A stretch of 64,000 nt of DNA from Deltaproteobacteria bacterium HGW-Deltaproteobacteria-19. GTDB lineage: Bacteria > Desulfobacterota > Syntrophia > Syntrophales > PHBD01. The notes beneath the pieces were generated by a model that made no database searches, was not told where the DNA came from, and saw nothing but the letters and a program-made list of their open reading frames with translations. Positions 1-64,000 of this stretch are shown here, in pieces. Made by a program: the position numbers and the translations under genes. Numbering within the stretch: the stretch's first letter is position 1; each line of letters starts with the position of its first letter. The DNA lies in the NCBI GenBank assembly GCA_002841865.1, contig PHBD01000008.1, forward strand, positions 149,955-213,954, given 5' to 3'.

Positions 1-2
1 CG

Positions 3-1382
3 GTATTGAACGGCAGTCCCAAGGGCGACGTCAGCGTCACCATGCAGTACGTGCACTTCATCGCCGGGAAATTCCCCGGGCATGAGCTGGAAATCATCAA
101 CATCTCCCAGCAGATCCGGGCCATCGAGAAGAAGGAAGACCGCTTTCAGGCCGTCGTGGCCGGCATGGCTGCATCCGACCTGATCCTGTGGGCGTTTCCC
201 GTGTACGTCTGCCTCGTGCCTTCGCAGTACAAGCGGTTCATCGAGCTTCTGTTCGAGCGGCGGGCGGAATTTGCGGGCAAGTACAGCGCCGCCCTCACGA
301 CGTCGGTCCATTTTTTCGACCACACCGCCCATCATTACATCCAGGGCGTCAGTGAAGACCTGGGAATGCGCCACATCGGCGGCTACTCCGCCGACATGTA
401 TGAACTGGTGAAGCCTGAAAACCGGCGCAGGATCTCCCTGTTCGCGGAGCACGTGTTCCGCACCGTGGAGAGGCGGGATCCCGTGGACCGGGTCTTCTCC
501 CCCCTTCCGGCTTCCGATTTCGTTTACGAGCCCGGCCCCGCGAGGGAGCAGGTCTCCGCGGAAGGGAAGAGGGTCCTGGTCCTGACGGATGCCGTTCCCG
601 GGCAGAACAACCTGCTCGGGATGATCGAGCGCTTCCGGCAGTCCTTCTCCGGGCCGGTGGAAGTGGTCAACCTGCACGAGGTGGACATCAAGGGGGGATG
701 CCTGGGCTGCTGCGAGTGCGGCTATGACAACACGTGCGTCTATGCCGGGAAGGACGGCTTCGGCGACTTCTACCGGGACCGGGTCGGGGGCGCGGACATC
801 GTCGTCATCGCCGGGGCGATCCGGGACCGTTACCTGTCTTCGACCTGGAAATGCTATTTCGACCGCGTCTTCTTCAACACGCATATTCCCACCCTGTGGG
901 GCAAGCAGCTGGGCTTCATCTTCTCCGGCCCCCTTCGCCACCTTCAGAGTTTCCGCCAGATCTTCGAGGGCTATGCCGAGTGGCAGCAGGCCAACCTGGC
1001 GGGCATGGTGACGGATGAGAGCGAAAGCGCGGAGGAGATCGACGCCGGCCTGCAGGCGCTGGCGGAGCGGTCGGTGCGATTCGCCCGCGAGGGGTATGTA
1101 AAGCCGCCGGGCTTCCTCGGCGTCGCCGGCATAAAGCTGTTCCGGGATGAAATCTGGGGGCGCCTGCGGTTCGTCTTCCAGGCCGACCACCGTTTCTACG
1201 CCTCGCATGGTCTCTACGATTTTCCCCAAAAGGACCTGAAGATGCAGGGCGCCAACTTCGTGATGGGCGCCCTGTTGAAAATCCCGGCGTTCCGGAAAGA
1301 ATTCAGGAAGCGCATCAAGGACGAGATGATCAAGCCGCTGCAGAAGGCGCTCCGCAGCGGGCGGAGCGAATCGGGGGCGTGA
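3..1382 (+). CDS. Flavodoxin-like / NADPH-dependent FMN reductase family protein, 5'-truncated by window edge
   Basis: ORF opens directly into 'LNGSPKG', the usual start-proximal FMN-binding motif of this family. The TTG at position 6 is probably internal. A second flavodoxin-like segment (KRVLVLTDAVPGQNN...GCLGCCECGYDNTC) follows. Confidence 0.75.
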   Translation, partial: VLNGSPKGDVSVTMQYVHFIAGKFPGHELEIINISQQIRAIEKKEDRFQAVVAGMAASDLILWAFPVYVCLVPSQYKRFIELLFERRAEFAGKYSAALTTSVHFFDHTAHHYIQGVSEDLGMRHIGGYSADMYELVKPENRRRISLFAEHVFRTVERRDPVDRVFSPLPASDFVYEPGPAREQVSAEGKRVLVLTDAVPGQNNLLGMIERFRQSFSGPVEVVNLHEVDIKGGCLGCCECGYDNTCVYAGKDGFGDFYRDRVGGADIVVIAGAIRDRYLSSTWKCYFDRVFFNTHIPTLWGKQLGFIFSGPLRHLQSFRQIFEGYAEWQQANLAGMVTDESESAEEIDAGLQALAERSVRFAREGYVKPPGFLGVAGIKLFRDEIWGRLRFVFQADHRFYASHGLYDFPQKDLKMQGANFVMGALLKIPAFRKEFRKRIKDEMIKPLQKALRSGRSESGA

Positions 1383-1444
1383 TGCGAAGAGCGGGAGAGG
1401 GCGGGTGCGTGCAGCGCCCGGAAGGAGCGGGGAGAAACGCCGGG

Positions 1445-3352
1445 ATGAACCGGCTGCGGCTCTGGTCGCTGCTGCTTGCGGCGGTGGCCGTGCTGAACGG
1501 CTGCGCCCTCTTCACCCTCCGGAAAGACAACACCTTTTCCCAGGATTCCTGCCTGATCACGGGAGAGGTCTACGCCGGCGAGGCCGTGAAAAGACCCATC
1601 CTCGTCGTCGCCTTCGAGAAGGTTGACGGCAGGGCTGAAATCGCCCATTACGCGATGCTCCACGAACCGGGTCCTTACGAACTCCTGGTGCGGAAAGGCA
1701 GATACCATGTTTTTGCCTTCGAGGACGCCGACCGGAACCTGAGGCTCGATCCGGGAGAACTGGCGGGGATCGTCCTGGGCGACGGCCCCGGCCTGTCCAT
1801 CGACGCGCCGGCCGGCGGGCTCGTGCCGGACATGGCCGTCGTTCTCTCCAGGGACCCGGAGATTCGCCGCCAGGTGCCCGCCGACATTCTGGCCCGGAGC
1901 GCCGCAGGCGGTTTCCGGCGGCACAGCACACAGGCGGGGGCGCCCATCGACCTGAACGATCCCGCCTTCTCCGCCGAAGAGGGCGTCCGGGGATTCTGGT
2001 CCCCCCTGGAATTTTTCCGGGAGCACGGCGCCAACATCTATTTCCTGGAGCCGTACGATCCCCGGAAGATTCCCGTTCTCCTGGTCCACGGGGCGGCGGG
2101 ATCGCCCCAGGACTGGCGCTACTTCATCGACCACCTCGACCGTTCCCGCTATCAGCCGTGGATCTATTCTTATCCTTCGGGAGCCCGCCTGAAGGGCGTG
2201 TCCGAGCTGATGGCCGCCAAGGTCAATCACCTCCATCGGAAATACGGGTTCGAGAGGCTCTACGTAACGGCCCACAGCATGGGCGGGCATGTCGCCAGGT
2301 TCGCGCTGGCGCACGGGAAGATCGGCAAACCCGGCATGAAGCTGCTGTTTGTCTCCATCTCGACGCCCTTCGGAGGCGAGGAGCTGGCCGAAACGGGTGT
2401 CTCCCAGTCGCCCGCCGTCATCCCGAGCTGGAAGGACATGGTGCCGAACAGTGAATTCATCCGGCTTTCCTTTTCCCGGAAGATGCCGCCCACGATCCCG
2501 GATTATCTCTTTTTCGGACACCGGGGCAGCCGGAACCCGCTGCGCCCCAACAACGATAACACGGTGACGCTGGAGAGCATGCTCGACCCGCGGGCCCAGT
2601 CGGAAGCCGTCAAGGTTTTCGGCTTCAACGAGGACCATGTCGGCATCCTGAACAGTGCGGCCGTCATGGCCCAGTACAAGGCGATCCTCGAAGGCGTCGA
2701 GAAGCAGGATGCGGATCCCGGGCGGGCGAATCGAAAGGGCAAGGTCCGGTTCCGCTATGCCGTCGGGGAGGTGAGCGACGCCCCCCCGCTCTGGATGTGG
2801 CTGATGTTCATCCCCGCGGACACGAGCAGGGCCGAGTTCACCCTGTCTCCCGATCCCCTGAAGGCGGACCAGGAGATGGGGCCGATCCGGGAGGGAGCCT
2901 ACGACGTCGGTCTCCTGGCGTGGGGATACAGGGTAAGCCCCGCCGGCGTGAAGGCGGACGTTGCCCCGGGCGGGACGGCGGAGGTCTCCCTGTCGCTGGA
3001 ACCGCAGGGAATGGTGGGCGGCCGGATCACGACGGGGCTGAAGAAAGACGACCTGTACTGGGGATTCGTGCCGCATGTGGCGGACAGCCGGATTGCGTCC
3101 ATCTCCCTGACGGGCGGCGGCGTGCAGCGAAAGATCGTTCCCCGCCCCGCGACCAGGGGTGAGGCCATTCGGAGCGTCATGGACAACCGGGATTTTTTCT
3201 GGAAAGATTTTTTCATTTTCTTCGATCTGCCCAAGGGTCGATACGAGCTCAGGATCGAAGCACAGGGATTCCGGCCGTTCGTTCAGGCCGTCACCGTCGA
3301 TCCGAAGATCATTCACGCACCCCTGAAAATAGCCCTGTCCCCTCAGGATTGA
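1445..3352 (+). CDS. Alpha/beta-hydrolase (lipase-like) lipoprotein
   Basis: Lipoprotein signal MNRLRLWSLLLAAVAVLNGCALF; VLLVHGAAGSPQDW oxyanion region; nucleophile elbow AHSMGG. In-frame ATG at 1445 preferred over 1379. Confidence 0.8.
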   Translation: MNRLRLWSLLLAAVAVLNGCALFTLRKDNTFSQDSCLITGEVYAGEAVKRPILVVAFEKVDGRAEIAHYAMLHEPGPYELLVRKGRYHVFAFEDADRNLRLDPGELAGIVLGDGPGLSIDAPAGGLVPDMAVVLSRDPEIRRQVPADILARSAAGGFRRHSTQAGAPIDLNDPAFSAEEGVRGFWSPLEFFREHGANIYFLEPYDPRKIPVLLVHGAAGSPQDWRYFIDHLDRSRYQPWIYSYPSGARLKGVSELMAAKVNHLHRKYGFERLYVTAHSMGGHVARFALAHGKIGKPGMKLLFVSISTPFGGEELAETGVSQSPAVIPSWKDMVPNSEFIRLSFSRKMPPTIPDYLFFGHRGSRNPLRPNNDNTVTLESMLDPRAQSEAVKVFGFNEDHVGILNSAAVMAQYKAILEGVEKQDADPGRANRKGKVRFRYAVGEVSDAPPLWMWLMFIPADTSRAEFTLSPDPLKADQEMGPIREGAYDVGLLAWGYRVSPAGVKADVAPGGTAEVSLSLEPQGMVGGRITTGLKKDDLYWGFVPHVADSRIASISLTGGGVQRKIVPRPATRGEAIRSVMDNRDFFWKDFFIFFDLPKGRYELRIEAQGFRPFVQAVTVDPKIIHAPLKIALSPQD

Positions 3353-3574
3353 CCGGATCGGAAACCGGTCCGGCTCCCCCGGGAGGAAGCTCGATCTTCC
3401 TGTCTTTCCGGAAGCTGATTTGTCCCTGCTTGGTCCTGCTCTCTCTCGTTGTCTCCGCGGCCGGAACGAGAGATCAAGGCCACCGGCACGGATGTTGTTC
3501 AGGACTGCAAGGGCGTGAGCGGGAATAGGCCGCGAATCGCGGTCGGCCATCACCCGGAAAGGAGAAAGCCTGTT

Positions 3575-5017
3575 ATGAAGCTTGCCGACCAGAAGACAAA
3601 AATTGTCGCCACCATCGGACCGGCGTCGGAATCGCGAGAGATCATGGAAGGGATGATCAACGCAGGGATGAATGTTGCCCGGCTCAATTTCGCATACGGT
3701 GATCCCGACAGCCATACGCAGGTGATCGACACCCTCCGCACAGCCGCCCGCTCAACGGGACGACGAATCGCAGTCATGGCGGACCTGCCCGGCCCGAAGA
3801 TCAGGATCGGCCGGCTGGCTCATGAACCTGTCGAATTGCAGCCGGGGTTCCCCTTCACCCTGACCACCCGCGAGATTGTCGGAGACGCTGAACGCGTCTC
3901 GGTTAGCCTCATGAGTCTCCCCCGGGTACTCAAGCCCGGCGATACCCTGTTCTTAAATGACGGTATTATCCAGCTGTTAACCCTGAAAATAGAAGGAGAG
4001 GAGGTCCTCTGCCGAGTCGTCATCGGGGGGGAATTGCGTTCCCACAAAGGTCTCAACCTGCCCGGCATAGACCTTGGGATCCGAGCCTTCACCCAGCGCG
4101 ATCGCGAATGGCTGGAATTTGCATCCGCACGGGGGGTGGACGCGGTCAGCCAGTCCTTTGTCGAGAGCGCTGTGGATATCATCGCCGTACGGGAGGCCGC
4201 GGCAGCGATGGGGTACCACCCGTACATCATCGCAAAAATAGAACGCTCGCAGGCCTTGGAACACATAGACGGCATTCTTGAGGCAGCGGACGGTATCATG
4301 GTCGCCCGCGGCGACCTCGGGGTGGAGATACCGATTGAGAGGATCGCCCTGGTCCAGAAACAGCTTATCAATCGGGCGAACCGTCTCGGGAAACCGGTTA
4401 TCACCGCCACGCAGATGCTGGAGTCCATGACGGATAACCGGCGCCCCACCCGGGCGGAGTCGACTGACGTGGCCAATGCGGTGCTCGACGGAACGGACTG
4501 CGTCATGCTATCGGCAGAATCGGCCCTGGGAAGCTATCCGGTGGAGGCTGTGGCCATGCTGGCTAAGATTGCCGCAGCGGCAGAGCCATCCCGCGTGCGG
4601 CAAGATCTTATGGAGACCCTCCGGAATGGCGATAAGAAGGGCTCCTCCACGATCACGGATGTAATCGCGTTAAATGTCGAGACGGCCCAGGAGCGCATAT
4701 CCCCTGCAGCCATATTCGTTCCAACCCGCAGCGGGCTTATGGCTCGCTCCATCGCTCGCTTCAAGCCCCCGGTGTGGATCGTGGCGGTGAGCTCCGGCGA
4801 GGAGACATGTCAGCGGCTGCTCTTCAGCAGCGGGGTCTATCCGGTATATGAGCCCGATCACCCTCAAAACTGGAATGCATACGTGAAGGACTGGTTATCA
4901 CACCATGCGCTGGACGGTCATTTCGCGATCTTGACGGAAGGGCCTTCCCGAGCGCATCCGGAGGCAAACCACCGCATGGAGGTCATCCGGCTTAACCGTG
5001 AAGGGAACAAGGAATAA
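3575..5017 (+). CDS. pyk: Pyruvate kinase
   Basis: [35 protein letters not shown] and [19 protein letters not shown] motifs; ATG at 3575 preceded by GGAGAAAG. Confidence 0.93.
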
Positions 5018-5040
5018 TCGATGCACAAAAAGGGAGAGAG

Positions 5041-6699
5041 ATGAAGATGAGTCTCCACGAGCTTGCAGGCAAGCCGGCGCCGCGATCGCTCCTGGCGAAC
5101 ATTCCGAGGCTGGTCTCCGCCTACTACACCCATGCGCCGGACGCGTCCGATCCCGATCAGCGGGTCGTGTTCGGAACCTCGGGCCACCGAGGTTCCTCGC
5201 TGAAAAACAGCTTCAACGAGCGGCACATCCTGGCCATCTGCCAGGCCATAACCGAATACCGCAAGTCGAGAGAGATTGACGGGCCGCTGTTTATGGGCAT
5301 GGATACCCATGCCCTCTCCGAAGCGGCGTTGGCCACCGCAGCCGAGGTCTTTGCCGCCCAGGGGGTTGCGGTGATGGTCCAGCAGGGGCTCCGCTACACC
5401 CCCACCCCGGTCATCTCGCATGCGATCCTGACGTACAACCGGGACCGGAAAAGCGGACTCGCGGACGGCGTGGTCATCACCCCCTCCCATAACCCGCCCG
5501 AGGATGGCGGATTCAAGTACAATCCCCCCGAAGGCGGACCGGCGGACACAAAGACGACCAGGGGCATCGAGGCAAGGGCAAACGCCCTGTTGGAGAAGGG
5601 ACTCACAGACATCCGGCGGATCCCCTTTGAGCGGGCGCTTAAATCGGGGTCGGTCCATGAATATGATTATGTGGCACCCTATGTGGATGATCTGAAGAAT
5701 GTCATCGACATGGAAGCGATTGCCAAAGCAGGTCTCAAGATCGGCGTCGATCCTCTCGGCGGGGCGGCAGTGGACTTCTGGGATCCCATCGCCCACTGTT
5801 ACGGACTTGACCTTGAGGTGGTGAACCGGGCCGTCGATCCGACGTTTTCTTTTATGACCGTCGATAGGGACGGCAGGATCAGGATGGACTGCTCCTCTCC
5901 GTATGCCATGGAAAGCCTGATCCGATTGAAAGACCGTTTCGACATCGCCTTCGGGAACGATACGGACGTCGACCGCCACGGCATCGTCACGCGCGGTGAG
6001 GGACTCATGAATCCCAACCATTACCTCTCCGCCGCGGTTCATTATCTCTTCAGGAACCGTCCGGGGTGGAGAAAGGATGCCGCAGTGGGGAAGACGCTGG
6101 TCTCCACATCCATGCTGGACTGCATAGCCTTGGACCTCGGGAGGCGCCTCTACGAGGTCCCCGTAGGCTTCAAATGGTTCGTGGACGTGCTCCTCGACGG
6201 CTCCTGCGGCTTCGGCGGCGAGGAGAGCGCGGGGGCATCCTTCCTCCGCAGGGACGGCACGGTGTGGACGACGGACAAGGACGGCATCATCATGGATCTT
6301 CTCGCCTGCGAGCTTACCGCGAAGACCGGCCGGGATCCGGCCGCGCTCTACCACGATCTCGAGGAGCGATTCGGCAGGTGTTTCTATGAACGCCTTGACT
6401 CCCCGGCCACACCGGAGCAGAAGGCTGTGCTCGCACGGCTTTCACCGGAGATGATCACCGCCGGGGAGCTCGCCGGCCAGCCCATCCTTGTCTCCGCAAC
6501 CCGAGCGTCCGGCAACAACGCCGAAATCGGGGGCGTCAAAGTGATTACCTCCCAGGGATGGTTTGCCGCCCGTCCGTCCGGCACGGAAGACATCTACAAG
6601 GTCTATGCGGAGAGTTTCCTGAGCGATGACCATCTGCGGATGATCGAGAAAGACGCGGTTACGATCGTCAACCGTGCATTTGCGGCGGCGGGGCTGTAG
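5041..6699 (+). CDS. pgm: Phosphoglucomutase (alpha-D-glucose phosphate-specific)
   Basis: [32 protein letters not shown] (phosphoserine loop), [12 protein letters not shown] (metal loop), [17 protein letters not shown]. Confidence 0.93.
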
Positions 6700-7110
6700 G
6701 GAGAGATGACCCCGGCGGTTTTCCCGGGTGTCGCACAGGCCGGTCAGCAGCCCGGTTCTGGCTTGTAATTCGTGATCGGGGCGATCCGCTGTTCCGGGTC
6801 GTGCCGTTGCTGCCGCCCTTGGTAATGCAGATGACGGCATTGCCGCGGCTCTCGATGCTGGTGATGATTTCCTTCCTTTTCATGGGGATCCCCCAATCGG
6901 CTGACTGTCTCACCGGAAAGCCGGACCGGCGTTTGGGACACAGGTCACTTTCCATGCTGCATTTCGAAAGTTAATGGTTGAAATAATGCGGCGCCGCTGT
7001 GAAACTAAACGCTAAACGAAGAGAATAAATCAAAAACCTGCGATGTCGGGAGAAACCGGCTTCATCGACTCATTTTCTGTGACGGCCGTCATGGAGGAGG
7101 GAGGTATTTG

Positions 7111-8496
7111 ATGTCGTTGCCCGTTCATTCTTTTCATCGAAAGGTTTCTGTCGTTGCCGTGATTCTCAGTCTATTCCTGTTCTTCTTGCCGGGCTGCATC
7201 CTCCGGGCCGAGGGACAGGAGATGGAACGGAAGGTTACCGTGATCGAGGCTGTCCGTGCCGCCCTTGACGACAACCACGAGCTCAGGGCCCTGAAAAGCT
7301 CCACGGAGGCCCAGGAGAAGGATATCGGGATTGCCCGGAGTTATCTGTTGCCGAAGGTTTTCGTGGAGGAGCGGTATCTCCGAACGACGAATCCGGGCTG
7401 GGCCTTCATGTCCAAACTCAACCAGGAGCGGATCGAGCAGAGGGACTTCAGTCCGGATCTTCTGAACCACCCCGATGCGATCAACGACTACCAGTCTTCG
7501 CTGACGGTCGAACAGCCCCTGTTCGTAAAGAAGGCCTTCGTCGGCCTTGACATGTCCAGGACTGAGGCCCGGGCGAAGAGGCTGGAACTCAGCCGGAAGC
7601 GCGAGGACGTGGCCTTCCAGGTCATCAAGGCCTGTCTCATGATCTCGAGCGCCAGGCAATATGTCCGTGCCGTCGAGAAAGGAGTCGAGGATGCCGGGGA
7701 GCACCAGCGGGTAGCGGCGTTGCGCTACAGGAACGGCCTCGGCCTCTATGCCGACGAGCTCCGCACAGCGACAGCCCTGACGGAGGCCCGGCAAAGAAGG
7801 AACATCGCGGACAAGAATGTCAGTCTGGCCAAGCGCAGCCTGGGCCTGCTGCTGGCGACGACGGAATCCGTTGATGTGGACGATGGAACCATCGACCTGA
7901 CCCTGAAAGATCTTCCCTATTATGTGAAGTTCGCTGAATTGCGGAGCGACCTGAAAGCGGCCGAGTTGCGGGGTGAGAACGCGAAACACAATATCCGCCT
8001 GGCCGAGGCGGGCTACTTTCCCTATGTCGGCATCGGCGGAACATATCAGTTCAATGACCATAACCAGCCTTTCGGCTCCGAAGGGACAAACTGGCAGGTC
8101 ATGGCCTTCCTGCGCTGGGACCTTTTCGACGGGACGAAACGGGAATATGAGCGGGCAAAGGCGAAACACTTGTCGTCCCAGGCCGAGGAGTTTGTCTCCG
8201 CCATGAAGAAAGGCGTCTCGTTCAGGATCTACGAGGCCTATCTGAATGTCGAGGAGGCCCGGAAGAATGCGGAACTCACCAGGGAGGCCCTGCAGACGGC
8301 GGAAGAGGGAACGCGCCTGTTGAAGGTACGCTATGAAAACGGCCTCTCGTCCCTGGGCGAGCTCCTGAATGCCCAGTCCAGCTTGGAGCAGGCGCGGGCC
8401 GGACTTGTGGAGCGGGAGAACGCCTACAAAATTGCCGTGGCGACGCTGAGCTTCGAAAGCGGGACCATCCTGAGGGACCTGAATCTCGATCAATGA
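7111..8496 (+). CDS. TolC-family outer membrane efflux protein
   Basis: N-terminal signal with lipobox-like cysteine, coiled-coil-rich 460 aa, OMF repeat features; first gene of an overlapping RND operon. Confidence 0.85.
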   Translation: MSLPVHSFHRKVSVVAVILSLFLFFLPGCILRAEGQEMERKVTVIEAVRAALDDNHELRALKSSTEAQEKDIGIARSYLLPKVFVEERYLRTTNPGWAFMSKLNQERIEQRDFSPDLLNHPDAINDYQSSLTVEQPLFVKKAFVGLDMSRTEARAKRLELSRKREDVAFQVIKACLMISSARQYVRAVEKGVEDAGEHQRVAALRYRNGLGLYADELRTATALTEARQRRNIADKNVSLAKRSLGLLLATTESVDVDDGTIDLTLKDLPYYVKFAELRSDLKAAELRGENAKHNIRLAEAGYFPYVGIGGTYQFNDHNQPFGSEGTNWQVMAFLRWDLFDGTKREYERAKAKHLSSQAEEFVSAMKKGVSFRIYEAYLNVEEARKNAELTREALQTAEEGTRLLKVRYENGLSSLGELLNAQSSLEQARAGLVERENAYKIAVATLSFESGTILRDLNLDQ

Positions 8497-9617
8497 AAAC
8501 CCTGGGCGGAGAAACGAACGTGGGAAAGCGATTTGGGCATATCTTTGCGGTATCCTGTGTCCTGCTGGGATGGATCCTGTCTGTTGCCATGGTTGCAGGC
8601 TGTAAAGGGAAGACGGAAAAGGAAGACGTCCGGCGACCGGAGGTTTCCGGTGTGACGGTCGCCGCTGTCGCTCCGTCAACTGTCGATGATATCTACGAAG
8701 CCACGGGAACGGTCCGGTCTGACCGGACAAGCATGGTAGCCAGCCGGGTGATGGGGGTGGTTACGGCGCTCCTGGTGCGGGAAGGCGACACGGTCAAGGC
8801 GGGGCAGCTGCTTCTGACCATCGATGACCGGGATGCGGCCCAGCGGATGCGCGCCGCCGACATGGCATTGGAATCGGCGAAGCAGAGCAGATCCCTGGCG
8901 GAGGTAACTTGGCAGCGTTACAAAAATCTCTATGAGGACAAGGCCCTTACCCGCCAGGAGATGGATCAGGTCGAGGCGCAGAAGAAGGTCGCGGAAGCGG
9001 AATACGAACGGGCGAAGGCCATGGCGGAGGAGGCTCGAATTCATCGGTCCTTTACGCAGGTAACTGCACCCGTCTCCGGCAGGGTGACGGAGAGGCGCAC
9101 CGATGTGGGCAGTATGGCCTCTCCCGGGATCCCCCTCCTCATCGTCGAAGGGGGCGGGAGTCCCATGATCGAAGCGTCCATCGACGCCGGCCTCGGGGAT
9201 AAGGTGAAAGCCGGCATGGCCGTAACTGCGATGGTTCAGACCCTGGATGGACCCCTGCAGGGAACGGTCAGGGAGGTCTTCCCGGCCGTTGACACCCTCT
9301 CCCGGACCTTTACAGTCAAAGTGGGACTCAAGGATGCCAGGCCCAGAAGCGGCCTGTTCGCCAGAGTTAGAATACCGGTCGGCAAACGGGAGGCGATCCT
9401 CGTTCCGGCAAAGGCCGTCGTCTGGAAAGGGCAACTGACGGGTGTCTATGCCGTTGACGGGCAAGGGGTGATCACCTATCGCCTGGTCCGTGCGGGGAAT
9501 GCCTCTGCCGCCGGTACGGAGATCCTGTCCGGTCTCACTGCCGGGGACCGGATCATTACAGACGGCCTCGAACGCGTCATCGACGGGGGTGTCATCTCCA
9601 GAGGGACAGGGGAATGA
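8493..9617 (+). CDS. RND efflux periplasmic adaptor subunit (membrane fusion protein)
   Basis: [58 protein letters not shown] biotinyl-lipoyl-like domain; ATGA overlaps with both neighbours. Confidence 0.88.
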
Positions 9618-12600
9618 CAGGGATTGGGATTTCCGGAAGGATCGCCAGAGCATTCATCCAGTCGAAACTGACGCCACTTCTCGTCATCGCAGCCCTTCTT
9701 CTCGGGATCTTTGCCGTGATCGTCATGCCGAGGGAGGAGGAGCCCCAGATCATCGTCCCCATGGTGGATGTCTTCGTCAGTTACCCCGGGGCGACGACCA
9801 AAGAGGTGGAGGAACGGGTGACGATCCCCATGGAGAAGCTGCTGTGGGAAATCAAGGGGGTCGAGTACGTCTATTCAATCGTCAGGCCCGGCTTCAATAT
9901 GACCATCGTCCGCTTCTACGTGGGCGAAAAGATGGAAGACAGCCTGGTCAAGCTCTACAACAAGCTCATGTCCCATTACGACATGATCCCGCCGGGTGTT
10001 TCCTTGCCCATGGTGAAGCCCAAGTCCATTGATGATGTCCCCGTCCTGGCTTTGACCCTCTGGAGCAGGCAGTCCCAGTATTCGGGTTACGAACTGCGTC
10101 GGATTGCGACGGAGCTATGCGGCGAGCTCAAGAAAGACGCCAATGTCTCGGAGTTCTCCGTCATCGGGGGGCAGCGCCGCCAGGTCCGCATCACGCTGGA
10201 CCCCCAGCGCCTGCAGGCCTATCGCCTGTCGGCGTTCCAGATTATGAACAGCCTGAAGCAGGCCAATGTGGTCGTTCCGTCGGGATCTTTTCCCTCAGGC
10301 AACCGGGAGACGATCGTGGAAACGGGCCGCTTTCTGAAGGACAGGGACGATGTGGGGAATCTGGTCGTCCATGTGACGGGTGGCCGTCCCGTCTATCTCA
10401 GGGATCTGGCACAGATCACCGACGGGCCCGAGGAAACGGCGAACTATGTCTTCATGGGTCTTGGACCCGCGGCAGCCCAAAAAGGGCTCACGGGCGGCCC
10501 CGCCGGTCAGTCCGAGGCCGTGACGATCGCCATCTCCAAGCAGAAGGGTGCCAACGCCAGCCTTGTCGCCGCCGAGGCCCTGAAGAAAGTGGAGGCCATG
10601 AAGGGCCGGGTGATCCCCAGGGATGTCCAGGTCACGGTAACACGCAATTATGGGGAGACGGCCAAGGACAAGTCCGACGAACTCCTGGACCACATGCTCA
10701 TAGCCACGATCTCCGTCATCATCCTGATCATCCTGGCCCTGGGGTGGCGGGAGTCCGTCGTGGTCGGCATCGCCGTCCCTGTGACCCTGGCTCTCACGCT
10801 CCTGATCAACTATCTTTATGGCTACACCCTGAACCGCGTGACTCTGTTCGCCCTCATCTTTTCCATCGGCATCCTGGTCGATGACGCCATCGTCATCGTG
10901 GAGAACATCAACCGCCATTTCAGGATGCACAAGATCGAGCCTCTGACGGCGGTGCTGGCCGTGGACGAGGTCGGCAACCCCACGATCCTGGCGACCTTTA
11001 CAGTGATCGCGGCCCTGCTCCCCATGGCATTCGTCTCGGGGCTCATGGGGCCTTACATGCGGCCGATCCCCGTGGGGGCGTCGTCGGCGATGCTCTTTTC
11101 CCTGCTGGTGGCATTTATCGTAAGTCCATGGCTTGCCTTCATCATCCTGAAGAATGTTCGCCACGACGGTCAGGAAGAAGAAGGAAAAGGCCTTGTCCGC
11201 CTCAACGAAAAAATTCTCGGCCCCCTCATCGATATCCGGAAGAAGCGGCTTGTCGCCTTTGGGGTTATCGGCGGCCTGCTCTTACTGGCCCTCGCCCTGG
11301 TACCCCTGAAGGCCGTGACGATGAAGATGCTCCCCTTCGACAACAAGAGCGAGTTACAGGTCATCATCGACACACCCGAGGGCAGGACCCTGGAGGAGAC
11401 GGCGGCCCTGACCCGGGAGATGACGGAGTATCTGAAAACGGTTCCGGAGGTGACGGATTATCAGGCCTATGTTGGGACGGCCTCTCCCTATAACTTCAAT
11501 GGTCTGGTCCGCCATTACTTCCTCCGTGCAGGGAGCAACGTGGCCGACGTCCAGGTCAACTTTGTTGCGAAAGGGGAACGCAAAGCCCAGAGCCACGATA
11601 TTGCCAAGCGCCTGCGGCCTGAACTCAAGCGCATCGGGGATTCCTATGGTGCCCGCATCAAGGTGGCGGAGATCCCGCCCGGTCCGCCCGTTTTGAGCAC
11701 CCTCGTTGCGGAGATCTACGGCCCGGAAACGTCACGCCAGATCGAGATTGCCGGAATGATCCGGGATGTGTTCGAGAAGACGGATGGAGTCGTTGATGTG
11801 GACTGGTTTGTCGAGGACGACCAGCGGAAAGTCCGATTCGAAGTCGACCAGGAAAAGGCTGCCGCGAGCGGGATCACGACAGAAGTCATTGCCCAGAGCC
11901 TCCGGATTGCCCTTTCGGGCGGTACGGCCGGTCTTGTCCACATGGACAGGGAGAAGGAGCCGGTGGAGATCTTCCTCCGGATGCCCCTGGCACAGCGGGC
12001 AAACCTGACTGTCCTTCAATCCCTGACGATTCCGTCCCCATCGGGCCAGCAGGTGCCCCTTGCCGAACTGGTGAAGATGCGGGAAGGGGTGGAGGAAAAG
12101 GCAATCTACCACAAGAACCTGAAGAAGGTGACCTATGTGATGGGAGACGTGGCGGGAACGGAAGAGAGCCCTGTCTATGCCATCCTCAAGATGAAGGACA
12201 AGATCGCCGGGCTGAAACTGGCGGAGGGCTACGAGCTGACGCAGTATTACGCTGTTCAACCCTGGCTCACGGACCGCTACGTCATGAAGTGGGACGGCGA
12301 ATGGCAGGTCACCTACGAGGTCTTCCGGGATCTCGGCGTAGCCTTTGCCGCAGTCCTGGTCATCATTTATATCCTCGTCGTGGCCTGGTTCCGGAGCTTC
12401 GTGACGCCGCTTGTCATTATGGCCCCCATTCCACTGACTCTGGTGGGAATCCTGCCCGGCCACTGGGTGTTCGGGGCCTTCTTTACGGCGACGTCCATGA
12501 TAGGGTTCATTGCCTTGGCGGGCATTGTCGTCCGGAATTCCATCCTCCTTGTGGACTTTATCCAGATGGAATGGCGAGACACGGGTGATCTTCGGGAAGC

Positions 12601-12823
12601 CTTGATCCGGGCCGTGGCGGTTCGATTCCGGCCCATTGTGCTCACGGCCCTGGCTGTCGTCGTCGGGTCCTTTGTCATGCTGTTCGACCCGATTTTCCAG
12701 GGGCTGGCTATCGCCATGATGTTCGGAGCCGTGGCCTCGACGATGCTGACCCTGATTGCAGTTCCCCTGCTATACTATGAGTTCTTCAAGAACAAACCGT
12801 GTCCGGAGGAGAAGAAGGGGTGA
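9614..12823 (+). CDS. Efflux RND transporter permease (AcrB/HAE family)
   Basis: 1069 aa with duplicated RND architecture; [20 protein letters not shown] transmembrane motif. Confidence 0.93.
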
Positions 12824-12971
12824 CCTGCCCTCAAAGCGGCAGAATTCATACTCTGTTTGTGGTACACAATTCGAGGAACAGATCACCGTCGGGGGAATCA
12901 TTCGCTTGGTCCCTGGGAGAAGGTGCTTTTATCAAAGAGTCCTGTGCCGGAAAATGGAATGGATTTGTCGG

Positions 12972-13442
12972 ATGGATAAACGAAAACGAAATCGTTGGAT
13001 AACGTATTTTGGCATATGGCTCCTGCTCGCACTTTCCATATGTCATGTGTCCTGTCTGAGCTGGATCATGGAGACCCCTTCCTTTATCCTCCGTGAAGTC
13101 GGCATCAGCCCCAGATCAGCCACGGAGGTGAATCTTCTCCTCGATCTCGACGTCGAAAATCCGAATCGTTTTGATCTTACGCTCACATCGTTCGAATACG
13201 TCGTTTTCCTTAACAACCAAGAAGTTGGAACCGGACATCTGGAAAAGGAGATCCGCCTCCCTTCGTCATCAAAAACAAAGGTAAAAATATCTGTCGTTGC
13301 AAAATTTAAGGACTTGGGCAGTAGCCTGAAGCAGATTATCCTCAGTCGTGACCTGCCTTACAAGATAGAAGGGAAAGCCTCCGTCGGCACGTCCTTCGGC
13401 AGCCGCCGCTTCGCGTTTTCCAAAGATGGGCGCATTGATTGA
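12972..13442 (+). CDS. LEA14-like (water stress / hypersensitive response domain) lipoprotein
   Basis: Signal and Cys, then FILREVGISPRSATEVNLLLDLDVENPNRFDLTLTSFEYVVFLNNQEVGTG, typical of LEA type 2 proteins. Confidence 0.75.
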   Translation: MDKRKRNRWITYFGIWLLLALSICHVSCLSWIMETPSFILREVGISPRSATEVNLLLDLDVENPNRFDLTLTSFEYVVFLNNQEVGTGHLEKEIRLPSSSKTKVKISVVAKFKDLGSSLKQIILSRDLPYKIEGKASVGTSFGSRRFAFSKDGRID

Positions 13443-13594
13443 AAAATTCATAACGCCCTTCACAAAACGAACCCCTCAATCTTCGCAATCCCGCTCTTCT
13501 CCGTTGCCTGCGCTGCAAGAATAAGAAGCGAAAGATATTTTTGCATTGTCCAAAGGCCGGGTCGCTCAATAATCGGCTGGCTCATTTATTATGA

Positions 13595-13628
13595 AAATCG
13601 GCTCTTGAAAGCAGCCGATTTCTTTTTT
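13595..13628 (+). terminator. Terminator-like hairpin AAATCGGCT-N9-AGCCGATTT followed by CTTTTTT
   Basis: Perfect 9-bp arms at 13595-13603 and 13613-13621, then a T-tract. Lies 39 nt upstream of the MocR-type gene. Confidence 0.65.
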
Positions 13629-13666
13629 AATCTGCAGGCGTCATCAAAAAATTTCTGGAGCCCGTC

Positions 13667-15148
13667 ATGAGCATCCTGATTCAAATCGACCGCACTTCGG
13701 ATACCCCCATCTTCCGGCAGATCGTGGACCGGCTCGTCGCCCTGGCCGATTCCGCCGCCATCCAGCCGGGGGTCCGGCTGCCGTCGACGCGCTCCATGGC
13801 GGACATGCTCTCCGTGGACCGGTCCACGGTCTACCGGGCCTACCAGGAGCTCTGGGCCCTGGGCTATGTGGAGAGCAGACCGGGTTCCTACACGACGATC
13901 CGCAGCCGGACCCGCATTGCCAAGAAGCAGGAGCGTACCGGGAGCCGCCTGATCGACTGGGAGGAAAGGATTTCGCCGTGTGCCCGGAGCCTCCAGGCAT
14001 CCTTCCTCGAGGACGGGGAGCGGATGAAGAGAGCGGCGGCCGCGGACGTGATCAATTTCATGCCCCTCTCGCCGGACAGCCGGCTGATCCCTTCGGAGCT
14101 GTTCCGAAAATGCATGAATGACGTTCTGTGCCGCCGGGGCCCGGAGCTTCTTCAATACGGCAACCCGCTGGGGTACGAACCCTTGCGGGCCTTCATCGCC
14201 GAGCGGATGCGCGAGCACGGCGTCTCTGTCTCCGTCGGGGAGATCATGATCGCCTCGGGCGCCCAGAATGCCCTGGAGCTTCTCCTGAGGATGCTGGCCG
14301 GCCCCGGCGATTCGGTCATCGTGGAGAGCCCCACCTATTCCCGGGTCATCGATCTTCTCCGATTGAGCGACATCCGCATCGTTGACGTGCCCATGAAGGA
14401 AGACGGCATGGATCTCGACGCCCTGGAGGAGCGCCTGCATCGGGAGCGGCCCGCGTTCATCTACACCATGCCCAACTTCCATAATCCCACGGGCATCACC
14501 ACGGAGCAGGGGCATCGCGAGAGGCTCCTGCGTCTGTGCGAGACATGCCGGACGCCTCTCATCGAAGACGGGTTCGAGGAAGAGCTGAAATACTTCGGAA
14601 AGGCCGTCCTGCCCGTCAAGTCCATGGACCGGCGGGGAGGCGTGATTTACGTGGGAACCTTTTCCAAGTGTCTCTTTCCCGGGCTCCGCATCGGCTGGAT
14701 CGCCGCGGACGGAGCCTGCATCGAGCGGCTGGCGCCCATCCAGCGGGCATTGGTCATCTCCGGAAATGCCCTGGACCAGGCCGCCGTCCACAGATTCTGC
14801 CGGGCGGGATACTACGACCTGCATATCAAGCGGGTGCACCGTGTGTACCGGAAGCGCATGCGGACCGCCCTGGATGCCATGAAGAGCTGTCTGAACCCGA
14901 ATCAGGTCCGGTGGACCCAGCCGGCCGGCGGTTACACGATCTGGCTCCAACTCCTCTCCGGCCGGTGGGACGAAGACGATGCAGTCGACCGCCTGTTTCG
15001 GCATGGCGTTGCGGTAACGCCCGGCCGGCCGCACTTTCCGGGGCCTTCCGGGGCTGCGCACCTGCGCGTTTCCATCGCCCACACCGATGAGGCATCCATC
15101 AGGGAGGGCATCCGGAGAATGGGTGCGGCCCTGTCTGAAATCCCGTGA
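13667..15148 (+). CDS. MocR-like GntR-family regulator with aminotransferase class I domain
   Basis: N-terminal wHTH (PIFRQIVDRLVALADSAAIQPGVRLPSTRSMADMLSVDRSTVYRAYQELWALGYVESRPGSYT) fused to a PLP aminotransferase fold (YVGTFSKCLFPGLRIGW). Confidence 0.88.
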   Translation: MSILIQIDRTSDTPIFRQIVDRLVALADSAAIQPGVRLPSTRSMADMLSVDRSTVYRAYQELWALGYVESRPGSYTTIRSRTRIAKKQERTGSRLIDWEERISPCARSLQASFLEDGERMKRAAAADVINFMPLSPDSRLIPSELFRKCMNDVLCRRGPELLQYGNPLGYEPLRAFIAERMREHGVSVSVGEIMIASGAQNALELLLRMLAGPGDSVIVESPTYSRVIDLLRLSDIRIVDVPMKEDGMDLDALEERLHRERPAFIYTMPNFHNPTGITTEQGHRERLLRLCETCRTPLIEDGFEEELKYFGKAVLPVKSMDRRGGVIYVGTFSKCLFPGLRIGWIAADGACIERLAPIQRALVISGNALDQAAVHRFCRAGYYDLHIKRVHRVYRKRMRTALDAMKSCLNPNQVRWTQPAGGYTIWLQLLSGRWDEDDAVDRLFRHGVAVTPGRPHFPGPSGAAHLRVSIAHTDEASIREGIRRMGAALSEIP

Positions 15149-15271
15149 CGCTGCCGATCGCGACTTACCCTGAAAAGCGTCCGAAACCGAATTATGAAGA
15201 AGGATTCACAAAATATTCGGTAAAAAATCCGGAACGGATCCTCTTCTTTGCTGCACGAAAGGAGACACATC

Positions 15272-16612
15272 ATGTCCAATCGACCCCACCTGATTCATGT
15301 GAATATCAACCAACCCTCTCTCCAGGCGGTCCGCGGAGAGGGGATTTACCTCTACGATGCTGATGGAAACCGGTATCTGGATGGATGCAGCGGTGCCCTG
15401 GTGGCCAATCTCGGCCACGGAGCCGGCGAAATCGCCCGGGCCATGGCCGCTCAGAGCGAGACGCTGCCGTATGTCTTCCGGGTCCACTTCTCCAGCCCCC
15501 CGGCCGAGGCCCTGGCGGAGCGCTACTGCCGCCTCACCCGCAACCCCATGGGAGCGGTCCTGTTTACCAACTCCGGTTCGGAAGCCGTTGAAACCGCCGT
15601 GAAGCTGGCCCGAACGCGCCATCTCTCGGCCGGTGAAACGGATCGGCATAAAATCATCTCCCGGTGGCAGAGCTACCACGGCATCACCGCCGGGGCCCTG
15701 GCCTGGTCGGGCGTAGCCGGCCGCCGCAAGGATTTTCTGCCCTATTTCAAGGATTCTCCCCACATCCCGCCGGCCTATTGCTATCGCTGCTGGTATGGAA
15801 AACGTCCGGATGCCTGCGATCTCCAGTGCGCCCGGGCCCTGGAAACCGTCATCCTGACGGAAGGCCCGGAGACCGTCTCCGCGTTCATCGCCGAACCGGT
15901 GGTGGGTGCGGCCCTGGCCGCGGCGACACCGCCTGACGGATATTTTCGATTGATCCGGGAAATCTGCGACCGATACGGCGTCCTCTTCATTGCCGACGAG
16001 GTCATGACCGGCGCCGGGAGAACGGGGGGCTCGTTTTTCGCCAGCGACCATTTCCCGGGGGAGCCCCACATCATTGCCTTCGGCAAGGGGGTGGGAGCCG
16101 GATATTATCCCCTGGCCGGGGTCCTGGTCCGCCCGGAGATCATCGATGCCATCTCCGCCGGGTCCGGCCTTTATTCAGCGAGCCAGAGCCATTCGGCCCA
16201 TCCCGTCGGCATGGCCGCGGGCATGGCGGTGCTGGATTATATGGAAGCGCACAGACTACCGGAACATGCCCGGGAAATGGGCATTCATCTGGGAAACCGC
16301 CTGAATGAGCTGAGGTCTCTTGCGCTGGTGGGTGATATCCGGGGGATGGGGCTGATGTGGGGAATGGAGCTGGTAAAGGACAAAGAGAGCAGGGAGCCTT
16401 TTCCGGCCGGTCAAAATCTGTATCTGGACCTTTATGAAAGCGCCCGGGAGAAGGGACTCGTTCTCCTTCCGTCCAACGGATGCAACCACGGAAAAAACGG
16501 AGACATGGCCCTGATTGCGCCTCCGCTGATCATCACGCGGCCCCAGGTCGATGAACTGGTGGACACTCTCTACGAGGCGCTCACGGGTCTTGCCGAGCAT
16601 CTGTGCATCTGA
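15272..16612 (+). CDS. Class III PLP-dependent aminotransferase
   Basis: GEGIYLYDADGNRYLDGCSGALVANLGH, FTNSGSEAVETAVKLAR, FIADEVMTGAGRTG; RBS AAAGGAG before ATG. Confidence 0.88.
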   Translation: MSNRPHLIHVNINQPSLQAVRGEGIYLYDADGNRYLDGCSGALVANLGHGAGEIARAMAAQSETLPYVFRVHFSSPPAEALAERYCRLTRNPMGAVLFTNSGSEAVETAVKLARTRHLSAGETDRHKIISRWQSYHGITAGALAWSGVAGRRKDFLPYFKDSPHIPPAYCYRCWYGKRPDACDLQCARALETVILTEGPETVSAFIAEPVVGAALAAATPPDGYFRLIREICDRYGVLFIADEVMTGAGRTGGSFFASDHFPGEPHIIAFGKGVGAGYYPLAGVLVRPEIIDAISAGSGLYSASQSHSAHPVGMAAGMAVLDYMEAHRLPEHAREMGIHLGNRLNELRSLALVGDIRGMGLMWGMELVKDKESREPFPAGQNLYLDLYESAREKGLVLLPSNGCNHGKNGDMALIAPPLIITRPQVDELVDTLYEALTGLAEHLCI

Positions 16613-16689
16613 CCCGAATGTTGGGTTTCCTTTTTTGATCTCAATATCATGAGAACCGGAGGAGCACCGGAAGCAGGGGCTTCGTCCCG

Positions 16690-19497
16690 CTATTTCCCGT
16701 CCAGTTCCCGCCGGACGGCGATTCCGATTTTCTCCATGATGTAGGGCTTTCGGACGAAGGTCCCGGCGCCGAGTTCCTGGGCCTGCCTGACCCGCTCCGT
16801 TTCCGAGAAGCCGCTGACGATGATCGCTTTCTGCCGGGGGTTGATCTCACAAATTCTCCGGTACGTATCGAGACCGTCGATTCCCGGATCCATGATCATG
16901 TCCAGCACGATCAGATCGGCCTTTTTACGATTGATGTAGGAAACCGCCTCTTCCCCGCTGGCGACCGCCTCGACCCGATACCCGAGCTTGGTCAGCATGC
17001 TGATTGCAAGCTCTCGCTGTTCCCTCACGTCATCCACCACAAGGATGGTTTCCCCTCCGCCGGCCATGGATTCCACCGGCCTGGCGCTTTCCGCTTTTGC
17101 AGGTTCCTCCCGGGTTGCGGGGAAACACAGAGTAAAGGTCGTCCCTGTCCCTTCTTCGCTCTTCACGTCGATGTATCCGCTGTGGTCCTTGACGGTCCCC
17201 CAGACGATGGCCAACCCCAGCCCCGTGCCGCTCCTCCCCATGACCTTCTTCGAGTAGAAGGGCTCGAAAATCTTGTCAATGTCCTTGGCGGCAATGCCTT
17301 TTCCGGTGTCGGAGACGGTCAGAACAACGTAGTCCCCTTCCTGCATGTCGTCATATCCACTGAGGGGCCGGTCCAGGTAGCGGTTTTCCGTCCTGATCGC
17401 CACGGATCCCATCCCGGAGATGGACTCGGCGGCATTTGACACCAGGTTCATGACCGTCTTTGCGAGATGAATCGGCGATCCCTTGATGTTCAGCAGGTCA
17501 TCCGCAAGCTCGGGCCGGACGACCACCCCCCGGTGGAAGGACATCAGCTTCTCGAATTCCGGCGCCTGGAGATAATCCCTCACAATCCTGTTCAGATCGA
17601 CCGCCTCCGAGATGGGCACTCCCCGCCTGGCCAGTGTCAGCAGGTCCTGAATGATGGCCGCTCCCTTGATGCTGGAGGTCAGGATGTTCTCGGCGTACTT
17701 TCTGGAAGAACTGCCCTCGGGAAGTTTCTCGGCCAGCAGCTCCGAATATCCCACCAATACGCCCAGCACGTTGTTCAGGTCATGGGCCACGCCGCCCGCC
17801 AGGGTGCCCAGGGCCTCCATCTTCTCGGCCCTGGCCAGGCGTTCTTCCATGTGTCTGCGTTCCGTGTTGTTGCGGAGGCATTCGATGACGGCGACGATTT
17901 CTCCCCGGGAATCCCTGAGCACGGAGGCCATGGCGGACATGTGGACGTCGCCGGGAGGAATGTTTGGTGTATAGGCCTCGCCGAAAACGTTGTCCCCCTT
18001 CCTCTTGATGGTCGTATATCTTGCTTCCTGCACCGGGTCCGGATGAAGGGCCAGATCGATCAGGGCGGGTCTCCTGTCGCCATAGAAGGGGATCGAGTAT
18101 TCCCGGTTCCCTTTGCCGAGCATGTCTTCTTTCCTCGTCCCGGTCATGATTTCCGCAGCCTGATTCCAGGCAATGACTTTGCCTTCCCGGTCGATGACAA
18201 TCGTCGCATCAGGGAAAAAGTTGATGATATCCATCAATTGCTGCCTGGATTCCTGGAGTGATTCCAGGGCTCGCTTTTGCTCCGTGATATCGCGCAGCAC
18301 TCCGTCTTCCCGCAGGCATTTCCCCTGTTCATCGAAACGCATGCGGGCGTTTGACTCCATCCATACGGGAGTCCCGTCTTTCGCCAGAATCCTTAACGTA
18401 AGGCCTCCCGTGTATTCACGTTGATTCTTTACAGAGTCCGCAAAATGGGAGAAGACCTTTTCCCGGTCATCCGGGTGAACGAAGGCGGAAAAGGGCATCC
18501 CTACGATCCCATCCGCTTCATGGCCGTAGCGGGTGACGGCATGATCGCTGATTGCGAGGACCGTTCCGTTCTTGTCCAAGGAATAAATGATGTCCGGTAT
18601 GTTGTTGGACAGCGTCCGGTATTTCTCTTCACTTTCCCGGATAAACTGCTCTGCCCGCTTCTGCTCGGTTATGTCGAAGGCTGATGCCACGATCGTGTTT
18701 TTATCATAAACTTTGCTCAACGTCGGTGTGAGGTCCATCCACTTCTCCCGACCGTCCTTGGTGAGGATCTTGATTGCATACCTTGGCGGCTGGGTTTCAC
18801 CCTTCAAGCGATTAAGTCCCCTGGTCTTTACCAGTTCCCGATGATCCGGATGAACCATGTCCCAGAAATTCATGCCGGCGACATCTTCCATGCCATAGCC
18901 GGTGATCATCTCGAATGCCGGATTCACGTATTGAATTCTTGTGTCCTGGATCAGGAAGATGGCAGCGGACGTGCTTTCTGCAAGGGCGCGAAATTTCATT
19001 TCACTGTGCCGCAATTCCTCTTCGGCCCCTTTTCGCTCGGAGATGTCCGACACCAGGTACAATATTGCCGGACTGCCGTTCCATGGCATGCGGACCGCCG
19101 ACAGGTAAATCCAGGTCAGTGTCCCTTCCCGATTGACGACTCGAAACTCGTAGGCATCCGGGACCTCCTCCCCTTTGAGCCTCTTGTTGTAATTCGCGAT
19201 CACCTCGTCCCGGTCTTCATGCCAGACATGATCAAAGAAGGGGGTTCCCTCCAATCCCTCGATCGGCACCCCCAGGTGATCGGACACTTTGCGGTTCACG
19301 AAGACGAAGATACCATCCTGCAGGATAAAAATGCCCTCGATCGTGTTGTCTGCTATGGTGCGATATTTTTTCAGAGGTTGTCTTGACTGCAGGGGATTTT
19401 CTCCGGCGTTTGTTCCTGAGGCCTTCCCGTCTGCTTGCAGGCTCTCTTCTTTTTGATCGATCAGATGAAACAGCGGCAATTGGATTTCTCGGCTCAT
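16690..19497 (-). CDS. Hybrid sensor histidine kinase: four PAS domains, HisKA, HATPase_c, C-terminal receiver
   Basis: Four PAS-like repeats (YRTIADNTIEGIF, KFRALAESTSAAIF, KYRTLSNNIPDIIY, LMDIINFFPDATIV); H-box ALGTLAGGVAHDLNNVLG; GTGLGLAIVWGTV; receiver ILVVDDVREQRE...DLIVLDMIMDPG. Confidence 0.9.
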   Translation of the reverse strand: MSREIQLPLFHLIDQKEESLQADGKASGTNAGENPLQSRQPLKKYRTIADNTIEGIFILQDGIFVFVNRKVSDHLGVPIEGLEGTPFFDHVWHEDRDEVIANYNKRLKGEEVPDAYEFRVVNREGTLTWIYLSAVRMPWNGSPAILYLVSDISERKGAEEELRHSEMKFRALAESTSAAIFLIQDTRIQYVNPAFEMITGYGMEDVAGMNFWDMVHPDHRELVKTRGLNRLKGETQPPRYAIKILTKDGREKWMDLTPTLSKVYDKNTIVASAFDITEQKRAEQFIRESEEKYRTLSNNIPDIIYSLDKNGTVLAISDHAVTRYGHEADGIVGMPFSAFVHPDDREKVFSHFADSVKNQREYTGGLTLRILAKDGTPVWMESNARMRFDEQGKCLREDGVLRDITEQKRALESLQESRQQLMDIINFFPDATIVIDREGKVIAWNQAAEIMTGTRKEDMLGKGNREYSIPFYGDRRPALIDLALHPDPVQEARYTTIKRKGDNVFGEAYTPNIPPGDVHMSAMASVLRDSRGEIVAVIECLRNNTERRHMEERLARAEKMEALGTLAGGVAHDLNNVLGVLVGYSELLAEKLPEGSSSRKYAENILTSSIKGAAIIQDLLTLARRGVPISEAVDLNRIVRDYLQAPEFEKLMSFHRGVVVRPELADDLLNIKGSPIHLAKTVMNLVSNAAESISGMGSVAIRTENRYLDRPLSGYDDMQEGDYVVLTVSDTGKGIAAKDIDKIFEPFYSKKVMGRSGTGLGLAIVWGTVKDHSGYIDVKSEEGTGTTFTLCFPATREEPAKAESARPVESMAGGGETILVVDDVREQRELAISMLTKLGYRVEAVASGEEAVSYINRKKADLIVLDMIMDPGIDGLDTYRRICEINPRQKAIIVSGFSETERVRQAQELGAGTFVRKPYIMEKIGIAVRRELDGK

Positions 19498-19825
19498 CTA
19501 CTCTCCTGACACGGCAAGTAATCTGAACAGGCGATTCGTGTACTTGTGCGTCCTGATTTTCAGGTTCGGCATATTATCTTGTGACAAGGAAATTGCAATC
19601 GATATTGAGGTAGGCTGACTGGTTGGTAAACCGTGTGGGAATGGCGATGAACGAATTCATTTTTCCCCGGGCCGCGGATAAAATCACGTTCGAAAACGGC
19701 AGCCGCATACAGATGAAGTTGAATGCAATGCTTTCCATGATTGCACTTTGGGGATTCGTTTCGTTCCGGTTTGTATATGTTTGTTATGAAAGGGAGTTTA
19801 ATGCTGAAAAATCCTGTAAACTGCA

Positions 19826-19854
19826 TTGACACGAGAGATCGCCGAAACTATGCT
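19826..19854 (+). promoter_or_regulatory. Candidate sigma70 promoter TTGACA-N17-TATGCT upstream of the acetoacetate decarboxylase-like gene
   Basis: Perfect -35, 17-nt spacer, 4/6 -10; ends about 70 nt upstream of the GTG start at 19923. Confidence 0.5.
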
Positions 19855-19922
19855 GCCGTCCGTGGAAGTTCTTTCTGCGAACGGATCCATGCCGTCTGAA
19901 TGATGATCGAGGAGGAGTCGTC

Positions 19923-20756
19923 GTGTCGTACAAAATGCAATCCGGGAAATTCTACCGAATGCCTGTGATTTTCGGTCCCAGTCTGGGGCCCAGGCAGCAG
20001 GGATCGAGCCATGCGCTCTTCAGCAAGGATGCTCCCAAGGCCACCGTTATCACGGTCCGCTTCCGCACGGACCCCGCACAACTGGAGGCCCTGCTTCCGG
20101 ACGGCTTCTCGGTCCGAGCGGAGCCGGTCGTTTCCGTTCGGGCCACATACCTGAAGGAAATACCCTGGCTGGCGGGGCGCGGGTATAATCATCTGGGGCT
20201 TTCCTTCCCCGCCATGTTCAAGGGGAAGCGCGATTCCGTTGCGGGGGATTTCCTGACGGTGCTCTGGGAAAACCTCTGCGATCCGATCATTACGGGTCGG
20301 GAAGATCTGGGCTATTCGAAGATTTACTGCGAATTGCCGGAGCCGCTCGTTTATGCGGGCACGACACACTGCACCGCTTCCTGGCTGGGCTTCAAATTCA
20401 TGGATCTGCGCGTCTCCGACCTGAAAGTCCCCACGCCCGAGGAGGCCTCTGCGCTTACCGATCCAGGGTCCGAGGGCGTTCTTCATTTCAAGTACATGCC
20501 CCGCACGGGCGAGTGGGGAACTGCCGATGCGGCATACGCGACGCTGACGCCGTATCAGGATCCCAACAAGACCGTGACTGAACGATGGGTGGGGGATGGA
20601 TCGGTGAAATTCCATGAGGCGACGTGGGAGGAACTGCCCACGCTCTACAATATCATCAATATATTTCATGCCTTGGAAGTCCGGGAGTGGCTGGGAGCCA
20701 GCATCTTGAAAACTGTCGGAGCCAAGGATTACAGCGACCAGCGCATTCTTTTGTAG
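19923..20756 (+). CDS. Acetoacetate decarboxylase family protein
   Basis: Conserved fold text (VRFRTDPAQLEALLPDGF...EIPWLAGRGYNHLGL...GREDLGYSKIYCELPEP); GTG start with GAGGAGG RBS. Confidence 0.75.
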   Translation: MSYKMQSGKFYRMPVIFGPSLGPRQQGSSHALFSKDAPKATVITVRFRTDPAQLEALLPDGFSVRAEPVVSVRATYLKEIPWLAGRGYNHLGLSFPAMFKGKRDSVAGDFLTVLWENLCDPIITGREDLGYSKIYCELPEPLVYAGTTHCTASWLGFKFMDLRVSDLKVPTPEEASALTDPGSEGVLHFKYMPRTGEWGTADAAYATLTPYQDPNKTVTERWVGDGSVKFHEATWEELPTLYNIINIFHALEVREWLGASILKTVGAKDYSDQRILL

Positions 20757-20767
20757 TCTTCCCCCCC

Positions 20768-20823
20768 ACGCCTCACTCCTCAGGATTTACCTCCTTGCCG
20801 GCGGGCTTTTTCCGAAACCGTCT
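20768..20823 (+). repeat. Half copy (right arm) of the 126-bp palindromic element
   Basis: acgcctcactcctcaggatttacctccttgccggcgggctttttccgaaaccgtct aligns gap-free with the right 56 bp of the 28310-28435 element; starts 12 nt after the TAG of the previous CDS. Confidence 0.75.
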
Positions 20824-21005
20824 GCATCGTTTTCAGCTACTTGCAAGACATCGGAAACCAATTTCCACTCCAGTCGATTCTCCATTCGGCCAATTCTTCT
20901 TGACAAGTTCTGCTCCGTTTGAGAGTATGAAGTAATAGTTCATAGTGAGTGTTTGCGAAAGCGCTCGGGTTTGGAAAATATCTTAATGTTTACTGGAGAC
21001 TAGAC

Positions 21006-22043
21006 ATGAAAACGCGCATTACGGAGCTGTTTGGTATTCAATATCCGATCATTCTGTCCGGCATGAGCTGGATCAGCGTGCCCAAGATGGTGGCGGCCGT
21101 TTCGAATGCCGGTGGACTGGGCATCCTGGCGACGGGACCCCTGGACAAGGAGCAGACGAGGCAGTCCATCCGGGAGGTGAGAAAGCTCACGGACAAGCCT
21201 TTCGGGGCCAATACCTCCCTGATGTTTCCCGGGGCGATGGAAACGGCCAAGGTGCTGATAGAGGAGAAGGTCCCGGTCATCAATTTCGCTCTGGGAAAGG
21301 GCGACTGGCTGGTGCGGGAGGCTCATAAATACGGTGGTAAGGTCGTCGCCACCGTCGTCAAGGAACACCATGCCGTGCGCGCCCAGGAATACGGGGTCGA
21401 TGCGGTGATCGCTACGGGATACGAGGCCGCGGCCCACGGGGAGGCCATCTCGTCCATGATTCTCATTCCCAGCCTGGCCGAAAAGCTCCAGATTCCGATC
21501 ATTGCCGCCGGCGGGTTTGCGGACGGCAAGAGCCTGGCCGCGGCGCTGGCTCTGGGGGCGGACGGGATTGCGATGGGAACCCGGTTCATGACGACGAAGG
21601 AAAGCCCGCTCCATGAAAACTTCAAGAAACTGTCCCTGGAAAAGGGTGTCTCGGACACGCTCTATTCGAAGCGCATCGACGGCATCTACTGCCGGGTCAT
21701 GGAGACGGAGACGGCGCACAAAGCCGTCCGGCGCGGTCTCGATTTGCCGGCTGCCTTTTTTAATGCTCAGGAAATTGCCAACATGCTCCATCTGCCCTTC
21801 TTCAAGCTCTTCATCGGGGTCCTCCTGTCGGGATGGAAGAATGCAAGGCAGTTGGCCTACTTTGCAAATGCCGGCAAGGCATTCCGGCTGGCGACGGAAA
21901 ACGGCGACATGGTGAAGGGAATTCTGCCGGTCGGACAAGTGACCGGCCTGATGCATGATATCCCGACCGTTTCTTCCCTGATCGAGCGAACCGTCAAGGA
22001 AGCAAATGATGTGCGCGACCGGTTCACCGTCCAGTTGTCCTGA
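21006..22043 (+). CDS. Nitronate monooxygenase family FMN protein
   Basis: TELFGIQYPIILSGMSWISVPKMVAAVSNAGGLGILATG, IIAAGGFADGKSLAAALALGADGIAMGTRFM. Confidence 0.85.
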   Translation: MKTRITELFGIQYPIILSGMSWISVPKMVAAVSNAGGLGILATGPLDKEQTRQSIREVRKLTDKPFGANTSLMFPGAMETAKVLIEEKVPVINFALGKGDWLVREAHKYGGKVVATVVKEHHAVRAQEYGVDAVIATGYEAAAHGEAISSMILIPSLAEKLQIPIIAAGGFADGKSLAAALALGADGIAMGTRFMTTKESPLHENFKKLSLEKGVSDTLYSKRIDGIYCRVMETETAHKAVRRGLDLPAAFFNAQEIANMLHLPFFKLFIGVLLSGWKNARQLAYFANAGKAFRLATENGDMVKGILPVGQVTGLMHDIPTVSSLIERTVKEANDVRDRFTVQLS

Positions 22044-22244
22044 CGCCTCTGACGCGCCGGGAAGAACCGGGGGTGTGTACCGAAACGGGGATCATCCCGT
22101 CTTGGGGCCTGCAGAGGGGAGAGACCCGGTACGGGAGCCGATCATCAACAGCCGGAACAACCAACGGCGATCAACGATCATACTTTTATTGATTCAATGG
22201 AGAACGATACATGCGACTGCGCATGAACTTGTATGAGGAGGTCG

Positions 22245-23009
22245 ATGATGAGTTATGAAACGATTCAGTTCGTGAGGGAAGGTCCCGTCGGGATCCTGAC
22301 CTTCAACCGTCCCGAAGCCATGAATGCCATGAACTACGTCATGATCAACGAATTCAGGGATTTTTTCCATGACCGGTTCCGCGACCATGACACCCGGGTG
22401 ATCGTCGTCACCGGGGCCGGCAAGGCATTCAACGCCGGCATGGACATGAATGATCTCGCGAATTTCATTCCCCCGGGCGGGTTCAAGCCCAAAGCCGTCT
22501 ATGAATTTCAGAAGCTGTTTTCCGATTTTATCCTTTTCATGAGACGCTGCCCGCAGCCGATTATCGGTGCCATCAACGGGGGGGCGGCGGGGGCGGGGCT
22601 GTCCATCGCGATGGCCTGCGACGTCAGGATTGCAACCCCGCAGGCCAAATTCATCGCCGCCTACATCAATATCGGCACCGGCGGCGCGGATATGGGGTCC
22701 TCCTGGCTTTTCCCCCGCATCGTGGGAGCCGGGAATGCAGCGCGGTACCTGATGACGGGAGACAAATTCAGTGCGGATGAGGCGTATCGGATAGGATTTG
22801 TCCAGGCGGTCGTCGAGAAGGACCTCCTGATGGAGGAGGCCATGAAGATGGCGCAGACCATGGCGGGGAAATCGCCGATCGGGCTGCGGCTGACCAAGGA
22901 AGCCCTCAACCGGAACACCGGCGGACTCAGCCTCGAAGATGCGGTCATGCTGGAAGACCGGAACCAGGCGATGTGCATGGTGGAGATGACCTCGCAGAAC
23001 GCCGGGTAG
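22245..23009 (+). CDS. Enoyl-CoA hydratase/isomerase family protein
   Basis: Crotonase motifs GPVGILTFNRPEAMNAMN, VIVVTGAGKAFNAGMDMNDL, GAINGGAAGAGLSIAMACDVRIAT. Confidence 0.87.
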   Translation: MMSYETIQFVREGPVGILTFNRPEAMNAMNYVMINEFRDFFHDRFRDHDTRVIVVTGAGKAFNAGMDMNDLANFIPPGGFKPKAVYEFQKLFSDFILFMRRCPQPIIGAINGGAAGAGLSIAMACDVRIATPQAKFIAAYINIGTGGADMGSSWLFPRIVGAGNAARYLMTGDKFSADEAYRIGFVQAVVEKDLLMEEAMKMAQTMAGKSPIGLRLTKEALNRNTGGLSLEDAVMLEDRNQAMCMVEMTSQNAG

Positions 23010-23085
23010 GACGATACAGGAGGGGAGTTTTTTTAATTCATCTTTGGCCCGCGAAAGCGATCTGATGGGTGAGAAAGGAATAAAC

Positions 23086-24762
23086 ATGGAAGACAGAATC
23101 TGGCACAAGGCTTACATGGCAGGCGTTTCACCAACATTGAACATCGAGAAGATCACCATGGGTGCCGTTCTGAAAAGGACGGCGTCGCGTTTTCCGGATC
23201 ACATCGCACTGATTTTAATGGGGAAAGAAATCACATATCGGGAACTGGACGAAAGCGTCGATCGGTTTGCCGCCGCCTTGGCCGGCCTGGGCGTCAAAAA
23301 GAACGACAAGGTCGCACTCATTCTTCCCAACATTCCGCAGATGGTCATCGCCACCTATGCCCTGTTCCGCCTGGGGGCCGTGGCGGTGATGAACAACCCG
23401 CTCTACACACCCGCGGAACTGGAGCACAACCTCAACGATTCCGGGGCGCGCATGGCGATCTCCATGGATCTCTTCGTTCCGACGGTGCTCTCCCTGAAGG
23501 GCAAGACCCGGATCGAAAAGGTTGTCGTCTGCCATGCACGGGACTACCTGCCGGCCGACCGCGGCGACGATCCCATGGTCAAGGAAGTCGCCGCCCTGCA
23601 TTTCGATATCCCGCCGGAGAGCGGTGTCTACGAGTTCAGCGCCCTCTTGGCCGGTCCTGCTTCGTCGCCCCCGGACACGAAAGTCGACTTCGACGACCCG
23701 GCAGCCTTTATCTTCACGGGCGGAACGACGGGCGTCTCCAAGGCCGTCGTCCTCAGCCACGCCAACTCCAGCATCGCCGCCCAGCAGTTCAAGGCCTGGC
23801 TGTTCGATACGGAAGACGGAGCGGAGCGGCTGCTGGCCGTTCTGCCTTTTTTCCATGTCGCCGGCTATACCGACATGATGAACAACGCCATCCTGAGGGG
23901 ATGGACCAATATCCTCGTTCCCCGGCCCACTCCCGACGTCATCTGCGAATTGACCCTGCGCTTCAAGCCCACCCTGTTCGGCGGCGTTCCCACGATGTTC
24001 GTGGGGCTCCTGAACCACCCGAAATTCACCTCCACGAAGATGAATTTCATCAAGGGCTGCTTTTCCGGGGCCGCTCCGGTCGCACTGGAGACAATCCACC
24101 AGTGGGAAGCGCTCACCGGCTCGGCGATCGTTGAACTGTACGGGCTCTCCGAGACCTCGGCGCTGGCCACGTTCAATCCCTGGCGGGGAAAGTCAAAGCT
24201 CGGGAGCGTGGGACTTCCGCTGCCGGAGACGGACTGCCGCATCGTCGATCTCGATACGGGGACAAAGGACCTGAAACTGGGCGAGGCCGGAGAAATCCTG
24301 CTCAAGGGACCCCAGGTTACGAAGGAATATTACAACAATCCCGAGGCAACGGCCGAGGTCATCCGGGACGGGTGGCTCTCGACGGGGGATATCGGCTACC
24401 TGGACGAAGAGGGGTACCTGTTCATCGTCGACCGGAAGAAGGACGTCATCATTGCCGGCGGATACAACATTTATCCCCGGGAAGTGGACGAAGTCCTTTA
24501 TCAGCACCCCAAGGTGCAGGCCGCCTGCGTCGTCGGGATCCCGGACACGTACCGCGGCGAAACGGTGAAGGCCTTTGTGGTCCTGAAGCCGGGCGAAACG
24601 GCCACGGAGAAGGAAATCGTCAATTTCTGCAAGGAGAAGCTTGCCGCATACAAAGTTCCGAAATATGTCGAGTTCCGGCAGGCCCTGCCGCAGACGGCCG
24701 TCGGCAAGATCCTGCGCCGGGTACTGCGGGACGAGGAGATTGCGGCCAGGAAGGCCAAATAG
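23086..24762 (+). CDS. Acyl-CoA synthetase (AMP-dependent, long-chain-fatty-acid-CoA ligase type)
   Basis: FIFTGGTTGVSKAVVLSH, ELYGLSETSALATFNP, GWLSTGDIGYLDEEGYLFIVDRKKDVIIAGGYNIYPREVDEVLYQHP. Confidence 0.92.
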   Translation: MEDRIWHKAYMAGVSPTLNIEKITMGAVLKRTASRFPDHIALILMGKEITYRELDESVDRFAAALAGLGVKKNDKVALILPNIPQMVIATYALFRLGAVAVMNNPLYTPAELEHNLNDSGARMAISMDLFVPTVLSLKGKTRIEKVVVCHARDYLPADRGDDPMVKEVAALHFDIPPESGVYEFSALLAGPASSPPDTKVDFDDPAAFIFTGGTTGVSKAVVLSHANSSIAAQQFKAWLFDTEDGAERLLAVLPFFHVAGYTDMMNNAILRGWTNILVPRPTPDVICELTLRFKPTLFGGVPTMFVGLLNHPKFTSTKMNFIKGCFSGAAPVALETIHQWEALTGSAIVELYGLSETSALATFNPWRGKSKLGSVGLPLPETDCRIVDLDTGTKDLKLGEAGEILLKGPQVTKEYYNNPEATAEVIRDGWLSTGDIGYLDEEGYLFIVDRKKDVIIAGGYNIYPREVDEVLYQHPKVQAACVVGIPDTYRGETVKAFVVLKPGETATEKEIVNFCKEKLAAYKVPKYVEFRQALPQTAVGKILRRVLRDEEIAARKAK

Positions 24763-24860
24763 GACGGACCGCGTCCCGGTGATGCCGGGAATCCTTGATT
24801 TGGGAAAGGGAAGTCGGATATGGAGCGGGCCGGAATCCATTCAGAGAAGGGGGAATCGAT

Positions 24861-25559
24861 ATGGGATTAAGAATTGGTGAGCTGTCGAAGATGACAGGGG
24901 TGCCCATATCCACCATTCGATACTATGCCGGACACGGCTTGTTGCCCGCTCCCGAAAAGGTCGGCAAGCTGCTTTCCCATTACGACGAGAGTTGTGTCCA
25001 GAAGCTGCAGACCATCCTTTACCTGCAGGAAAACCGGCACTTCCCCCTGTCGATTATCAAGAACATCCTGAGAAGGATGGACAGCGGCCTGAGCCTGCAG
25101 GATGCCGAGTCCGTGGAGGACGTAATCTTCAATCCCCCGGCGAACGCCGTCGACAGCCGGATGATGAACCGGACGGAATTCCTGGTGCAGACGGGGCTGA
25201 CGGCGGAGGAACTGAAAAAAGCGGAAAAGATGGGGCTGATCATGCCCTACATTCAGGACGAGGGCAGGGAGCTTTACAACCATGAAGACGTCCTGTGGGG
25301 AAAGGATGTCCTGAAAAGAATCCTGCAGTTCGAGAACTGCTGGGACGACTTCGTCGAATACGTGAAACTGGGCGACAGGATGATCGATCAGGAATTCGCG
25401 ATCCGGGGAAAGATTGTCCGGGACAGAAGCCTGAAAGAGAACATGGAAATATCCATCGAACTGTCAAAAGCAGCGGAATACACACGCGGTTATTTGTTGA
25501 GGAGGCTCTTCCAGAGAAAAATCCGGTCGCATATAAAATCGAGCCTGCAGGAAAAGTGA
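24861..25559 (+). CDS. MerR family transcriptional regulator
   Basis: N-terminal MGLRIGELSKMTGVPISTIRYYAGHGLLPAPEKVGKLLSHYDESCVQKLQTILYLQ. Confidence 0.88.
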   Translation: MGLRIGELSKMTGVPISTIRYYAGHGLLPAPEKVGKLLSHYDESCVQKLQTILYLQENRHFPLSIIKNILRRMDSGLSLQDAESVEDVIFNPPANAVDSRMMNRTEFLVQTGLTAEELKKAEKMGLIMPYIQDEGRELYNHEDVLWGKDVLKRILQFENCWDDFVEYVKLGDRMIDQEFAIRGKIVRDRSLKENMEISIELSKAAEYTRGYLLRRLFQRKIRSHIKSSLQEK

Positions 25560-25675
25560 CCGGATCGCTTCCGCGCCCTGGAAGGCCGGGGTGAGAATCT
25601 TTCTGCGCCGTCCGGGGTCATTCACGAAGGGCGGCGTTTCATTCATCGAATGTGTCGATTGTAGTGGAGGATTGC

Positions 25676-27475
25676 ATGGGACAGAATTTTTACAAACGGG
25701 ATGACCGGGACGTGAAGTTTGTCCTGAAGGAACACCTGGGTGTTGAACAGCTTCTGGAATTGGAACCCTATCGGGGATTCACGGTGGAGGATTTCGACAT
25801 GATCCTCGACCAGGCGCAGAAGATCGCCGCCAATGACATCGCACCGTCGTTCCAGGACGGAGACCGGCAGGGGTGCAGTTTTGACCGGGGCAAGGTCTCG
25901 ACGCCCGAATCCTTCAAGCACGCCTGGCGGGTTTTCCAGGAAGGCTCCTGGTTTGCACTGGCGATGAAGCCGGATTATGGCGGCCAGGGACTGCCGCTGC
26001 TCGTTGCCGAGGCGGCGATGGAGTTCTTTATCAGCGCCAATTTCTCCTTCGGCTGCTTCGCAGGACTGGGGCCGGGTAACGGGTTCATGATCGAGAACTT
26101 CGGCTCGCAGGAACTCCGGGATCTTTTCTGTGCGAAGATGTACGACGGCACCTGGGGCGGGAGCATGTGCCTGACGGAACCGTCGGTGGGCTCCGATGCC
26201 CACATGGTGGCCACGAAGGCAACACCCGACGGGAAATATTATAAAATCCAGGGGACGAAAATCTTCATCACCTCCGGCGAGCACGACCTGACCGAGAACA
26301 TCGTTCATCTTGTCATTGCCCGGATCGAAGGGGCGCCGACGGGGGCGAAGGGCGTCTCCCTCTTCGTCGTGCCCAAGATCTGGGTGAACGAGGACGGGAC
26401 GCTGGGCGAACCGAACGACGTGGCCTGCATCGGCATCGAGCACAAGATGGGTCTCAACGGCTCGGCGACGTGCGTCCTGAATTTCGGGGAGAACGGGCAG
26501 TGCCGCGCCCATCTGGTCGGGGAGGCCGGCAAGGGGCTGGCATACATGTTCCAGATGGTCAACGGGGCCCGGATGGCCGTCGGGCTGGAATCGGTGGCCT
26601 TCGGTGCGAACATCTACGCGAACGTCCTGGCGTACGCCAGGGAGCGTGTCCAGGGGACGCGGTTCGCCATGGGCGGCGATCGGATCCGGATCGTCGAGCA
26701 CGCCGATATCCGCCGGATGCTCCTGAACCTGAAATCCCTCACGGAGGGAATGCGTGCGCTGGTCTACAAAACCTACCTCATGGAGGACCTCGCGAAGAAC
26801 TGCACGGATGAGGATCAGAAAAGGAAGGCGAAGGGCCGCCTGGAGCTGTTCACCCCGCTGGTCAAGGCGTACTGCTCGGACCGGATCTTCGAGATGGGCC
26901 GGGACGGAATCCAGGTTCTCGGGGGTTACGGGTTCACGAAAGAATACCCGATCGAGCAGTACACCAGGGACTGCAAGATCTTCTCCATCTGGGACGGCAC
27001 GAATTTCATCCAGTCCGCGGACCTGGTGGGGCGCAAGCTGAACATGGGCGGCGGTGCGGTCTTCCGGATCTGGGCCGAGGAAGTGACGGCGTTCATCAAG
27101 GACCATGAAAAGGACGCGACGTTCGCCCGGGAGCTCCCGATCCTGAAGGAGGCCCTGGAGACGCTGGTCGGGCTGGTCCTGGACTATGGCCGGTATTTTG
27201 GGGAGGGGAAGCTGGACCTGATCCCGCTGACCTCGACGCGGTTTCTCGACTGCATGTCCGAGGTGGCCATTGCCCATCTGCTCCTGGAGCAGGGGATGAT
27301 CGCCCAGACCAGGCTGGAAGGCGGGGTGGCGGGGCCGGACGCCGACTTTTACCAGGGCAAGGTGGCGACGGTGCAGTATTACTGCCGGAATTTCCTGCCC
27401 CAGGTCTTCGGCCGGGCCCGGATCATCAAGATGGAGGACCTGACCGCCATCCAGGTTGCAGAGGCGGCGTTGTAA
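25676..27475 (+). CDS. Acyl-CoA dehydrogenase (long, about 600-aa subfamily with C-terminal extension)
   Basis: [71 protein letters not shown]. Confidence 0.92.
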
Positions 27476-27594
27476 AGGATCTGCGGCCGTGCATGCCGGC
27501 GGATCGGGATTCTGAAGCTGCAATACCATATGGAGACTACGGAGGGGATCGCCCGGGAGGGTGGTCCCCTTCCGATTGCACGGGAGGATTAAGA

Positions 27595-28308
27595 ATGGCC
27601 GGATTTGAGTACACTCTTGACGGGACGGTTGCAGTTCTCACCATGAATGACGGCGAAAACCGCATCAACTTGTCGTTTGTCCAGGAATTTCTGGCGGTCC
27701 TGGACGAGATCGAGCAGAAAACGGAAGCAAATGCCCTCATTCTCCGCTCTGCCCATGAGAAAATTTTCTCCAACGGGATCGATATTGAATGGATCATGGG
27801 GGTCGTCGGCAGGAACGACCTCCCGACGGCGGCACAGTTTTTTGTTGCCCTCGACGTTCTCCTGAAGCGCCTTCTTCTCTATCCCATGCCCACGATTGCC
27901 GTCATGAACGGCCACACATACGCCGGCGGGGCGATCCTGTGCTGCTGTTTCGACTTCCGGTTCATGAGATCCGACCGGGGCTTTTTCTGCTTTCCCGAGG
28001 TGGATATCGGGATCCCCTTCTGGCCGGGTATGGTGGCCATCATGAAAAAGGCCATCCCCAGGTACAAGCTCGATGAAATGTATTACCTGGGAAAGCGGCT
28101 GACCGCGGCGGAATGCGAGGCGCACCACATCGTCAGCAAGGCCTGCCCGGTCGGCTCGCTGGACGGGGAGGCATTGAGCTTCGCGAAGGGCCTCAACAAG
28201 AAGCGTGCGATCTATGCGATCATGAAGGCCCGCATGAACGCCGACATCGTCCGGATCATCGACACGGAGGATCAGGAACTCATACAGTCAGGACAATTGC
28301 TCGCCTGA
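27595..28308 (+). CDS. Enoyl-CoA hydratase/isomerase family protein
   Basis: [66 protein letters not shown]. Confidence 0.85.
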
Positions 28309-28309
28309 A

Positions 28310-28435
28310 GACGACCCCGGAAAAAGCCCGGATGCCGCGTTGCGCTTCATCCTTCGTCGCTGCGGCGTACAGAAAGAGTACGCCTCACTCCTCGGGATTT
28401 GCGTGCCTTGCCTGCGGGCTTTTTGCGAGGTCGTC
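28310..28435. repeat. 126-bp palindromic repeat element, full copy A
   Basis: Termini GACGACCCCGGAAAAAGCCCG and CGGGCTTTTTGCGAGGTCGTC are imperfect inverted repeats; central hairpin GGCGTAC-N7-GTACGCC; about 87% identical by eye to 43941-44066. Confidence 0.88.
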
Positions 28436-28531
28436 GTAAGATCCGGGATTCGGGGCAGATTTCAATCTGCTCCCGCGCCCCAAACAAACCGCTTCGTTGC
28501 GGGACTCAAGCCGCCCTCGTTCAACAGCTTG

Positions 28532-29290
28532 TCAGGAGCGGATCTGCTTCTCCTTGAGCAGATTCCACGTCTTTTCCGAGTACCAGATGTCGACGAACTC
28601 CAGGAGGGAGGCCCGCTCCCGTTCCCGGATCCGCTCCGCCAGCGGTCCCCGGAGCAGCTTCTTGATGCTGCCGAATGCGGCGCCGTCCTTGGCGGCGAAT
28701 TCCTCCGCGATTCTCCTTGCCCGCGGCACCAGGTCCTCCTCCGCGGCTACTTCATGGATGAGACCGAGCCCAAGGGCTTCCTCGGCGGAATACAGGGCGC
28801 CCGTGTAGACGGCGATCTCCGCGTTCTTCTGCCCCAGCCACATCTTCATAATCTCGACGCTCCCCGCGAAAAGCGAAGAGCCGAAATTGATCTCGTTGAG
28901 GGAAATCCTCGCCTTTCCCGTGACCATGATCCGGTAGTCGCAGGCGATGGCGATCATGCATCCTCCCGCCATTGTGTGCCCGTTGAGGGCCGCCACGACG
29001 GGCTTGGGGTACAGGAACAATGCGCCATAGAAATTGGTGAATTTCGTCAGGTAGCGGAGGAAATCTTCCTTTCCGTACTCCAGGAATTCGGGAATGTCGA
29101 AACCGTAGGTGAAGAACTTCCCCTGCCCCGTCAGAATCACGGCCCGGACTGCGGGATCCACGGCCAGATCACGGATACAGGCGGTCATTTCGTCGATGAC
29201 GGATTCGTTGAGGGCGTTCACCTTCCCCCGGCTCAAGGTTACGGTCACAATTCCCTGCTCCCTGCTTGCTTCCAGAAACTGCATGGACAT
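28532..29290 (-). CDS. Enoyl-CoA hydratase/isomerase family protein
   Basis: GIVTVTLSRGKVNALNESVIDEM, AVILTGQGKFFTYGFDIPEF, VVAALNGHTMAGGCMIAIACDYRIM. Confidence 0.87.
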   Translation of the reverse strand: MSMQFLEASREQGIVTVTLSRGKVNALNESVIDEMTACIRDLAVDPAVRAVILTGQGKFFTYGFDIPEFLEYGKEDFLRYLTKFTNFYGALFLYPKPVVAALNGHTMAGGCMIAIACDYRIMVTGKARISLNEINFGSSLFAGSVEIMKMWLGQKNAEIAVYTGALYSAEEALGLGLIHEVAAEEDLVPRARRIAEEFAAKDGAAFGSIKKLLRGPLAERIRERERASLLEFVDIWYSEKTWNLLKEKQIRS

Positions 29291-29340
29291 ACCTCCTTTC
29301 CGTGGATTGAAGAGATCATGACGATCCGCCATTCGGCGGT

Positions 29341-30516
29341 CTACACTTCAAAGAGAATCCGGGGCGTCGGGGTCAGGATTTCATTCCGTTTCGCCCGGAT
29401 GTGAATCATGTCCTCCAGTTTGACGACACCCAGCGCCTCGTCAAGCATGTGAAGGTCCAGAGCGACGACCTGGCCTTCCTCGAGGGGAGAGGAATCGTAG
29501 CCGGACAGGATGGGTGGCTCGTTCAATTCAAGGCCGATGCCGTGCCCGATAATCCGGGAAATCTTCCCGCCTCCGAAGTGCTGAAACGTCTCCCGGCGTC
29601 CCAATTCACCGGCCTTTTCGACAGCGAGACGGTATATCTCGGTGCAGGCGATCCCCGGACGGATGGCGGCGATCAGGTGGTCGGCGATAGAGCGGAGGTC
29701 GTCGTACAGGGAGTGGATCTCTTCTCCGGCCTTCCCCAGGCAATAGGTGCGCGTCTGATCCGCGTGGTAACCGTCGACCAGGGTGGGGATATCCACGATC
29801 ACAATATCGCCCGCCTCGATTTTCCTCCTCGAAGGCCCCGCCGGCACGGCAGGACTCAAGCCGACCCCCGTGATGGTATAGACGACGCCGCTGATCCGGA
29901 AAAGGTTGGGACCCGAGCTGATGGGGCCCCGGCTCATGAAGAAATCGGGCTGGCGGATGAAAAAAATCCCCTCGTGGCCCGCCAGGCGGTGGGCGTTTTC
30001 AACTGCGGCGGCCAGCTCCAGCTCCGTGATCCCCTCCTTCAGGGTGGACAGCACCGCCTCGTGGCCCGCATGGATGGCCCCGCAGGCCTTCCGGAGCTTC
30101 TCGATCTCGGCCGGCTCTTTCTTCTTTCTCTGATCCAGCGGCAGGGCGGAGACGTCGACCGGCTCGAAGCCGGGGAAGCATTTCCCGATCTGCCGGAACT
30201 GTTCCGCCGTCAGGATGTCCATCTCCACACCGAGGCGCCTGGCGCTTCCCTGCACTTGTGTGGACAGGGCCTCGCCGATCCGTTCGAGGCGCCGCTCCTC
30301 CCGGACTTTTTCCCGCGGGATGAAGACGTCGTTCAGGGCGAAGTCCAGTCCGCTCCGGATGTACAGCGTGTAGTTGCCGGGGATGATGACCAGCCAGGAG
30401 GGCTGCGCCGTACCCGTGTAGTAGAGGACGTTTCTGGAATAGCCGATCAGTGCCGCGTCGCAATCCCGCGCGGCCATTCTTGCCTGCAGGTCCTTGATTC
30501 TCTGCGTCCGTTCCAT
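29341..30516 (-). CDS. M24 family metallopeptidase (Xaa-Pro aminopeptidase / creatinase-like)
   Basis: IEAGDIVIVDIPTLVDGYHADQTRTYCLGKA, ISRIIGHGIGLELNEPPIL, GQVVALDLHML; start at MERTQRIKDLQ. Confidence 0.87.
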   Translation of the reverse strand: MERTQRIKDLQARMAARDCDAALIGYSRNVLYYTGTAQPSWLVIIPGNYTLYIRSGLDFALNDVFIPREKVREERRLERIGEALSTQVQGSARRLGVEMDILTAEQFRQIGKCFPGFEPVDVSALPLDQRKKKEPAEIEKLRKACGAIHAGHEAVLSTLKEGITELELAAAVENAHRLAGHEGIFFIRQPDFFMSRGPISSGPNLFRISGVVYTITGVGLSPAVPAGPSRRKIEAGDIVIVDIPTLVDGYHADQTRTYCLGKAGEEIHSLYDDLRSIADHLIAAIRPGIACTEIYRLAVEKAGELGRRETFQHFGGGKISRIIGHGIGLELNEPPILSGYDSSPLEEGQVVALDLHMLDEALGVVKLEDMIHIRAKRNEILTPTPRILFEV

Positions 30517-30715
30517 GTCCGGGTCCGCCTCCTGCGGTGATTTATGGGTTGGATGACGTATAGCAGATGGTCGATCAGCCACCGGTCCCGCTTATTTTAT
30601 TTAGCCGTGTTAGCTCGCGGGAGAGGTAGAGGAATCGTGATGTCGGCGTGATGTCCGAGGGTGCATTCCTCGGAGATGGGTGTCGCTTCCGTGGGGGATG
30701 GGTTGGGGTCGCCTG

Positions 30716-32065
30716 TCAGCGGCTCTCGTGCCGCGCCGCGATGCGCGTGAATACAGCGAGGATCTTTTCCGAGCGAGGTTCCGGAACCCTGGAAAGACCG
30801 CGCTCATAGCGCGAGAGGGTCTGGCGGGTGATTCCAATCTCTTTTGCCAGGTCCGCCTGGCGAAGATGAAGGCGGGCGCGCAGTTCCTTCACCAGCGATG
30901 GCTGCGTGACCAGCATGCCTGCCTCACCGGGGATGCCCGAGGTCCTGATCGGTTTCTCAAGTTTCCTGACCGGCGGAGAGAACCTCCTGTGCTGCTTCGA
31001 ATGGATCCTCTGCGCCGGCTTCCATAGTTTCTCCGAGAGCTTCACGGTTATGGGCGTCTCCAGCCACTCCGCCATGTAGCCTCTCGTCCGGCTGACGGGT
31101 TCCCGCAGATCGTCCGCCTCGACGATCCCGATCTGCATGAGCCTCTCATGGGCTTTGAAAAAGGCGTCCACCGTATGACCCGGATTGCGCCAGTTCACGT
31201 CTTCTCCGCAGAAATCGAGGACGCTCCGGGGGGTGGCCCGGGGCAGTCCACCTTTCTTCCCAGCGACCGTTCCGATCAGGGTCCAGTACGTACCCAGCTT
31301 CTTTGCAAAGGCCTCCTGGTAAGGGTTCAGGTGGAGAAGGGCCTTGCTGTAATAGCCGATCCAGAACAGTCCCTCCACGTTCAGGAAGTGGGACAGGGCC
31401 TGGCCACAGCGGAACCGGAACACGGTCCCGCCGCGGTTCCGGTTCCGATACTCCACGTCCAGAAGGTCCAGCAGGCGGTCCGGCCTCTCCCTGCCGAAGG
31501 TGACCGTGCCGCCGGTCTGATAGTCCTTCCAGGTCATGAACAGGCGAAGGTCCGCAAGACGCAGAACCTCCGTCTTCAGGTCCTCGAGGAGATTCTTCGC
31601 CTTGCCGCGGCGAAGGCGGATATTCCTCATGCCGGCGATCTCCTCCGGCGAAATGCGTGCAATCCCCGTTCGGGGATCGTCCAGGCGGGCGATGGAGGAC
31701 ATCAGGATCATCAGGACGTCCGCGGACTCCACGGACAGGCTGCGGACGGTGTTTCTCAGCCGTCCCGAGTAGATGAAATCGAGGCGGGGCGTGTAGTACA
31801 GGGCGATGGTCGGATGGAAGCGGTCGGAATAATCGGGCGGCGGCTCATAATAGAAAACGATGTTTCCCGCCCTGGTTTCATACGGATAATACGGATGGCC
31901 ATGGGCGTCGGACAGCCACTTGGATTTGATGCCGCCGGCATAGATTGCCCGCAGTGCGGAATGAATGATGGGACTTACCGGGAAGGGGATTTTCTCAAGG
32001 GTGGGCGACAGCCTCGGGGCCGTGCCCTGGACGGATTTATTTTGGAGAATTGCCTGCCGTTCCAT
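30716..32065 (-). CDS. Uncharacterised 449-aa protein with extreme C-terminal XRE-type helix-turn-helix
   Basis: C-terminus LRARLHLRQADLAKEIGITRQTLSRYERGLSRVPEPRSEKILAVF is a clear Cro/C1 HTH; the N-terminal about 370 aa is not recognised. Confidence 0.7.
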   Translation of the reverse strand: MERQAILQNKSVQGTAPRLSPTLEKIPFPVSPIIHSALRAIYAGGIKSKWLSDAHGHPYYPYETRAGNIVFYYEPPPDYSDRFHPTIALYYTPRLDFIYSGRLRNTVRSLSVESADVLMILMSSIARLDDPRTGIARISPEEIAGMRNIRLRRGKAKNLLEDLKTEVLRLADLRLFMTWKDYQTGGTVTFGRERPDRLLDLLDVEYRNRNRGGTVFRFRCGQALSHFLNVEGLFWIGYYSKALLHLNPYQEAFAKKLGTYWTLIGTVAGKKGGLPRATPRSVLDFCGEDVNWRNPGHTVDAFFKAHERLMQIGIVEADDLREPVSRTRGYMAEWLETPITVKLSEKLWKPAQRIHSKQHRRFSPPVRKLEKPIRTSGIPGEAGMLVTQPSLVKELRARLHLRQADLAKEIGITRQTLSRYERGLSRVPEPRSEKILAVFTRIAARHESR

Positions 32066-32278
32066 CGGGCCTGGTCCCTGTTGATGGGTTTGGGAAAGAC
32101 CGTCGGATGCCGTCGGGAGGATCGATTCTTTTCGTTTCGATAGTAATAGAGTTGATTGGATTCGCTCGTCAAGGCGGAAGAATGCATCGGTGGAAACGTG
32201 GCAGTGAGAAAAAACCGGGGAGCCCAGGCGGGAAATATGGTACGGATGTCATCACGAGATCAGCGAGGAGGTCTTGAG

Positions 32279-33037
32279 ATGACGACAACTGAAGCCGGGA
32301 AGGAAGAAAAGAATATCTGGAAGGTGGTCCGGGTGGTCCCGGAAAATCACGACGTGAACTCGGTCTTCCTGGAGGGGGCGGATGAAAAGTTCTCCGTCCG
32401 ACGGGCCGGCCAGTTCGCCTCCATCCGGATCCCGGGGCCTGATGGCTGGAGCGAGCCCCATCCGTTCACCATCTCCGCTGCCCCCGAGGATTCGCTGCTG
32501 CGCCTGACCATCAAGAAGGAGGGGGCGTTCACCTCCGCCATTCCCGACCTGAAGCCGGGGACGTCCGTGAAAGTCATGGGGCCGCTCGGCGTTTTCTGCA
32601 AGGGCATCGACGAGAAGCCCGAGATCGTCATGATTGCCGGGGGGGTGGGCGTCACGCCGTTCCTAAGCGTCCTTCGCCATTTCCGGAACGGCAAGGCGAG
32701 GAACCGGGTCCTGCTTTTCTGGGGCAACAAAACGCTGTCCGACGCCTTCTGCCGGGATGAAATCCGCGAGATGACCCGCGATCTCGATCTCACGGTGATC
32801 CACTGCCTGAGCAGGGAGGATGACGTTGGAGGCTACTTCGACGGGCAGGCCCCGCAGCTTCTCTACGAAAAGGGTCGGTTGAGCGCCGACACCCTGAAAC
32901 GGCACGGGGCGACGCGGGAAGCCGCCTTTTACCTCTGCGGTCCGCCTCCCATGATGGAGTCCGCCCTGAAGGAACTGGAAGCCTTGGGCGTGGATCCGGC
33001 GACGGTGGAGGAGGAACGGTTCATCTGGAAAAAATAG
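32279..33037 (+). CDS. FAD/NAD(P)-binding oxidoreductase (ferredoxin reductase-like)
   Basis: VRRAGQFASIRIPGPDGWSEPHPFTISAAPED, IVMIAGGVGVTPFLSVLRHF, FYLCGPPPMMESALKELEALGV. Confidence 0.88.
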   Translation: MTTTEAGKEEKNIWKVVRVVPENHDVNSVFLEGADEKFSVRRAGQFASIRIPGPDGWSEPHPFTISAAPEDSLLRLTIKKEGAFTSAIPDLKPGTSVKVMGPLGVFCKGIDEKPEIVMIAGGVGVTPFLSVLRHFRNGKARNRVLLFWGNKTLSDAFCRDEIREMTRDLDLTVIHCLSREDDVGGYFDGQAPQLLYEKGRLSADTLKRHGATREAAFYLCGPPPMMESALKELEALGVDPATVEEERFIWKK

Positions 33038-33044
33038 ACTGCCG

Positions 33045-33740
33045 ATGGCCGGATCTCACCCTCCCATGCGTCCCTTTACGCCAGGCGCCCGCCGGATCTG
33101 CCGGGCATCCGGGTGGCTGATCCTCCTGGCGGTGTTTCTCTTCGCCGGCTGCGGGGAGAAGGTGTCGTCCGTCACGACCACCCTGCCGGCCATCGACGTC
33201 AAGGCCGACCCCATCCAGGACTCCCCCCCGCCACTGGACAAAATCCGCATCAAGCTGAAGGCCGGCTTCGTGGACCTGGTTCCCGTGGCCCAATATCGAA
33301 TCGCCGCCGTCGTCGCCTCGAAAAGAAAGTACACGTCCGGATGGGGCGCCGAGGTGATGCCTTTCGACCTGGCACTCGTCTGGGGCCGCCTCACGGACCC
33401 GGACATCGCAAAACGCCTGCAGATCAAGCACGACAACACCCGCCTCGCCTGGTTCCGGATCAAGGGGGACGACCCGCCCGTGAGCTTCGAATACGTCATG
33501 TCCCACGGGTCCAACAACCATCTCATCCCGGCGACAGGGAACCTCTTCCGGGCCATCGACCGCGATGTGAGCGTCAAGGATCGCATTGTTCTCGAGGGGT
33601 ACCTGGTGAACGGCGAGGGACTCATCGAGGGACAGACCGTCCGGCTCAAGACGAGCCTTACCCGTGAGGATACGGACCGGGGGGCCTGCGAGATCTTCTA
33701 CGTCACGTCCCTGCGGATCGGGGATCGGATGTACCGCTGA
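33045..33740 (+). CDS. Conserved hypothetical lipoprotein
   Basis: Signal sequence with lipobox (LILLAVFLFAGCGEK); contains SHGSNNHLIPATGNLFRAID. The 3' end overlaps convergent pxpC. Confidence 0.6.
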   Translation: MAGSHPPMRPFTPGARRICRASGWLILLAVFLFAGCGEKVSSVTTTLPAIDVKADPIQDSPPPLDKIRIKLKAGFVDLVPVAQYRIAAVVASKRKYTSGWGAEVMPFDLALVWGRLTDPDIAKRLQIKHDNTRLAWFRIKGDDPPVSFEYVMSHGSNNHLIPATGNLFRAIDRDVSVKDRIVLEGYLVNGEGLIEGQTVRLKTSLTREDTDRGACEIFYVTSLRIGDRMYR

Positions 33741-34674
33741 AAAACGCCTCGATTTCCCGAAGTCGGGCTGCCTCGTTCCGGTAGAGGGTATGGGCCTCTT
33801 CCAAGGTCACCTTCTTGAACCAGATCCGGTTGCCCGGCATTGCCTGGGCGACCTTCGAGAGGTCCGTCGAGATCACCGTTGCGATTTTCGTGTAACCCCC
33901 CGTCGTCTGCTCCACGAGGAGGATGATCGGCTGTCCGTCGGCGGGTAACTGGACGTTGCCCGGGATGACCGGCTCCGAGATGATGCTCTGGGGGAATCCC
34001 GCGTCATGATGGATGGGAGTTCCCTGGAGGCGGTATCCCATGCGGTCCGCTTCGGATGTCACGGTGTAGTCGGCGTCGAAAAAGACCTCCAGCCCGGAGC
34101 GAAAGGCCTCTTCCTGGGGTCCGGGCAGGGCCTTCAGGACGATGTCGGTCCGGTATGTCGGGATCCAGCGATACGGGAGCCGCCGCTGCGCTGCCAGGAG
34201 ATCGGCCGCTCCACGCTGGAGGATGTCGTCCTTTCTCAGCGCCCTTCCCTCGACACCGCCGATCCTCGCCTTGAGGCAGGTGGCGCGGCTTCCCATGACA
34301 ACGGGAACGTCAAATCCTCCCGAGACGGCAAGGTAGGTCCGGCAGCCGCTTGTGGCGAAATGGAACCGGAGGACATCCCCCCGATTCACCCGGAAGGAGC
34401 GCCATGGCGACATCGACTTGTCATTGAGCGTCGCGGCCATGTCGGCCCCGGCCAGGGCCACGTCGGCTTCGCAGAGGACCTCCAGAACGGGACCCTGCAG
34501 CGTTATCTCCAGGACGGCCGCCTCGACGGGATTCCCGGCCAGGAGATTGGCGATGCGGTAGGAGAAACCGTCCAATGCACCCGATGGAGGGACGCCGCGG
34601 TCGATGAAGCTGTAGCGTCCAGCGTCCTGGACCGTGGTCAGGGAACCCGGTGAGAGCACGCGGAAGGCATCCAT
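33703..34674 (-). CDS. pxpC: 5-oxoprolinase subunit C / biotin-dependent carboxyltransferase family (KipA-like)
   Basis: FRVLSPGSLTTVQDAGRYSFIDRGVPPSGALDGFSYRIANLLAGN...DRMGYRLQGTPI; adjacent to pxpB and pxpA. Confidence 0.88.
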   Translation of the reverse strand: MDAFRVLSPGSLTTVQDAGRYSFIDRGVPPSGALDGFSYRIANLLAGNPVEAAVLEITLQGPVLEVLCEADVALAGADMAATLNDKSMSPWRSFRVNRGDVLRFHFATSGCRTYLAVSGGFDVPVVMGSRATCLKARIGGVEGRALRKDDILQRGAADLLAAQRRLPYRWIPTYRTDIVLKALPGPQEEAFRSGLEVFFDADYTVTSEADRMGYRLQGTPIHHDAGFPQSIISEPVIPGNVQLPADGQPIILLVEQTTGGYTKIATVISTDLSKVAQAMPGNRIWFKKVTLEEAHTLYRNEAARLREIEAFFSGTSDPRSAGT

Positions 34675-35384
34675 CAGCTTTTTTCCTCCTGGTGGATCCG
34701 GTCGAATTCCGCTTCGGGAATCGGGACGAAGCGGATGCGTTCTCCCGCCTCGTAGAGAAAGGGCATTTCCCGCTCCGGGGCGAAAAGCCGGAGCGGTGTC
34801 CGGCCGATGATCTGCCATCCCCCGGGGCTGTCCACCGGGTAGATGCCCGTCTGGGCCTCGGCGATGCCTACGGAACCGCCGGGGAGGAGCGTCCGGGGCG
34901 TTTCCCGGCGCGGCGTGGCAATCCGTCCGTCGAGCCCGCCCAGGTAGCAGAAGCCGGGAGTGAAGCCGATCATATAAATCGGGTAGTCCGTTCCGGAGTG
35001 GATGGCGATGACCTCCTCCGGGGTCAGCCCATTGTGCTCCGCAACGACATGGATATCGGGTCCGTGCTCGCCTCCGTAGCAGACCGGGATCTCAACGACT
35101 CGGGGCGGCGGGATCTCCACCTCCCGAAGATGCCCCTCCAGTTCGTCCAGGACCTTCGACAGACGATCCGGAGAAGTCCGCAGGGGGTCGTAGAGGAGGG
35201 ACAGGGAACGGTAGGCGGGGACGACGGCCAGGACGCCCTCGGGGAGATTCCGCTTGAGCAGGGTCGTGACGGCCCGGACCTTTTCGTTGATCGCGGGATC
35301 GATCGCGTCGCCGTATTCCACCAGGAGGGCCATGTCGCCGCTGTGCCGCAGTCGGGGTTTGTCGAACGGCAGGGTGGTAGCCAT
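34674..35384 (-). CDS. pxpB: 5-oxoprolinase subunit B (KipI-like)
   Basis: PRLRHSGDMALLVEYGD..., VEIPVCYGGEHGPDIHVVAEHNGLTPEEVIAIHSGTDYPIYMIGFTPGFCYLGGLD; start codon overlaps the pxpC start. Confidence 0.9.
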   Translation of the reverse strand: MATTLPFDKPRLRHSGDMALLVEYGDAIDPAINEKVRAVTTLLKRNLPEGVLAVVPAYRSLSLLYDPLRTSPDRLSKVLDELEGHLREVEIPPPRVVEIPVCYGGEHGPDIHVVAEHNGLTPEEVIAIHSGTDYPIYMIGFTPGFCYLGGLDGRIATPRRETPRTLLPGGSVGIAEAQTGIYPVDSPGGWQIIGRTPLRLFAPEREMPFLYEAGERIRFVPIPEAEFDRIHQEEKS

Positions 35385-35392
35385 AGACGAAT

Positions 35393-36184
35393 TCACCTTC
35401 CTTGCGGACGGATGAAGGTTCCCAGGGAAACGACCCGGATCCGGTCTTTCTCGAGGACGGAACGGATCCGTTTCACGAGGGCTACGGCTGCGGGGTTGTC
35501 GCCGTGGACGCAGAGCGTGTGGATCTCCATCGTAAGGATTGTCCCGTCCGTGGCGATCACTTTTCCTTCTTTTGCCATCAGGAGCGCCCGCGCCGCCGCT
35601 TCCTCCGGATCCTCGATGACGGCGCCGGGCGACTTCCGGGGGGCCAGTTTTCCTTCGGGCGTATAGGCCCGGTCCGGGAAGGCCTCGAAGGCGACCCGGA
35701 TGCCAGCCTCTCCGGCGATTCGTTTTACCAGCGGCGCTTGGGCCCCGCCAAGGGCCAGGTAGATGAGGCTGCGGTCCACCCGGGCGACGGCCCCGATCAG
35801 GGCGCGAAGCATGGACTCGTTCCCGACGCTGTCGTTGTAAAGGCTCCCGTGGGGCTTCACGTGCTGGAGCGCCATGCCGTGAGCGTCGCAGAAGGCCCGG
35901 AGTGCCCCGACCTGGTAGATCACGTAGTCGCGAATCTCCTCGGGCGTGCAATCCATCTTCCGGCGGCCGAAGCCGGCGAGGTCCGGATATCCCGGGTGGG
36001 CGCCCACGGCTACGCCGTTTTTCTCCGCCAGCCGGACGGTCTCATACATGACCCGGGCGTCGCCGGCGTGGAACCCGCAGGCGACGTTTGCCGAGGTGAT
36101 ATGCCGGATCGCCTCGGCATCCATGCCGAGGGTGTAGGCGCCGAAGCTCTCTCCCATGTCGCAGTTGAGGTCGATGCTCTTCAT
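35393..36184 (-). CDS. pxpA: 5-oxoprolinase subunit A (LamB/YcsF family)
   Basis: IDLNCDMGESFGAYTLGMDAEAIRHITSANVACGFHAGD, GVAVGAHPGYPDLAGFGRR. Confidence 0.93.
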   Translation of the reverse strand: MKSIDLNCDMGESFGAYTLGMDAEAIRHITSANVACGFHAGDARVMYETVRLAEKNGVAVGAHPGYPDLAGFGRRKMDCTPEEIRDYVIYQVGALRAFCDAHGMALQHVKPHGSLYNDSVGNESMLRALIGAVARVDRSLIYLALGGAQAPLVKRIAGEAGIRVAFEAFPDRAYTPEGKLAPRKSPGAVIEDPEEAAARALLMAKEGKVIATDGTILTMEIHTLCVHGDNPAAVALVKRIRSVLEKDRIRVVSLGTFIRPQGR

Positions 36185-36200
36185 CGGGGCGTCTCCTTGC

Positions 36201-37505
36201 TCATTTCATCCGGTTGGGCAGGTAAAGGGCGATGTCGGGGAATACCGTGAGCAGCACCGTCGCCACGACCATGAGCAGGAAGAAGGGGAAGGCCGCCCTG
36301 GCGATGCGGAAGAGGCTGTCGTTGTTGAGCCCGCTGATGACGAAGAGGTTGAAGCCCACGGGCGGTGTCACCTGCGCCAGTTCAATCATGACAACCAGGT
36401 AGATGCCGAACCATACGAGGTCGAACCCGGCCGCCTCCACCAGGGGAAGAACCAGCGGCGCCGTCATGACGATCATGGAGAACCCGTCGATGAGGCAGCC
36501 CAGGAACAGGTAGAGGACGGTCAGGATGACGATGAGCATGTAAGGAGAGAGCTGCATCGAGACGACGTACTCCGTCAGGGCCCGCGTAATCCCCAGGAAA
36601 CCGAAGACATTCGAGAGATAGGAAGCGCCCATAACGATGAGCATGATCATGCAGCTCGTCTTTATCGAGTTGATCATGCTTGTCTTGAAAACCTGCCAGG
36701 AAAGGCTCCGGGTGACAGCGGCGAAAAACAGCGCCCCCACGACTCCCACGCCTCCGGCCTCGGTCGGGGTGGCCCAGCCCAGGTAAATGCTTCCCAGCAC
36801 GAGGAACACGAGAAGCACGACGGGGGCGATGGCCGGGATGGCCTGGAGACGGTCTTTCCATGTGTAGTGGTCTTCCGCCCGCGGCGCCAGTGCGGGGTTG
36901 ATCAGGCAACGGATGAAGATGTATCCGCAGAACAGAAGGACGATCATCAGGCCGGGGATGAAGCCTGCGATGAAGAGCTTCCCGATGCTGACATCGCCGA
37001 TGATGCCGTAGACGAGCATGACCATACTCGGGGGGATCAGGAACCCCAGTGTTCCCGCCCCGGCGAGCGAGCCGATGGAGAGGTCGTGGTCGTAGTTGCG
37101 CTTTTCCAGCTCCGGGACGGTGATCTTCCCGACGGTGGCCGTCGTCGCCGCCGAGGAGCCGCTGACAGCGGCGAAGAAGGTGCAGGCGAGGACGTTCACG
37201 TGGATGAGCCGCCCCGGGATGGCGTCCATCCAGGGAGCCAGGCCCCGGAAAAGGTCCGCCGAGATCCGGCTCCGGAAGAGGATCTCCCCCATCCAGATGA
37301 AAAAGGGCAGGGCCATCATGGCCGAGCCGCTGGTGTTGTTCCAGGCCACGTTGGCGATGATGGACCCGAAGGACACGTCACTGAAAAAGAAAAAGCCGCC
37401 GATTCCGACGATGAACAGGGAGATGCCGATCCAGACGGAGCCTCCCAGGAACAGGATAAGGAGCCCGATGATCGTTGCCGAAACGGGTCCGAGGTCAGGT
37501 TGCAT
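36201..37505 (-). CDS. TRAP transporter large permease subunit (DctM family)
   Basis: 434-aa hydrophobic protein; GSLAGAGTLGFLIPPSMVMLVYGIIGDVSIGKLFIAGFIPG. Confidence 0.92.
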   Translation of the reverse strand: MQPDLGPVSATIIGLLILFLGGSVWIGISLFIVGIGGFFFFSDVSFGSIIANVAWNNTSGSAMMALPFFIWMGEILFRSRISADLFRGLAPWMDAIPGRLIHVNVLACTFFAAVSGSSAATTATVGKITVPELEKRNYDHDLSIGSLAGAGTLGFLIPPSMVMLVYGIIGDVSIGKLFIAGFIPGLMIVLLFCGYIFIRCLINPALAPRAEDHYTWKDRLQAIPAIAPVVLLVFLVLGSIYLGWATPTEAGGVGVVGALFFAAVTRSLSWQVFKTSMINSIKTSCMIMLIVMGASYLSNVFGFLGITRALTEYVVSMQLSPYMLIVILTVLYLFLGCLIDGFSMIVMTAPLVLPLVEAAGFDLVWFGIYLVVMIELAQVTPPVGFNLFVISGLNNDSLFRIARAAFPFFLLMVVATVLLTVFPDIALYLPNRMK

Positions 37506-37599
37506 TTGTTTCTACTCCGTGGCGGAGAGCCGCCCTTCCATGTGGAAAGACCCGTTGCCGTTCTCCATGGGGTGAAGGGAAACGGGGATGGGGTTCGAG

Positions 37600-38136
37600 C
37601 TATCGGCCGAGGTCGTCGGCCTCTTCCAGGATACGGATCCCCTCCGTGTCCTGCCTCAGTGCCAGCAGGCCCTTCAGGAACTCCGCCAGAAACTGGAGTG
37701 TCATGAGCAGGGAGCCGAGGGGCAGGAACGCCTCCGGAATTGCCAGGTACGTCTCGGAGATCTGCATCGACCGGGACTCGCTGACGACGGAGTCCCAGAA
37801 GAACTCCCACGTGTACATCGTCAGGGCCGCGCAGAACAGGAAGCCCACGAGGAAGCAGACCATGTTGAAGATGATGTGGGCCCGGCCCTTGATGACATGG
37901 GGAAGAAACATCATCCGGATGTGTCCCCGCTCACGGAGCGTGTAGGCAAGCCCGGTGAAGGTCAGCATGGCCATCAGGTAGCCCGAGTACTCGTCGGTAA
38001 CGTAGAGGGTTCCGGAAAAGAAACTCCTGGTGACGATCTCGCCTATGACCAGAAGCAGGGCGATCGCCATGAAAATGCCCGCCAGCCAGCCGCCGGCGCC
38101 GGAGAGGCCGTCCAAAACCTTGATCAGCTTTTTCAA
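37600..38136 (-). CDS. TRAP transporter small permease subunit (DctQ family)
   Basis: 178 aa, four TM-like segments, RSFFSGTLYVTDEYSGYLMAMLTFTGLAYTLRERGHIRM. Confidence 0.9.
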   Translation of the reverse strand: MKKLIKVLDGLSGAGGWLAGIFMAIALLLVIGEIVTRSFFSGTLYVTDEYSGYLMAMLTFTGLAYTLRERGHIRMMFLPHVIKGRAHIIFNMVCFLVGFLFCAALTMYTWEFFWDSVVSESRSMQISETYLAIPEAFLPLGSLLMTLQFLAEFLKGLLALRQDTEGIRILEEADDLGR

Positions 38137-38184
38137 GTGTGTTTCTCCAGGGGAAAAATTGGGAAACCCCGGCAGGAGTGCCTG

Positions 38185-38230
38185 AAAAAATGCCGGGGGA
38201 CCCGGGGATCTGGCCCCCGGGCTCCCCCGG
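38185..38230 (-). terminator. Strong GC-rich hairpin followed by a U-tract between dctP and dctQ (attenuator-like)
   Basis: Minus-strand RNA: CCGGGGGA(G)CCCGGGG...CCCCGGG(-)TCCCCCGG stem, then CATTTTTTC; sits in the 119-bp dctP-dctQ gap. Confidence 0.7.
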
Positions 38231-38255
38231 CTTCAACCTTGCCGAAGTGCTTTCC

Positions 38256-39248
38256 TTACCGCTTCACCTTCTTCATGAAATCGGCGTAGATCTTCTTGGC
38301 GTCCGCCGGTGCGCTTTTCAGCCAGTCGGCCCGGATGCCTTCCGTAATCTTCTCGAGCTCGGCGATCTGCTTCTTCGTGGGCTTCACCGTCTGAATGCCG
38401 TTCTTGTTGCTGATCGCCTCCATGTTCTTGTCCCACTTCCTGACCTTGGCCCACATGATCGCCTCCATCTCCTTGCCCGCCTTCACGAGGGCGTCCTGCT
38501 GGGCCTTCGGGAGTTTCTGGAAGGCCTTGAGGTTCACGGTGACCATGTTGGTGGCGATGGTGATGTTGAGGGGCTCGAAGTACTTCAGCACTTCCCAGAA
38601 TTTGCCGTCCACGGCCGTGGGGGTCGAGGTCATGACCGAGTCGATCACGCCCGTCTGCAGCGACGTGTAAACCTCGCTGAAGGGGAGGGCCAGGGGCGTG
38701 GCGCCGACGGCTTCCATCACGAGGGCGCCGTTCTTGTCATAGGTTCTCACCTTGAGGCCCTTCATGTCGGCGAGGCTCGTCACCTTCTTCTTGGTCCAGA
38801 GGCCTGCGCCGGGCCAGGGGGCGATGTAGAGGATCTTCTGGTTCCATTTCTGGGCTGCCTTGTCGAAATGGGGCCGGGAAACGTCGAGGAGAATCTTGAG
38901 CTCGTCGAAGTTGCGGACGAGGAAGGGAAGGGTCACGATCTGGAAGACCTTTTCATCGCCGGCCACGCCGCTGATCAGCATGTCGGAGACGGGAACCAGC
39001 CCGTCACGGACGACCTTCAGGAGCTCCGGGCCCTTGTATCCGAGGGCGCCGCCACTCTGAACCATCAATTCCAGGTCTCCGTTTGTGGCGGTTTTCACCT
39101 TGGCGGCAAACTCGGTCAGGCCGATACTGTGCTCGTTCTTCGGGGGCCAGACGGAGTTGGCGTTCCACTGTGTCTTCGCCAGGCAGGGCGAGACCAGGAA
39201 AGCCATCGAGACAACCATGACCAACAGCAGGGTCCAGGTCTTCTTCAT
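38256..39248 (-). CDS. TRAP transporter substrate-binding protein (DctP family)
   Basis: Sec signal MKKTWTLLLVMVVSMAFLVSPCLA; KGLKVRTYDKNGALVMEAVGATPLALPFSEVYTSLQTGVIDS. Confidence 0.92.
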   Translation of the reverse strand: MKKTWTLLLVMVVSMAFLVSPCLAKTQWNANSVWPPKNEHSIGLTEFAAKVKTATNGDLELMVQSGGALGYKGPELLKVVRDGLVPVSDMLISGVAGDEKVFQIVTLPFLVRNFDELKILLDVSRPHFDKAAQKWNQKILYIAPWPGAGLWTKKKVTSLADMKGLKVRTYDKNGALVMEAVGATPLALPFSEVYTSLQTGVIDSVMTSTPTAVDGKFWEVLKYFEPLNITIATNMVTVNLKAFQKLPKAQQDALVKAGKEMEAIMWAKVRKWDKNMEAISNKNGIQTVKPTKKQIAELEKITEGIRADWLKSAPADAKKIYADFMKKVKR

Positions 39249-39326
39249 TTATCATTTCTCCTTTCCTTGGTTTGAAGTTGGGTGGGGGGCGTCCGGGGCG
39301 CTTGGCCCCAGCCGCAAACGGACGCG

Positions 39327-39355
39327 ATTATAGACCCTCGATCCGGTCAAAGCAA
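39327..39355 (-). promoter_or_regulatory. Candidate promoter for the TRAP-pxp operon (TTGCTT-N17-TATAAT)
   Basis: Minus strand has a perfect TATAAT with 17-nt spacer to a weak -35, about 80 nt upstream of dctP. Confidence 0.5.
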
Positions 39356-39512
39356 GTCGAATTGAAAATATTTTATCCCGTGATCTCAACGCATTGCCGT
39401 GTTTCTACCTATGGACAGGGACACAGCGTAGTCCAGCCGTCCCGGGGGCCGTGTCAATTCCATCGACCCGATGTCAGCCTGAAAGGAGATTCATGCCTCG
39501 ATAAGGCTGTCC

Positions 39513-40841
39513 TCACAGGTCTGCTCCCTCCTTTCTTCCTTTCTCCTCCTCCACGAATATCAGCAGCGTACCGCCGGCCAGGAAGAGGAGGGCCACCGAC
39601 AGGATGCCGATCCGGGATGCCGCCGGTCCCTCGAACCCCGCCGCCCGCGCGGCGAGACCTGCCAGTCCGATGAGAGCGGGACCGAAGATCACGGAGAATT
39701 TCCCCACCATGTTGAAGAAGCCGAAGAACTCGGCCGGACGGTCCGGAGGGATGATCCGGGCGTAGAAGGACCGGCTCAGGGCCTGGATCCCGCCCTGGAC
39801 GAGACCGATGGCCGCCGCCATGATGAAGAAGTCCTCCCGGGTCCGCATCAGGCTTCCCCCGATGGTGACCAGGAGGTAAACGCCGACGGCCAGCAGGATG
39901 GCCCTTTTCGTGCCGATCCGGTCCCCCAGGCGTCCGAAGGCCAGTGCTGCCGGGAATCCGATGAACTGAGCCATCAGGAGGGCCAGGATCAGGTCTTTCG
40001 AGGCGAAGCCCAGGGAAAGCCCGTAGTCCACGGCCATCCGGATAATGGTATCCACGCCGTCGATGTAAAACCAGTAGGCCAGGAGAAAGAGGAGAATCGT
40101 CGGGAAACGGCGGATTTTCCGGATGGTCCCGGCAAGGCTCTGCCAGCCTTCCCGGAGCATTCCGCCGATGGATATCCGCTTTTCGACAGCCGGTTCCCGG
40201 ACAAGGAGAAACAGAGGGATCGAGAAAAAGAGCCACCAGAGTCCCACGGAAACAAAGGAGGCCCGGACGGCCTGGAGCGGATCGGCCAGTCCGAACCGGG
40301 CGGGGTCGATGGTCATCCAGATGTTGACGGCCAGGAGGATCCCGCCTCCCAGGTAGCCCAGGGCGTATCCGAGGGCCGACACGCGGTCCATGTCCCGGCG
40401 GCTGGAGACAAGGGGAAGCAGGGCGTCGTAAAAGACGTTCCCGCCGGAGAAGCCGAGGAGGGACAGGCCGTAGAGGATCGCCGCCAGCGGCCACTGGCCG
40501 GCCTGGACCAGGGACAGGCAGGCCGTGGTGAGAGCGCCGAGGCCCATGAAAAACAGGAGAAACCGTTTCCGGGAGCGCCCCCGGTCGGCGGCGGCGCCCA
40601 GAAGGGGGAAGAGGAGGGCCGCGACAAGGCCCGCGGCGGCGTTGGTCAGGCCCAGCCGGGCTGTGCTGACGACCGGATCCGCCCCGGCGCAGCAGAATTC
40701 CTTGAAGAAGACGGGCAGGAAACCGGCCATGACGGTGGTGGCGTAGGCCGAGTTTGCCCAGTCATAGAGGGCCCAGCCCCAGACGGACCGCCGCCCTTGC
40801 GGCGGTTCGTGCGGATTCGTTGCGGTTTTGGATTTGTTCAT
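39513..40841 (-). CDS. MFS transporter (UMF1/Atg22-like)
   Basis: GWALYDWANSAYATTVMAGFLPVFFKEF start typical of this family; 12-TM-like hydropathy. Confidence 0.88.
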   Translation of the reverse strand: MNKSKTATNPHEPPQGRRSVWGWALYDWANSAYATTVMAGFLPVFFKEFCCAGADPVVSTARLGLTNAAAGLVAALLFPLLGAAADRGRSRKRFLLFFMGLGALTTACLSLVQAGQWPLAAILYGLSLLGFSGGNVFYDALLPLVSSRRDMDRVSALGYALGYLGGGILLAVNIWMTIDPARFGLADPLQAVRASFVSVGLWWLFFSIPLFLLVREPAVEKRISIGGMLREGWQSLAGTIRKIRRFPTILLFLLAYWFYIDGVDTIIRMAVDYGLSLGFASKDLILALLMAQFIGFPAALAFGRLGDRIGTKRAILLAVGVYLLVTIGGSLMRTREDFFIMAAAIGLVQGGIQALSRSFYARIIPPDRPAEFFGFFNMVGKFSVIFGPALIGLAGLAARAAGFEGPAASRIGILSVALLFLAGGTLLIFVEEEKGRKEGADL

Positions 40842-40931
40842 GGCGAAAGGGGTTTACGGGGTCGGGGGGGTCGGTGTATGATCCCGACGTTTCCTGATCC
40901 TTAGCCTGTTTTCCGGGGATTGCCAAGCATT

Positions 40932-41717
40932 ATGCCACCTCTGCTGATGGATTCCGTCAACGCCCTGCTGGAACGCCTCAGTGCGCGGTCCGGTGCGGCC
41001 GTCCGTTTCGAAGAGCGGGAGAATCATCCCGTCCAGGCCACGGTGTCCATGGCCGGCCGGGGTGAGACGGCCCACCGCATCCTCTATCGGAGGAGTCATG
41101 ACGATGGCATCAATCACGCTGTCGCCGGCGGCTGTGCCCATATCCTCCGCCTCTTCGACGCCCCCGAAGAGGAACGTTGTGTCCCCGTCTCCAGCCGGCG
41201 GACCCTGATGACCTTCCTGATGGAGGAGGAAGAGGACCTGCGGCGCCTTTCCTCCGTCTTCGGCCGGGAAAAGATCAGGGACATGGCCGTGATGTGGTAT
41301 GAAGGGGCGGCTTTCCAGCTCACGAGAATGCCCCCCGACATCATGGTGGAGAAGGGGCTCTACGACGCCCTTCCGGAGCTGCGGACCATCCAGGCCCGGA
41401 TGCTTCACCTGCAGTGGCGCTCCGCCGTCAACGTGCTCACGCCGGATGCCCGGCAATACATGCCCAAGCGGATCCACTTCGCCGCCAACGTGATGAACTT
41501 CGCCTTCTTCAAGATCCTCGAGGACCACCTGCGCGTCGACTGGACGGCTCCCTACATGAAGACGATTTTTCTCTTCGATGGCGGCGATCTGGCGGAGATG
41601 ACCCGGCGGCAGTACGGAGAGGGGCATGCCGGCGACCGGGCCATGATCGACCGCTGGGCCTCAAAGGTGGGCCTGGAGGGGTGGTACGAGTGGATTCCCT
41701 GGCAGGCAAGGCCTTGA
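40932..41717 (+). CDS. Uncharacterised protein upstream of the MoxR/VWA pair
   Basis: Intact about 260-aa ORF in the same orientation as moxR; no recognised domain. Confidence 0.6.
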   Translation: MPPLLMDSVNALLERLSARSGAAVRFEERENHPVQATVSMAGRGETAHRILYRRSHDDGINHAVAGGCAHILRLFDAPEEERCVPVSSRRTLMTFLMEEEEDLRRLSSVFGREKIRDMAVMWYEGAAFQLTRMPPDIMVEKGLYDALPELRTIQARMLHLQWRSAVNVLTPDARQYMPKRIHFAANVMNFAFFKILEDHLRVDWTAPYMKTIFLFDGGDLAEMTRRQYGEGHAGDRAMIDRWASKVGLEGWYEWIPWQARP

Positions 41718-41797
41718 GCGGCTTCTCCCGCCTCGCGGTTCCCCCGCGGAAGAAGGGCGCCGGGAAGAACGCCGCCACGAGGGAGAGGAGGTACCAC

Positions 41798-41860
41798 ATG
41801 GCCGATCTCAATTCCGGGTGGCTTTTTTCAGCGAATTCAAATACAGGGGAAGCCGGTTAA
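41798..41860 (+). CDS. Candidate 20-aa sORF MADLNSGWLFSANSNTGEAG
   Basis: Near-ideal Shine-Dalgarno AGGAGGT five nt before ATG; stop TAA 27 nt before moxR. Confidence 0.4.
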   Translation: MADLNSGWLFSANSNTGEAG

Positions 41861-41887
41861 GCGTTTTCAGCTGGGAAGGAGCCGTTT

Positions 41888-42730
41888 ATGAACGAGAATA
41901 ATTTTGTTTTCCGCGGGGCGTCCAAGTACGTCCTCGACGACGAACTGGCCAAGATCGTCAACGTTTCGATGGCCCTGGAGATGCCCCTCCTCCTCAAAGG
42001 GGAGCCCGGTACGGGCAAGACCATGCTGGCCCATGCCATCTCCGAGGCCCTGAACATGCCGCTGATCATCCTGAACGTCAAGTCCAGCATGAAACTGGTG
42101 GAGGCCCTCTACCAGTACGACACGCTGACCCGCCTCAACGACAGCCGCTTCGGCGACTCGAAGCGGGACGTCAGCAACATCGGGGATTACATCCGGATGG
42201 GCAAGATCGGCCAGGCCTTCACGGCAGAAGCCCGGACGGTGCTGCTCATCGACGAGATCGACAAGGCCGACACGGATTTCCAGGACGACATGCTGGACGT
42301 CCTCGACCAGATGCAGTTCGACATCATCGAAGTCGACAAGACCGTCACGGCCCTGAACCGCCCCGTCATCATCATCACGTCCAACGCCAAGAAGGACCTC
42401 TCGGACCCCTTCCTGGGCCGGTGCAACTTCCACCACATCGCTTTTCCGGATCCGGACATGATGCGCCTCATCCTGGACGTTCACTTCCCGAACCTGAACC
42501 GGGAACTGACGGAGGTGTGCATCGCGACATTTTACCGCCTCCGGGAGTTCACGGGAATCGAGAAACGCCCCGCCACGAGGGAGTTGATCAACTGGATCCG
42601 CGCCGTCAAGGCCGACCCGGACTTCAAGGTGTCGTCCCTCAAGCAGGGCAACGTGCCCTACCTGGGGGTCCTCTTCAAGAAGAGCCTGGACCTGGAGAAC
42701 GCCGGCCGGCAGCTCAGGATGCGCACATAG
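41888..42730 (+). CDS. MoxR-family AAA+ ATPase
   Basis: LLKGEPGTGKTMLAHAISEAL (Walker A), VLLIDEIDKAD (Walker B), PVIIITSNAKKDLSDPFLGRC. Confidence 0.9.
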   Translation: MNENNFVFRGASKYVLDDELAKIVNVSMALEMPLLLKGEPGTGKTMLAHAISEALNMPLIILNVKSSMKLVEALYQYDTLTRLNDSRFGDSKRDVSNIGDYIRMGKIGQAFTAEARTVLLIDEIDKADTDFQDDMLDVLDQMQFDIIEVDKTVTALNRPVIIITSNAKKDLSDPFLGRCNFHHIAFPDPDMMRLILDVHFPNLNRELTEVCIATFYRLREFTGIEKRPATRELINWIRAVKADPDFKVSSLKQGNVPYLGVLFKKSLDLENAGRQLRMRT

Positions 42731-42740
42731 GGAGCAGGAC

Positions 42741-43934
42741 GTGTTTGTCGATTTCTTCTATACCCTCCGGGACCGGGGAGTTCCCGTCAAGCCCACGTCC
42801 TTTCTGAAACTCCAGAAGGCGCTGGGGATGGGGCTTATCTGCTCCGTCGAGGACTTCTACACCGCCGCTCGGTCGATTCTGGTGAAGAGCGAGCGGTACT
42901 TCGATACCTACGACCAGGTGTTCGCCCACTACTTCCGGGGGGTGGTCCTGCAGGAACCGGAGGACGCGGAGCTGTCCGAGATGGCCCGGGCCCTCCTGGA
43001 GGAGTGGCTGAAGAGTCCCGAGGACGTCGCGGCGGCCCTGGGGATCGAACAGGAGAAACTGGCGCAGATGACCCCGGAGGAGCTGCTCCGGTACTTCTTC
43101 GACCGTCTCAAGGAGCAGACGAAGGCCCACCACGGAGGCAACCGGTGGATCGGCACGAAGGGGACCTCACCGGTGGGGAACTCCGGGGACCACCCGGGAG
43201 GAATGCGGGTCGGAGGACGCTCACGGAACAAGTCGGCCATCAAGGTGGCCATGGAGCGACGCTATCGGGACTATTCCCAGGAAGGCCCCCTGACGGAGAA
43301 CCAGATCGGCGAGGCCCTGAAAAAGCTGCGCCGGATGACCCCTGCCGGGCCCCGGGACGTGGTGAACATCGACAAGACCATCTACGAGACAATGCGCAAC
43401 GGAGGCGAGATCGACATCGTCTTCGATCGCCGCCTCAAGGACCGCCTCAAGATCATCCTCATGATCGACAACGGCGGCTGGTCCATGGATCCCTACGTGG
43501 CCATCGTCCAGACCCTCTTCAACTACGCCCGTAGCCAATTCAAGGACCTGACCATCTATTATTTCCACAACACCCTGTACAGCCGGGTCTGGCTGGACCC
43601 CCAGCGGTTCAGGAAGGCTGAGGTCCTCGAGGAATTCATCCGGAAGGATCCGGAGACCCGCCTGATCTTCGTGGGCGACGCCAGCATGGCTCCCTACGAG
43701 CTGATGCACACCAATGGCTCCATCTATGTCGACCAGAAGGAGCACCAGGCCAGCGTCGACCGGCTGAAGTTCCTCTCCCGAACCTTCCGGCATGCCGTGT
43801 GGCTGAATCCCCAGACGGAAGACGAGTGGGGCTACACCTGGACCGTCGGGGTCATCCGGCAGGTCTTCCCGATGTTCGAGCTGTCGCTGGACGGGCTGGA
43901 TAAGGCGGTTCAGTACCTGATGTCCCGCCATTGA
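42741..43934 (+). CDS. VWA domain-containing CoxE-like protein
   Basis: RDYSQEGPLTENQIGEALKKLRRM..., KIILMIDNGGWSMDPYVAIVQTLFNYARSQFKDLTIYYFHNTLY; directly downstream of moxR. Confidence 0.85.
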   Translation: MFVDFFYTLRDRGVPVKPTSFLKLQKALGMGLICSVEDFYTAARSILVKSERYFDTYDQVFAHYFRGVVLQEPEDAELSEMARALLEEWLKSPEDVAAALGIEQEKLAQMTPEELLRYFFDRLKEQTKAHHGGNRWIGTKGTSPVGNSGDHPGGMRVGGRSRNKSAIKVAMERRYRDYSQEGPLTENQIGEALKKLRRMTPAGPRDVVNIDKTIYETMRNGGEIDIVFDRRLKDRLKIILMIDNGGWSMDPYVAIVQTLFNYARSQFKDLTIYYFHNTLYSRVWLDPQRFRKAEVLEEFIRKDPETRLIFVGDASMAPYELMHTNGSIYVDQKEHQASVDRLKFLSRTFRHAVWLNPQTEDEWGYTWTVGVIRQVFPMFELSLDGLDKAVQYLMSRH

Positions 43935-43940
43935 TTGTGG

Positions 43941-44066
43941 GACGACCTCGCCAAAAGCCCGGATGCTGCGTTGCGCGGCATCCTTCGTCATTGCGGCGTA
44001 CGGACAAAGTACGCCTCATTCCTCAGGATTTGCGCGCCTTGCCTGCGGGCTTTTCTCGAGGTCGTC
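43941..44066. repeat. 126-bp palindromic repeat element, full copy B
   Basis: Same length, termini (GACGACCTCG...CGAGGTCGTC) and central GGCGTAC-N7-GTACGCC hairpin as copy A; begins 7 nt after the VWA gene stop. Confidence 0.88.
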
Positions 44067-44080
44067 TGAACGCCCGTCAG

Positions 44081-44171
44081 TAAATAGAAGGGACACTTCC
44101 CCAATTTCTTGTCACGAACAGGCCAAGCGCCTCGTTCCGAATTAGAAATAAGGGAGATGTCCCTTTATTTA
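44081..44171. repeat. REP/MITE-like foldback, about 91 bp
   Basis: TAAATAGAAGGGACACTTCCCCAATTTCT... inversely repeated as ...AGAAATAAGGGAGATGTCCCTTTATTTA; imperfect arms of about 38 bp. Confidence 0.65.
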
Positions 44172-44234
44172 ATCCCGCGAACGCAAGGTTGAGAGGGGGG
44201 CTTCCCGGAGCGCGAAGGAAGTCTCCTCTTGTTT

Positions 44235-44768
44235 CTATTTGATCAGTTTGAAGAGTTCTTTTGCCTTCGGATGGGCCGCCGTCTTCAGCAGTTCGAAGAG
44301 AATCATCTCGGTGCTTGCCAGGATGGCCCCCTCGGCGGTCATCCGGCCGATGCCGATCTCCCGGTTGGCCGCGGTCCGGGACGACACGGCGTCGGCCGCC
44401 AGGTAGACCTCGAACCCCGCATCGAGCAGGTCCAGGCAGGTCTGGTAGACGCACACGTGGGCCTCGATCCCCAGTAGAATCACCTGTTCCCGGCCGGCGG
44501 CCTTCAGTGCGGCGGCGAATGGCTCATGGTGCCAGCAGCTGAAGGTCTCCTTCACAATGGGATCGAGGTCCGGCAGGAGTTCCCGGATCTCGGGGACCGT
44601 TTCGCCGATCTTCACCTGTTCGGTGAGAATCACGGGGATTCCGAGTGCCCGGACACCCAGGAGGAGTTTCCGGCAGTTCTGCAGGAGAAACTCCCGGTCG
44701 TCCATGGCGTGGTACAGATTTCCCTGGATGTCGATGGCGACAAGGACTGCCCTGTCGATCTTCAGCAT
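44235..44768 (-). CDS. Isochorismatase family hydrolase
   Basis: AVLVAIDIQGNLYHAM, VIVKET-like segment, EQVILLGIEAHVCVYQTCLDLLDAGFEVYLAADAVSSR. Confidence 0.9.
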   Translation of the reverse strand: MLKIDRAVLVAIDIQGNLYHAMDDREFLLQNCRKLLLGVRALGIPVILTEQVKIGETVPEIRELLPDLDPIVKETFSCWHHEPFAAALKAAGREQVILLGIEAHVCVYQTCLDLLDAGFEVYLAADAVSSRTAANREIGIGRMTAEGAILASTEMILFELLKTAAHPKAKELFKLIK

Positions 44769-44854
44769 TTCTGTTACCTCCTTGTTTTTCTGTCGGGTAA
44801 GCAGTCACGGGTGCGATCCGAGGCCGTGTTGGTTCGTCCCGCTCGGGGACCGGG

Positions 44855-45811
44855 TCAGGATACGCAGTCGGATTTCCCGCCTTCCTCCGTTCCGAAAGGC
44901 ACCTTCCTGGGCGGGCCGGCCCGGAAGAGGGAACTGGTAAGAGGCGTGTCCGGGAGGATCCCCTGCAGGAAGGAGGCGGTGTCAAGGACCATGTCCAGGT
45001 CGATTCCCGTGGAAACTCCCATGGACTGGAACAGGAACACCAGATCCTCCGTGGCTACATTTCCCGATGCCCCGGGGGCGAAGGGGCAGCCGCCCAGGCC
45101 GCCGATGGCGGAATCGAAGACCCGGATCCCCGTCTCCCAGGCCTTCAGGGCGTTGGCCAGGCCCAGGCCCCGGGTGTTGTGCAGGTGCACCCCGAAAACG
45201 ACTTCCGGGAAAGCGGCGAGGCAGCCTTTGAGGATCGCTTCCACCTGGGAGGGGTACCCCCAGCCGACGGTGTCGCAGAGAGTGATCTCACGGACGCCGA
45301 GCCGGGCCGTTTTCTCCACGTATTTCAGAATCACCGCCGTCTCCAGATAACCTTCGAAGGGGCATCCGAACACGGTTGCCAGGTTGACCCGAATGGCAAG
45401 GCCGCGGTTCGATTTGAATTCGTCGAGAACCTGTCGCAACGCTGCGATGGATTCTTGCGGCGTCTGGCGAACGTTGTTCAGGTTGTGAGAGCGGCTGACA
45501 GAGAAGAAGAAGTCGAGCTTGTCTACGCCGGCGGCCACCGCGTCGCGGGCTCCCTGGAGATTCGGGACCAGCGTGGTCAGGACGACCCCGTCGTTCTGAA
45601 GACTACGGACTCCTGCCAGGACGTCCTTCATGTCCCGGAACTGGGGAATGGCTCGGGGATTGACGAACGCTCCCGTCTGGATCTCACGGATGCCGCAGGC
45701 CGCCAGCCGCCGGATGAGGTCTGTCTTCCGGTCCGTCGCCACGAAGGCGGACAGGTTCTGGAGCCCGTCGCGGGGCCCGACTTCCACGATACGAAGGTCG
45801 GCTGGGTTCAT
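44855..45811 (-). CDS. Hydroxymethylglutaryl-CoA lyase-like
   Basis: VEVGPRDGLQN, EITLCDTVGWGYPSQVEAIL, FGVHLHNTRGLGLANALKAWETGIRVFDSAIGGLGGCPFAPGASGNVATED. Confidence 0.9.
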   Translation of the reverse strand: MNPADLRIVEVGPRDGLQNLSAFVATDRKTDLIRRLAACGIREIQTGAFVNPRAIPQFRDMKDVLAGVRSLQNDGVVLTTLVPNLQGARDAVAAGVDKLDFFFSVSRSHNLNNVRQTPQESIAALRQVLDEFKSNRGLAIRVNLATVFGCPFEGYLETAVILKYVEKTARLGVREITLCDTVGWGYPSQVEAILKGCLAAFPEVVFGVHLHNTRGLGLANALKAWETGIRVFDSAIGGLGGCPFAPGASGNVATEDLVFLFQSMGVSTGIDLDMVLDTASFLQGILPDTPLTSSLFRAGPPRKVPFGTEEGGKSDCVS

Positions 45812-46072
45812 GAGCGGTTGCCTGAGGAAAGGAATTCCGGATCGTTCATCAGGACGCACATCTTAGAGACAGGAGACGGGAAAGTCAACGACATTCGGGG
45901 AGTTGGGCACATCAGAGGCGGACGGTCCATGACTTCGCCACCGCCCGCTGCAACGGAAAGAATGGGAGGCTTTTGTCCCGGGGCGCCGTCCTTTCCCCCG
46001 AGGGAAGATGTGACGCCTGTTTCCATTGTGGATATCCTTGACAAAAAGTGAATTTTCGCATAGGCCACGGCC

Positions 46073-47884
46073 ATGAAAAACGTGCGTTTTCCCGTTACCT
46101 TTATTGTCGCCTTGGGTCTGGCGATTTTTCTTTTTGGCGGGCCTGCAAGTGCCCAGTCCCTGCCGGATCTCGTGCGCCCGGCCCTGCAGGCCCGTTTCGA
46201 CGGACTGGCGAATGGATCTCCGCCTCTCTGCCGCGCCGAGACTCCGTGCCGTTCCGCCCGCCTGGCAGATTTCTATCGCCAGCGGGCCTTCGGGCCTGCC
46301 TGGGTCCTGAGAAGCGGCCCGTCTCCGCAGGCGGATCGCCTTCTGGCGGTGTTGCGGTCGGCCGGTCAATACGGGCTGAGTCCCACCGACTATCATGTCG
46401 ATGCCATCCAGGGTCTTCTCACGGCTTGGCGAAACGCCGGGAAGTGGACGCCTGCCGAGAGTGCCGAATTCGATCTCCTGTGTACCGACGCCTTCATGCT
46501 CTTCGGGTCCCATCTTCTCTCGGGAGTCGTGAATCCCAACGGACTGTTCAGGATGTGGGAGGCCCGTCCGCGTTTTGTCGACTGGCCGGCCTATCTGCAG
46601 GATGCCCTGACGGCACAGACGGTGGACGTTCACCTGCAGGTCCTCAAGCCGGAGTATCCGGGATACGACCGCCTGGTCGCAGTGGCGGCCGAATATGCGA
46701 AAGTAGCCGCAGCGGGGGGATGGCCGGTGCTGCCGCCGGGAAAGTCCCTGAAGAGAGGTGTGAGCGATCCGAGGGTGCCGATTCTGAGAAAACGCCTCAT
46801 CGCCGGCGGCGACCTGGCGCCGGCCATGGCCTCCGAGGAACCCCGGTTTGACGACGCCCTCGATCAGGCCGTTCGAAGATTCCAGCGGCGCCACGGCCTC
46901 GCGGAAGACGGGGCCGTCCAGAAGGAGACACTGAAGGCCCTCAACGTTCCCGTGGAACGCCGGATTGCCTCGATGCTCCTCAATCTCGAACGCTGGCGAT
47001 GGCTGCCCCAGGAGGTGGGGAACCGTTTCCTGTTCATCAACATCCCCGATTTCAGCCTGACGGCAGTGGAGAACGGGCGCGCGCCGCTCAGCATGCGGAT
47101 TGTCGTCGGACGACGGTACAGCCGCGATCCGAAGATCGAATACCGGACGCCGGCCTTCACGGGTCGCATGACCCACCTGGAGATCAATCCTTACTGGAAC
47201 ATTCCCCACAATATCGCCTTCCGGGAGTACCTGCCGAAACTGAAGAAAGACTCGCTTTCCCTCCAGAAGCAGGCCATGAAGATCATGATCGGGCGGGACA
47301 CCGTCGTGGATCCGCAGACGGTGGAATGGGAGAAACTCGACGAGAAAGCGTTCAAAAAGTACCGCATCCGCCAGGAACCGGGGGCCTTCAATGCCCTGTC
47401 CCATATCAAGTTCATGTTTCCGAACCGGTTCGACGTGTATCTCCACGACACGCCGCAGCGGAGCCTGTTCAAAAGGACGGTCCGGGACTTCAGCCACGGC
47501 TGCATGCGGGTGGAAAAACCGATTGACTTGGCGGTCTATCTTTTGCAGGATGAATCGAAATGGTCCCGGGAAAAGATCCTGGCTGCCATCCGCAAAGGCA
47601 GGAACCAGGCCGTGGATCTCCCGGCACCGATCACTGTGCATATCGCCTACTGGACCGCCTGGGTGGATCCTGACGGAACGGTCCAATTCCGGGACGACAT
47701 CTACCGATACGATTCCGTGCTCGAGGCGGTCATGGGCACGAAAACGTCCATCCTTGCGGCGTGGAACGGCGGCCGGCAGGCCACCGCCGCGACCCTGAAG
47801 GGCGGGCGGACGGAAAAGAAGAAAAATCTATTGGGAACCCGCAGGGAGGTAAATCCGACGTGGACGAGAAGCGCTACGAACTGA
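46073..47884 (+). CDS. L,D-transpeptidase family protein (YcbB-like)
   Basis: Signal peptide; peptidoglycan-binding segment ([33 protein letters not shown]); catalytic [15 protein letters not shown]. Confidence 0.9.
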
Positions 47885-48741
47885 ATGTCCAGCTTGCCCA
47901 GATGCTCAAGGGCGGCGTAATCATGGATGTTACAACGGTCGAACAGGCCAGGATCGCCGAAGAAGCGGGAGCCGTTGCCGTCATGGCCCTCGAACGCGTT
48001 CCCGCGGATATCCGCGCTCAGGGCGGAGTGGCCCGCATGTCGGAGCCGGGGCTTATCCGGCAGATCAAGCAGTCCGTATCCATTCCCGTCATGGCCAAGG
48101 CGCGGATCGGCCACTTCGTCGAGGCGCAGCTCTTGGAAACGTTGAAGATCGACTACATCGACGAGAGCGAGGTCCTGACCCCGGCCGACGAGGAGTGCCA
48201 CATCGACAAGACCAAATTTTCCATTCCTTTCGTCTGCGGGGCCCGAAATCTGGCGGAAGCCCTTCGCCGCATCGCCGAAGGGGCGGCCATGATCCGCACG
48301 AAAGGCGAGGCGGGGACGGGAAATGTGGTGGAGGCAGTTCGGCACATGCGGACCATGAACCGGGAGATCCGGCAGCTCCTGAACATGCCTCTCGAGGAAG
48401 TGACGGGCTTCTGCAAGGTCAACGGCATGCCCTACGAGCAGGCCCTGAAGGTCCGGGAACTGGGCCGCCTGCCGGTGGTGAACTTCGCCGCCGGCGGCCT
48501 CGCCACACCGGCCGATGCGGCGTTGATGATGCAACTCGGCTGTGACGGCGTTTTTGTCGGCTCCGGGATCTTCAAGTCCTCCAATCCGGCCGTCCGGGCC
48601 CGTGGAATCGTCAAAGCCACGGCGTTCTTCAACGACCCGGAAAAAATCCTCGAGGCGTCCCTGGGGCTGGGGGAGGCCATGCCGGGCCTGGAGATCGCCC
48701 AGATCCCCGCGGATAAGCTTCTGGCGGGGCGGGGCTGGTGA
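47860..48741 (+). CDS. pdxS: Pyridoxal 5'-phosphate synthase, synthase subunit
   Basis: [55 protein letters not shown] start with GGGAGGT RBS inside the preceding gene's 3' end. Confidence 0.96.
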
Positions 48742-48775
48742 TCTGCCGGCAGTGACGGCCCCCTTTCTCCTGACG

Positions 48776-49450
48776 ATGAATCCTTCCAAGCCATCAACCC
48801 GGCCGGAGCCGGTCCTGGGCGTCCTGGATCTGCAGGGGGGCGTCCTCGAACACCTGGATCACCTGGAGCGACTCGGCATCCGAGGCCTTCCCGTCAAAAG
48901 CCCCGAAGACCTCTCCGGTCTCAAAGGCCTGATCCTTCCGGGCGGCGAGAGCACCTGCATGTCCCGGCTGCTCCGAATCTTTGGGGTCGACGAGGCGATC
49001 CGCCGCGAATACCGAAAGGGCATGAAGATCTGGGGGACCTGCGCCGGGACGATTCTCCTGGCTGCCCGGGTTCGCGGGGAGACATCCCATCTGGGGCTCA
49101 TCGACATGGAGGTGGAACGCAACAGTTTCGGCAGCCAGCTAGACAGTTTCACCGCCACGGCCGTTGTCCCTTCCGTTTCCCCCGACCCACTCCCGCTCAC
49201 GTTCATCCGGTCCCCCAAGATCCTTGAGGTTGGAGAAGGTGTGAACATCCTGCTCAGGATGAACGACTTCATCGCCGCCGTGGAGACCCCTGGCACCCTG
49301 GCAACGGTCTTCCATCCCGAGCTGACGGGGAGTACCGCCTTCCACCGCTATTTCGCCGTCAAATGCGGCCTTTGCCCGGCGCCGGACGTTCCCGCCCTGG
49401 ATCCCGGCTGGAGCCGGACGAGTTGGACCCGGCACGTCCGTGTCCGCTGA
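48776..49450 (+). CDS. pdxT: Pyridoxal 5'-phosphate synthase, glutaminase subunit
   Basis: VLGVLDLQGGVLEHLDHLERLG, LILPGGESTCMSRLL, WGTCAGTILLA, TVFHPELTG. Confidence 0.93.
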   Translation: MNPSKPSTRPEPVLGVLDLQGGVLEHLDHLERLGIRGLPVKSPEDLSGLKGLILPGGESTCMSRLLRIFGVDEAIRREYRKGMKIWGTCAGTILLAARVRGETSHLGLIDMEVERNSFGSQLDSFTATAVVPSVSPDPLPLTFIRSPKILEVGEGVNILLRMNDFIAAVETPGTLATVFHPELTGSTAFHRYFAVKCGLCPAPDVPALDPGWSRTSWTRHVRVR

Positions 49451-49454
49451 CGCC

Positions 49455-50156
49455 ATGCACGTCGAGCAATTCCGCTACAGCGCCGACAACCTGGCTTATC
49501 TCGTATGGAACGAAACGGGGGCGATCGCCGTCGACGGAGGCGCCGTGGAGGAGATTCGCGCGTTCGTTGCGGAACGGAATCTCCCGTTGCTGTATGTCAC
49601 GAACACCCACCGCCATTACGACCACACCCTCGGGAACGACGCGCTCCTGGCGGCAACGCGGGCCCGCTTCGTGAACCCCGATTCCCTGCCCGAAGGGAGC
49701 GGAATCGAATTGGGGGAAGAGGTTCTGAGGGTCCACCGGACGCCGGGCCACACGGAGGACTCGGTGTGTTTTCAGGCCGGATCCACGCTCCTGACGGGGG
49801 ACACCCTCTTCAACGGGACGGTGGGAAACTGCTTCTCCGGAGACCTCCTCGGCTTCCTCGGGTCCATCCGGCGGCTGATGGCCCTCCCCGGGGAAACCAT
49901 GATCCTCGCCGGACACGACTACGTCCGGGACGCGATGCTCTTCGCCCGGAAACTGGAGCCGTCCAATCTGCCCGCCCTCGAGGCGTACTGGCGGACCTAC
50001 GACCCGGTGTTCGTCTGTTCGTCCCTCAGGGAGGAACGAAGCATGAATCCCTACCTGCGGTTCAACGACCCGGGGATCGTCGCAGTCCTCCGGGAGCGGG
50101 GACTGCCCCGCGCCACCGAGGAAGAGCGCTGGCTCTCCCTCATGTCCATCGAGTAG
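49455..50156 (+). CDS. MBL-fold metallo-hydrolase (glyoxalase II-like)
   Basis: YVTNTHRHYDHTLGND, VHRTPGHTEDSVCFQAGSTLLTGDTLFNGTVGNCFSGD. Confidence 0.88.
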   Translation: MHVEQFRYSADNLAYLVWNETGAIAVDGGAVEEIRAFVAERNLPLLYVTNTHRHYDHTLGNDALLAATRARFVNPDSLPEGSGIELGEEVLRVHRTPGHTEDSVCFQAGSTLLTGDTLFNGTVGNCFSGDLLGFLGSIRRLMALPGETMILAGHDYVRDAMLFARKLEPSNLPALEAYWRTYDPVFVCSSLREERSMNPYLRFNDPGIVAVLRERGLPRATEEERWLSLMSIE

Positions 50157-50223
50157 ACGCCGCTCCCGGTGCCTGGATTGAACCAAAACACAATCTTTAT
50201 AACGCTTCGACAGGAGGTTGCGG

Positions 50224-50460
50224 ATGCCCCGGAAAGACGGGAAGGTGTTCTGTCTCAATCACCCCGAGCTGGAAATGATCCTCCAGAACGAGGGGAATGA
50301 AAAGACGTTCCATGTAATCCGCCTGGCGACCCTGTCCCGGCACGGGCGGATCGAGATGGAAAACAAGTCCACGGGATTCGACGTTTATTCATGCCGGGAA
50401 TGCGGTTACTGCGAGACCTATCTGACGGCGACGGAGCTGGATCTCCTGAAGAAAAAATAG
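50224..50460 (+). CDS. Small zinc-ribbon-like conserved protein
   Basis: 78 aa, VFCLNHPE...YSCRECGYCETYLT; GGAGG RBS before ATG. Confidence 0.55.
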   Translation: MPRKDGKVFCLNHPELEMILQNEGNEKTFHVIRLATLSRHGRIEMENKSTGFDVYSCRECGYCETYLTATELDLLKKK

Positions 50461-50483
50461 GAAGCCTTGCTGCCCGGCTTGCG

Positions 50484-51398
50484 TTACCGGAGATCCAGGC
50501 GCCAGGACCGGAGCTGCCGCACGGGATAGTAGGATTCCTTGGATTTGGCCAGTTCCGCCAGGCCCATGTCGCTTTCCTTGTTGATGAACTCGAAGCCGGC
50601 GAAAAGGAAACGGGCGCACTCCCGGTCCAGGTATTGGTAGAGCCCCCGGACGGACGGGTAGGCCTTTTCGAAGTTGAGGGTCGCCATGGTTGTGTTCAGC
50701 CGGGATGCGATCCCGAAGGCATTCACAGCCCCGTCGATGCGAACGAGGATTCCGATCCCCTCCAGCGCCTCCAGGTTTTTCAGGGCGGCGATCACAGCCC
50801 GCCGCTCGCACGAAAGCGTGTCTTCCCCGAGAGGGTCGCAGTCACCCCGGAGACGGCACCAATCGTCCAGGAATGCAACGCACTCCGACGCGTTCTCCCG
50901 CCGGATCGGCTCCACCGCCACCCGCCCCCGGTTTACAAAGGCCTTTTCAAACTGGTGAATCAGGTTTCGCTTGCGGGTGTAACGGTTTCCCCGCAGTTCG
51001 GCCAGATCCGCCGTCCGGTAGATGTAATCCCTGTACTCAGCCTGTTCGGTGAGGCGAAAACGGGCCTCCAGGGCGGGACGCCCGATCCGCTCGACCCAGT
51101 CCTCCGGGACGAACCAGAAAGAGGGGATGCCTGAACCCTCGGCAAGCCGGACGAGATCGTCCGCCCCGAATCCTTCCGGCGGCGGGACCGGCAGAACGAG
51201 GTAGCGGTCCTCCGGATCGAGGTCGGACCGGAAGGACAGGATCGCCGAGTCTTCCTCGATATGCCAGAATGTCCGGTAGAGGTGGCCGTTCCACGCCAGG
51301 AGGGAGAGCAGCGAGTAGGGGGAGAGGTCGTAGGCCTGCTTCTCGAAGCAGGGCTTCAGGGTGGCGTAATCTTCGATTTCGAGTGGTTTGAAGATCAT
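50484..51398 (-). CDS. DUF2156 / phosphatidylglycerol lysyltransferase-like acyltransferase
   Basis: FKPLEIEDYATLKPCFEKQAYDLSPYSLLSLLAWNGHLYRTFW...SFEKAYPSVRGLYQYLDRECARFLFAGFEFINKESDMGLAELAKSKESYYPV. Confidence 0.75.
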   Translation of the reverse strand: MIFKPLEIEDYATLKPCFEKQAYDLSPYSLLSLLAWNGHLYRTFWHIEEDSAILSFRSDLDPEDRYLVLPVPPPEGFGADDLVRLAEGSGIPSFWFVPEDWVERIGRPALEARFRLTEQAEYRDYIYRTADLAELRGNRYTRKRNLIHQFEKAFVNRGRVAVEPIRRENASECVAFLDDWCRLRGDCDPLGEDTLSCERRAVIAALKNLEALEGIGILVRIDGAVNAFGIASRLNTTMATLNFEKAYPSVRGLYQYLDRECARFLFAGFEFINKESDMGLAELAKSKESYYPVRQLRSWRLDLR

Positions 51399-51404
51399 TC
51401 CGTC

Positions 51405-51836
51405 TTATCGCTGCAGCATGGCCAAGGCCCCGGGTACGGGCCGGAATCCAAGGGGCCTGTAGAATTCTTCCGTGTTTCCGGTTGCGATGAGGCCGATCCA
51501 GCGGATCCCGTCCGCGTTGAGCCTTTCAACGATCCTTTGAATCAGCCTGCTTCCGATTCCCCGGCGGCGCATGGTTCTCTCCACCGTCACGTCCTGGATG
51601 TAAGCGTCGCTGACGCCGTCGCTGAGAACCCGGCCCATGGCGACCAGCCGCCCTTCGGAAAACGCCGCCAGGAAGCAGTGGCTGCCGGCCACGAGACGGG
51701 AGACGTCCCGCGGATCCGGATCCGCCGCATCTTCCCACCAGCCCGCCGCCCGGTACAGGCCGAGGATTTGCTGAATCTCCTCTTCCGTCGGAGCGGTGAG
51801 AAAACGGTATTCGACCGCGGTGCCCTCCATCGTCAC
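51405..51836 (-). CDS. GNAT family N-acetyltransferase
   Basis: VAMGRVLSDGVSDAYIQDVTVERTMRRRGIGSRLIQRIVERLNADGIRWIGLIATGNTEEFYRPLGF. Confidence 0.9.
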   Translation of the reverse strand: MTMEGTAVEYRFLTAPTEEEIQQILGLYRAAGWWEDAADPDPRDVSRLVAGSHCFLAAFSEGRLVAMGRVLSDGVSDAYIQDVTVERTMRRRGIGSRLIQRIVERLNADGIRWIGLIATGNTEEFYRPLGFRPVPGALAMLQR

Positions 51837-52777
51837 CCCTTGTAGATGTAACGCTCCAGGAGGCGGTGATAGGGAGTCCAGTCCGAATCCTCCTCCGGCG
51901 AGGCCTCGATGAAGGTCTGCAGGGCGTTGACCTTGGCGTCCAGGTCGTCCATGTGGTGGACGATCAGGGCCTCCAGCGTCTTGGGGCGCTTGGGTGAGCC
52001 GAATTCCAGGACGCCGTGATGGCTCAGGATCAGGTGCCGGAGGGCCATGGCGGTCTGCTCCGGGAAGTCCGGCAGGCCGGCGAGCCGGGTGTCCAGCATC
52101 TCGACCCCCATGACGATGTGCCCCACCAGCCTCCCCGCGTCGGTGTACTCCACCATTCGGTCGTAGGAGAACTCATGGACCTTGCCGATGTCGTGGAGGA
52201 TGCCGCCGGTGATCAGGAGGTCCCGGTTGGCGCCGGGGTAATGATCCGCCGCCCGATCCAGGAGCCTCGTTACCGACAGGGTGTGTTCCAGGAGCCCCCC
52301 GATGGTGTTGTGGTGAAAACTCTTGGCGGCGGGGGCCCGCTTGAAGCGACCGACGAGGGCTTCATCCCGGAAGAAGGCCGTGAGGAGGGCCTTCAGGTGG
52401 GGCGTGGTGACCCGATTCACGAATCCCATGAGTTCAGCGAACATTTCCTCGGGGTTTCCCTCGCAGGCGGGAAGGAAATCCATCGGATCGACATCTGTCT
52501 CTTCCAGCTTCTTGATCCCCAGGATGTTGAGCTGAACAGCGTCCCGATAACTGACGGCCCGGGCGTTGACCTGCACGAAATCCCCTTTCTTGAAGGCCTG
52601 GTCCCATTCGGGGGCATGATCCCAGACCTTGCCGTCCACCTCTCCCGTGCGGTCCTTCAACTTGAGGCTGAGGTAGGGAGCCCCCTTCTGCGAGAAGGCC
52701 AGATTTTTCTCCGCCGCCAGGAAGACCTCGCTGACCTTGTCTCCCTGCCTGATATCCCGGACAAATACGTTTTTCAT
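51833..52777 (-). CDS. OB-fold/HD-domain 3'-5' exoribonuclease (YhaM-like)
   Basis: N-terminal OB (LSLKLKDRTGEVDGKVWD); HD motifs NTIGGLLEHTLSVTRLLD and ITGGILHDIGKVHEFSYD. Confidence 0.88.
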   Translation of the reverse strand: MKNVFVRDIRQGDKVSEVFLAAEKNLAFSQKGAPYLSLKLKDRTGEVDGKVWDHAPEWDQAFKKGDFVQVNARAVSYRDAVQLNILGIKKLEETDVDPMDFLPACEGNPEEMFAELMGFVNRVTTPHLKALLTAFFRDEALVGRFKRAPAAKSFHHNTIGGLLEHTLSVTRLLDRAADHYPGANRDLLITGGILHDIGKVHEFSYDRMVEYTDAGRLVGHIVMGVEMLDTRLAGLPDFPEQTAMALRHLILSHHGVLEFGSPKRPKTLEALIVHHMDDLDAKVNALQTFIEASPEEDSDWTPYHRLLERYIYKG

Positions 52778-53595
52778 GTCGTTTTTCCTATTCGTTCATC
52801 ATGGGTATAGACCGTCATGGATCCCTTCCGGATTCTCCCCACCAGGGTAATTCCCGCCCTCTCTGCAGTGCGTACCGCTTCCGTCGTGGGCGCACCCAGG
52901 GAAAGCAGGACCGGGATTCCCATGCGGATGGTTTTTGATATGATCTCGACGGATGCCCGCCCCGTCCGCACAAGGATCTTCCCCGAACAGTCGGTTCCGT
53001 TCCGGAGGGCGTGGCCGGAGAGCATGTCCAGGGCGTTGTGGCGGCCGATGTCTTCCCGGACAATCAGAATCCTGTCCGGATCGGCGAGGGCGGCGCCGTG
53101 GGCACCCCGGGTCCGTTCATGGAGCTCACAGGCCTCCACGAGCCCGTCGACGAGGTGAAAGACCTGGTTTGGGGTGACCGTCGGTATTCCGGGCGTCAGG
53201 TCGGCGCCGTCGGGCCAGCGACAGGCACTCCGCGCGCCGCTGGAGGTGATGGTGCCTCCCGTCGCTGCCGGCTCCGATCCGGTTGCCCCGGCAACGCTCC
53301 GGATTTCCAGCGACAGGATCTCTCCCGGCCATGTCAGGTCCGGTCCGGTATTGCGCAGCCATTCAATGCGGCCGATGTCCCCGGCCCGCCCGATCCAGCC
53401 CTCTGAATGGAGAAAACCGATCGCCAGGTCCTCCGCGTGTTCTCCCGTGCAGGCGATGGCGGCCATGCGGCGGCCGTCCAGGCGCACTTCCAGGAGAACC
53501 TCCCGGATGATCGGGGCAGAGGTCTTCCGGAAGATGCCCTCGTGGTAAGCGAGGACATCCATGATCTCAACGGGATCCGTTCTGCGAGCGGTCAT
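52774..53595 (-). CDS. fdhD: Formate dehydrogenase accessory sulfurtransferase
   Basis: EVRLDGRRMAAIACTGEHAEDLAIGFLHSEGWI, VREDIGRHNALDMLSGHAL, GKILVRTGRASVEIISKTIRMGIPVLLSLGAPTTEAVRTAERAGITLVG. Confidence 0.92.
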   Translation of the reverse strand: MTARRTDPVEIMDVLAYHEGIFRKTSAPIIREVLLEVRLDGRRMAAIACTGEHAEDLAIGFLHSEGWIGRAGDIGRIEWLRNTGPDLTWPGEILSLEIRSVAGATGSEPAATGGTITSSGARSACRWPDGADLTPGIPTVTPNQVFHLVDGLVEACELHERTRGAHGAALADPDRILIVREDIGRHNALDMLSGHALRNGTDCSGKILVRTGRASVEIISKTIRMGIPVLLSLGAPTTEAVRTAERAGITLVGRIRKGSMTVYTHDERIGKTT

Positions 53596-55510
53596 CCTTT
53601 TCCCTCTCCCGGAGAACACGGTGGTCTCCCACCCGGATGGTCAGCTTCGCCTGGTCGAAGTATTCCATCAGGGGGATGATGAATTTCCGTGACAAGCCCG
53701 TCAGGTCCTTGAAGTCCGTCGGATTCGCCTTGCCGGCCTTCCGGAGGAAGGCCCGGTAGTCTTCCCGCAGGCGCGACAGGGCATCCCGGTGAAAGTGCAG
53801 GTCCTCGTTGATCCGAATCAGGATTCCTTCCTGGATCAGAACGCCCAGGATCTTGTCGGCCTCCCGCTTCCGGTCCCGGAACCGCTCCGCAAACTCCCGG
53901 ACTGTCGGCGGTGCGTAGCCCGCCTCCTGGTAGATCTGCAGGATCTCTCCCCGCAGGTCTTCCTGGCTTCCCTGCCAGTCCACCCGGTGCTCCGCCAGGC
54001 GGACCGTGTCCCGCTCCATGAGCAGCCGGCCGGCTTTTTCAAGGTCCCGGAGAGCCGAGGCGAACAGCTTCAACGGGATGTACGACCCTGCCGTGCTTCG
54101 CAGCTCCTCCCGGGGGATCCCCTCCTTCAGGGGATTTTTTTCATGGTAGGTGCGGACGGTCCGGAGGATCCGCTCCTGGACGTCTTCATGGGCGGTCCTG
54201 GAAACGGCCCGCCACTCTTCCCGATCCATGAGGATCGCCCGGCGGTCCGTGAACAGCTTTTCCAGTGCCCTGCGCAGGGCCGCTTCCGGAAGGCCCGTGC
54301 GGACCACCATTTCGTTCAACGCAGCGCCGGCAAACCCCGAACGATCGAGGATGACGGAGATCCTCTCCGCTTCGTCACCCGCCGCGAGGATGTCGAAATC
54401 CCGCAGGGTCTTCTCTCCGTGGGCCTTGTGCTTCCGGGCCAGGGGGTCGAGGATCGTTCCGCCGCCGAGGGTGGTGACGGGGGAATAACTGCGGATGACG
54501 TACCGGTCCCCCGCCAGGGCCACCACGGGGTTTTCGAGGTAGAACTGGACGTGGGCCTGCCGGCCCGGGGACAACTCGCTGCCTTCCGGGAGGAGGACGC
54601 GGGCCATCGTTTCGCTCGTGCCCGTGTGAAAGCGGACCAGCGTGCGGTTTTTGAGCTTCTTTTCCTGGCTGGCCAGGTACTGGAATACCGTATCGATGCG
54701 CCGGGTGGGCTCGATGGTTCCCGGCCGCGCCAGCACCTCGCCCCGCTCGACGGCGTCCCGGTCCAGCCCCTGGAGGTTGATCGCCGCCCGCTGCCCCGCT
54801 TCGGCCGCCGGCATGGTCTCGTTGTGCACCTGGATGCCCCGGACCCTGGCCTTCTGTCCGGGCGGAAGGAGGACCACCTCTTCGCCGACGGAGATCCGGC
54901 CGGTAGCGACGGTGCCGGTGACGACCGTCCCGAAGCCCTTCATGGTGAAGACACGGTCCACGGGAAGGCGGAAGAGACCGGCGTCGGTTTCCTCCTCCAC
55001 TGCGGCGGCGGTCTTCTCGATGCCGGCCAGGATATCCGGGACTCCCTCCCCCGTCAGCGCCGAAACGGGAATCACGGGGGAGCCTTCGAGGAATGTCCCC
55101 TGGAGGAACTGGCGGATGTCTTCCACTACGAGGTCGAGCCAGTCCCGGTCCACCATGTCGATTTTCGTGAGAGCGACCAGACCGCGACGAATCCCCAGGA
55201 AGGTGCAGATGGCCAGATGTTCGCGCGTCTGGGGCATGACGCCTTCGTCGGCGGCGATAACAAGGACGACGAGGTCGATCCCGGCAGCGCCGGCCACCAT
55301 GTTGCGGATGAAACGCTCATGTCCCGGCACGTCCACCACCCCCAGGATCTGCCCGTTCCCGGTTTTCAGGAAGGCAAAGCCCAGTTCGATGGTGATCCCC
55401 CGCTGTTTCTCCTCCTTGAGGCGGTCCGTGTCGATCCCGGTGAGTGCCCTCACCAGGGCCGTCTTCCCGTGATCCACGTGTCCCGCCGTGCCGACGACGA
55501 TGTGCCTCAT
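53567..55510 (-). CDS. selB: Selenocysteine-specific translation elongation factor
   Basis: HIVVGTAGHVDHGKTALVRALTGIDTDRLKEEKQRGITIELGFAF, VDVPGHERFIRNMVAGAAGIDLVVLVIAADEGVMPQTREHL; C-terminal winged-helix repeats. Confidence 0.96.
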   Translation of the reverse strand: MRHIVVGTAGHVDHGKTALVRALTGIDTDRLKEEKQRGITIELGFAFLKTGNGQILGVVDVPGHERFIRNMVAGAAGIDLVVLVIAADEGVMPQTREHLAICTFLGIRRGLVALTKIDMVDRDWLDLVVEDIRQFLQGTFLEGSPVIPVSALTGEGVPDILAGIEKTAAAVEEETDAGLFRLPVDRVFTMKGFGTVVTGTVATGRISVGEEVVLLPPGQKARVRGIQVHNETMPAAEAGQRAAINLQGLDRDAVERGEVLARPGTIEPTRRIDTVFQYLASQEKKLKNRTLVRFHTGTSETMARVLLPEGSELSPGRQAHVQFYLENPVVALAGDRYVIRSYSPVTTLGGGTILDPLARKHKAHGEKTLRDFDILAAGDEAERISVILDRSGFAGAALNEMVVRTGLPEAALRRALEKLFTDRRAILMDREEWRAVSRTAHEDVQERILRTVRTYHEKNPLKEGIPREELRSTAGSYIPLKLFASALRDLEKAGRLLMERDTVRLAEHRVDWQGSQEDLRGEILQIYQEAGYAPPTVREFAERFRDRKREADKILGVLIQEGILIRINEDLHFHRDALSRLREDYRAFLRKAGKANPTDFKDLTGLSRKFIIPLMEYFDQAKLTIRVGDHRVLREREKDDRSQNGSR

Positions 55511-55649
55511 GATTTCCCCATTCGGCGGGCAATCTAGCAGAAAGGGGGGGGATTCACAAGGAGCGCAGCGGGTCGCCGGAGGCACTTTTTGATTGAAATC
55601 GGGGAAGGGGATTGATAAGCATGCCTCCTTTGAGGCGGTAATAACCAAT

Positions 55650-56081
55650 ATGCGAATTCTCGGGTTGGATTACGGGGAAAAGCGAATCGGGGTGGCGGTG
55701 TCCGACGAACTGGGGTTCACCGCCCAGGGAGTGACGGTCCTTGAGCGGAAGAATCGCCGGACCGACATGGAGGCACTGCGCCGCCTCATCATGGAGTACG
55801 AAGTGGAGAAAGTGGTCGTGGGATACCCGGTGCGGATGGACGGCACCAAGGGGATCCAGTGTGAAAAAGTGGACCGGTTCACCCGGCTCCTGGAGGAGAC
55901 ATTCGGACTTCCCGTGTTTCTCCAGGAAGAACTCCTGACGACGAAAGAAGCCGAGGAGATTCTGAGGGAGGCCGGAACCGGCCGCAAAAAACGGAAGGCC
56001 GTGGTTGACAAGCTGGCCGCCGTTCTCATTCTCAGGTCCTATCTGGATCGCCCGGCCATCTCCTCCACCCCGGAAGCGTGA
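55650..56081 (+). CDS. ruvX: Holliday junction resolvase RuvX (YqgF)
   Basis: MRILGLDYGEKRIGVAVSDELGFTAQG, VVVGYPVRMDGTKG, FLQEELLTTKEAEEIL, KKRKAVVDKLAAVLILRSYL. Confidence 0.93.
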   Translation: MRILGLDYGEKRIGVAVSDELGFTAQGVTVLERKNRRTDMEALRRLIMEYEVEKVVVGYPVRMDGTKGIQCEKVDRFTRLLEETFGLPVFLQEELLTTKEAEEILREAGTGRKKRKAVVDKLAAVLILRSYLDRPAISSTPEA

Positions 56082-56083
56082 AG

Positions 56084-57163
56084 ATGACGGCAAAAAAAAT
56101 CAGGGGGAAGGTGATCCTGCTCTTCCTGGCGGGCATTGCATTCCTCCTCTTGGCATCCTTCCTCTATTTCACCTACAGCCCCGTCGACGACCGGTACGTC
56201 ACCTCCACGGTAGAAATCCCCAGGGGGACGGGGTTCGTGGAGATCGTCGATATCCTGGAGAAGACGGGCCTGGTGAGGAACAAACCCTTCTTTTACGCCT
56301 TGGCGGTCCTGAAGCGGTCCAACCGGCAGATCCGGGCGGGCGAATATGAGCTGGCCAGTTCCATGTCGCCCAACGAGATCATCGGACGGCTCGTCCGGGG
56401 AATGATCAAGGGCTACAAAGTGACAATCCCGGAAGACTGGTCGCTCCAGGAGATCTCCGACCTGCTGTCGTCTCCCGAATTCAAGCTGGTGGATCGGGAG
56501 GCCTTCCTGGCGACGGCCCGGGACCCGGATTTCCTCAAGACCCTGAACATCCGGGGGCCCAGCGCCGAAGGATACCTCTTTCCCAATACGTACATCTTTG
56601 CCCGCACCACGGGATCCCGGGAGATCATCAAGGCGATGGTTCACCAGTTCTGGAAGGTCTTCACGCCGGCGATGAGAAATCGCGCGGCACAGATGGGGCT
56701 GACCGTCCACGAGACCGTCACCTTGGCATCTTTGATCGGAAAGGAGACCGGCCTGAAAAGCGAAAAGGACCTGATCTCGGCGGTATTCCATAACCGGCTG
56801 CGCAAGCAGATGAAACTCCAGTGCGATCCCACGGCGGTCTATGACCTGGAGCGTTTCAACGGGGCCGTCAAGCGGAGGCATCTCCGGAGAAATTCACCGT
56901 ACAACACCTATGTCATTGATGGACTGCCGCCGGGGCCCATCGCCAATCCCGGGGCTGACTCCCTGCAGGCGGCCCTCCATCCGGCAGCGTCCGATTTTCT
57001 CTACTTCGTCTCGAGGCAGAACGGGAGCCACGAGTTTTCGAAAAGCTATCTGGCTCACAATGAGGCGATCATCAAGTACCGCCGGATCAGCGAGGCATTG
57101 AAGGCGGCTGAATCGGCGGCGGAACCGGTGAATCAGCCTCAACCGGAACCAGAGGTTCCGTGA
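56084..57163 (+). CDS. mltG: Endolytic transglycosylase MltG
   Basis: VTLASLIGKETGLKSEKDLISAVFHNRLRKQMKLQCDPTAVYDL, SPYNTYVIDGLPPGPIANPGADSLQAALHPAASDFLYFVSRQNGSHEFSKSYLAHN. Confidence 0.95.
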   Translation: MTAKKIRGKVILLFLAGIAFLLLASFLYFTYSPVDDRYVTSTVEIPRGTGFVEIVDILEKTGLVRNKPFFYALAVLKRSNRQIRAGEYELASSMSPNEIIGRLVRGMIKGYKVTIPEDWSLQEISDLLSSPEFKLVDREAFLATARDPDFLKTLNIRGPSAEGYLFPNTYIFARTTGSREIIKAMVHQFWKVFTPAMRNRAAQMGLTVHETVTLASLIGKETGLKSEKDLISAVFHNRLRKQMKLQCDPTAVYDLERFNGAVKRRHLRRNSPYNTYVIDGLPPGPIANPGADSLQAALHPAASDFLYFVSRQNGSHEFSKSYLAHNEAIIKYRRISEALKAAESAAEPVNQPQPEPEVP

Positions 57164-57185
57164 AGAAAGGTCAGATCAAAGTCAA

Positions 57186-57215
57186 GGGGACAGATATTAA
57201 TCTGTCCCCATTTTT
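57186..57215 (+). terminator. Perfect palindrome GGGGACAGAT-ATTA-ATCTGTCCCC plus T-tract (terminator-like, REP-like sequence)
   Basis: 10-bp perfect arms, 4-nt loop, then ATTTTT; 22 nt downstream of the mltG stop. Confidence 0.65.
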
Positions 57216-57495
57216 GTGATCAACATTTCCTGTGTATCTCCTGTCAATCCCCCGAGAATCGGCGAGGTCCTTCCTGATCTCGCCGTCAGGATCCGGCCCA
57301 AAATCCCTCCACTTTTAATAATCATGATTTGATTCAATTGGTTGGAGAGAATTGCGTGCTGCGGGACGGGGTGGAGGGCTGCCTGCGGTCCCGACGCGGA
57401 ACAGGGGCTCCGGACGCCGGTTCCGACGCCCCGTTCGCGCCCTGGTACGAGGGGCGGGAAATGGGCAATTCTTCAAGAGAAAACCGTATTTTTTC

Positions 57496-57525
57496 TTGAC
57501 AAAGGGAAATCCCCCCCTTTATAGT
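57496..57525 (+). promoter_or_regulatory. Sigma70-like promoter of mraZ/dcw cluster (TTGACA-N18-TATAGT)
   Basis: Perfect -35, 5/6 -10, 18-nt spacer; about 40 nt upstream of the mraZ start. Confidence 0.65.
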
Positions 57526-57531
57526 CGCCTC

Positions 57532-57556
57532 GTGGAGCGAAGTGGATTGTAGTGGA
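57532..57556 (+). promoter_or_regulatory. Candidate MraZ operator: three GTGGA direct repeats at 10-bp period
   Basis: GTGGAgcgaaGTGGAttgtaGTGGA at 57532, 57542 and 57552, between the -10 and the mraZ start. Confidence 0.6.
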
Positions 57557-57565
57557 GGGCATCCT

Positions 57566-58012
57566 TTGTCTGGATTCCGGGGACAATATTATCACAACAT
57601 CGACGAGAAGGGGAGAATCATCTTTCCTTCGCGATTCCGGGATGTTTTTGCCCAATTCTACGACAATCGCCTCGTGGTCACCAAGTGGGACGGCTACCTG
57701 ATGGTCTTTCCTTACCAGGAATGGCTGGTCATCGAAGAAAAGGTCTCCTTTCAGTCCATCCTCCGGAAGGAAGTCCGCGCGTTTCAACGGTTTTTCATGT
57801 CCGGAGCCATTGATTGCACCCTCGACGGGCAGGGCCGGATCCTGCTTCCCCCCCACATGCGCGAATACGCAGGACTGGAAAAGGACATCGTCCTGGCGGG
57901 CATGATCAAGAACATCGAGATATGGAGCCGGGATCGCTTCGACGCGGAGATGAAGCGGACGGAGGGGGGAATGGATGATTGCGGCCGGTATCTCGCCGAT
58001 CTGGGGATCTGA
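57566..58012 (+). CDS. mraZ: Division/cell wall cluster transcriptional repressor MraZ
   Basis: [72 protein letters not shown] start with GTGGAGGG RBS preferred over GTG 57542. Confidence 0.92.
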
Positions 58013-58025
58013 GCCGGGGGACCTC

Positions 58026-58964
58026 ATGGCAGCCTTTCATCAGCCGGTCCTCCTGGAGGAGGTCTTGTCTCTTCTGGAGTGTCGTCCCGGCGGGATTTAC
58101 GTGGATGGAACCGTCGGGGGAGGAGGCCATGCCCGGGCCATCCTGGAAAGAACCTCCCCCGACGGCTTGATTGTGGGGATCGACCGCGATGACGACGCCC
58201 TTCGGGAGGCGTCGCGCAGCCTGGCCCCCTTCGGAAGACGGGCTCTCTTGGAGAAGGGAAGTTTTGCCGACCTCCGGGACGTCCTCGCAGCACGGGGAAT
58301 TGGCCCGGTGCAGGGGATTCTTTTCGATCTGGGCGTATCGAGCCACCAGCTCGACACCCCGGAGCGGGGATTCAGCTTCACCCTGGAAGGACCGCTGGAC
58401 ATGCGGATGAACCCGTCCTCAGGTCCCACTGCCCGGGACTTGGTCCGGAATGCTCGGGAGGACGAGTTGACCAGCATATTCAAGGACTTTGGGGAAGAGC
58501 GGTATGCCCGCCGGATCGCCCGCGCCATCGTCGAGCGGAGGAGGCAGGAGCCCATCGGGACCACTGTCGAACTCGCCGCCCTGATTGCCAGGGTTGTTCC
58601 CAGGCGCTCCTCGGAGGGACGAAGGATTCACCCGGCCACCAGGGTCTTTCAGGCCCTTCGCATCGCCGTAAACAGCGAGCTGGAGCAGCTGGAGCGGGGG
58701 CTTATGGAAGGGTTCGAGGCGCTTGCGCCGGGAGGGCGGATCGCGGTGATCGCGTTTCATTCCCTGGAAGATCGGCTGGTCAAGGAGACCTTCCGTTCCT
58801 GGGAAAAGGCCTGTACCTGCCCGCCCGGCATTCCGGTCTGCACCTGCCGGGCAAAAGCGAAGGCGAGAGTGCTGACGAGAAAGCCCATCCGTCCCCGGCC
58901 GGAGGAGGCGGATGCCAATCCCCGGGCGAGAAGCGCGAGGCTCAGGGCGGCGGAAAGGATATGA
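58026..58964 (+). CDS. rsmH: 16S rRNA (cytosine(1402)-N(4))-methyltransferase
   Basis: HQPVLLEEVLSLLECRPGGIYVDGTVGGGGHARAIL, GILFDLGVSSHQLDTPERGFSF, RIAVIAFHSLEDRLVKETF. Confidence 0.97.
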   Translation: MAAFHQPVLLEEVLSLLECRPGGIYVDGTVGGGGHARAILERTSPDGLIVGIDRDDDALREASRSLAPFGRRALLEKGSFADLRDVLAARGIGPVQGILFDLGVSSHQLDTPERGFSFTLEGPLDMRMNPSSGPTARDLVRNAREDELTSIFKDFGEERYARRIARAIVERRRQEPIGTTVELAALIARVVPRRSSEGRRIHPATRVFQALRIAVNSELEQLERGLMEGFEALAPGGRIAVIAFHSLEDRLVKETFRSWEKACTCPPGIPVCTCRAKAKARVLTRKPIRPRPEEADANPRARSARLRAAERI

Positions 58965-59287
58965 CGGTGCAGAGGACAGGTGCATGGGGGGCGGCGATTC
59001 AGCGGGGAGAAGGGGCCTTCTCCTGGTGGCGCTATTCCGCGTTCATTGTCGTGGCCTTTGTCCTGATGCTCATGCTGACCCTGTATGTCTGGTCCCATGT
59101 CCGCATGACCCAGCTGGAATACAAAACCGCCGCGGAGCTCAACCGCAAGGAGCAGCTGCTGGATGAGCAGCGGAAACTGAAGATGGAAGTCGCCACCCTC
59201 AAATCCCGGAAACGCATCGAGGCGATTGCCCGGGACACCCTGAATATGACCTTTCCCGAACAGGATCAGGTCATCATTGTGAAGTGA
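58961..59287 (+). CDS. ftsL: Cell division protein FtsL-like
   Basis: Short bitopic membrane protein with coiled coil between rsmH and ftsI. Confidence 0.85.
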   Translation: MTVQRTGAWGAAIQRGEGAFSWWRYSAFIVVAFVLMLMLTLYVWSHVRMTQLEYKTAAELNRKEQLLDEQRKLKMEVATLKSRKRIEAIARDTLNMTFPEQDQVIIVK

Positions 59288-59303
59288 GGGGAAGGAGCCG
59301 CCC

Positions 59304-61307
59304 ATGAGCAGGGAATCCTCCAAATGGCTGCGTTTCCGGCTTGCAACGCTCCTGTGCTTCTTCCTGATCCTGTTTGTCGCCCTGATTTCGAGGGCGATCC
59401 AGCTCCAGATCCTCTCCGGCAAGACGCTCAAGAAGATGGCCGACCGCCAGCACATCCAGCCGGTGCTCTTCCAGCCCGAGCGGGGGATCATCTTCGACCG
59501 CAACGGGGAGAAGCTGGCCGCCAGCATCCAGGTCGACTCCGTCTGCGCCGAGCCCCCCCGGATTGCCGACCCGGAAAATGCCGCCCGGAAGCTCGCGCCG
59601 ATTTTGCAGATGGACCCGGAGGTAATCCGGAAGAAGCTTGCCAGTCGCAAGCACTTTGCCTGGATCGCCCGGCGAATTTCCGACGACAAGGCAGATACCC
59701 TGGAGAAGCTGAAGATCGAAGGCATCTACACCGTGAAGGAACCCAGGCGGATCTATCCCAACGGCGAACTGGCGGCCGCCGTGATCGGGTTCGTGGGTCT
59801 CGACGCCGACGGGATCGAAGGCCTGGAGATGCGGTACAACGACGACCTGAAGGGAACGCCGGAAAAGCTTGCCTGGTTCCGCGATGCGAAGGGCAAGAAG
59901 ATCTACGCCCGCGTGGACGAGGCGGCGGCAACGAAGGCGGATGACAATTACAACCTGATCCTGACCATCGATTCGCGGATCCAGTACCTGGTGGAGTCGA
60001 AACTCAAGGAGGCGGTGCAGGCCAAGGGCGCCCGCGGCGGTTTTGCGATGGTGATGGATCCGAAGACGGGCGAGATCCTGGCCATGGCCAATGAACCCGG
60101 ATTCGACCCGAACACGCCGAAGGACACCGCGGATAAGGGGCGGAACCGGGCCATCACGGACGTCTTCGACCCGGGTTCCACCTTCAAGCCCTTTCTCGCC
60201 GCCGCGGCCCTGGAGGAAAAAGCGGTCAGCGAATCGACCCGCCTGAACTGCGAAAACGGTGCCTACAAGGTCAACGACCGGGTCTTTCATGAGGCCAACC
60301 GGAAGAAGTACGGGTCACTCACGTTCGGGGAGGTCATCAAGTACTCCAGCAACATCGGCTGTGTAAAAACGGCGGAGCGGCTCGGCAAAGACAAATTCTA
60401 CGAATACATTACCAAGTTCGGTTTTGGTGCCCGGACGGGAGTCGACCTGCCCGGCGAATCCCGGGGCCTTCTCCGCCCCGTCCGGAACTGGACGCGGGTC
60501 GACATGTCCACCGTCGCCTTCGGCCAGGGAATCTCCGTGACGGCCCTCCAGCTCATCACGGCCCTGTCGGCGATCGCCAACGATGGCGTCCTGATGAAGC
60601 CCCTCATTGTCCGGGCCGTCGTGGACAAGCAGGGAAAGATCATCCGGGGAAACACCCCGACGACGGTCCGGCGGGTCATTTCCCCGGAGACGGCGAAGCG
60701 CCTGGCCAGAATCATGACCTCCGTCGTGCAGGACGAGGACGGGACCGGCAAGAAGGCCCGGATCGCCAACATCAATGTCGCCGGCAAGACGGGGACGTCC
60801 CAGAAATTCGATGCGGGCCGCCGGGCCTACTCGTCGGAACGGGTCCGGACGTCCTTTATGGGGTTCTTCCCGGCGGAGAATCCGCAGATCACCATGATGA
60901 TCGTCCTGGACGAGCCGAAGATCGACAAGTGGGGCGGCGTGGCTTCGGCGCCGGTGTTCCGCGGTATCGGTGAACAGATCCTGAACTGCATCAAAACCGA
61001 CCTCCGCGAGCGCTCCCCCGCGCCGCCGCCGCGGGAGATCGAACCGCTTCAGCCGGAGAAAGGGGTGAAGCTGGTCTCTGCCCCGACGCTCCTTCTGAAC
61101 GGTGCGCAGCCTGAAAATGAGGAGAATGAGGCATTGATGCCCGATTTCCGGGGCATGACGATGCGGGAGGCGCTCAAACGGGCCAGGGAGAAGGGAATCG
61201 ATCTGGACATGTCCGGGAACGGATGGGCCGTCAGCCAGGCCCCTCTGCCGGGGACCGCTCTGAAGGAGCGCCGCTTCTGCCGCGTATCCTTCGGCACAGG
61301 CCAGTAA
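59304..61307 (+). CDS. ftsI: Class B penicillin-binding protein (FtsI/PBP3) with C-terminal PASTA-like domain
   Basis: DPGSTFKPFLAAAALE (SxxK), YSSNIGC (SxN), VAGKTGTSQK (KTG); C-terminal LMPDFRGMTMREALKRAREKGIDLDMSGNGWAVSQAPLPGT. Confidence 0.95.
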   Translation: MSRESSKWLRFRLATLLCFFLILFVALISRAIQLQILSGKTLKKMADRQHIQPVLFQPERGIIFDRNGEKLAASIQVDSVCAEPPRIADPENAARKLAPILQMDPEVIRKKLASRKHFAWIARRISDDKADTLEKLKIEGIYTVKEPRRIYPNGELAAAVIGFVGLDADGIEGLEMRYNDDLKGTPEKLAWFRDAKGKKIYARVDEAAATKADDNYNLILTIDSRIQYLVESKLKEAVQAKGARGGFAMVMDPKTGEILAMANEPGFDPNTPKDTADKGRNRAITDVFDPGSTFKPFLAAAALEEKAVSESTRLNCENGAYKVNDRVFHEANRKKYGSLTFGEVIKYSSNIGCVKTAERLGKDKFYEYITKFGFGARTGVDLPGESRGLLRPVRNWTRVDMSTVAFGQGISVTALQLITALSAIANDGVLMKPLIVRAVVDKQGKIIRGNTPTTVRRVISPETAKRLARIMTSVVQDEDGTGKKARIANINVAGKTGTSQKFDAGRRAYSSERVRTSFMGFFPAENPQITMMIVLDEPKIDKWGGVASAPVFRGIGEQILNCIKTDLRERSPAPPPREIEPLQPEKGVKLVSAPTLLLNGAQPENEENEALMPDFRGMTMREALKRAREKGIDLDMSGNGWAVSQAPLPGTALKERRFCRVSFGTGQ

Positions 61308-61317
61308 AGGTAGGCGG

Positions 61318-62868
61318 GTGCTCCTTTCCGATGTGCTTCAGGGTGTTGATGTCCGGGGGGTCTCGGGAGACCTTTCCGGGGCTGTGCGTTCTGTCTGCTA
61401 TGACTCCCGGCAGTGCGCCCCCGGGAGCCTGTTTGTCGCTGTTCCCGGCCTGAAGTTCGACGGCCACCGCTTCATCGGCGAGGCCATCAGCCGGGGTGCC
61501 CGGTTTGTCGTTCATGAGCGGGAGTTCATGCCCCCGCCGGATGTCACGGCCGTGAGGGTGGATGACTGCCGGCGAGCCCTGGGCTTGCTGGGACGCAACT
61601 TCTTCGGGGATCCGTCCGGTTCACTCTGCCTGATCGGCATCGTCGGTACGAACGGCAAGACGACCATCACCTATCTCCTGGAATCGATCCTGGAGGCCGC
61701 CGGCGACCGGCCCGGCATTCTCGGGACGGTGAACTACCGGTTCGGCTCCCGGGTGTGGCCCGCGCCCAACACGACGCCCGAATCGCTGGAGATGCAGCGA
61801 ATTCTCCGGGTGATGCTCGACGCCGGCGCCACCCATGTGGTTGGGGAGATCTCGTCCCATGCCCTGGACCTGAAACGGGCCGACGACTGTGACTTCGATC
61901 TGGGGGTCTTTACGAACCTGTCTCAGGATCACCTGGACTATCACGGCACGATGGAGGCCTATTTTGCCGCGAAGAGCAGGATGTTCCTTGAAATTCTGCC
62001 CGGGAGCCGGAAAGGGCGGGCCATCCGCGCCATCATGAACGCCGACGATCCGTGGGGTAGAAGGCTCCTGGCGCGGACGGCGGTGATGACCCTGTCGTAC
62101 GGGTTGGAAACGCCGGCGGATGTGTCGGCCCGGAATGTAATCCTGAACCTCGACGGAATCGAGGCGGAGGTCCGGGGACCGGGGATTTCGACAACGTTGC
62201 GTTCCTCCCTCATCGGGCGGTTCAACCTCTACAACATCCTGGCGGCGGCGGCCGCCGCCGCGGCTCTGGGAATCCCGGAGACCGCCATTCGGGACGGGGT
62301 GGAGCGGCTCCGGAACGTGCCGGGACGCCTGGAGAAGGTCGAAGGGGGAAAGGACGACCCCCGGGTTTTTGTCGATTATGCACACACGGAAGACGCCCTC
62401 CGGCGTGTCCTGGAAAACCTGGCCATGTTTCGCCGGGGACGGATCATCACGGTCTTCGGATGCGGCGGCGACCGGGACAGGGGAAAGCGGCCCCTCATGG
62501 GCCGGGCGGCCGTGGAAGGGAGCAGCGTGGCGATCATCACGTCCGACAACCCGCGGACCGAGGATCCCCTGGAGATCATCCGGGAGATCGAGGCGGGCGT
62601 GGTCGGACTTCAGGTGCGCCGGATCAGGAGCGGAGAGCTCGACGAGGCGGCCGGGAAGACCGGACGGCCCGTCTATCTTGTTGTACCGGATCGAAAGACG
62701 GCCATCGAACAGGCCATCCGGTCGTCCGGTCCCGACGACATCGTCCTCATTGCCGGCAAGGGGCACGAGGATTACCAGATCATCGGGGAGAGCCGGACAC
62801 CCTTCGATGACCGCCGGGTGGCCCGGGCCGTCCTGTCGGGCGGCCGGAACGGGGAGGAGGCCCGCTGA
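61318..62868 (+). CDS. murE: UDP-N-acetylmuramoyl-tripeptide synthetase MurE
   Basis: IGIVGTNGKTTITYLLESIL, GEISSHALDLKR, VFVDYAHTEDALRRVL, VFGCGGDRDRGKRPLMGRAA, TSDNPRTEDP; GTG start. Confidence 0.96.
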   Translation: MLLSDVLQGVDVRGVSGDLSGAVRSVCYDSRQCAPGSLFVAVPGLKFDGHRFIGEAISRGARFVVHEREFMPPPDVTAVRVDDCRRALGLLGRNFFGDPSGSLCLIGIVGTNGKTTITYLLESILEAAGDRPGILGTVNYRFGSRVWPAPNTTPESLEMQRILRVMLDAGATHVVGEISSHALDLKRADDCDFDLGVFTNLSQDHLDYHGTMEAYFAAKSRMFLEILPGSRKGRAIRAIMNADDPWGRRLLARTAVMTLSYGLETPADVSARNVILNLDGIEAEVRGPGISTTLRSSLIGRFNLYNILAAAAAAAALGIPETAIRDGVERLRNVPGRLEKVEGGKDDPRVFVDYAHTEDALRRVLENLAMFRRGRIITVFGCGGDRDRGKRPLMGRAAVEGSSVAIITSDNPRTEDPLEIIREIEAGVVGLQVRRIRSGELDEAAGKTGRPVYLVVPDRKTAIEQAIRSSGPDDIVLIAGKGHEDYQIIGESRTPFDDRRVARAVLSGGRNGEEAR

Positions 62869-64000
62869 TGGCGCCCGTCCTGACCGTCCGGGAGATCCTG
62901 GATGCCACAAAGGGGTTTCTCCTCTGCGGTGACGGACTGGGTGCAATGGACGGCGTTTCGACGGACACGAGAACCCTGAAGCCGGGAAACCTGTTCGTGG
63001 CCCTCAAGGGAGACCGGTTCGACGGTCACCGCTTCCTGGCAGCGGCCGTGACGGCGGGGGCGACGGGGCTTGTCGTCCAGGAGTACCCGCCGGCGGAGTG
63101 GCTGTCGGGCCTCACGGGAGTGGACGTGATCCGGGTGGAGGACACCCTGACGGCCCTGGGCGACCTGGCCGGCCATGTCCGTGGAAAGTTTCCGGTGCCT
63201 GTCATCGCCATCACCGGAAGCTCGGGAAAGACGACGACCAAGGAGATGGCGGCGGCCATCATCGGGCGGAAAATGGAGATCCTGAAGACGGAGGGCAACC
63301 TGAACAACCTCATCGGCGTTCCCCTGATGCTCTTCCGTCTCGGCCCGGGCCATCGGGCGGCCATCCTGGAACTGGGGACGAACCGGCCGGGGGAGATCGC
63401 CCGCCTGACCCGGATTGCCCGGCCGGACATCGGACTCGTCACGAACATCGGCCCCGCCCACCTGGAGGGGCTGGGCAGCCTGGATGGCGTCAGCCGGGAG
63501 AAGGGAGACCTCTTCCGGAACATGGAAGGGACAGCCACGGCCCTGATCAACCGGGACGATCCGTTCATCCGGACTCTGGAGGCGGATTGGCCGGGGGAAA
63601 AAGTGACCTTCAGCATGGACCGGCAGGCGGATATTACGGCAACGGACATCCGGATCGATGCAGAGGGGACCACCTTCCGGCTCGGCATGGGAGGTGGCCG
63701 GCAGAACGTGCGTATCTCCCTCTGCGGGAGGCATGCCGTCTCCAACGCCCTGGCGGCGGCGGCCTGTGCCGGAGTCCTCGGTCTCGAAGAGAGTGCCGTG
63801 CGGGAAGGACTGGAGTCGTTTCGTCCCGTCCAGGGCCGGATGACCGTCCTGCCCCTGGCCAACGGGGCTTTTCTGATCGACGATGCGTACAATGCCAATC
63901 CCGCCTCCCTGCGTGCGGCCCTCCTGACGCTCCGGGACCTCAGGGGAACCGGCGCCGGAGTGGCGGTCCTGGGAGACATGCTTGAACTGGGAGAATCGTC
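62868..64000 (+). CDS. murF: UDP-N-acetylmuramoyl-tripeptide--D-alanyl-D-alanine ligase MurF, 3'-truncated by window edge
   Basis: ATG overlaps the murE stop (TGATG). Open frame MAPVLTVREILDATKG...VIAITGSSGKTTTKEMAAAII...EGNLNNLIGVPLMLFRL to the edge. Absent from the ORF track because it has no stop in the window. Confidence 0.93.
   Translation, partial: MAPVLTVREILDATKGFLLCGDGLGAMDGVSTDTRTLKPGNLFVALKGDRFDGHRFLAAAVTAGATGLVVQEYPPAEWLSGLTGVDVIRVEDTLTALGDLAGHVRGKFPVPVIAITGSSGKTTTKEMAAAIIGRKMEILKTEGNLNNLIGVPLMLFRLGPGHRAAILELGTNRPGEIARLTRIARPDIGLVTNIGPAHLEGLGSLDGVSREKGDLFRNMEGTATALINRDDPFIRTLEADWPGEKVTFSMDRQADITATDIRIDAEGTTFRLGMGGGRQNVRISLCGRHAVSNALAAAACAGVLGLEESAVREGLESFRPVQGRMTVLPLANGAFLIDDAYNANPASLRAALLTLRDLRGTGAGVAVLGDMLELGES

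Follow-up and report, generated by a model that had tools for sequence, protein, structure and literature searches.

Palindromic repeats behind stop codons in a deltaproteobacterial genome as probable members of a MITE family

The 126-bp palindromic repeats that lie just behind stop codons in the 64-kb window (the whole stretch of 64,000 nucleotides analysed here) most probably belong to a family of MITEs, short DNA transposons that are non-autonomous and depend on a DDE transposase encoded elsewhere. The two full copies, A and B, and the half copy, C, would be old members of this family, the history of A and B being less sure than the nature of the family. The placing of palindromic repeats behind stop codons then has a simple explanation, in which the stop would be supplied by element and target and the remaining insertions would be removed by selection, so that neither recognition of gene ends nor a terminator role is needed. 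A repeat of Deltaproteobacteria and Nitrospirae that had been uncharacterised is now tied to candidate mobilisers, of the IS5 and possibly the IS1182 families, and has testable boundaries in its defined ends and 4-bp duplications.

Results

Copies A (28310-28435, + strand) and B (43941-44066, + strand) form the longest direct repeat of the window, 126 nt in both cases and 87% identical in an ungapped alignment. The left foot of A (28310-28330, +) consists of GACGACCCCGG, an A-tract and GCCCG, the right foot (28415-28435, +) of CGGGC, a T-tract and GCGAGGTCGTC, and the outer helix that they form covaries across the family. The central hairpin, GGCGTAC-AGAAAGA-GTACGCC in A (28364-28384, +) and GGCGTAC-GGACAAA-GTACGCC in B (43995-44015, +), lies within a conserved core, and its columns are near-invariant in 46 copies. 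Both copies fold far more stably than dinucleotide shuffles on both strands (z -4.3 to -6.4, 0/200 shuffles), and a scan of the window against Rfam 15 gave no family match above the gathering score. Copy C (about 20768-20823, +) comprises the right half of the element only. All three follow a stop codon closely: A begins 1 nt after the TGA of an enoyl-CoA hydratase gene (28306-28308, +), B 6 nt after the TGA of a VWA/CoxE-like gene (43932-43934, +) and C 11 nt after the TAG of an acetoacetate-decarboxylase-like gene (20754-20756). The gaps around A, between two enoyl-CoA hydratase genes, and around B, between the VWA/CoxE-like gene and an isochorismatase gene, are convergent, while that around C is co-directional. 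The preliminary description, made from the letters of the window, therefore holds for the length and identity of A and B, their terminal inverted repeats and central hairpin, the single long imperfect hairpin, the half copy matching the right arm, the short distance to a stop and the convergent setting of the full copies. The spurious reading frame that it ascribed to the repeat is also real (28113-28439), and serves as a warning that repeats of this kind give rise to spurious short ORFs.

The further copies that the same description called for were readily found. Matches by blastn number 25 in the genome itself (3.98 Mb in 87 contigs) and 28 in its sister species, and a covariance model of the family, built from 46 copies, matches 62 and 61 sites, respectively. 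Across the order, the model has matches in 24 of 41 genomes, ten of these having at least 10 copies; the assemblies of the genome itself (G000) and of most relatives are drafts. An exact core pattern recovered at least 117 stretches from public genomes, mostly MAGs of Deltaproteobacteria (Thermodesulfobacteriota), with some Nitrospirae and the isolate Desulfosarcina cetonica, these counts not being independent because many of the copies come from few MAGs and were fetched by that pattern. A search of plasmid and phage records for the family gave no match, and literature queries with element sequence strings returned nothing relevant. Dispersed copies can be 97-99% identical at separate loci, and median pairwise identity is 0.67 in the genus compared with 0.87 and 0.91 in two MAGs. 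The F-end pattern described below occurs 174 times in the copy-richest MAG (G041, 2.9 Mb), and its reversal not once.

It is the copies outside the genus that reveal the anatomy of the element. In MAG copies a second right terminal repeat follows the hairpin after a short spacer, and with this repeat taken as the end the younger copies are mostly 147-174 bp long. A complete copy would thus run from a left terminal repeat through a conserved imperfect-palindrome core of ~95 bp to a first right repeat and, 10-40 bp further on, the second right repeat. Two types of end are found. F-type ends (CAGGYTGYTGAAAAA) have YTAR duplicated (CTAG, TTAA, TTAG or CTAA), while G-type ends, TGACGRCYTCG (TGACGRCYTCGNAAAAA), as carried by A and B, have any 4 bp duplicated (ATAT, AGAC, GAAT, TAGT, AGGC, TGAA and others). 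Both terminal inverted repeats, F or G, were found in 62 copies. Of the 118 copies in which a right terminal repeat is present, 26 have flanks duplicated exactly for no fewer than 4 bp, compared with 4.5% for shuffled flanks (P about 2e-11). In the favoured model F-type ends insert at YTAR, duplicating it, and G-type ends duplicate 4 bp on insertion. Consensus F and G copies have the core in common from the A-tract to the T-tract, and their ends differ.

Terminal inverted repeats, a short target duplication, tens of near-identical copies and the lack of a transposase gene are all features of MITEs, and all are found family-wide. At A and B themselves only the hairpin feet are seen, with no target duplication. 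Indeed, among the own-genus copies examined none combines a second right end with a convincing target duplication, so the membership of A and B rests on the common core and the left end. An autonomous IS with the same ends is available for the F type and, for the G type, at one end only. The YTAR duplication of an IS5-derived MITE is seen in F-type copies alone, and A and B are not filed under that class, their ends being of G type. Some copies (L162/L182 and L187) are chimeras in which one foot is of G type and the other of F type, which suggests that ends have been exchanged by recombination through the common core. At L143:1503-4299 two G-type ends stand 2.8 kb apart around several genes with AACT on each outer side, a pair that may mark a composite unit or may be fortuitous.

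The IS carrying F-type ends was located through a PF13751 search in the genome itself (L310:1316-2652, contig C13). It is a single-copy, 1,337-bp IS5-family element whose F-type ends stand in YTAR flanks (CTAG-CAGGCTGTTGAAAA...TTTTTCAACAGCCTG-CTAA) that differ by one base (CTAG/CTAA). Its transposase has DUF772 and DDE_Tnp_1 domains in two frames, a split that may be a programmed frameshift or decay, with IS5 as the best NCBIfam model; the sister genome contains a weak match to it of 34 residues. A YTAR duplication is reported for IS5 (PMC10359306) and is also made by F-type copies, but the repeats are non-autonomous, mostly 147-174 bp long and have only ~15 bp of end in common with the IS. 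It is plausible, from the matching ends, that the L310 element mobilises F-type copies in trans. G-type copies may likewise be moved by an IS1182-like transposase: in G028 a G-type end (TGACGCCCTCGTAAAAAG) adjoins the 3' end of an IS1182-model transposase gene, although this is one end only, the other lying beyond the contig, and no target duplication is seen there. The copy-richest MAG has no PF01609, PF13751 or PF01797 hit. PF01609 loci were considered as TIR-flanked partners in 11 genomes and dropped, none of four loci having matching ends, and pairs of ends separated by 0.6-3.5 kb and sharing a 4-bp flank proved not to be transposons.

The position next to stop codons is not peculiar to the window. 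With genes called by a home-made hexamer caller in ~0.9 Mb of the genome itself and its sister, the left foot lies between -15 and +10 nt from a same-strand stop at 33 of 48 sites, where random intergenic placement and orientation would give 2.6% (P about 4e-41). Among 26 hits in order-level relatives, 21 of the 23 testable left ends are at a stop. A caller-free count, in which a stop had to be preceded by at least 80 open codons, places the left foot at a stop in 29/43, 44/93 and 12/16 copies and the right foot of the hairpin in 2/43, 4/93 and 2/16, the first set being that of the two genus genomes. Enrichment after stop codons, as anticipated in the preliminary description, is therefore strong.

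These counts first suggested an oriented mechanism that recognises stop codons, a reading that we dropped because YTRR also precedes the left end of copies that have no long upstream ORF (26/42 F-type and 14/24 G-type, compared with a background of 3%). It is further contradicted by opposite-strand stops at the true right end, ~28 nt past the hairpin: of the 62 copies that retain a true right end, 28 have a stop at the left end and 17 at the right, a difference that is not significant (P 0.14). Stop offsets are mainly 0 (the TAA or TAG of YTAR) and +11 (an internal TGA) for the F type, and mainly +3 (the TGA tip) and +14 (an internal TAA) for the G type, pointing to a stop supplied by the element or its target. 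As YTAR or YTGA also stands at left ends without a long ORF, the stops come from the target together with the ends, and not from recognition of gene ends. An IS200/IS605-like tetranucleotide target, also considered, was superseded by the finding of target duplications. The proposal of a non-autonomous mobile element that targets 3' ends can thus be kept in its first part, through the terminal repeats, 4-bp duplications and candidate IS partners seen across the family; of its second part the stop adjacency stands and the recognition of gene ends does not. Left ends also occur at a Shine-Dalgarno-like CCTCCTTTAG upstream of an opposite-strand gene (L164:9033-9388, L191:9628-9699, L108 and other public copies), so that 5' regions are used too.

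In the resulting model stops would be built into the insertion, as TAA or TAG in YTAR, as the TGA that starts the G-type end and as a further stop at +11 or +14. An element arriving at the stop codon of a gene, or in the final codons before it, would close the reading frame at once, do little harm because its ends and preferred target contain stop codons, and so survive, whereas insertions within genes would be purged by selection. The placement at stop codons would then follow from built-in stops and purging together. A filled site (L185) and an empty one (L224) distinguish the sister species where two genes overlap at TGA/ATG, and the TGA stop has been kept there; the two also differ by the gain or loss of a tandem copy and, at some sites, in the end type that they carry. 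Copies A and B have orthologues in the sister species at the same site and stop (L174:8589-8715 and L175:5112-5237, respectively). Common to both species, and without second right end or target duplications, they would be relics, and we infer that they are fixed remnants. The left-right asymmetry in the genus (29 compared with 2 of 43) is explained only in part by the MITE model, since true right ends have been lost there.

Discussion

The other function offered for these repeats is to end transcription from both sides as intrinsic terminators, or to stabilise mRNA 3' ends, which would make them exapted elements kept at gene ends by selection. Such a role would suit an A-tract, GC stem and T-tract on both strands, convergent gaps and starts beside stops, and gains from strong covariation in the outer helix, where 16 of 31 pairs have changed on both sides (0/500 shuffles). 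However, a terminator scan flags neither A nor B, with other terminator-like sites downstream, and where a terminator has a short GC hairpin with a loop of 3-8 nt before its T-run, the stem before the T-run here encloses ~80 nt. In the sister orthologues both T-tracts are broken (CTTTTT to TTATTT; CTTTTC to CTTATC), including that of A at L174. The compensatory changes that were to be looked for are thus present across family copies, in the outer helix, but between orthologues the changes are mostly uncompensated: in eight orthologue pairs outer-stem changes are one-sided in 14 cases and both-sided in 5, and 4 of the latter belong to a single diverged pair. A.C mismatches (23) outnumber G.U pairs (10) on the + strand, which is not the mark of selection on a + strand RNA, and elements are about as similar between orthologues (0.71-0.99) as the coding DNA upstream (0.86-0.94). 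Our first reading of the covariation as RNA selection is countered by the orthologue comparison and the A.C excess, and a role as terminator or stabiliser now seems improbable. The covariation is more readily explained by palindrome correction, or by the importance of structure or end identity while the element spreads, than by selection on RNA at sites already occupied. It may be, though we would not favour it, that the outer-stem changes stem from quasi-palindrome correction by template switching and not from selection for structure; the arms are complementary across copies, yet orthologues at single sites change mostly one-sidedly. Against this, end swapping accounts for some of the covariation, since the end types correspond to the ends of different ISs. 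Strong covariation can in any case make such repeats mimic conserved regulatory RNAs.

Two known systems that place palindromes behind genes are further removed. A REP-like element of the GTAG or CGTC superfamily, moved by a RAYT (Y1) transposase, would likewise be an extragenic palindrome 3' of genes, oriented and in tandem clusters; the core does contain CGTC (..TTCGTCGCTGCGGCGTAC), and CGTC REPs are similarly without a dedicated transposase (PMC3733652). We nonetheless rejected this origin as very unlikely. PF01797 is absent from both genus genomes (G000 and G001) and from the copy-richest MAG, RAYT/Y1 genes are rarer in genomes with at least 10 elements (4/10 compared with 25/31, P 0.04), and among the loci checked no Y1 gene is flanked by the element. 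Furthermore, 4-bp target duplications are unexpected from Y1 transposition, and in place of a 20-40 bp unit with an unpaired GTAG or CGTC end tag there is a 126-bp unit with CGTC inside the core. Low-scoring Y1_Tnp frames, mostly ~180-195 aa and unflanked, were noted in five element-rich MAGs (L273, L274, L276, L277, L286-L288). An integron attC, the recombination site that directly follows each cassette's stop codon and is oriented with the gene, would be of comparable size, palindromic and in the same oriented position. This identity was also rejected, and its chance of being correct is negligible, since no integron integrase scores above cut-off in G000 or G001 (TIGR02249; best 89.8 and 91.6 bits, compared with 265), the copies are dispersed and many are not behind genes, and by eye there is no RYYYAAC...GTTRRRY arrangement.

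The MITE reading brings the repeats closest to Coxiella QMITE and Geobacter uraniireducens Chunjie, as described in PMC10969869: these are also short, non-coding, intergenic elements with terminal inverted repeats, target duplication and tens of copies. Chunjie, with a reported length of 178-235 bp, overlaps in host range within the Deltaproteobacteria, and truncated copies of QMITE2 come to look REP-like, as do A and B (PMC10969869). As far as descriptions allow comparison, notably for Chunjie, our family is distinguished by its doubled right end and by a single core that can carry either of two end types. REP superfamilies resemble it as extragenic palindromes 3' of genes that form clusters and RNA hairpins (PMC3733652), but it is longer, has terminal repeats with 4-bp duplications and has no RAYT in the genus. 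By their description, the multicopy sequences catalogued without mechanism in Geobacter metallireducens and G. bemidjiensis (PMC2700814, PMC2996986) are likewise intergenic palindromic families of Deltaproteobacteria. That one core, much alike from A-tract to T-tract throughout Deltaproteobacteria and Nitrospirae, bears ends of two unrelated kinds, each matching a different IS family, raises the unlikely idea that the core rather than the ends is the selected replicator, a structured DNA or RNA parasite that repeatedly captures new transposase ends and brings its own stops. Self-supplied stop codons would then make gene tails a safe harbour.

Several loci are more complex than a single element. 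Tandem second copies begin ~131-141 bp past the stop (L153, L156, L162, L169, L171, L181 and others), and at L186 the stop codon is part of a 21-bp direct repeat whose second copy stands beyond the element. A second palindrome, GGGGACAGA-N5-ATCTGTCCCC, lies 3' of the element in L186 (9656-9679) and occurs once in L164 (651-674), and is possibly a second repeat family.
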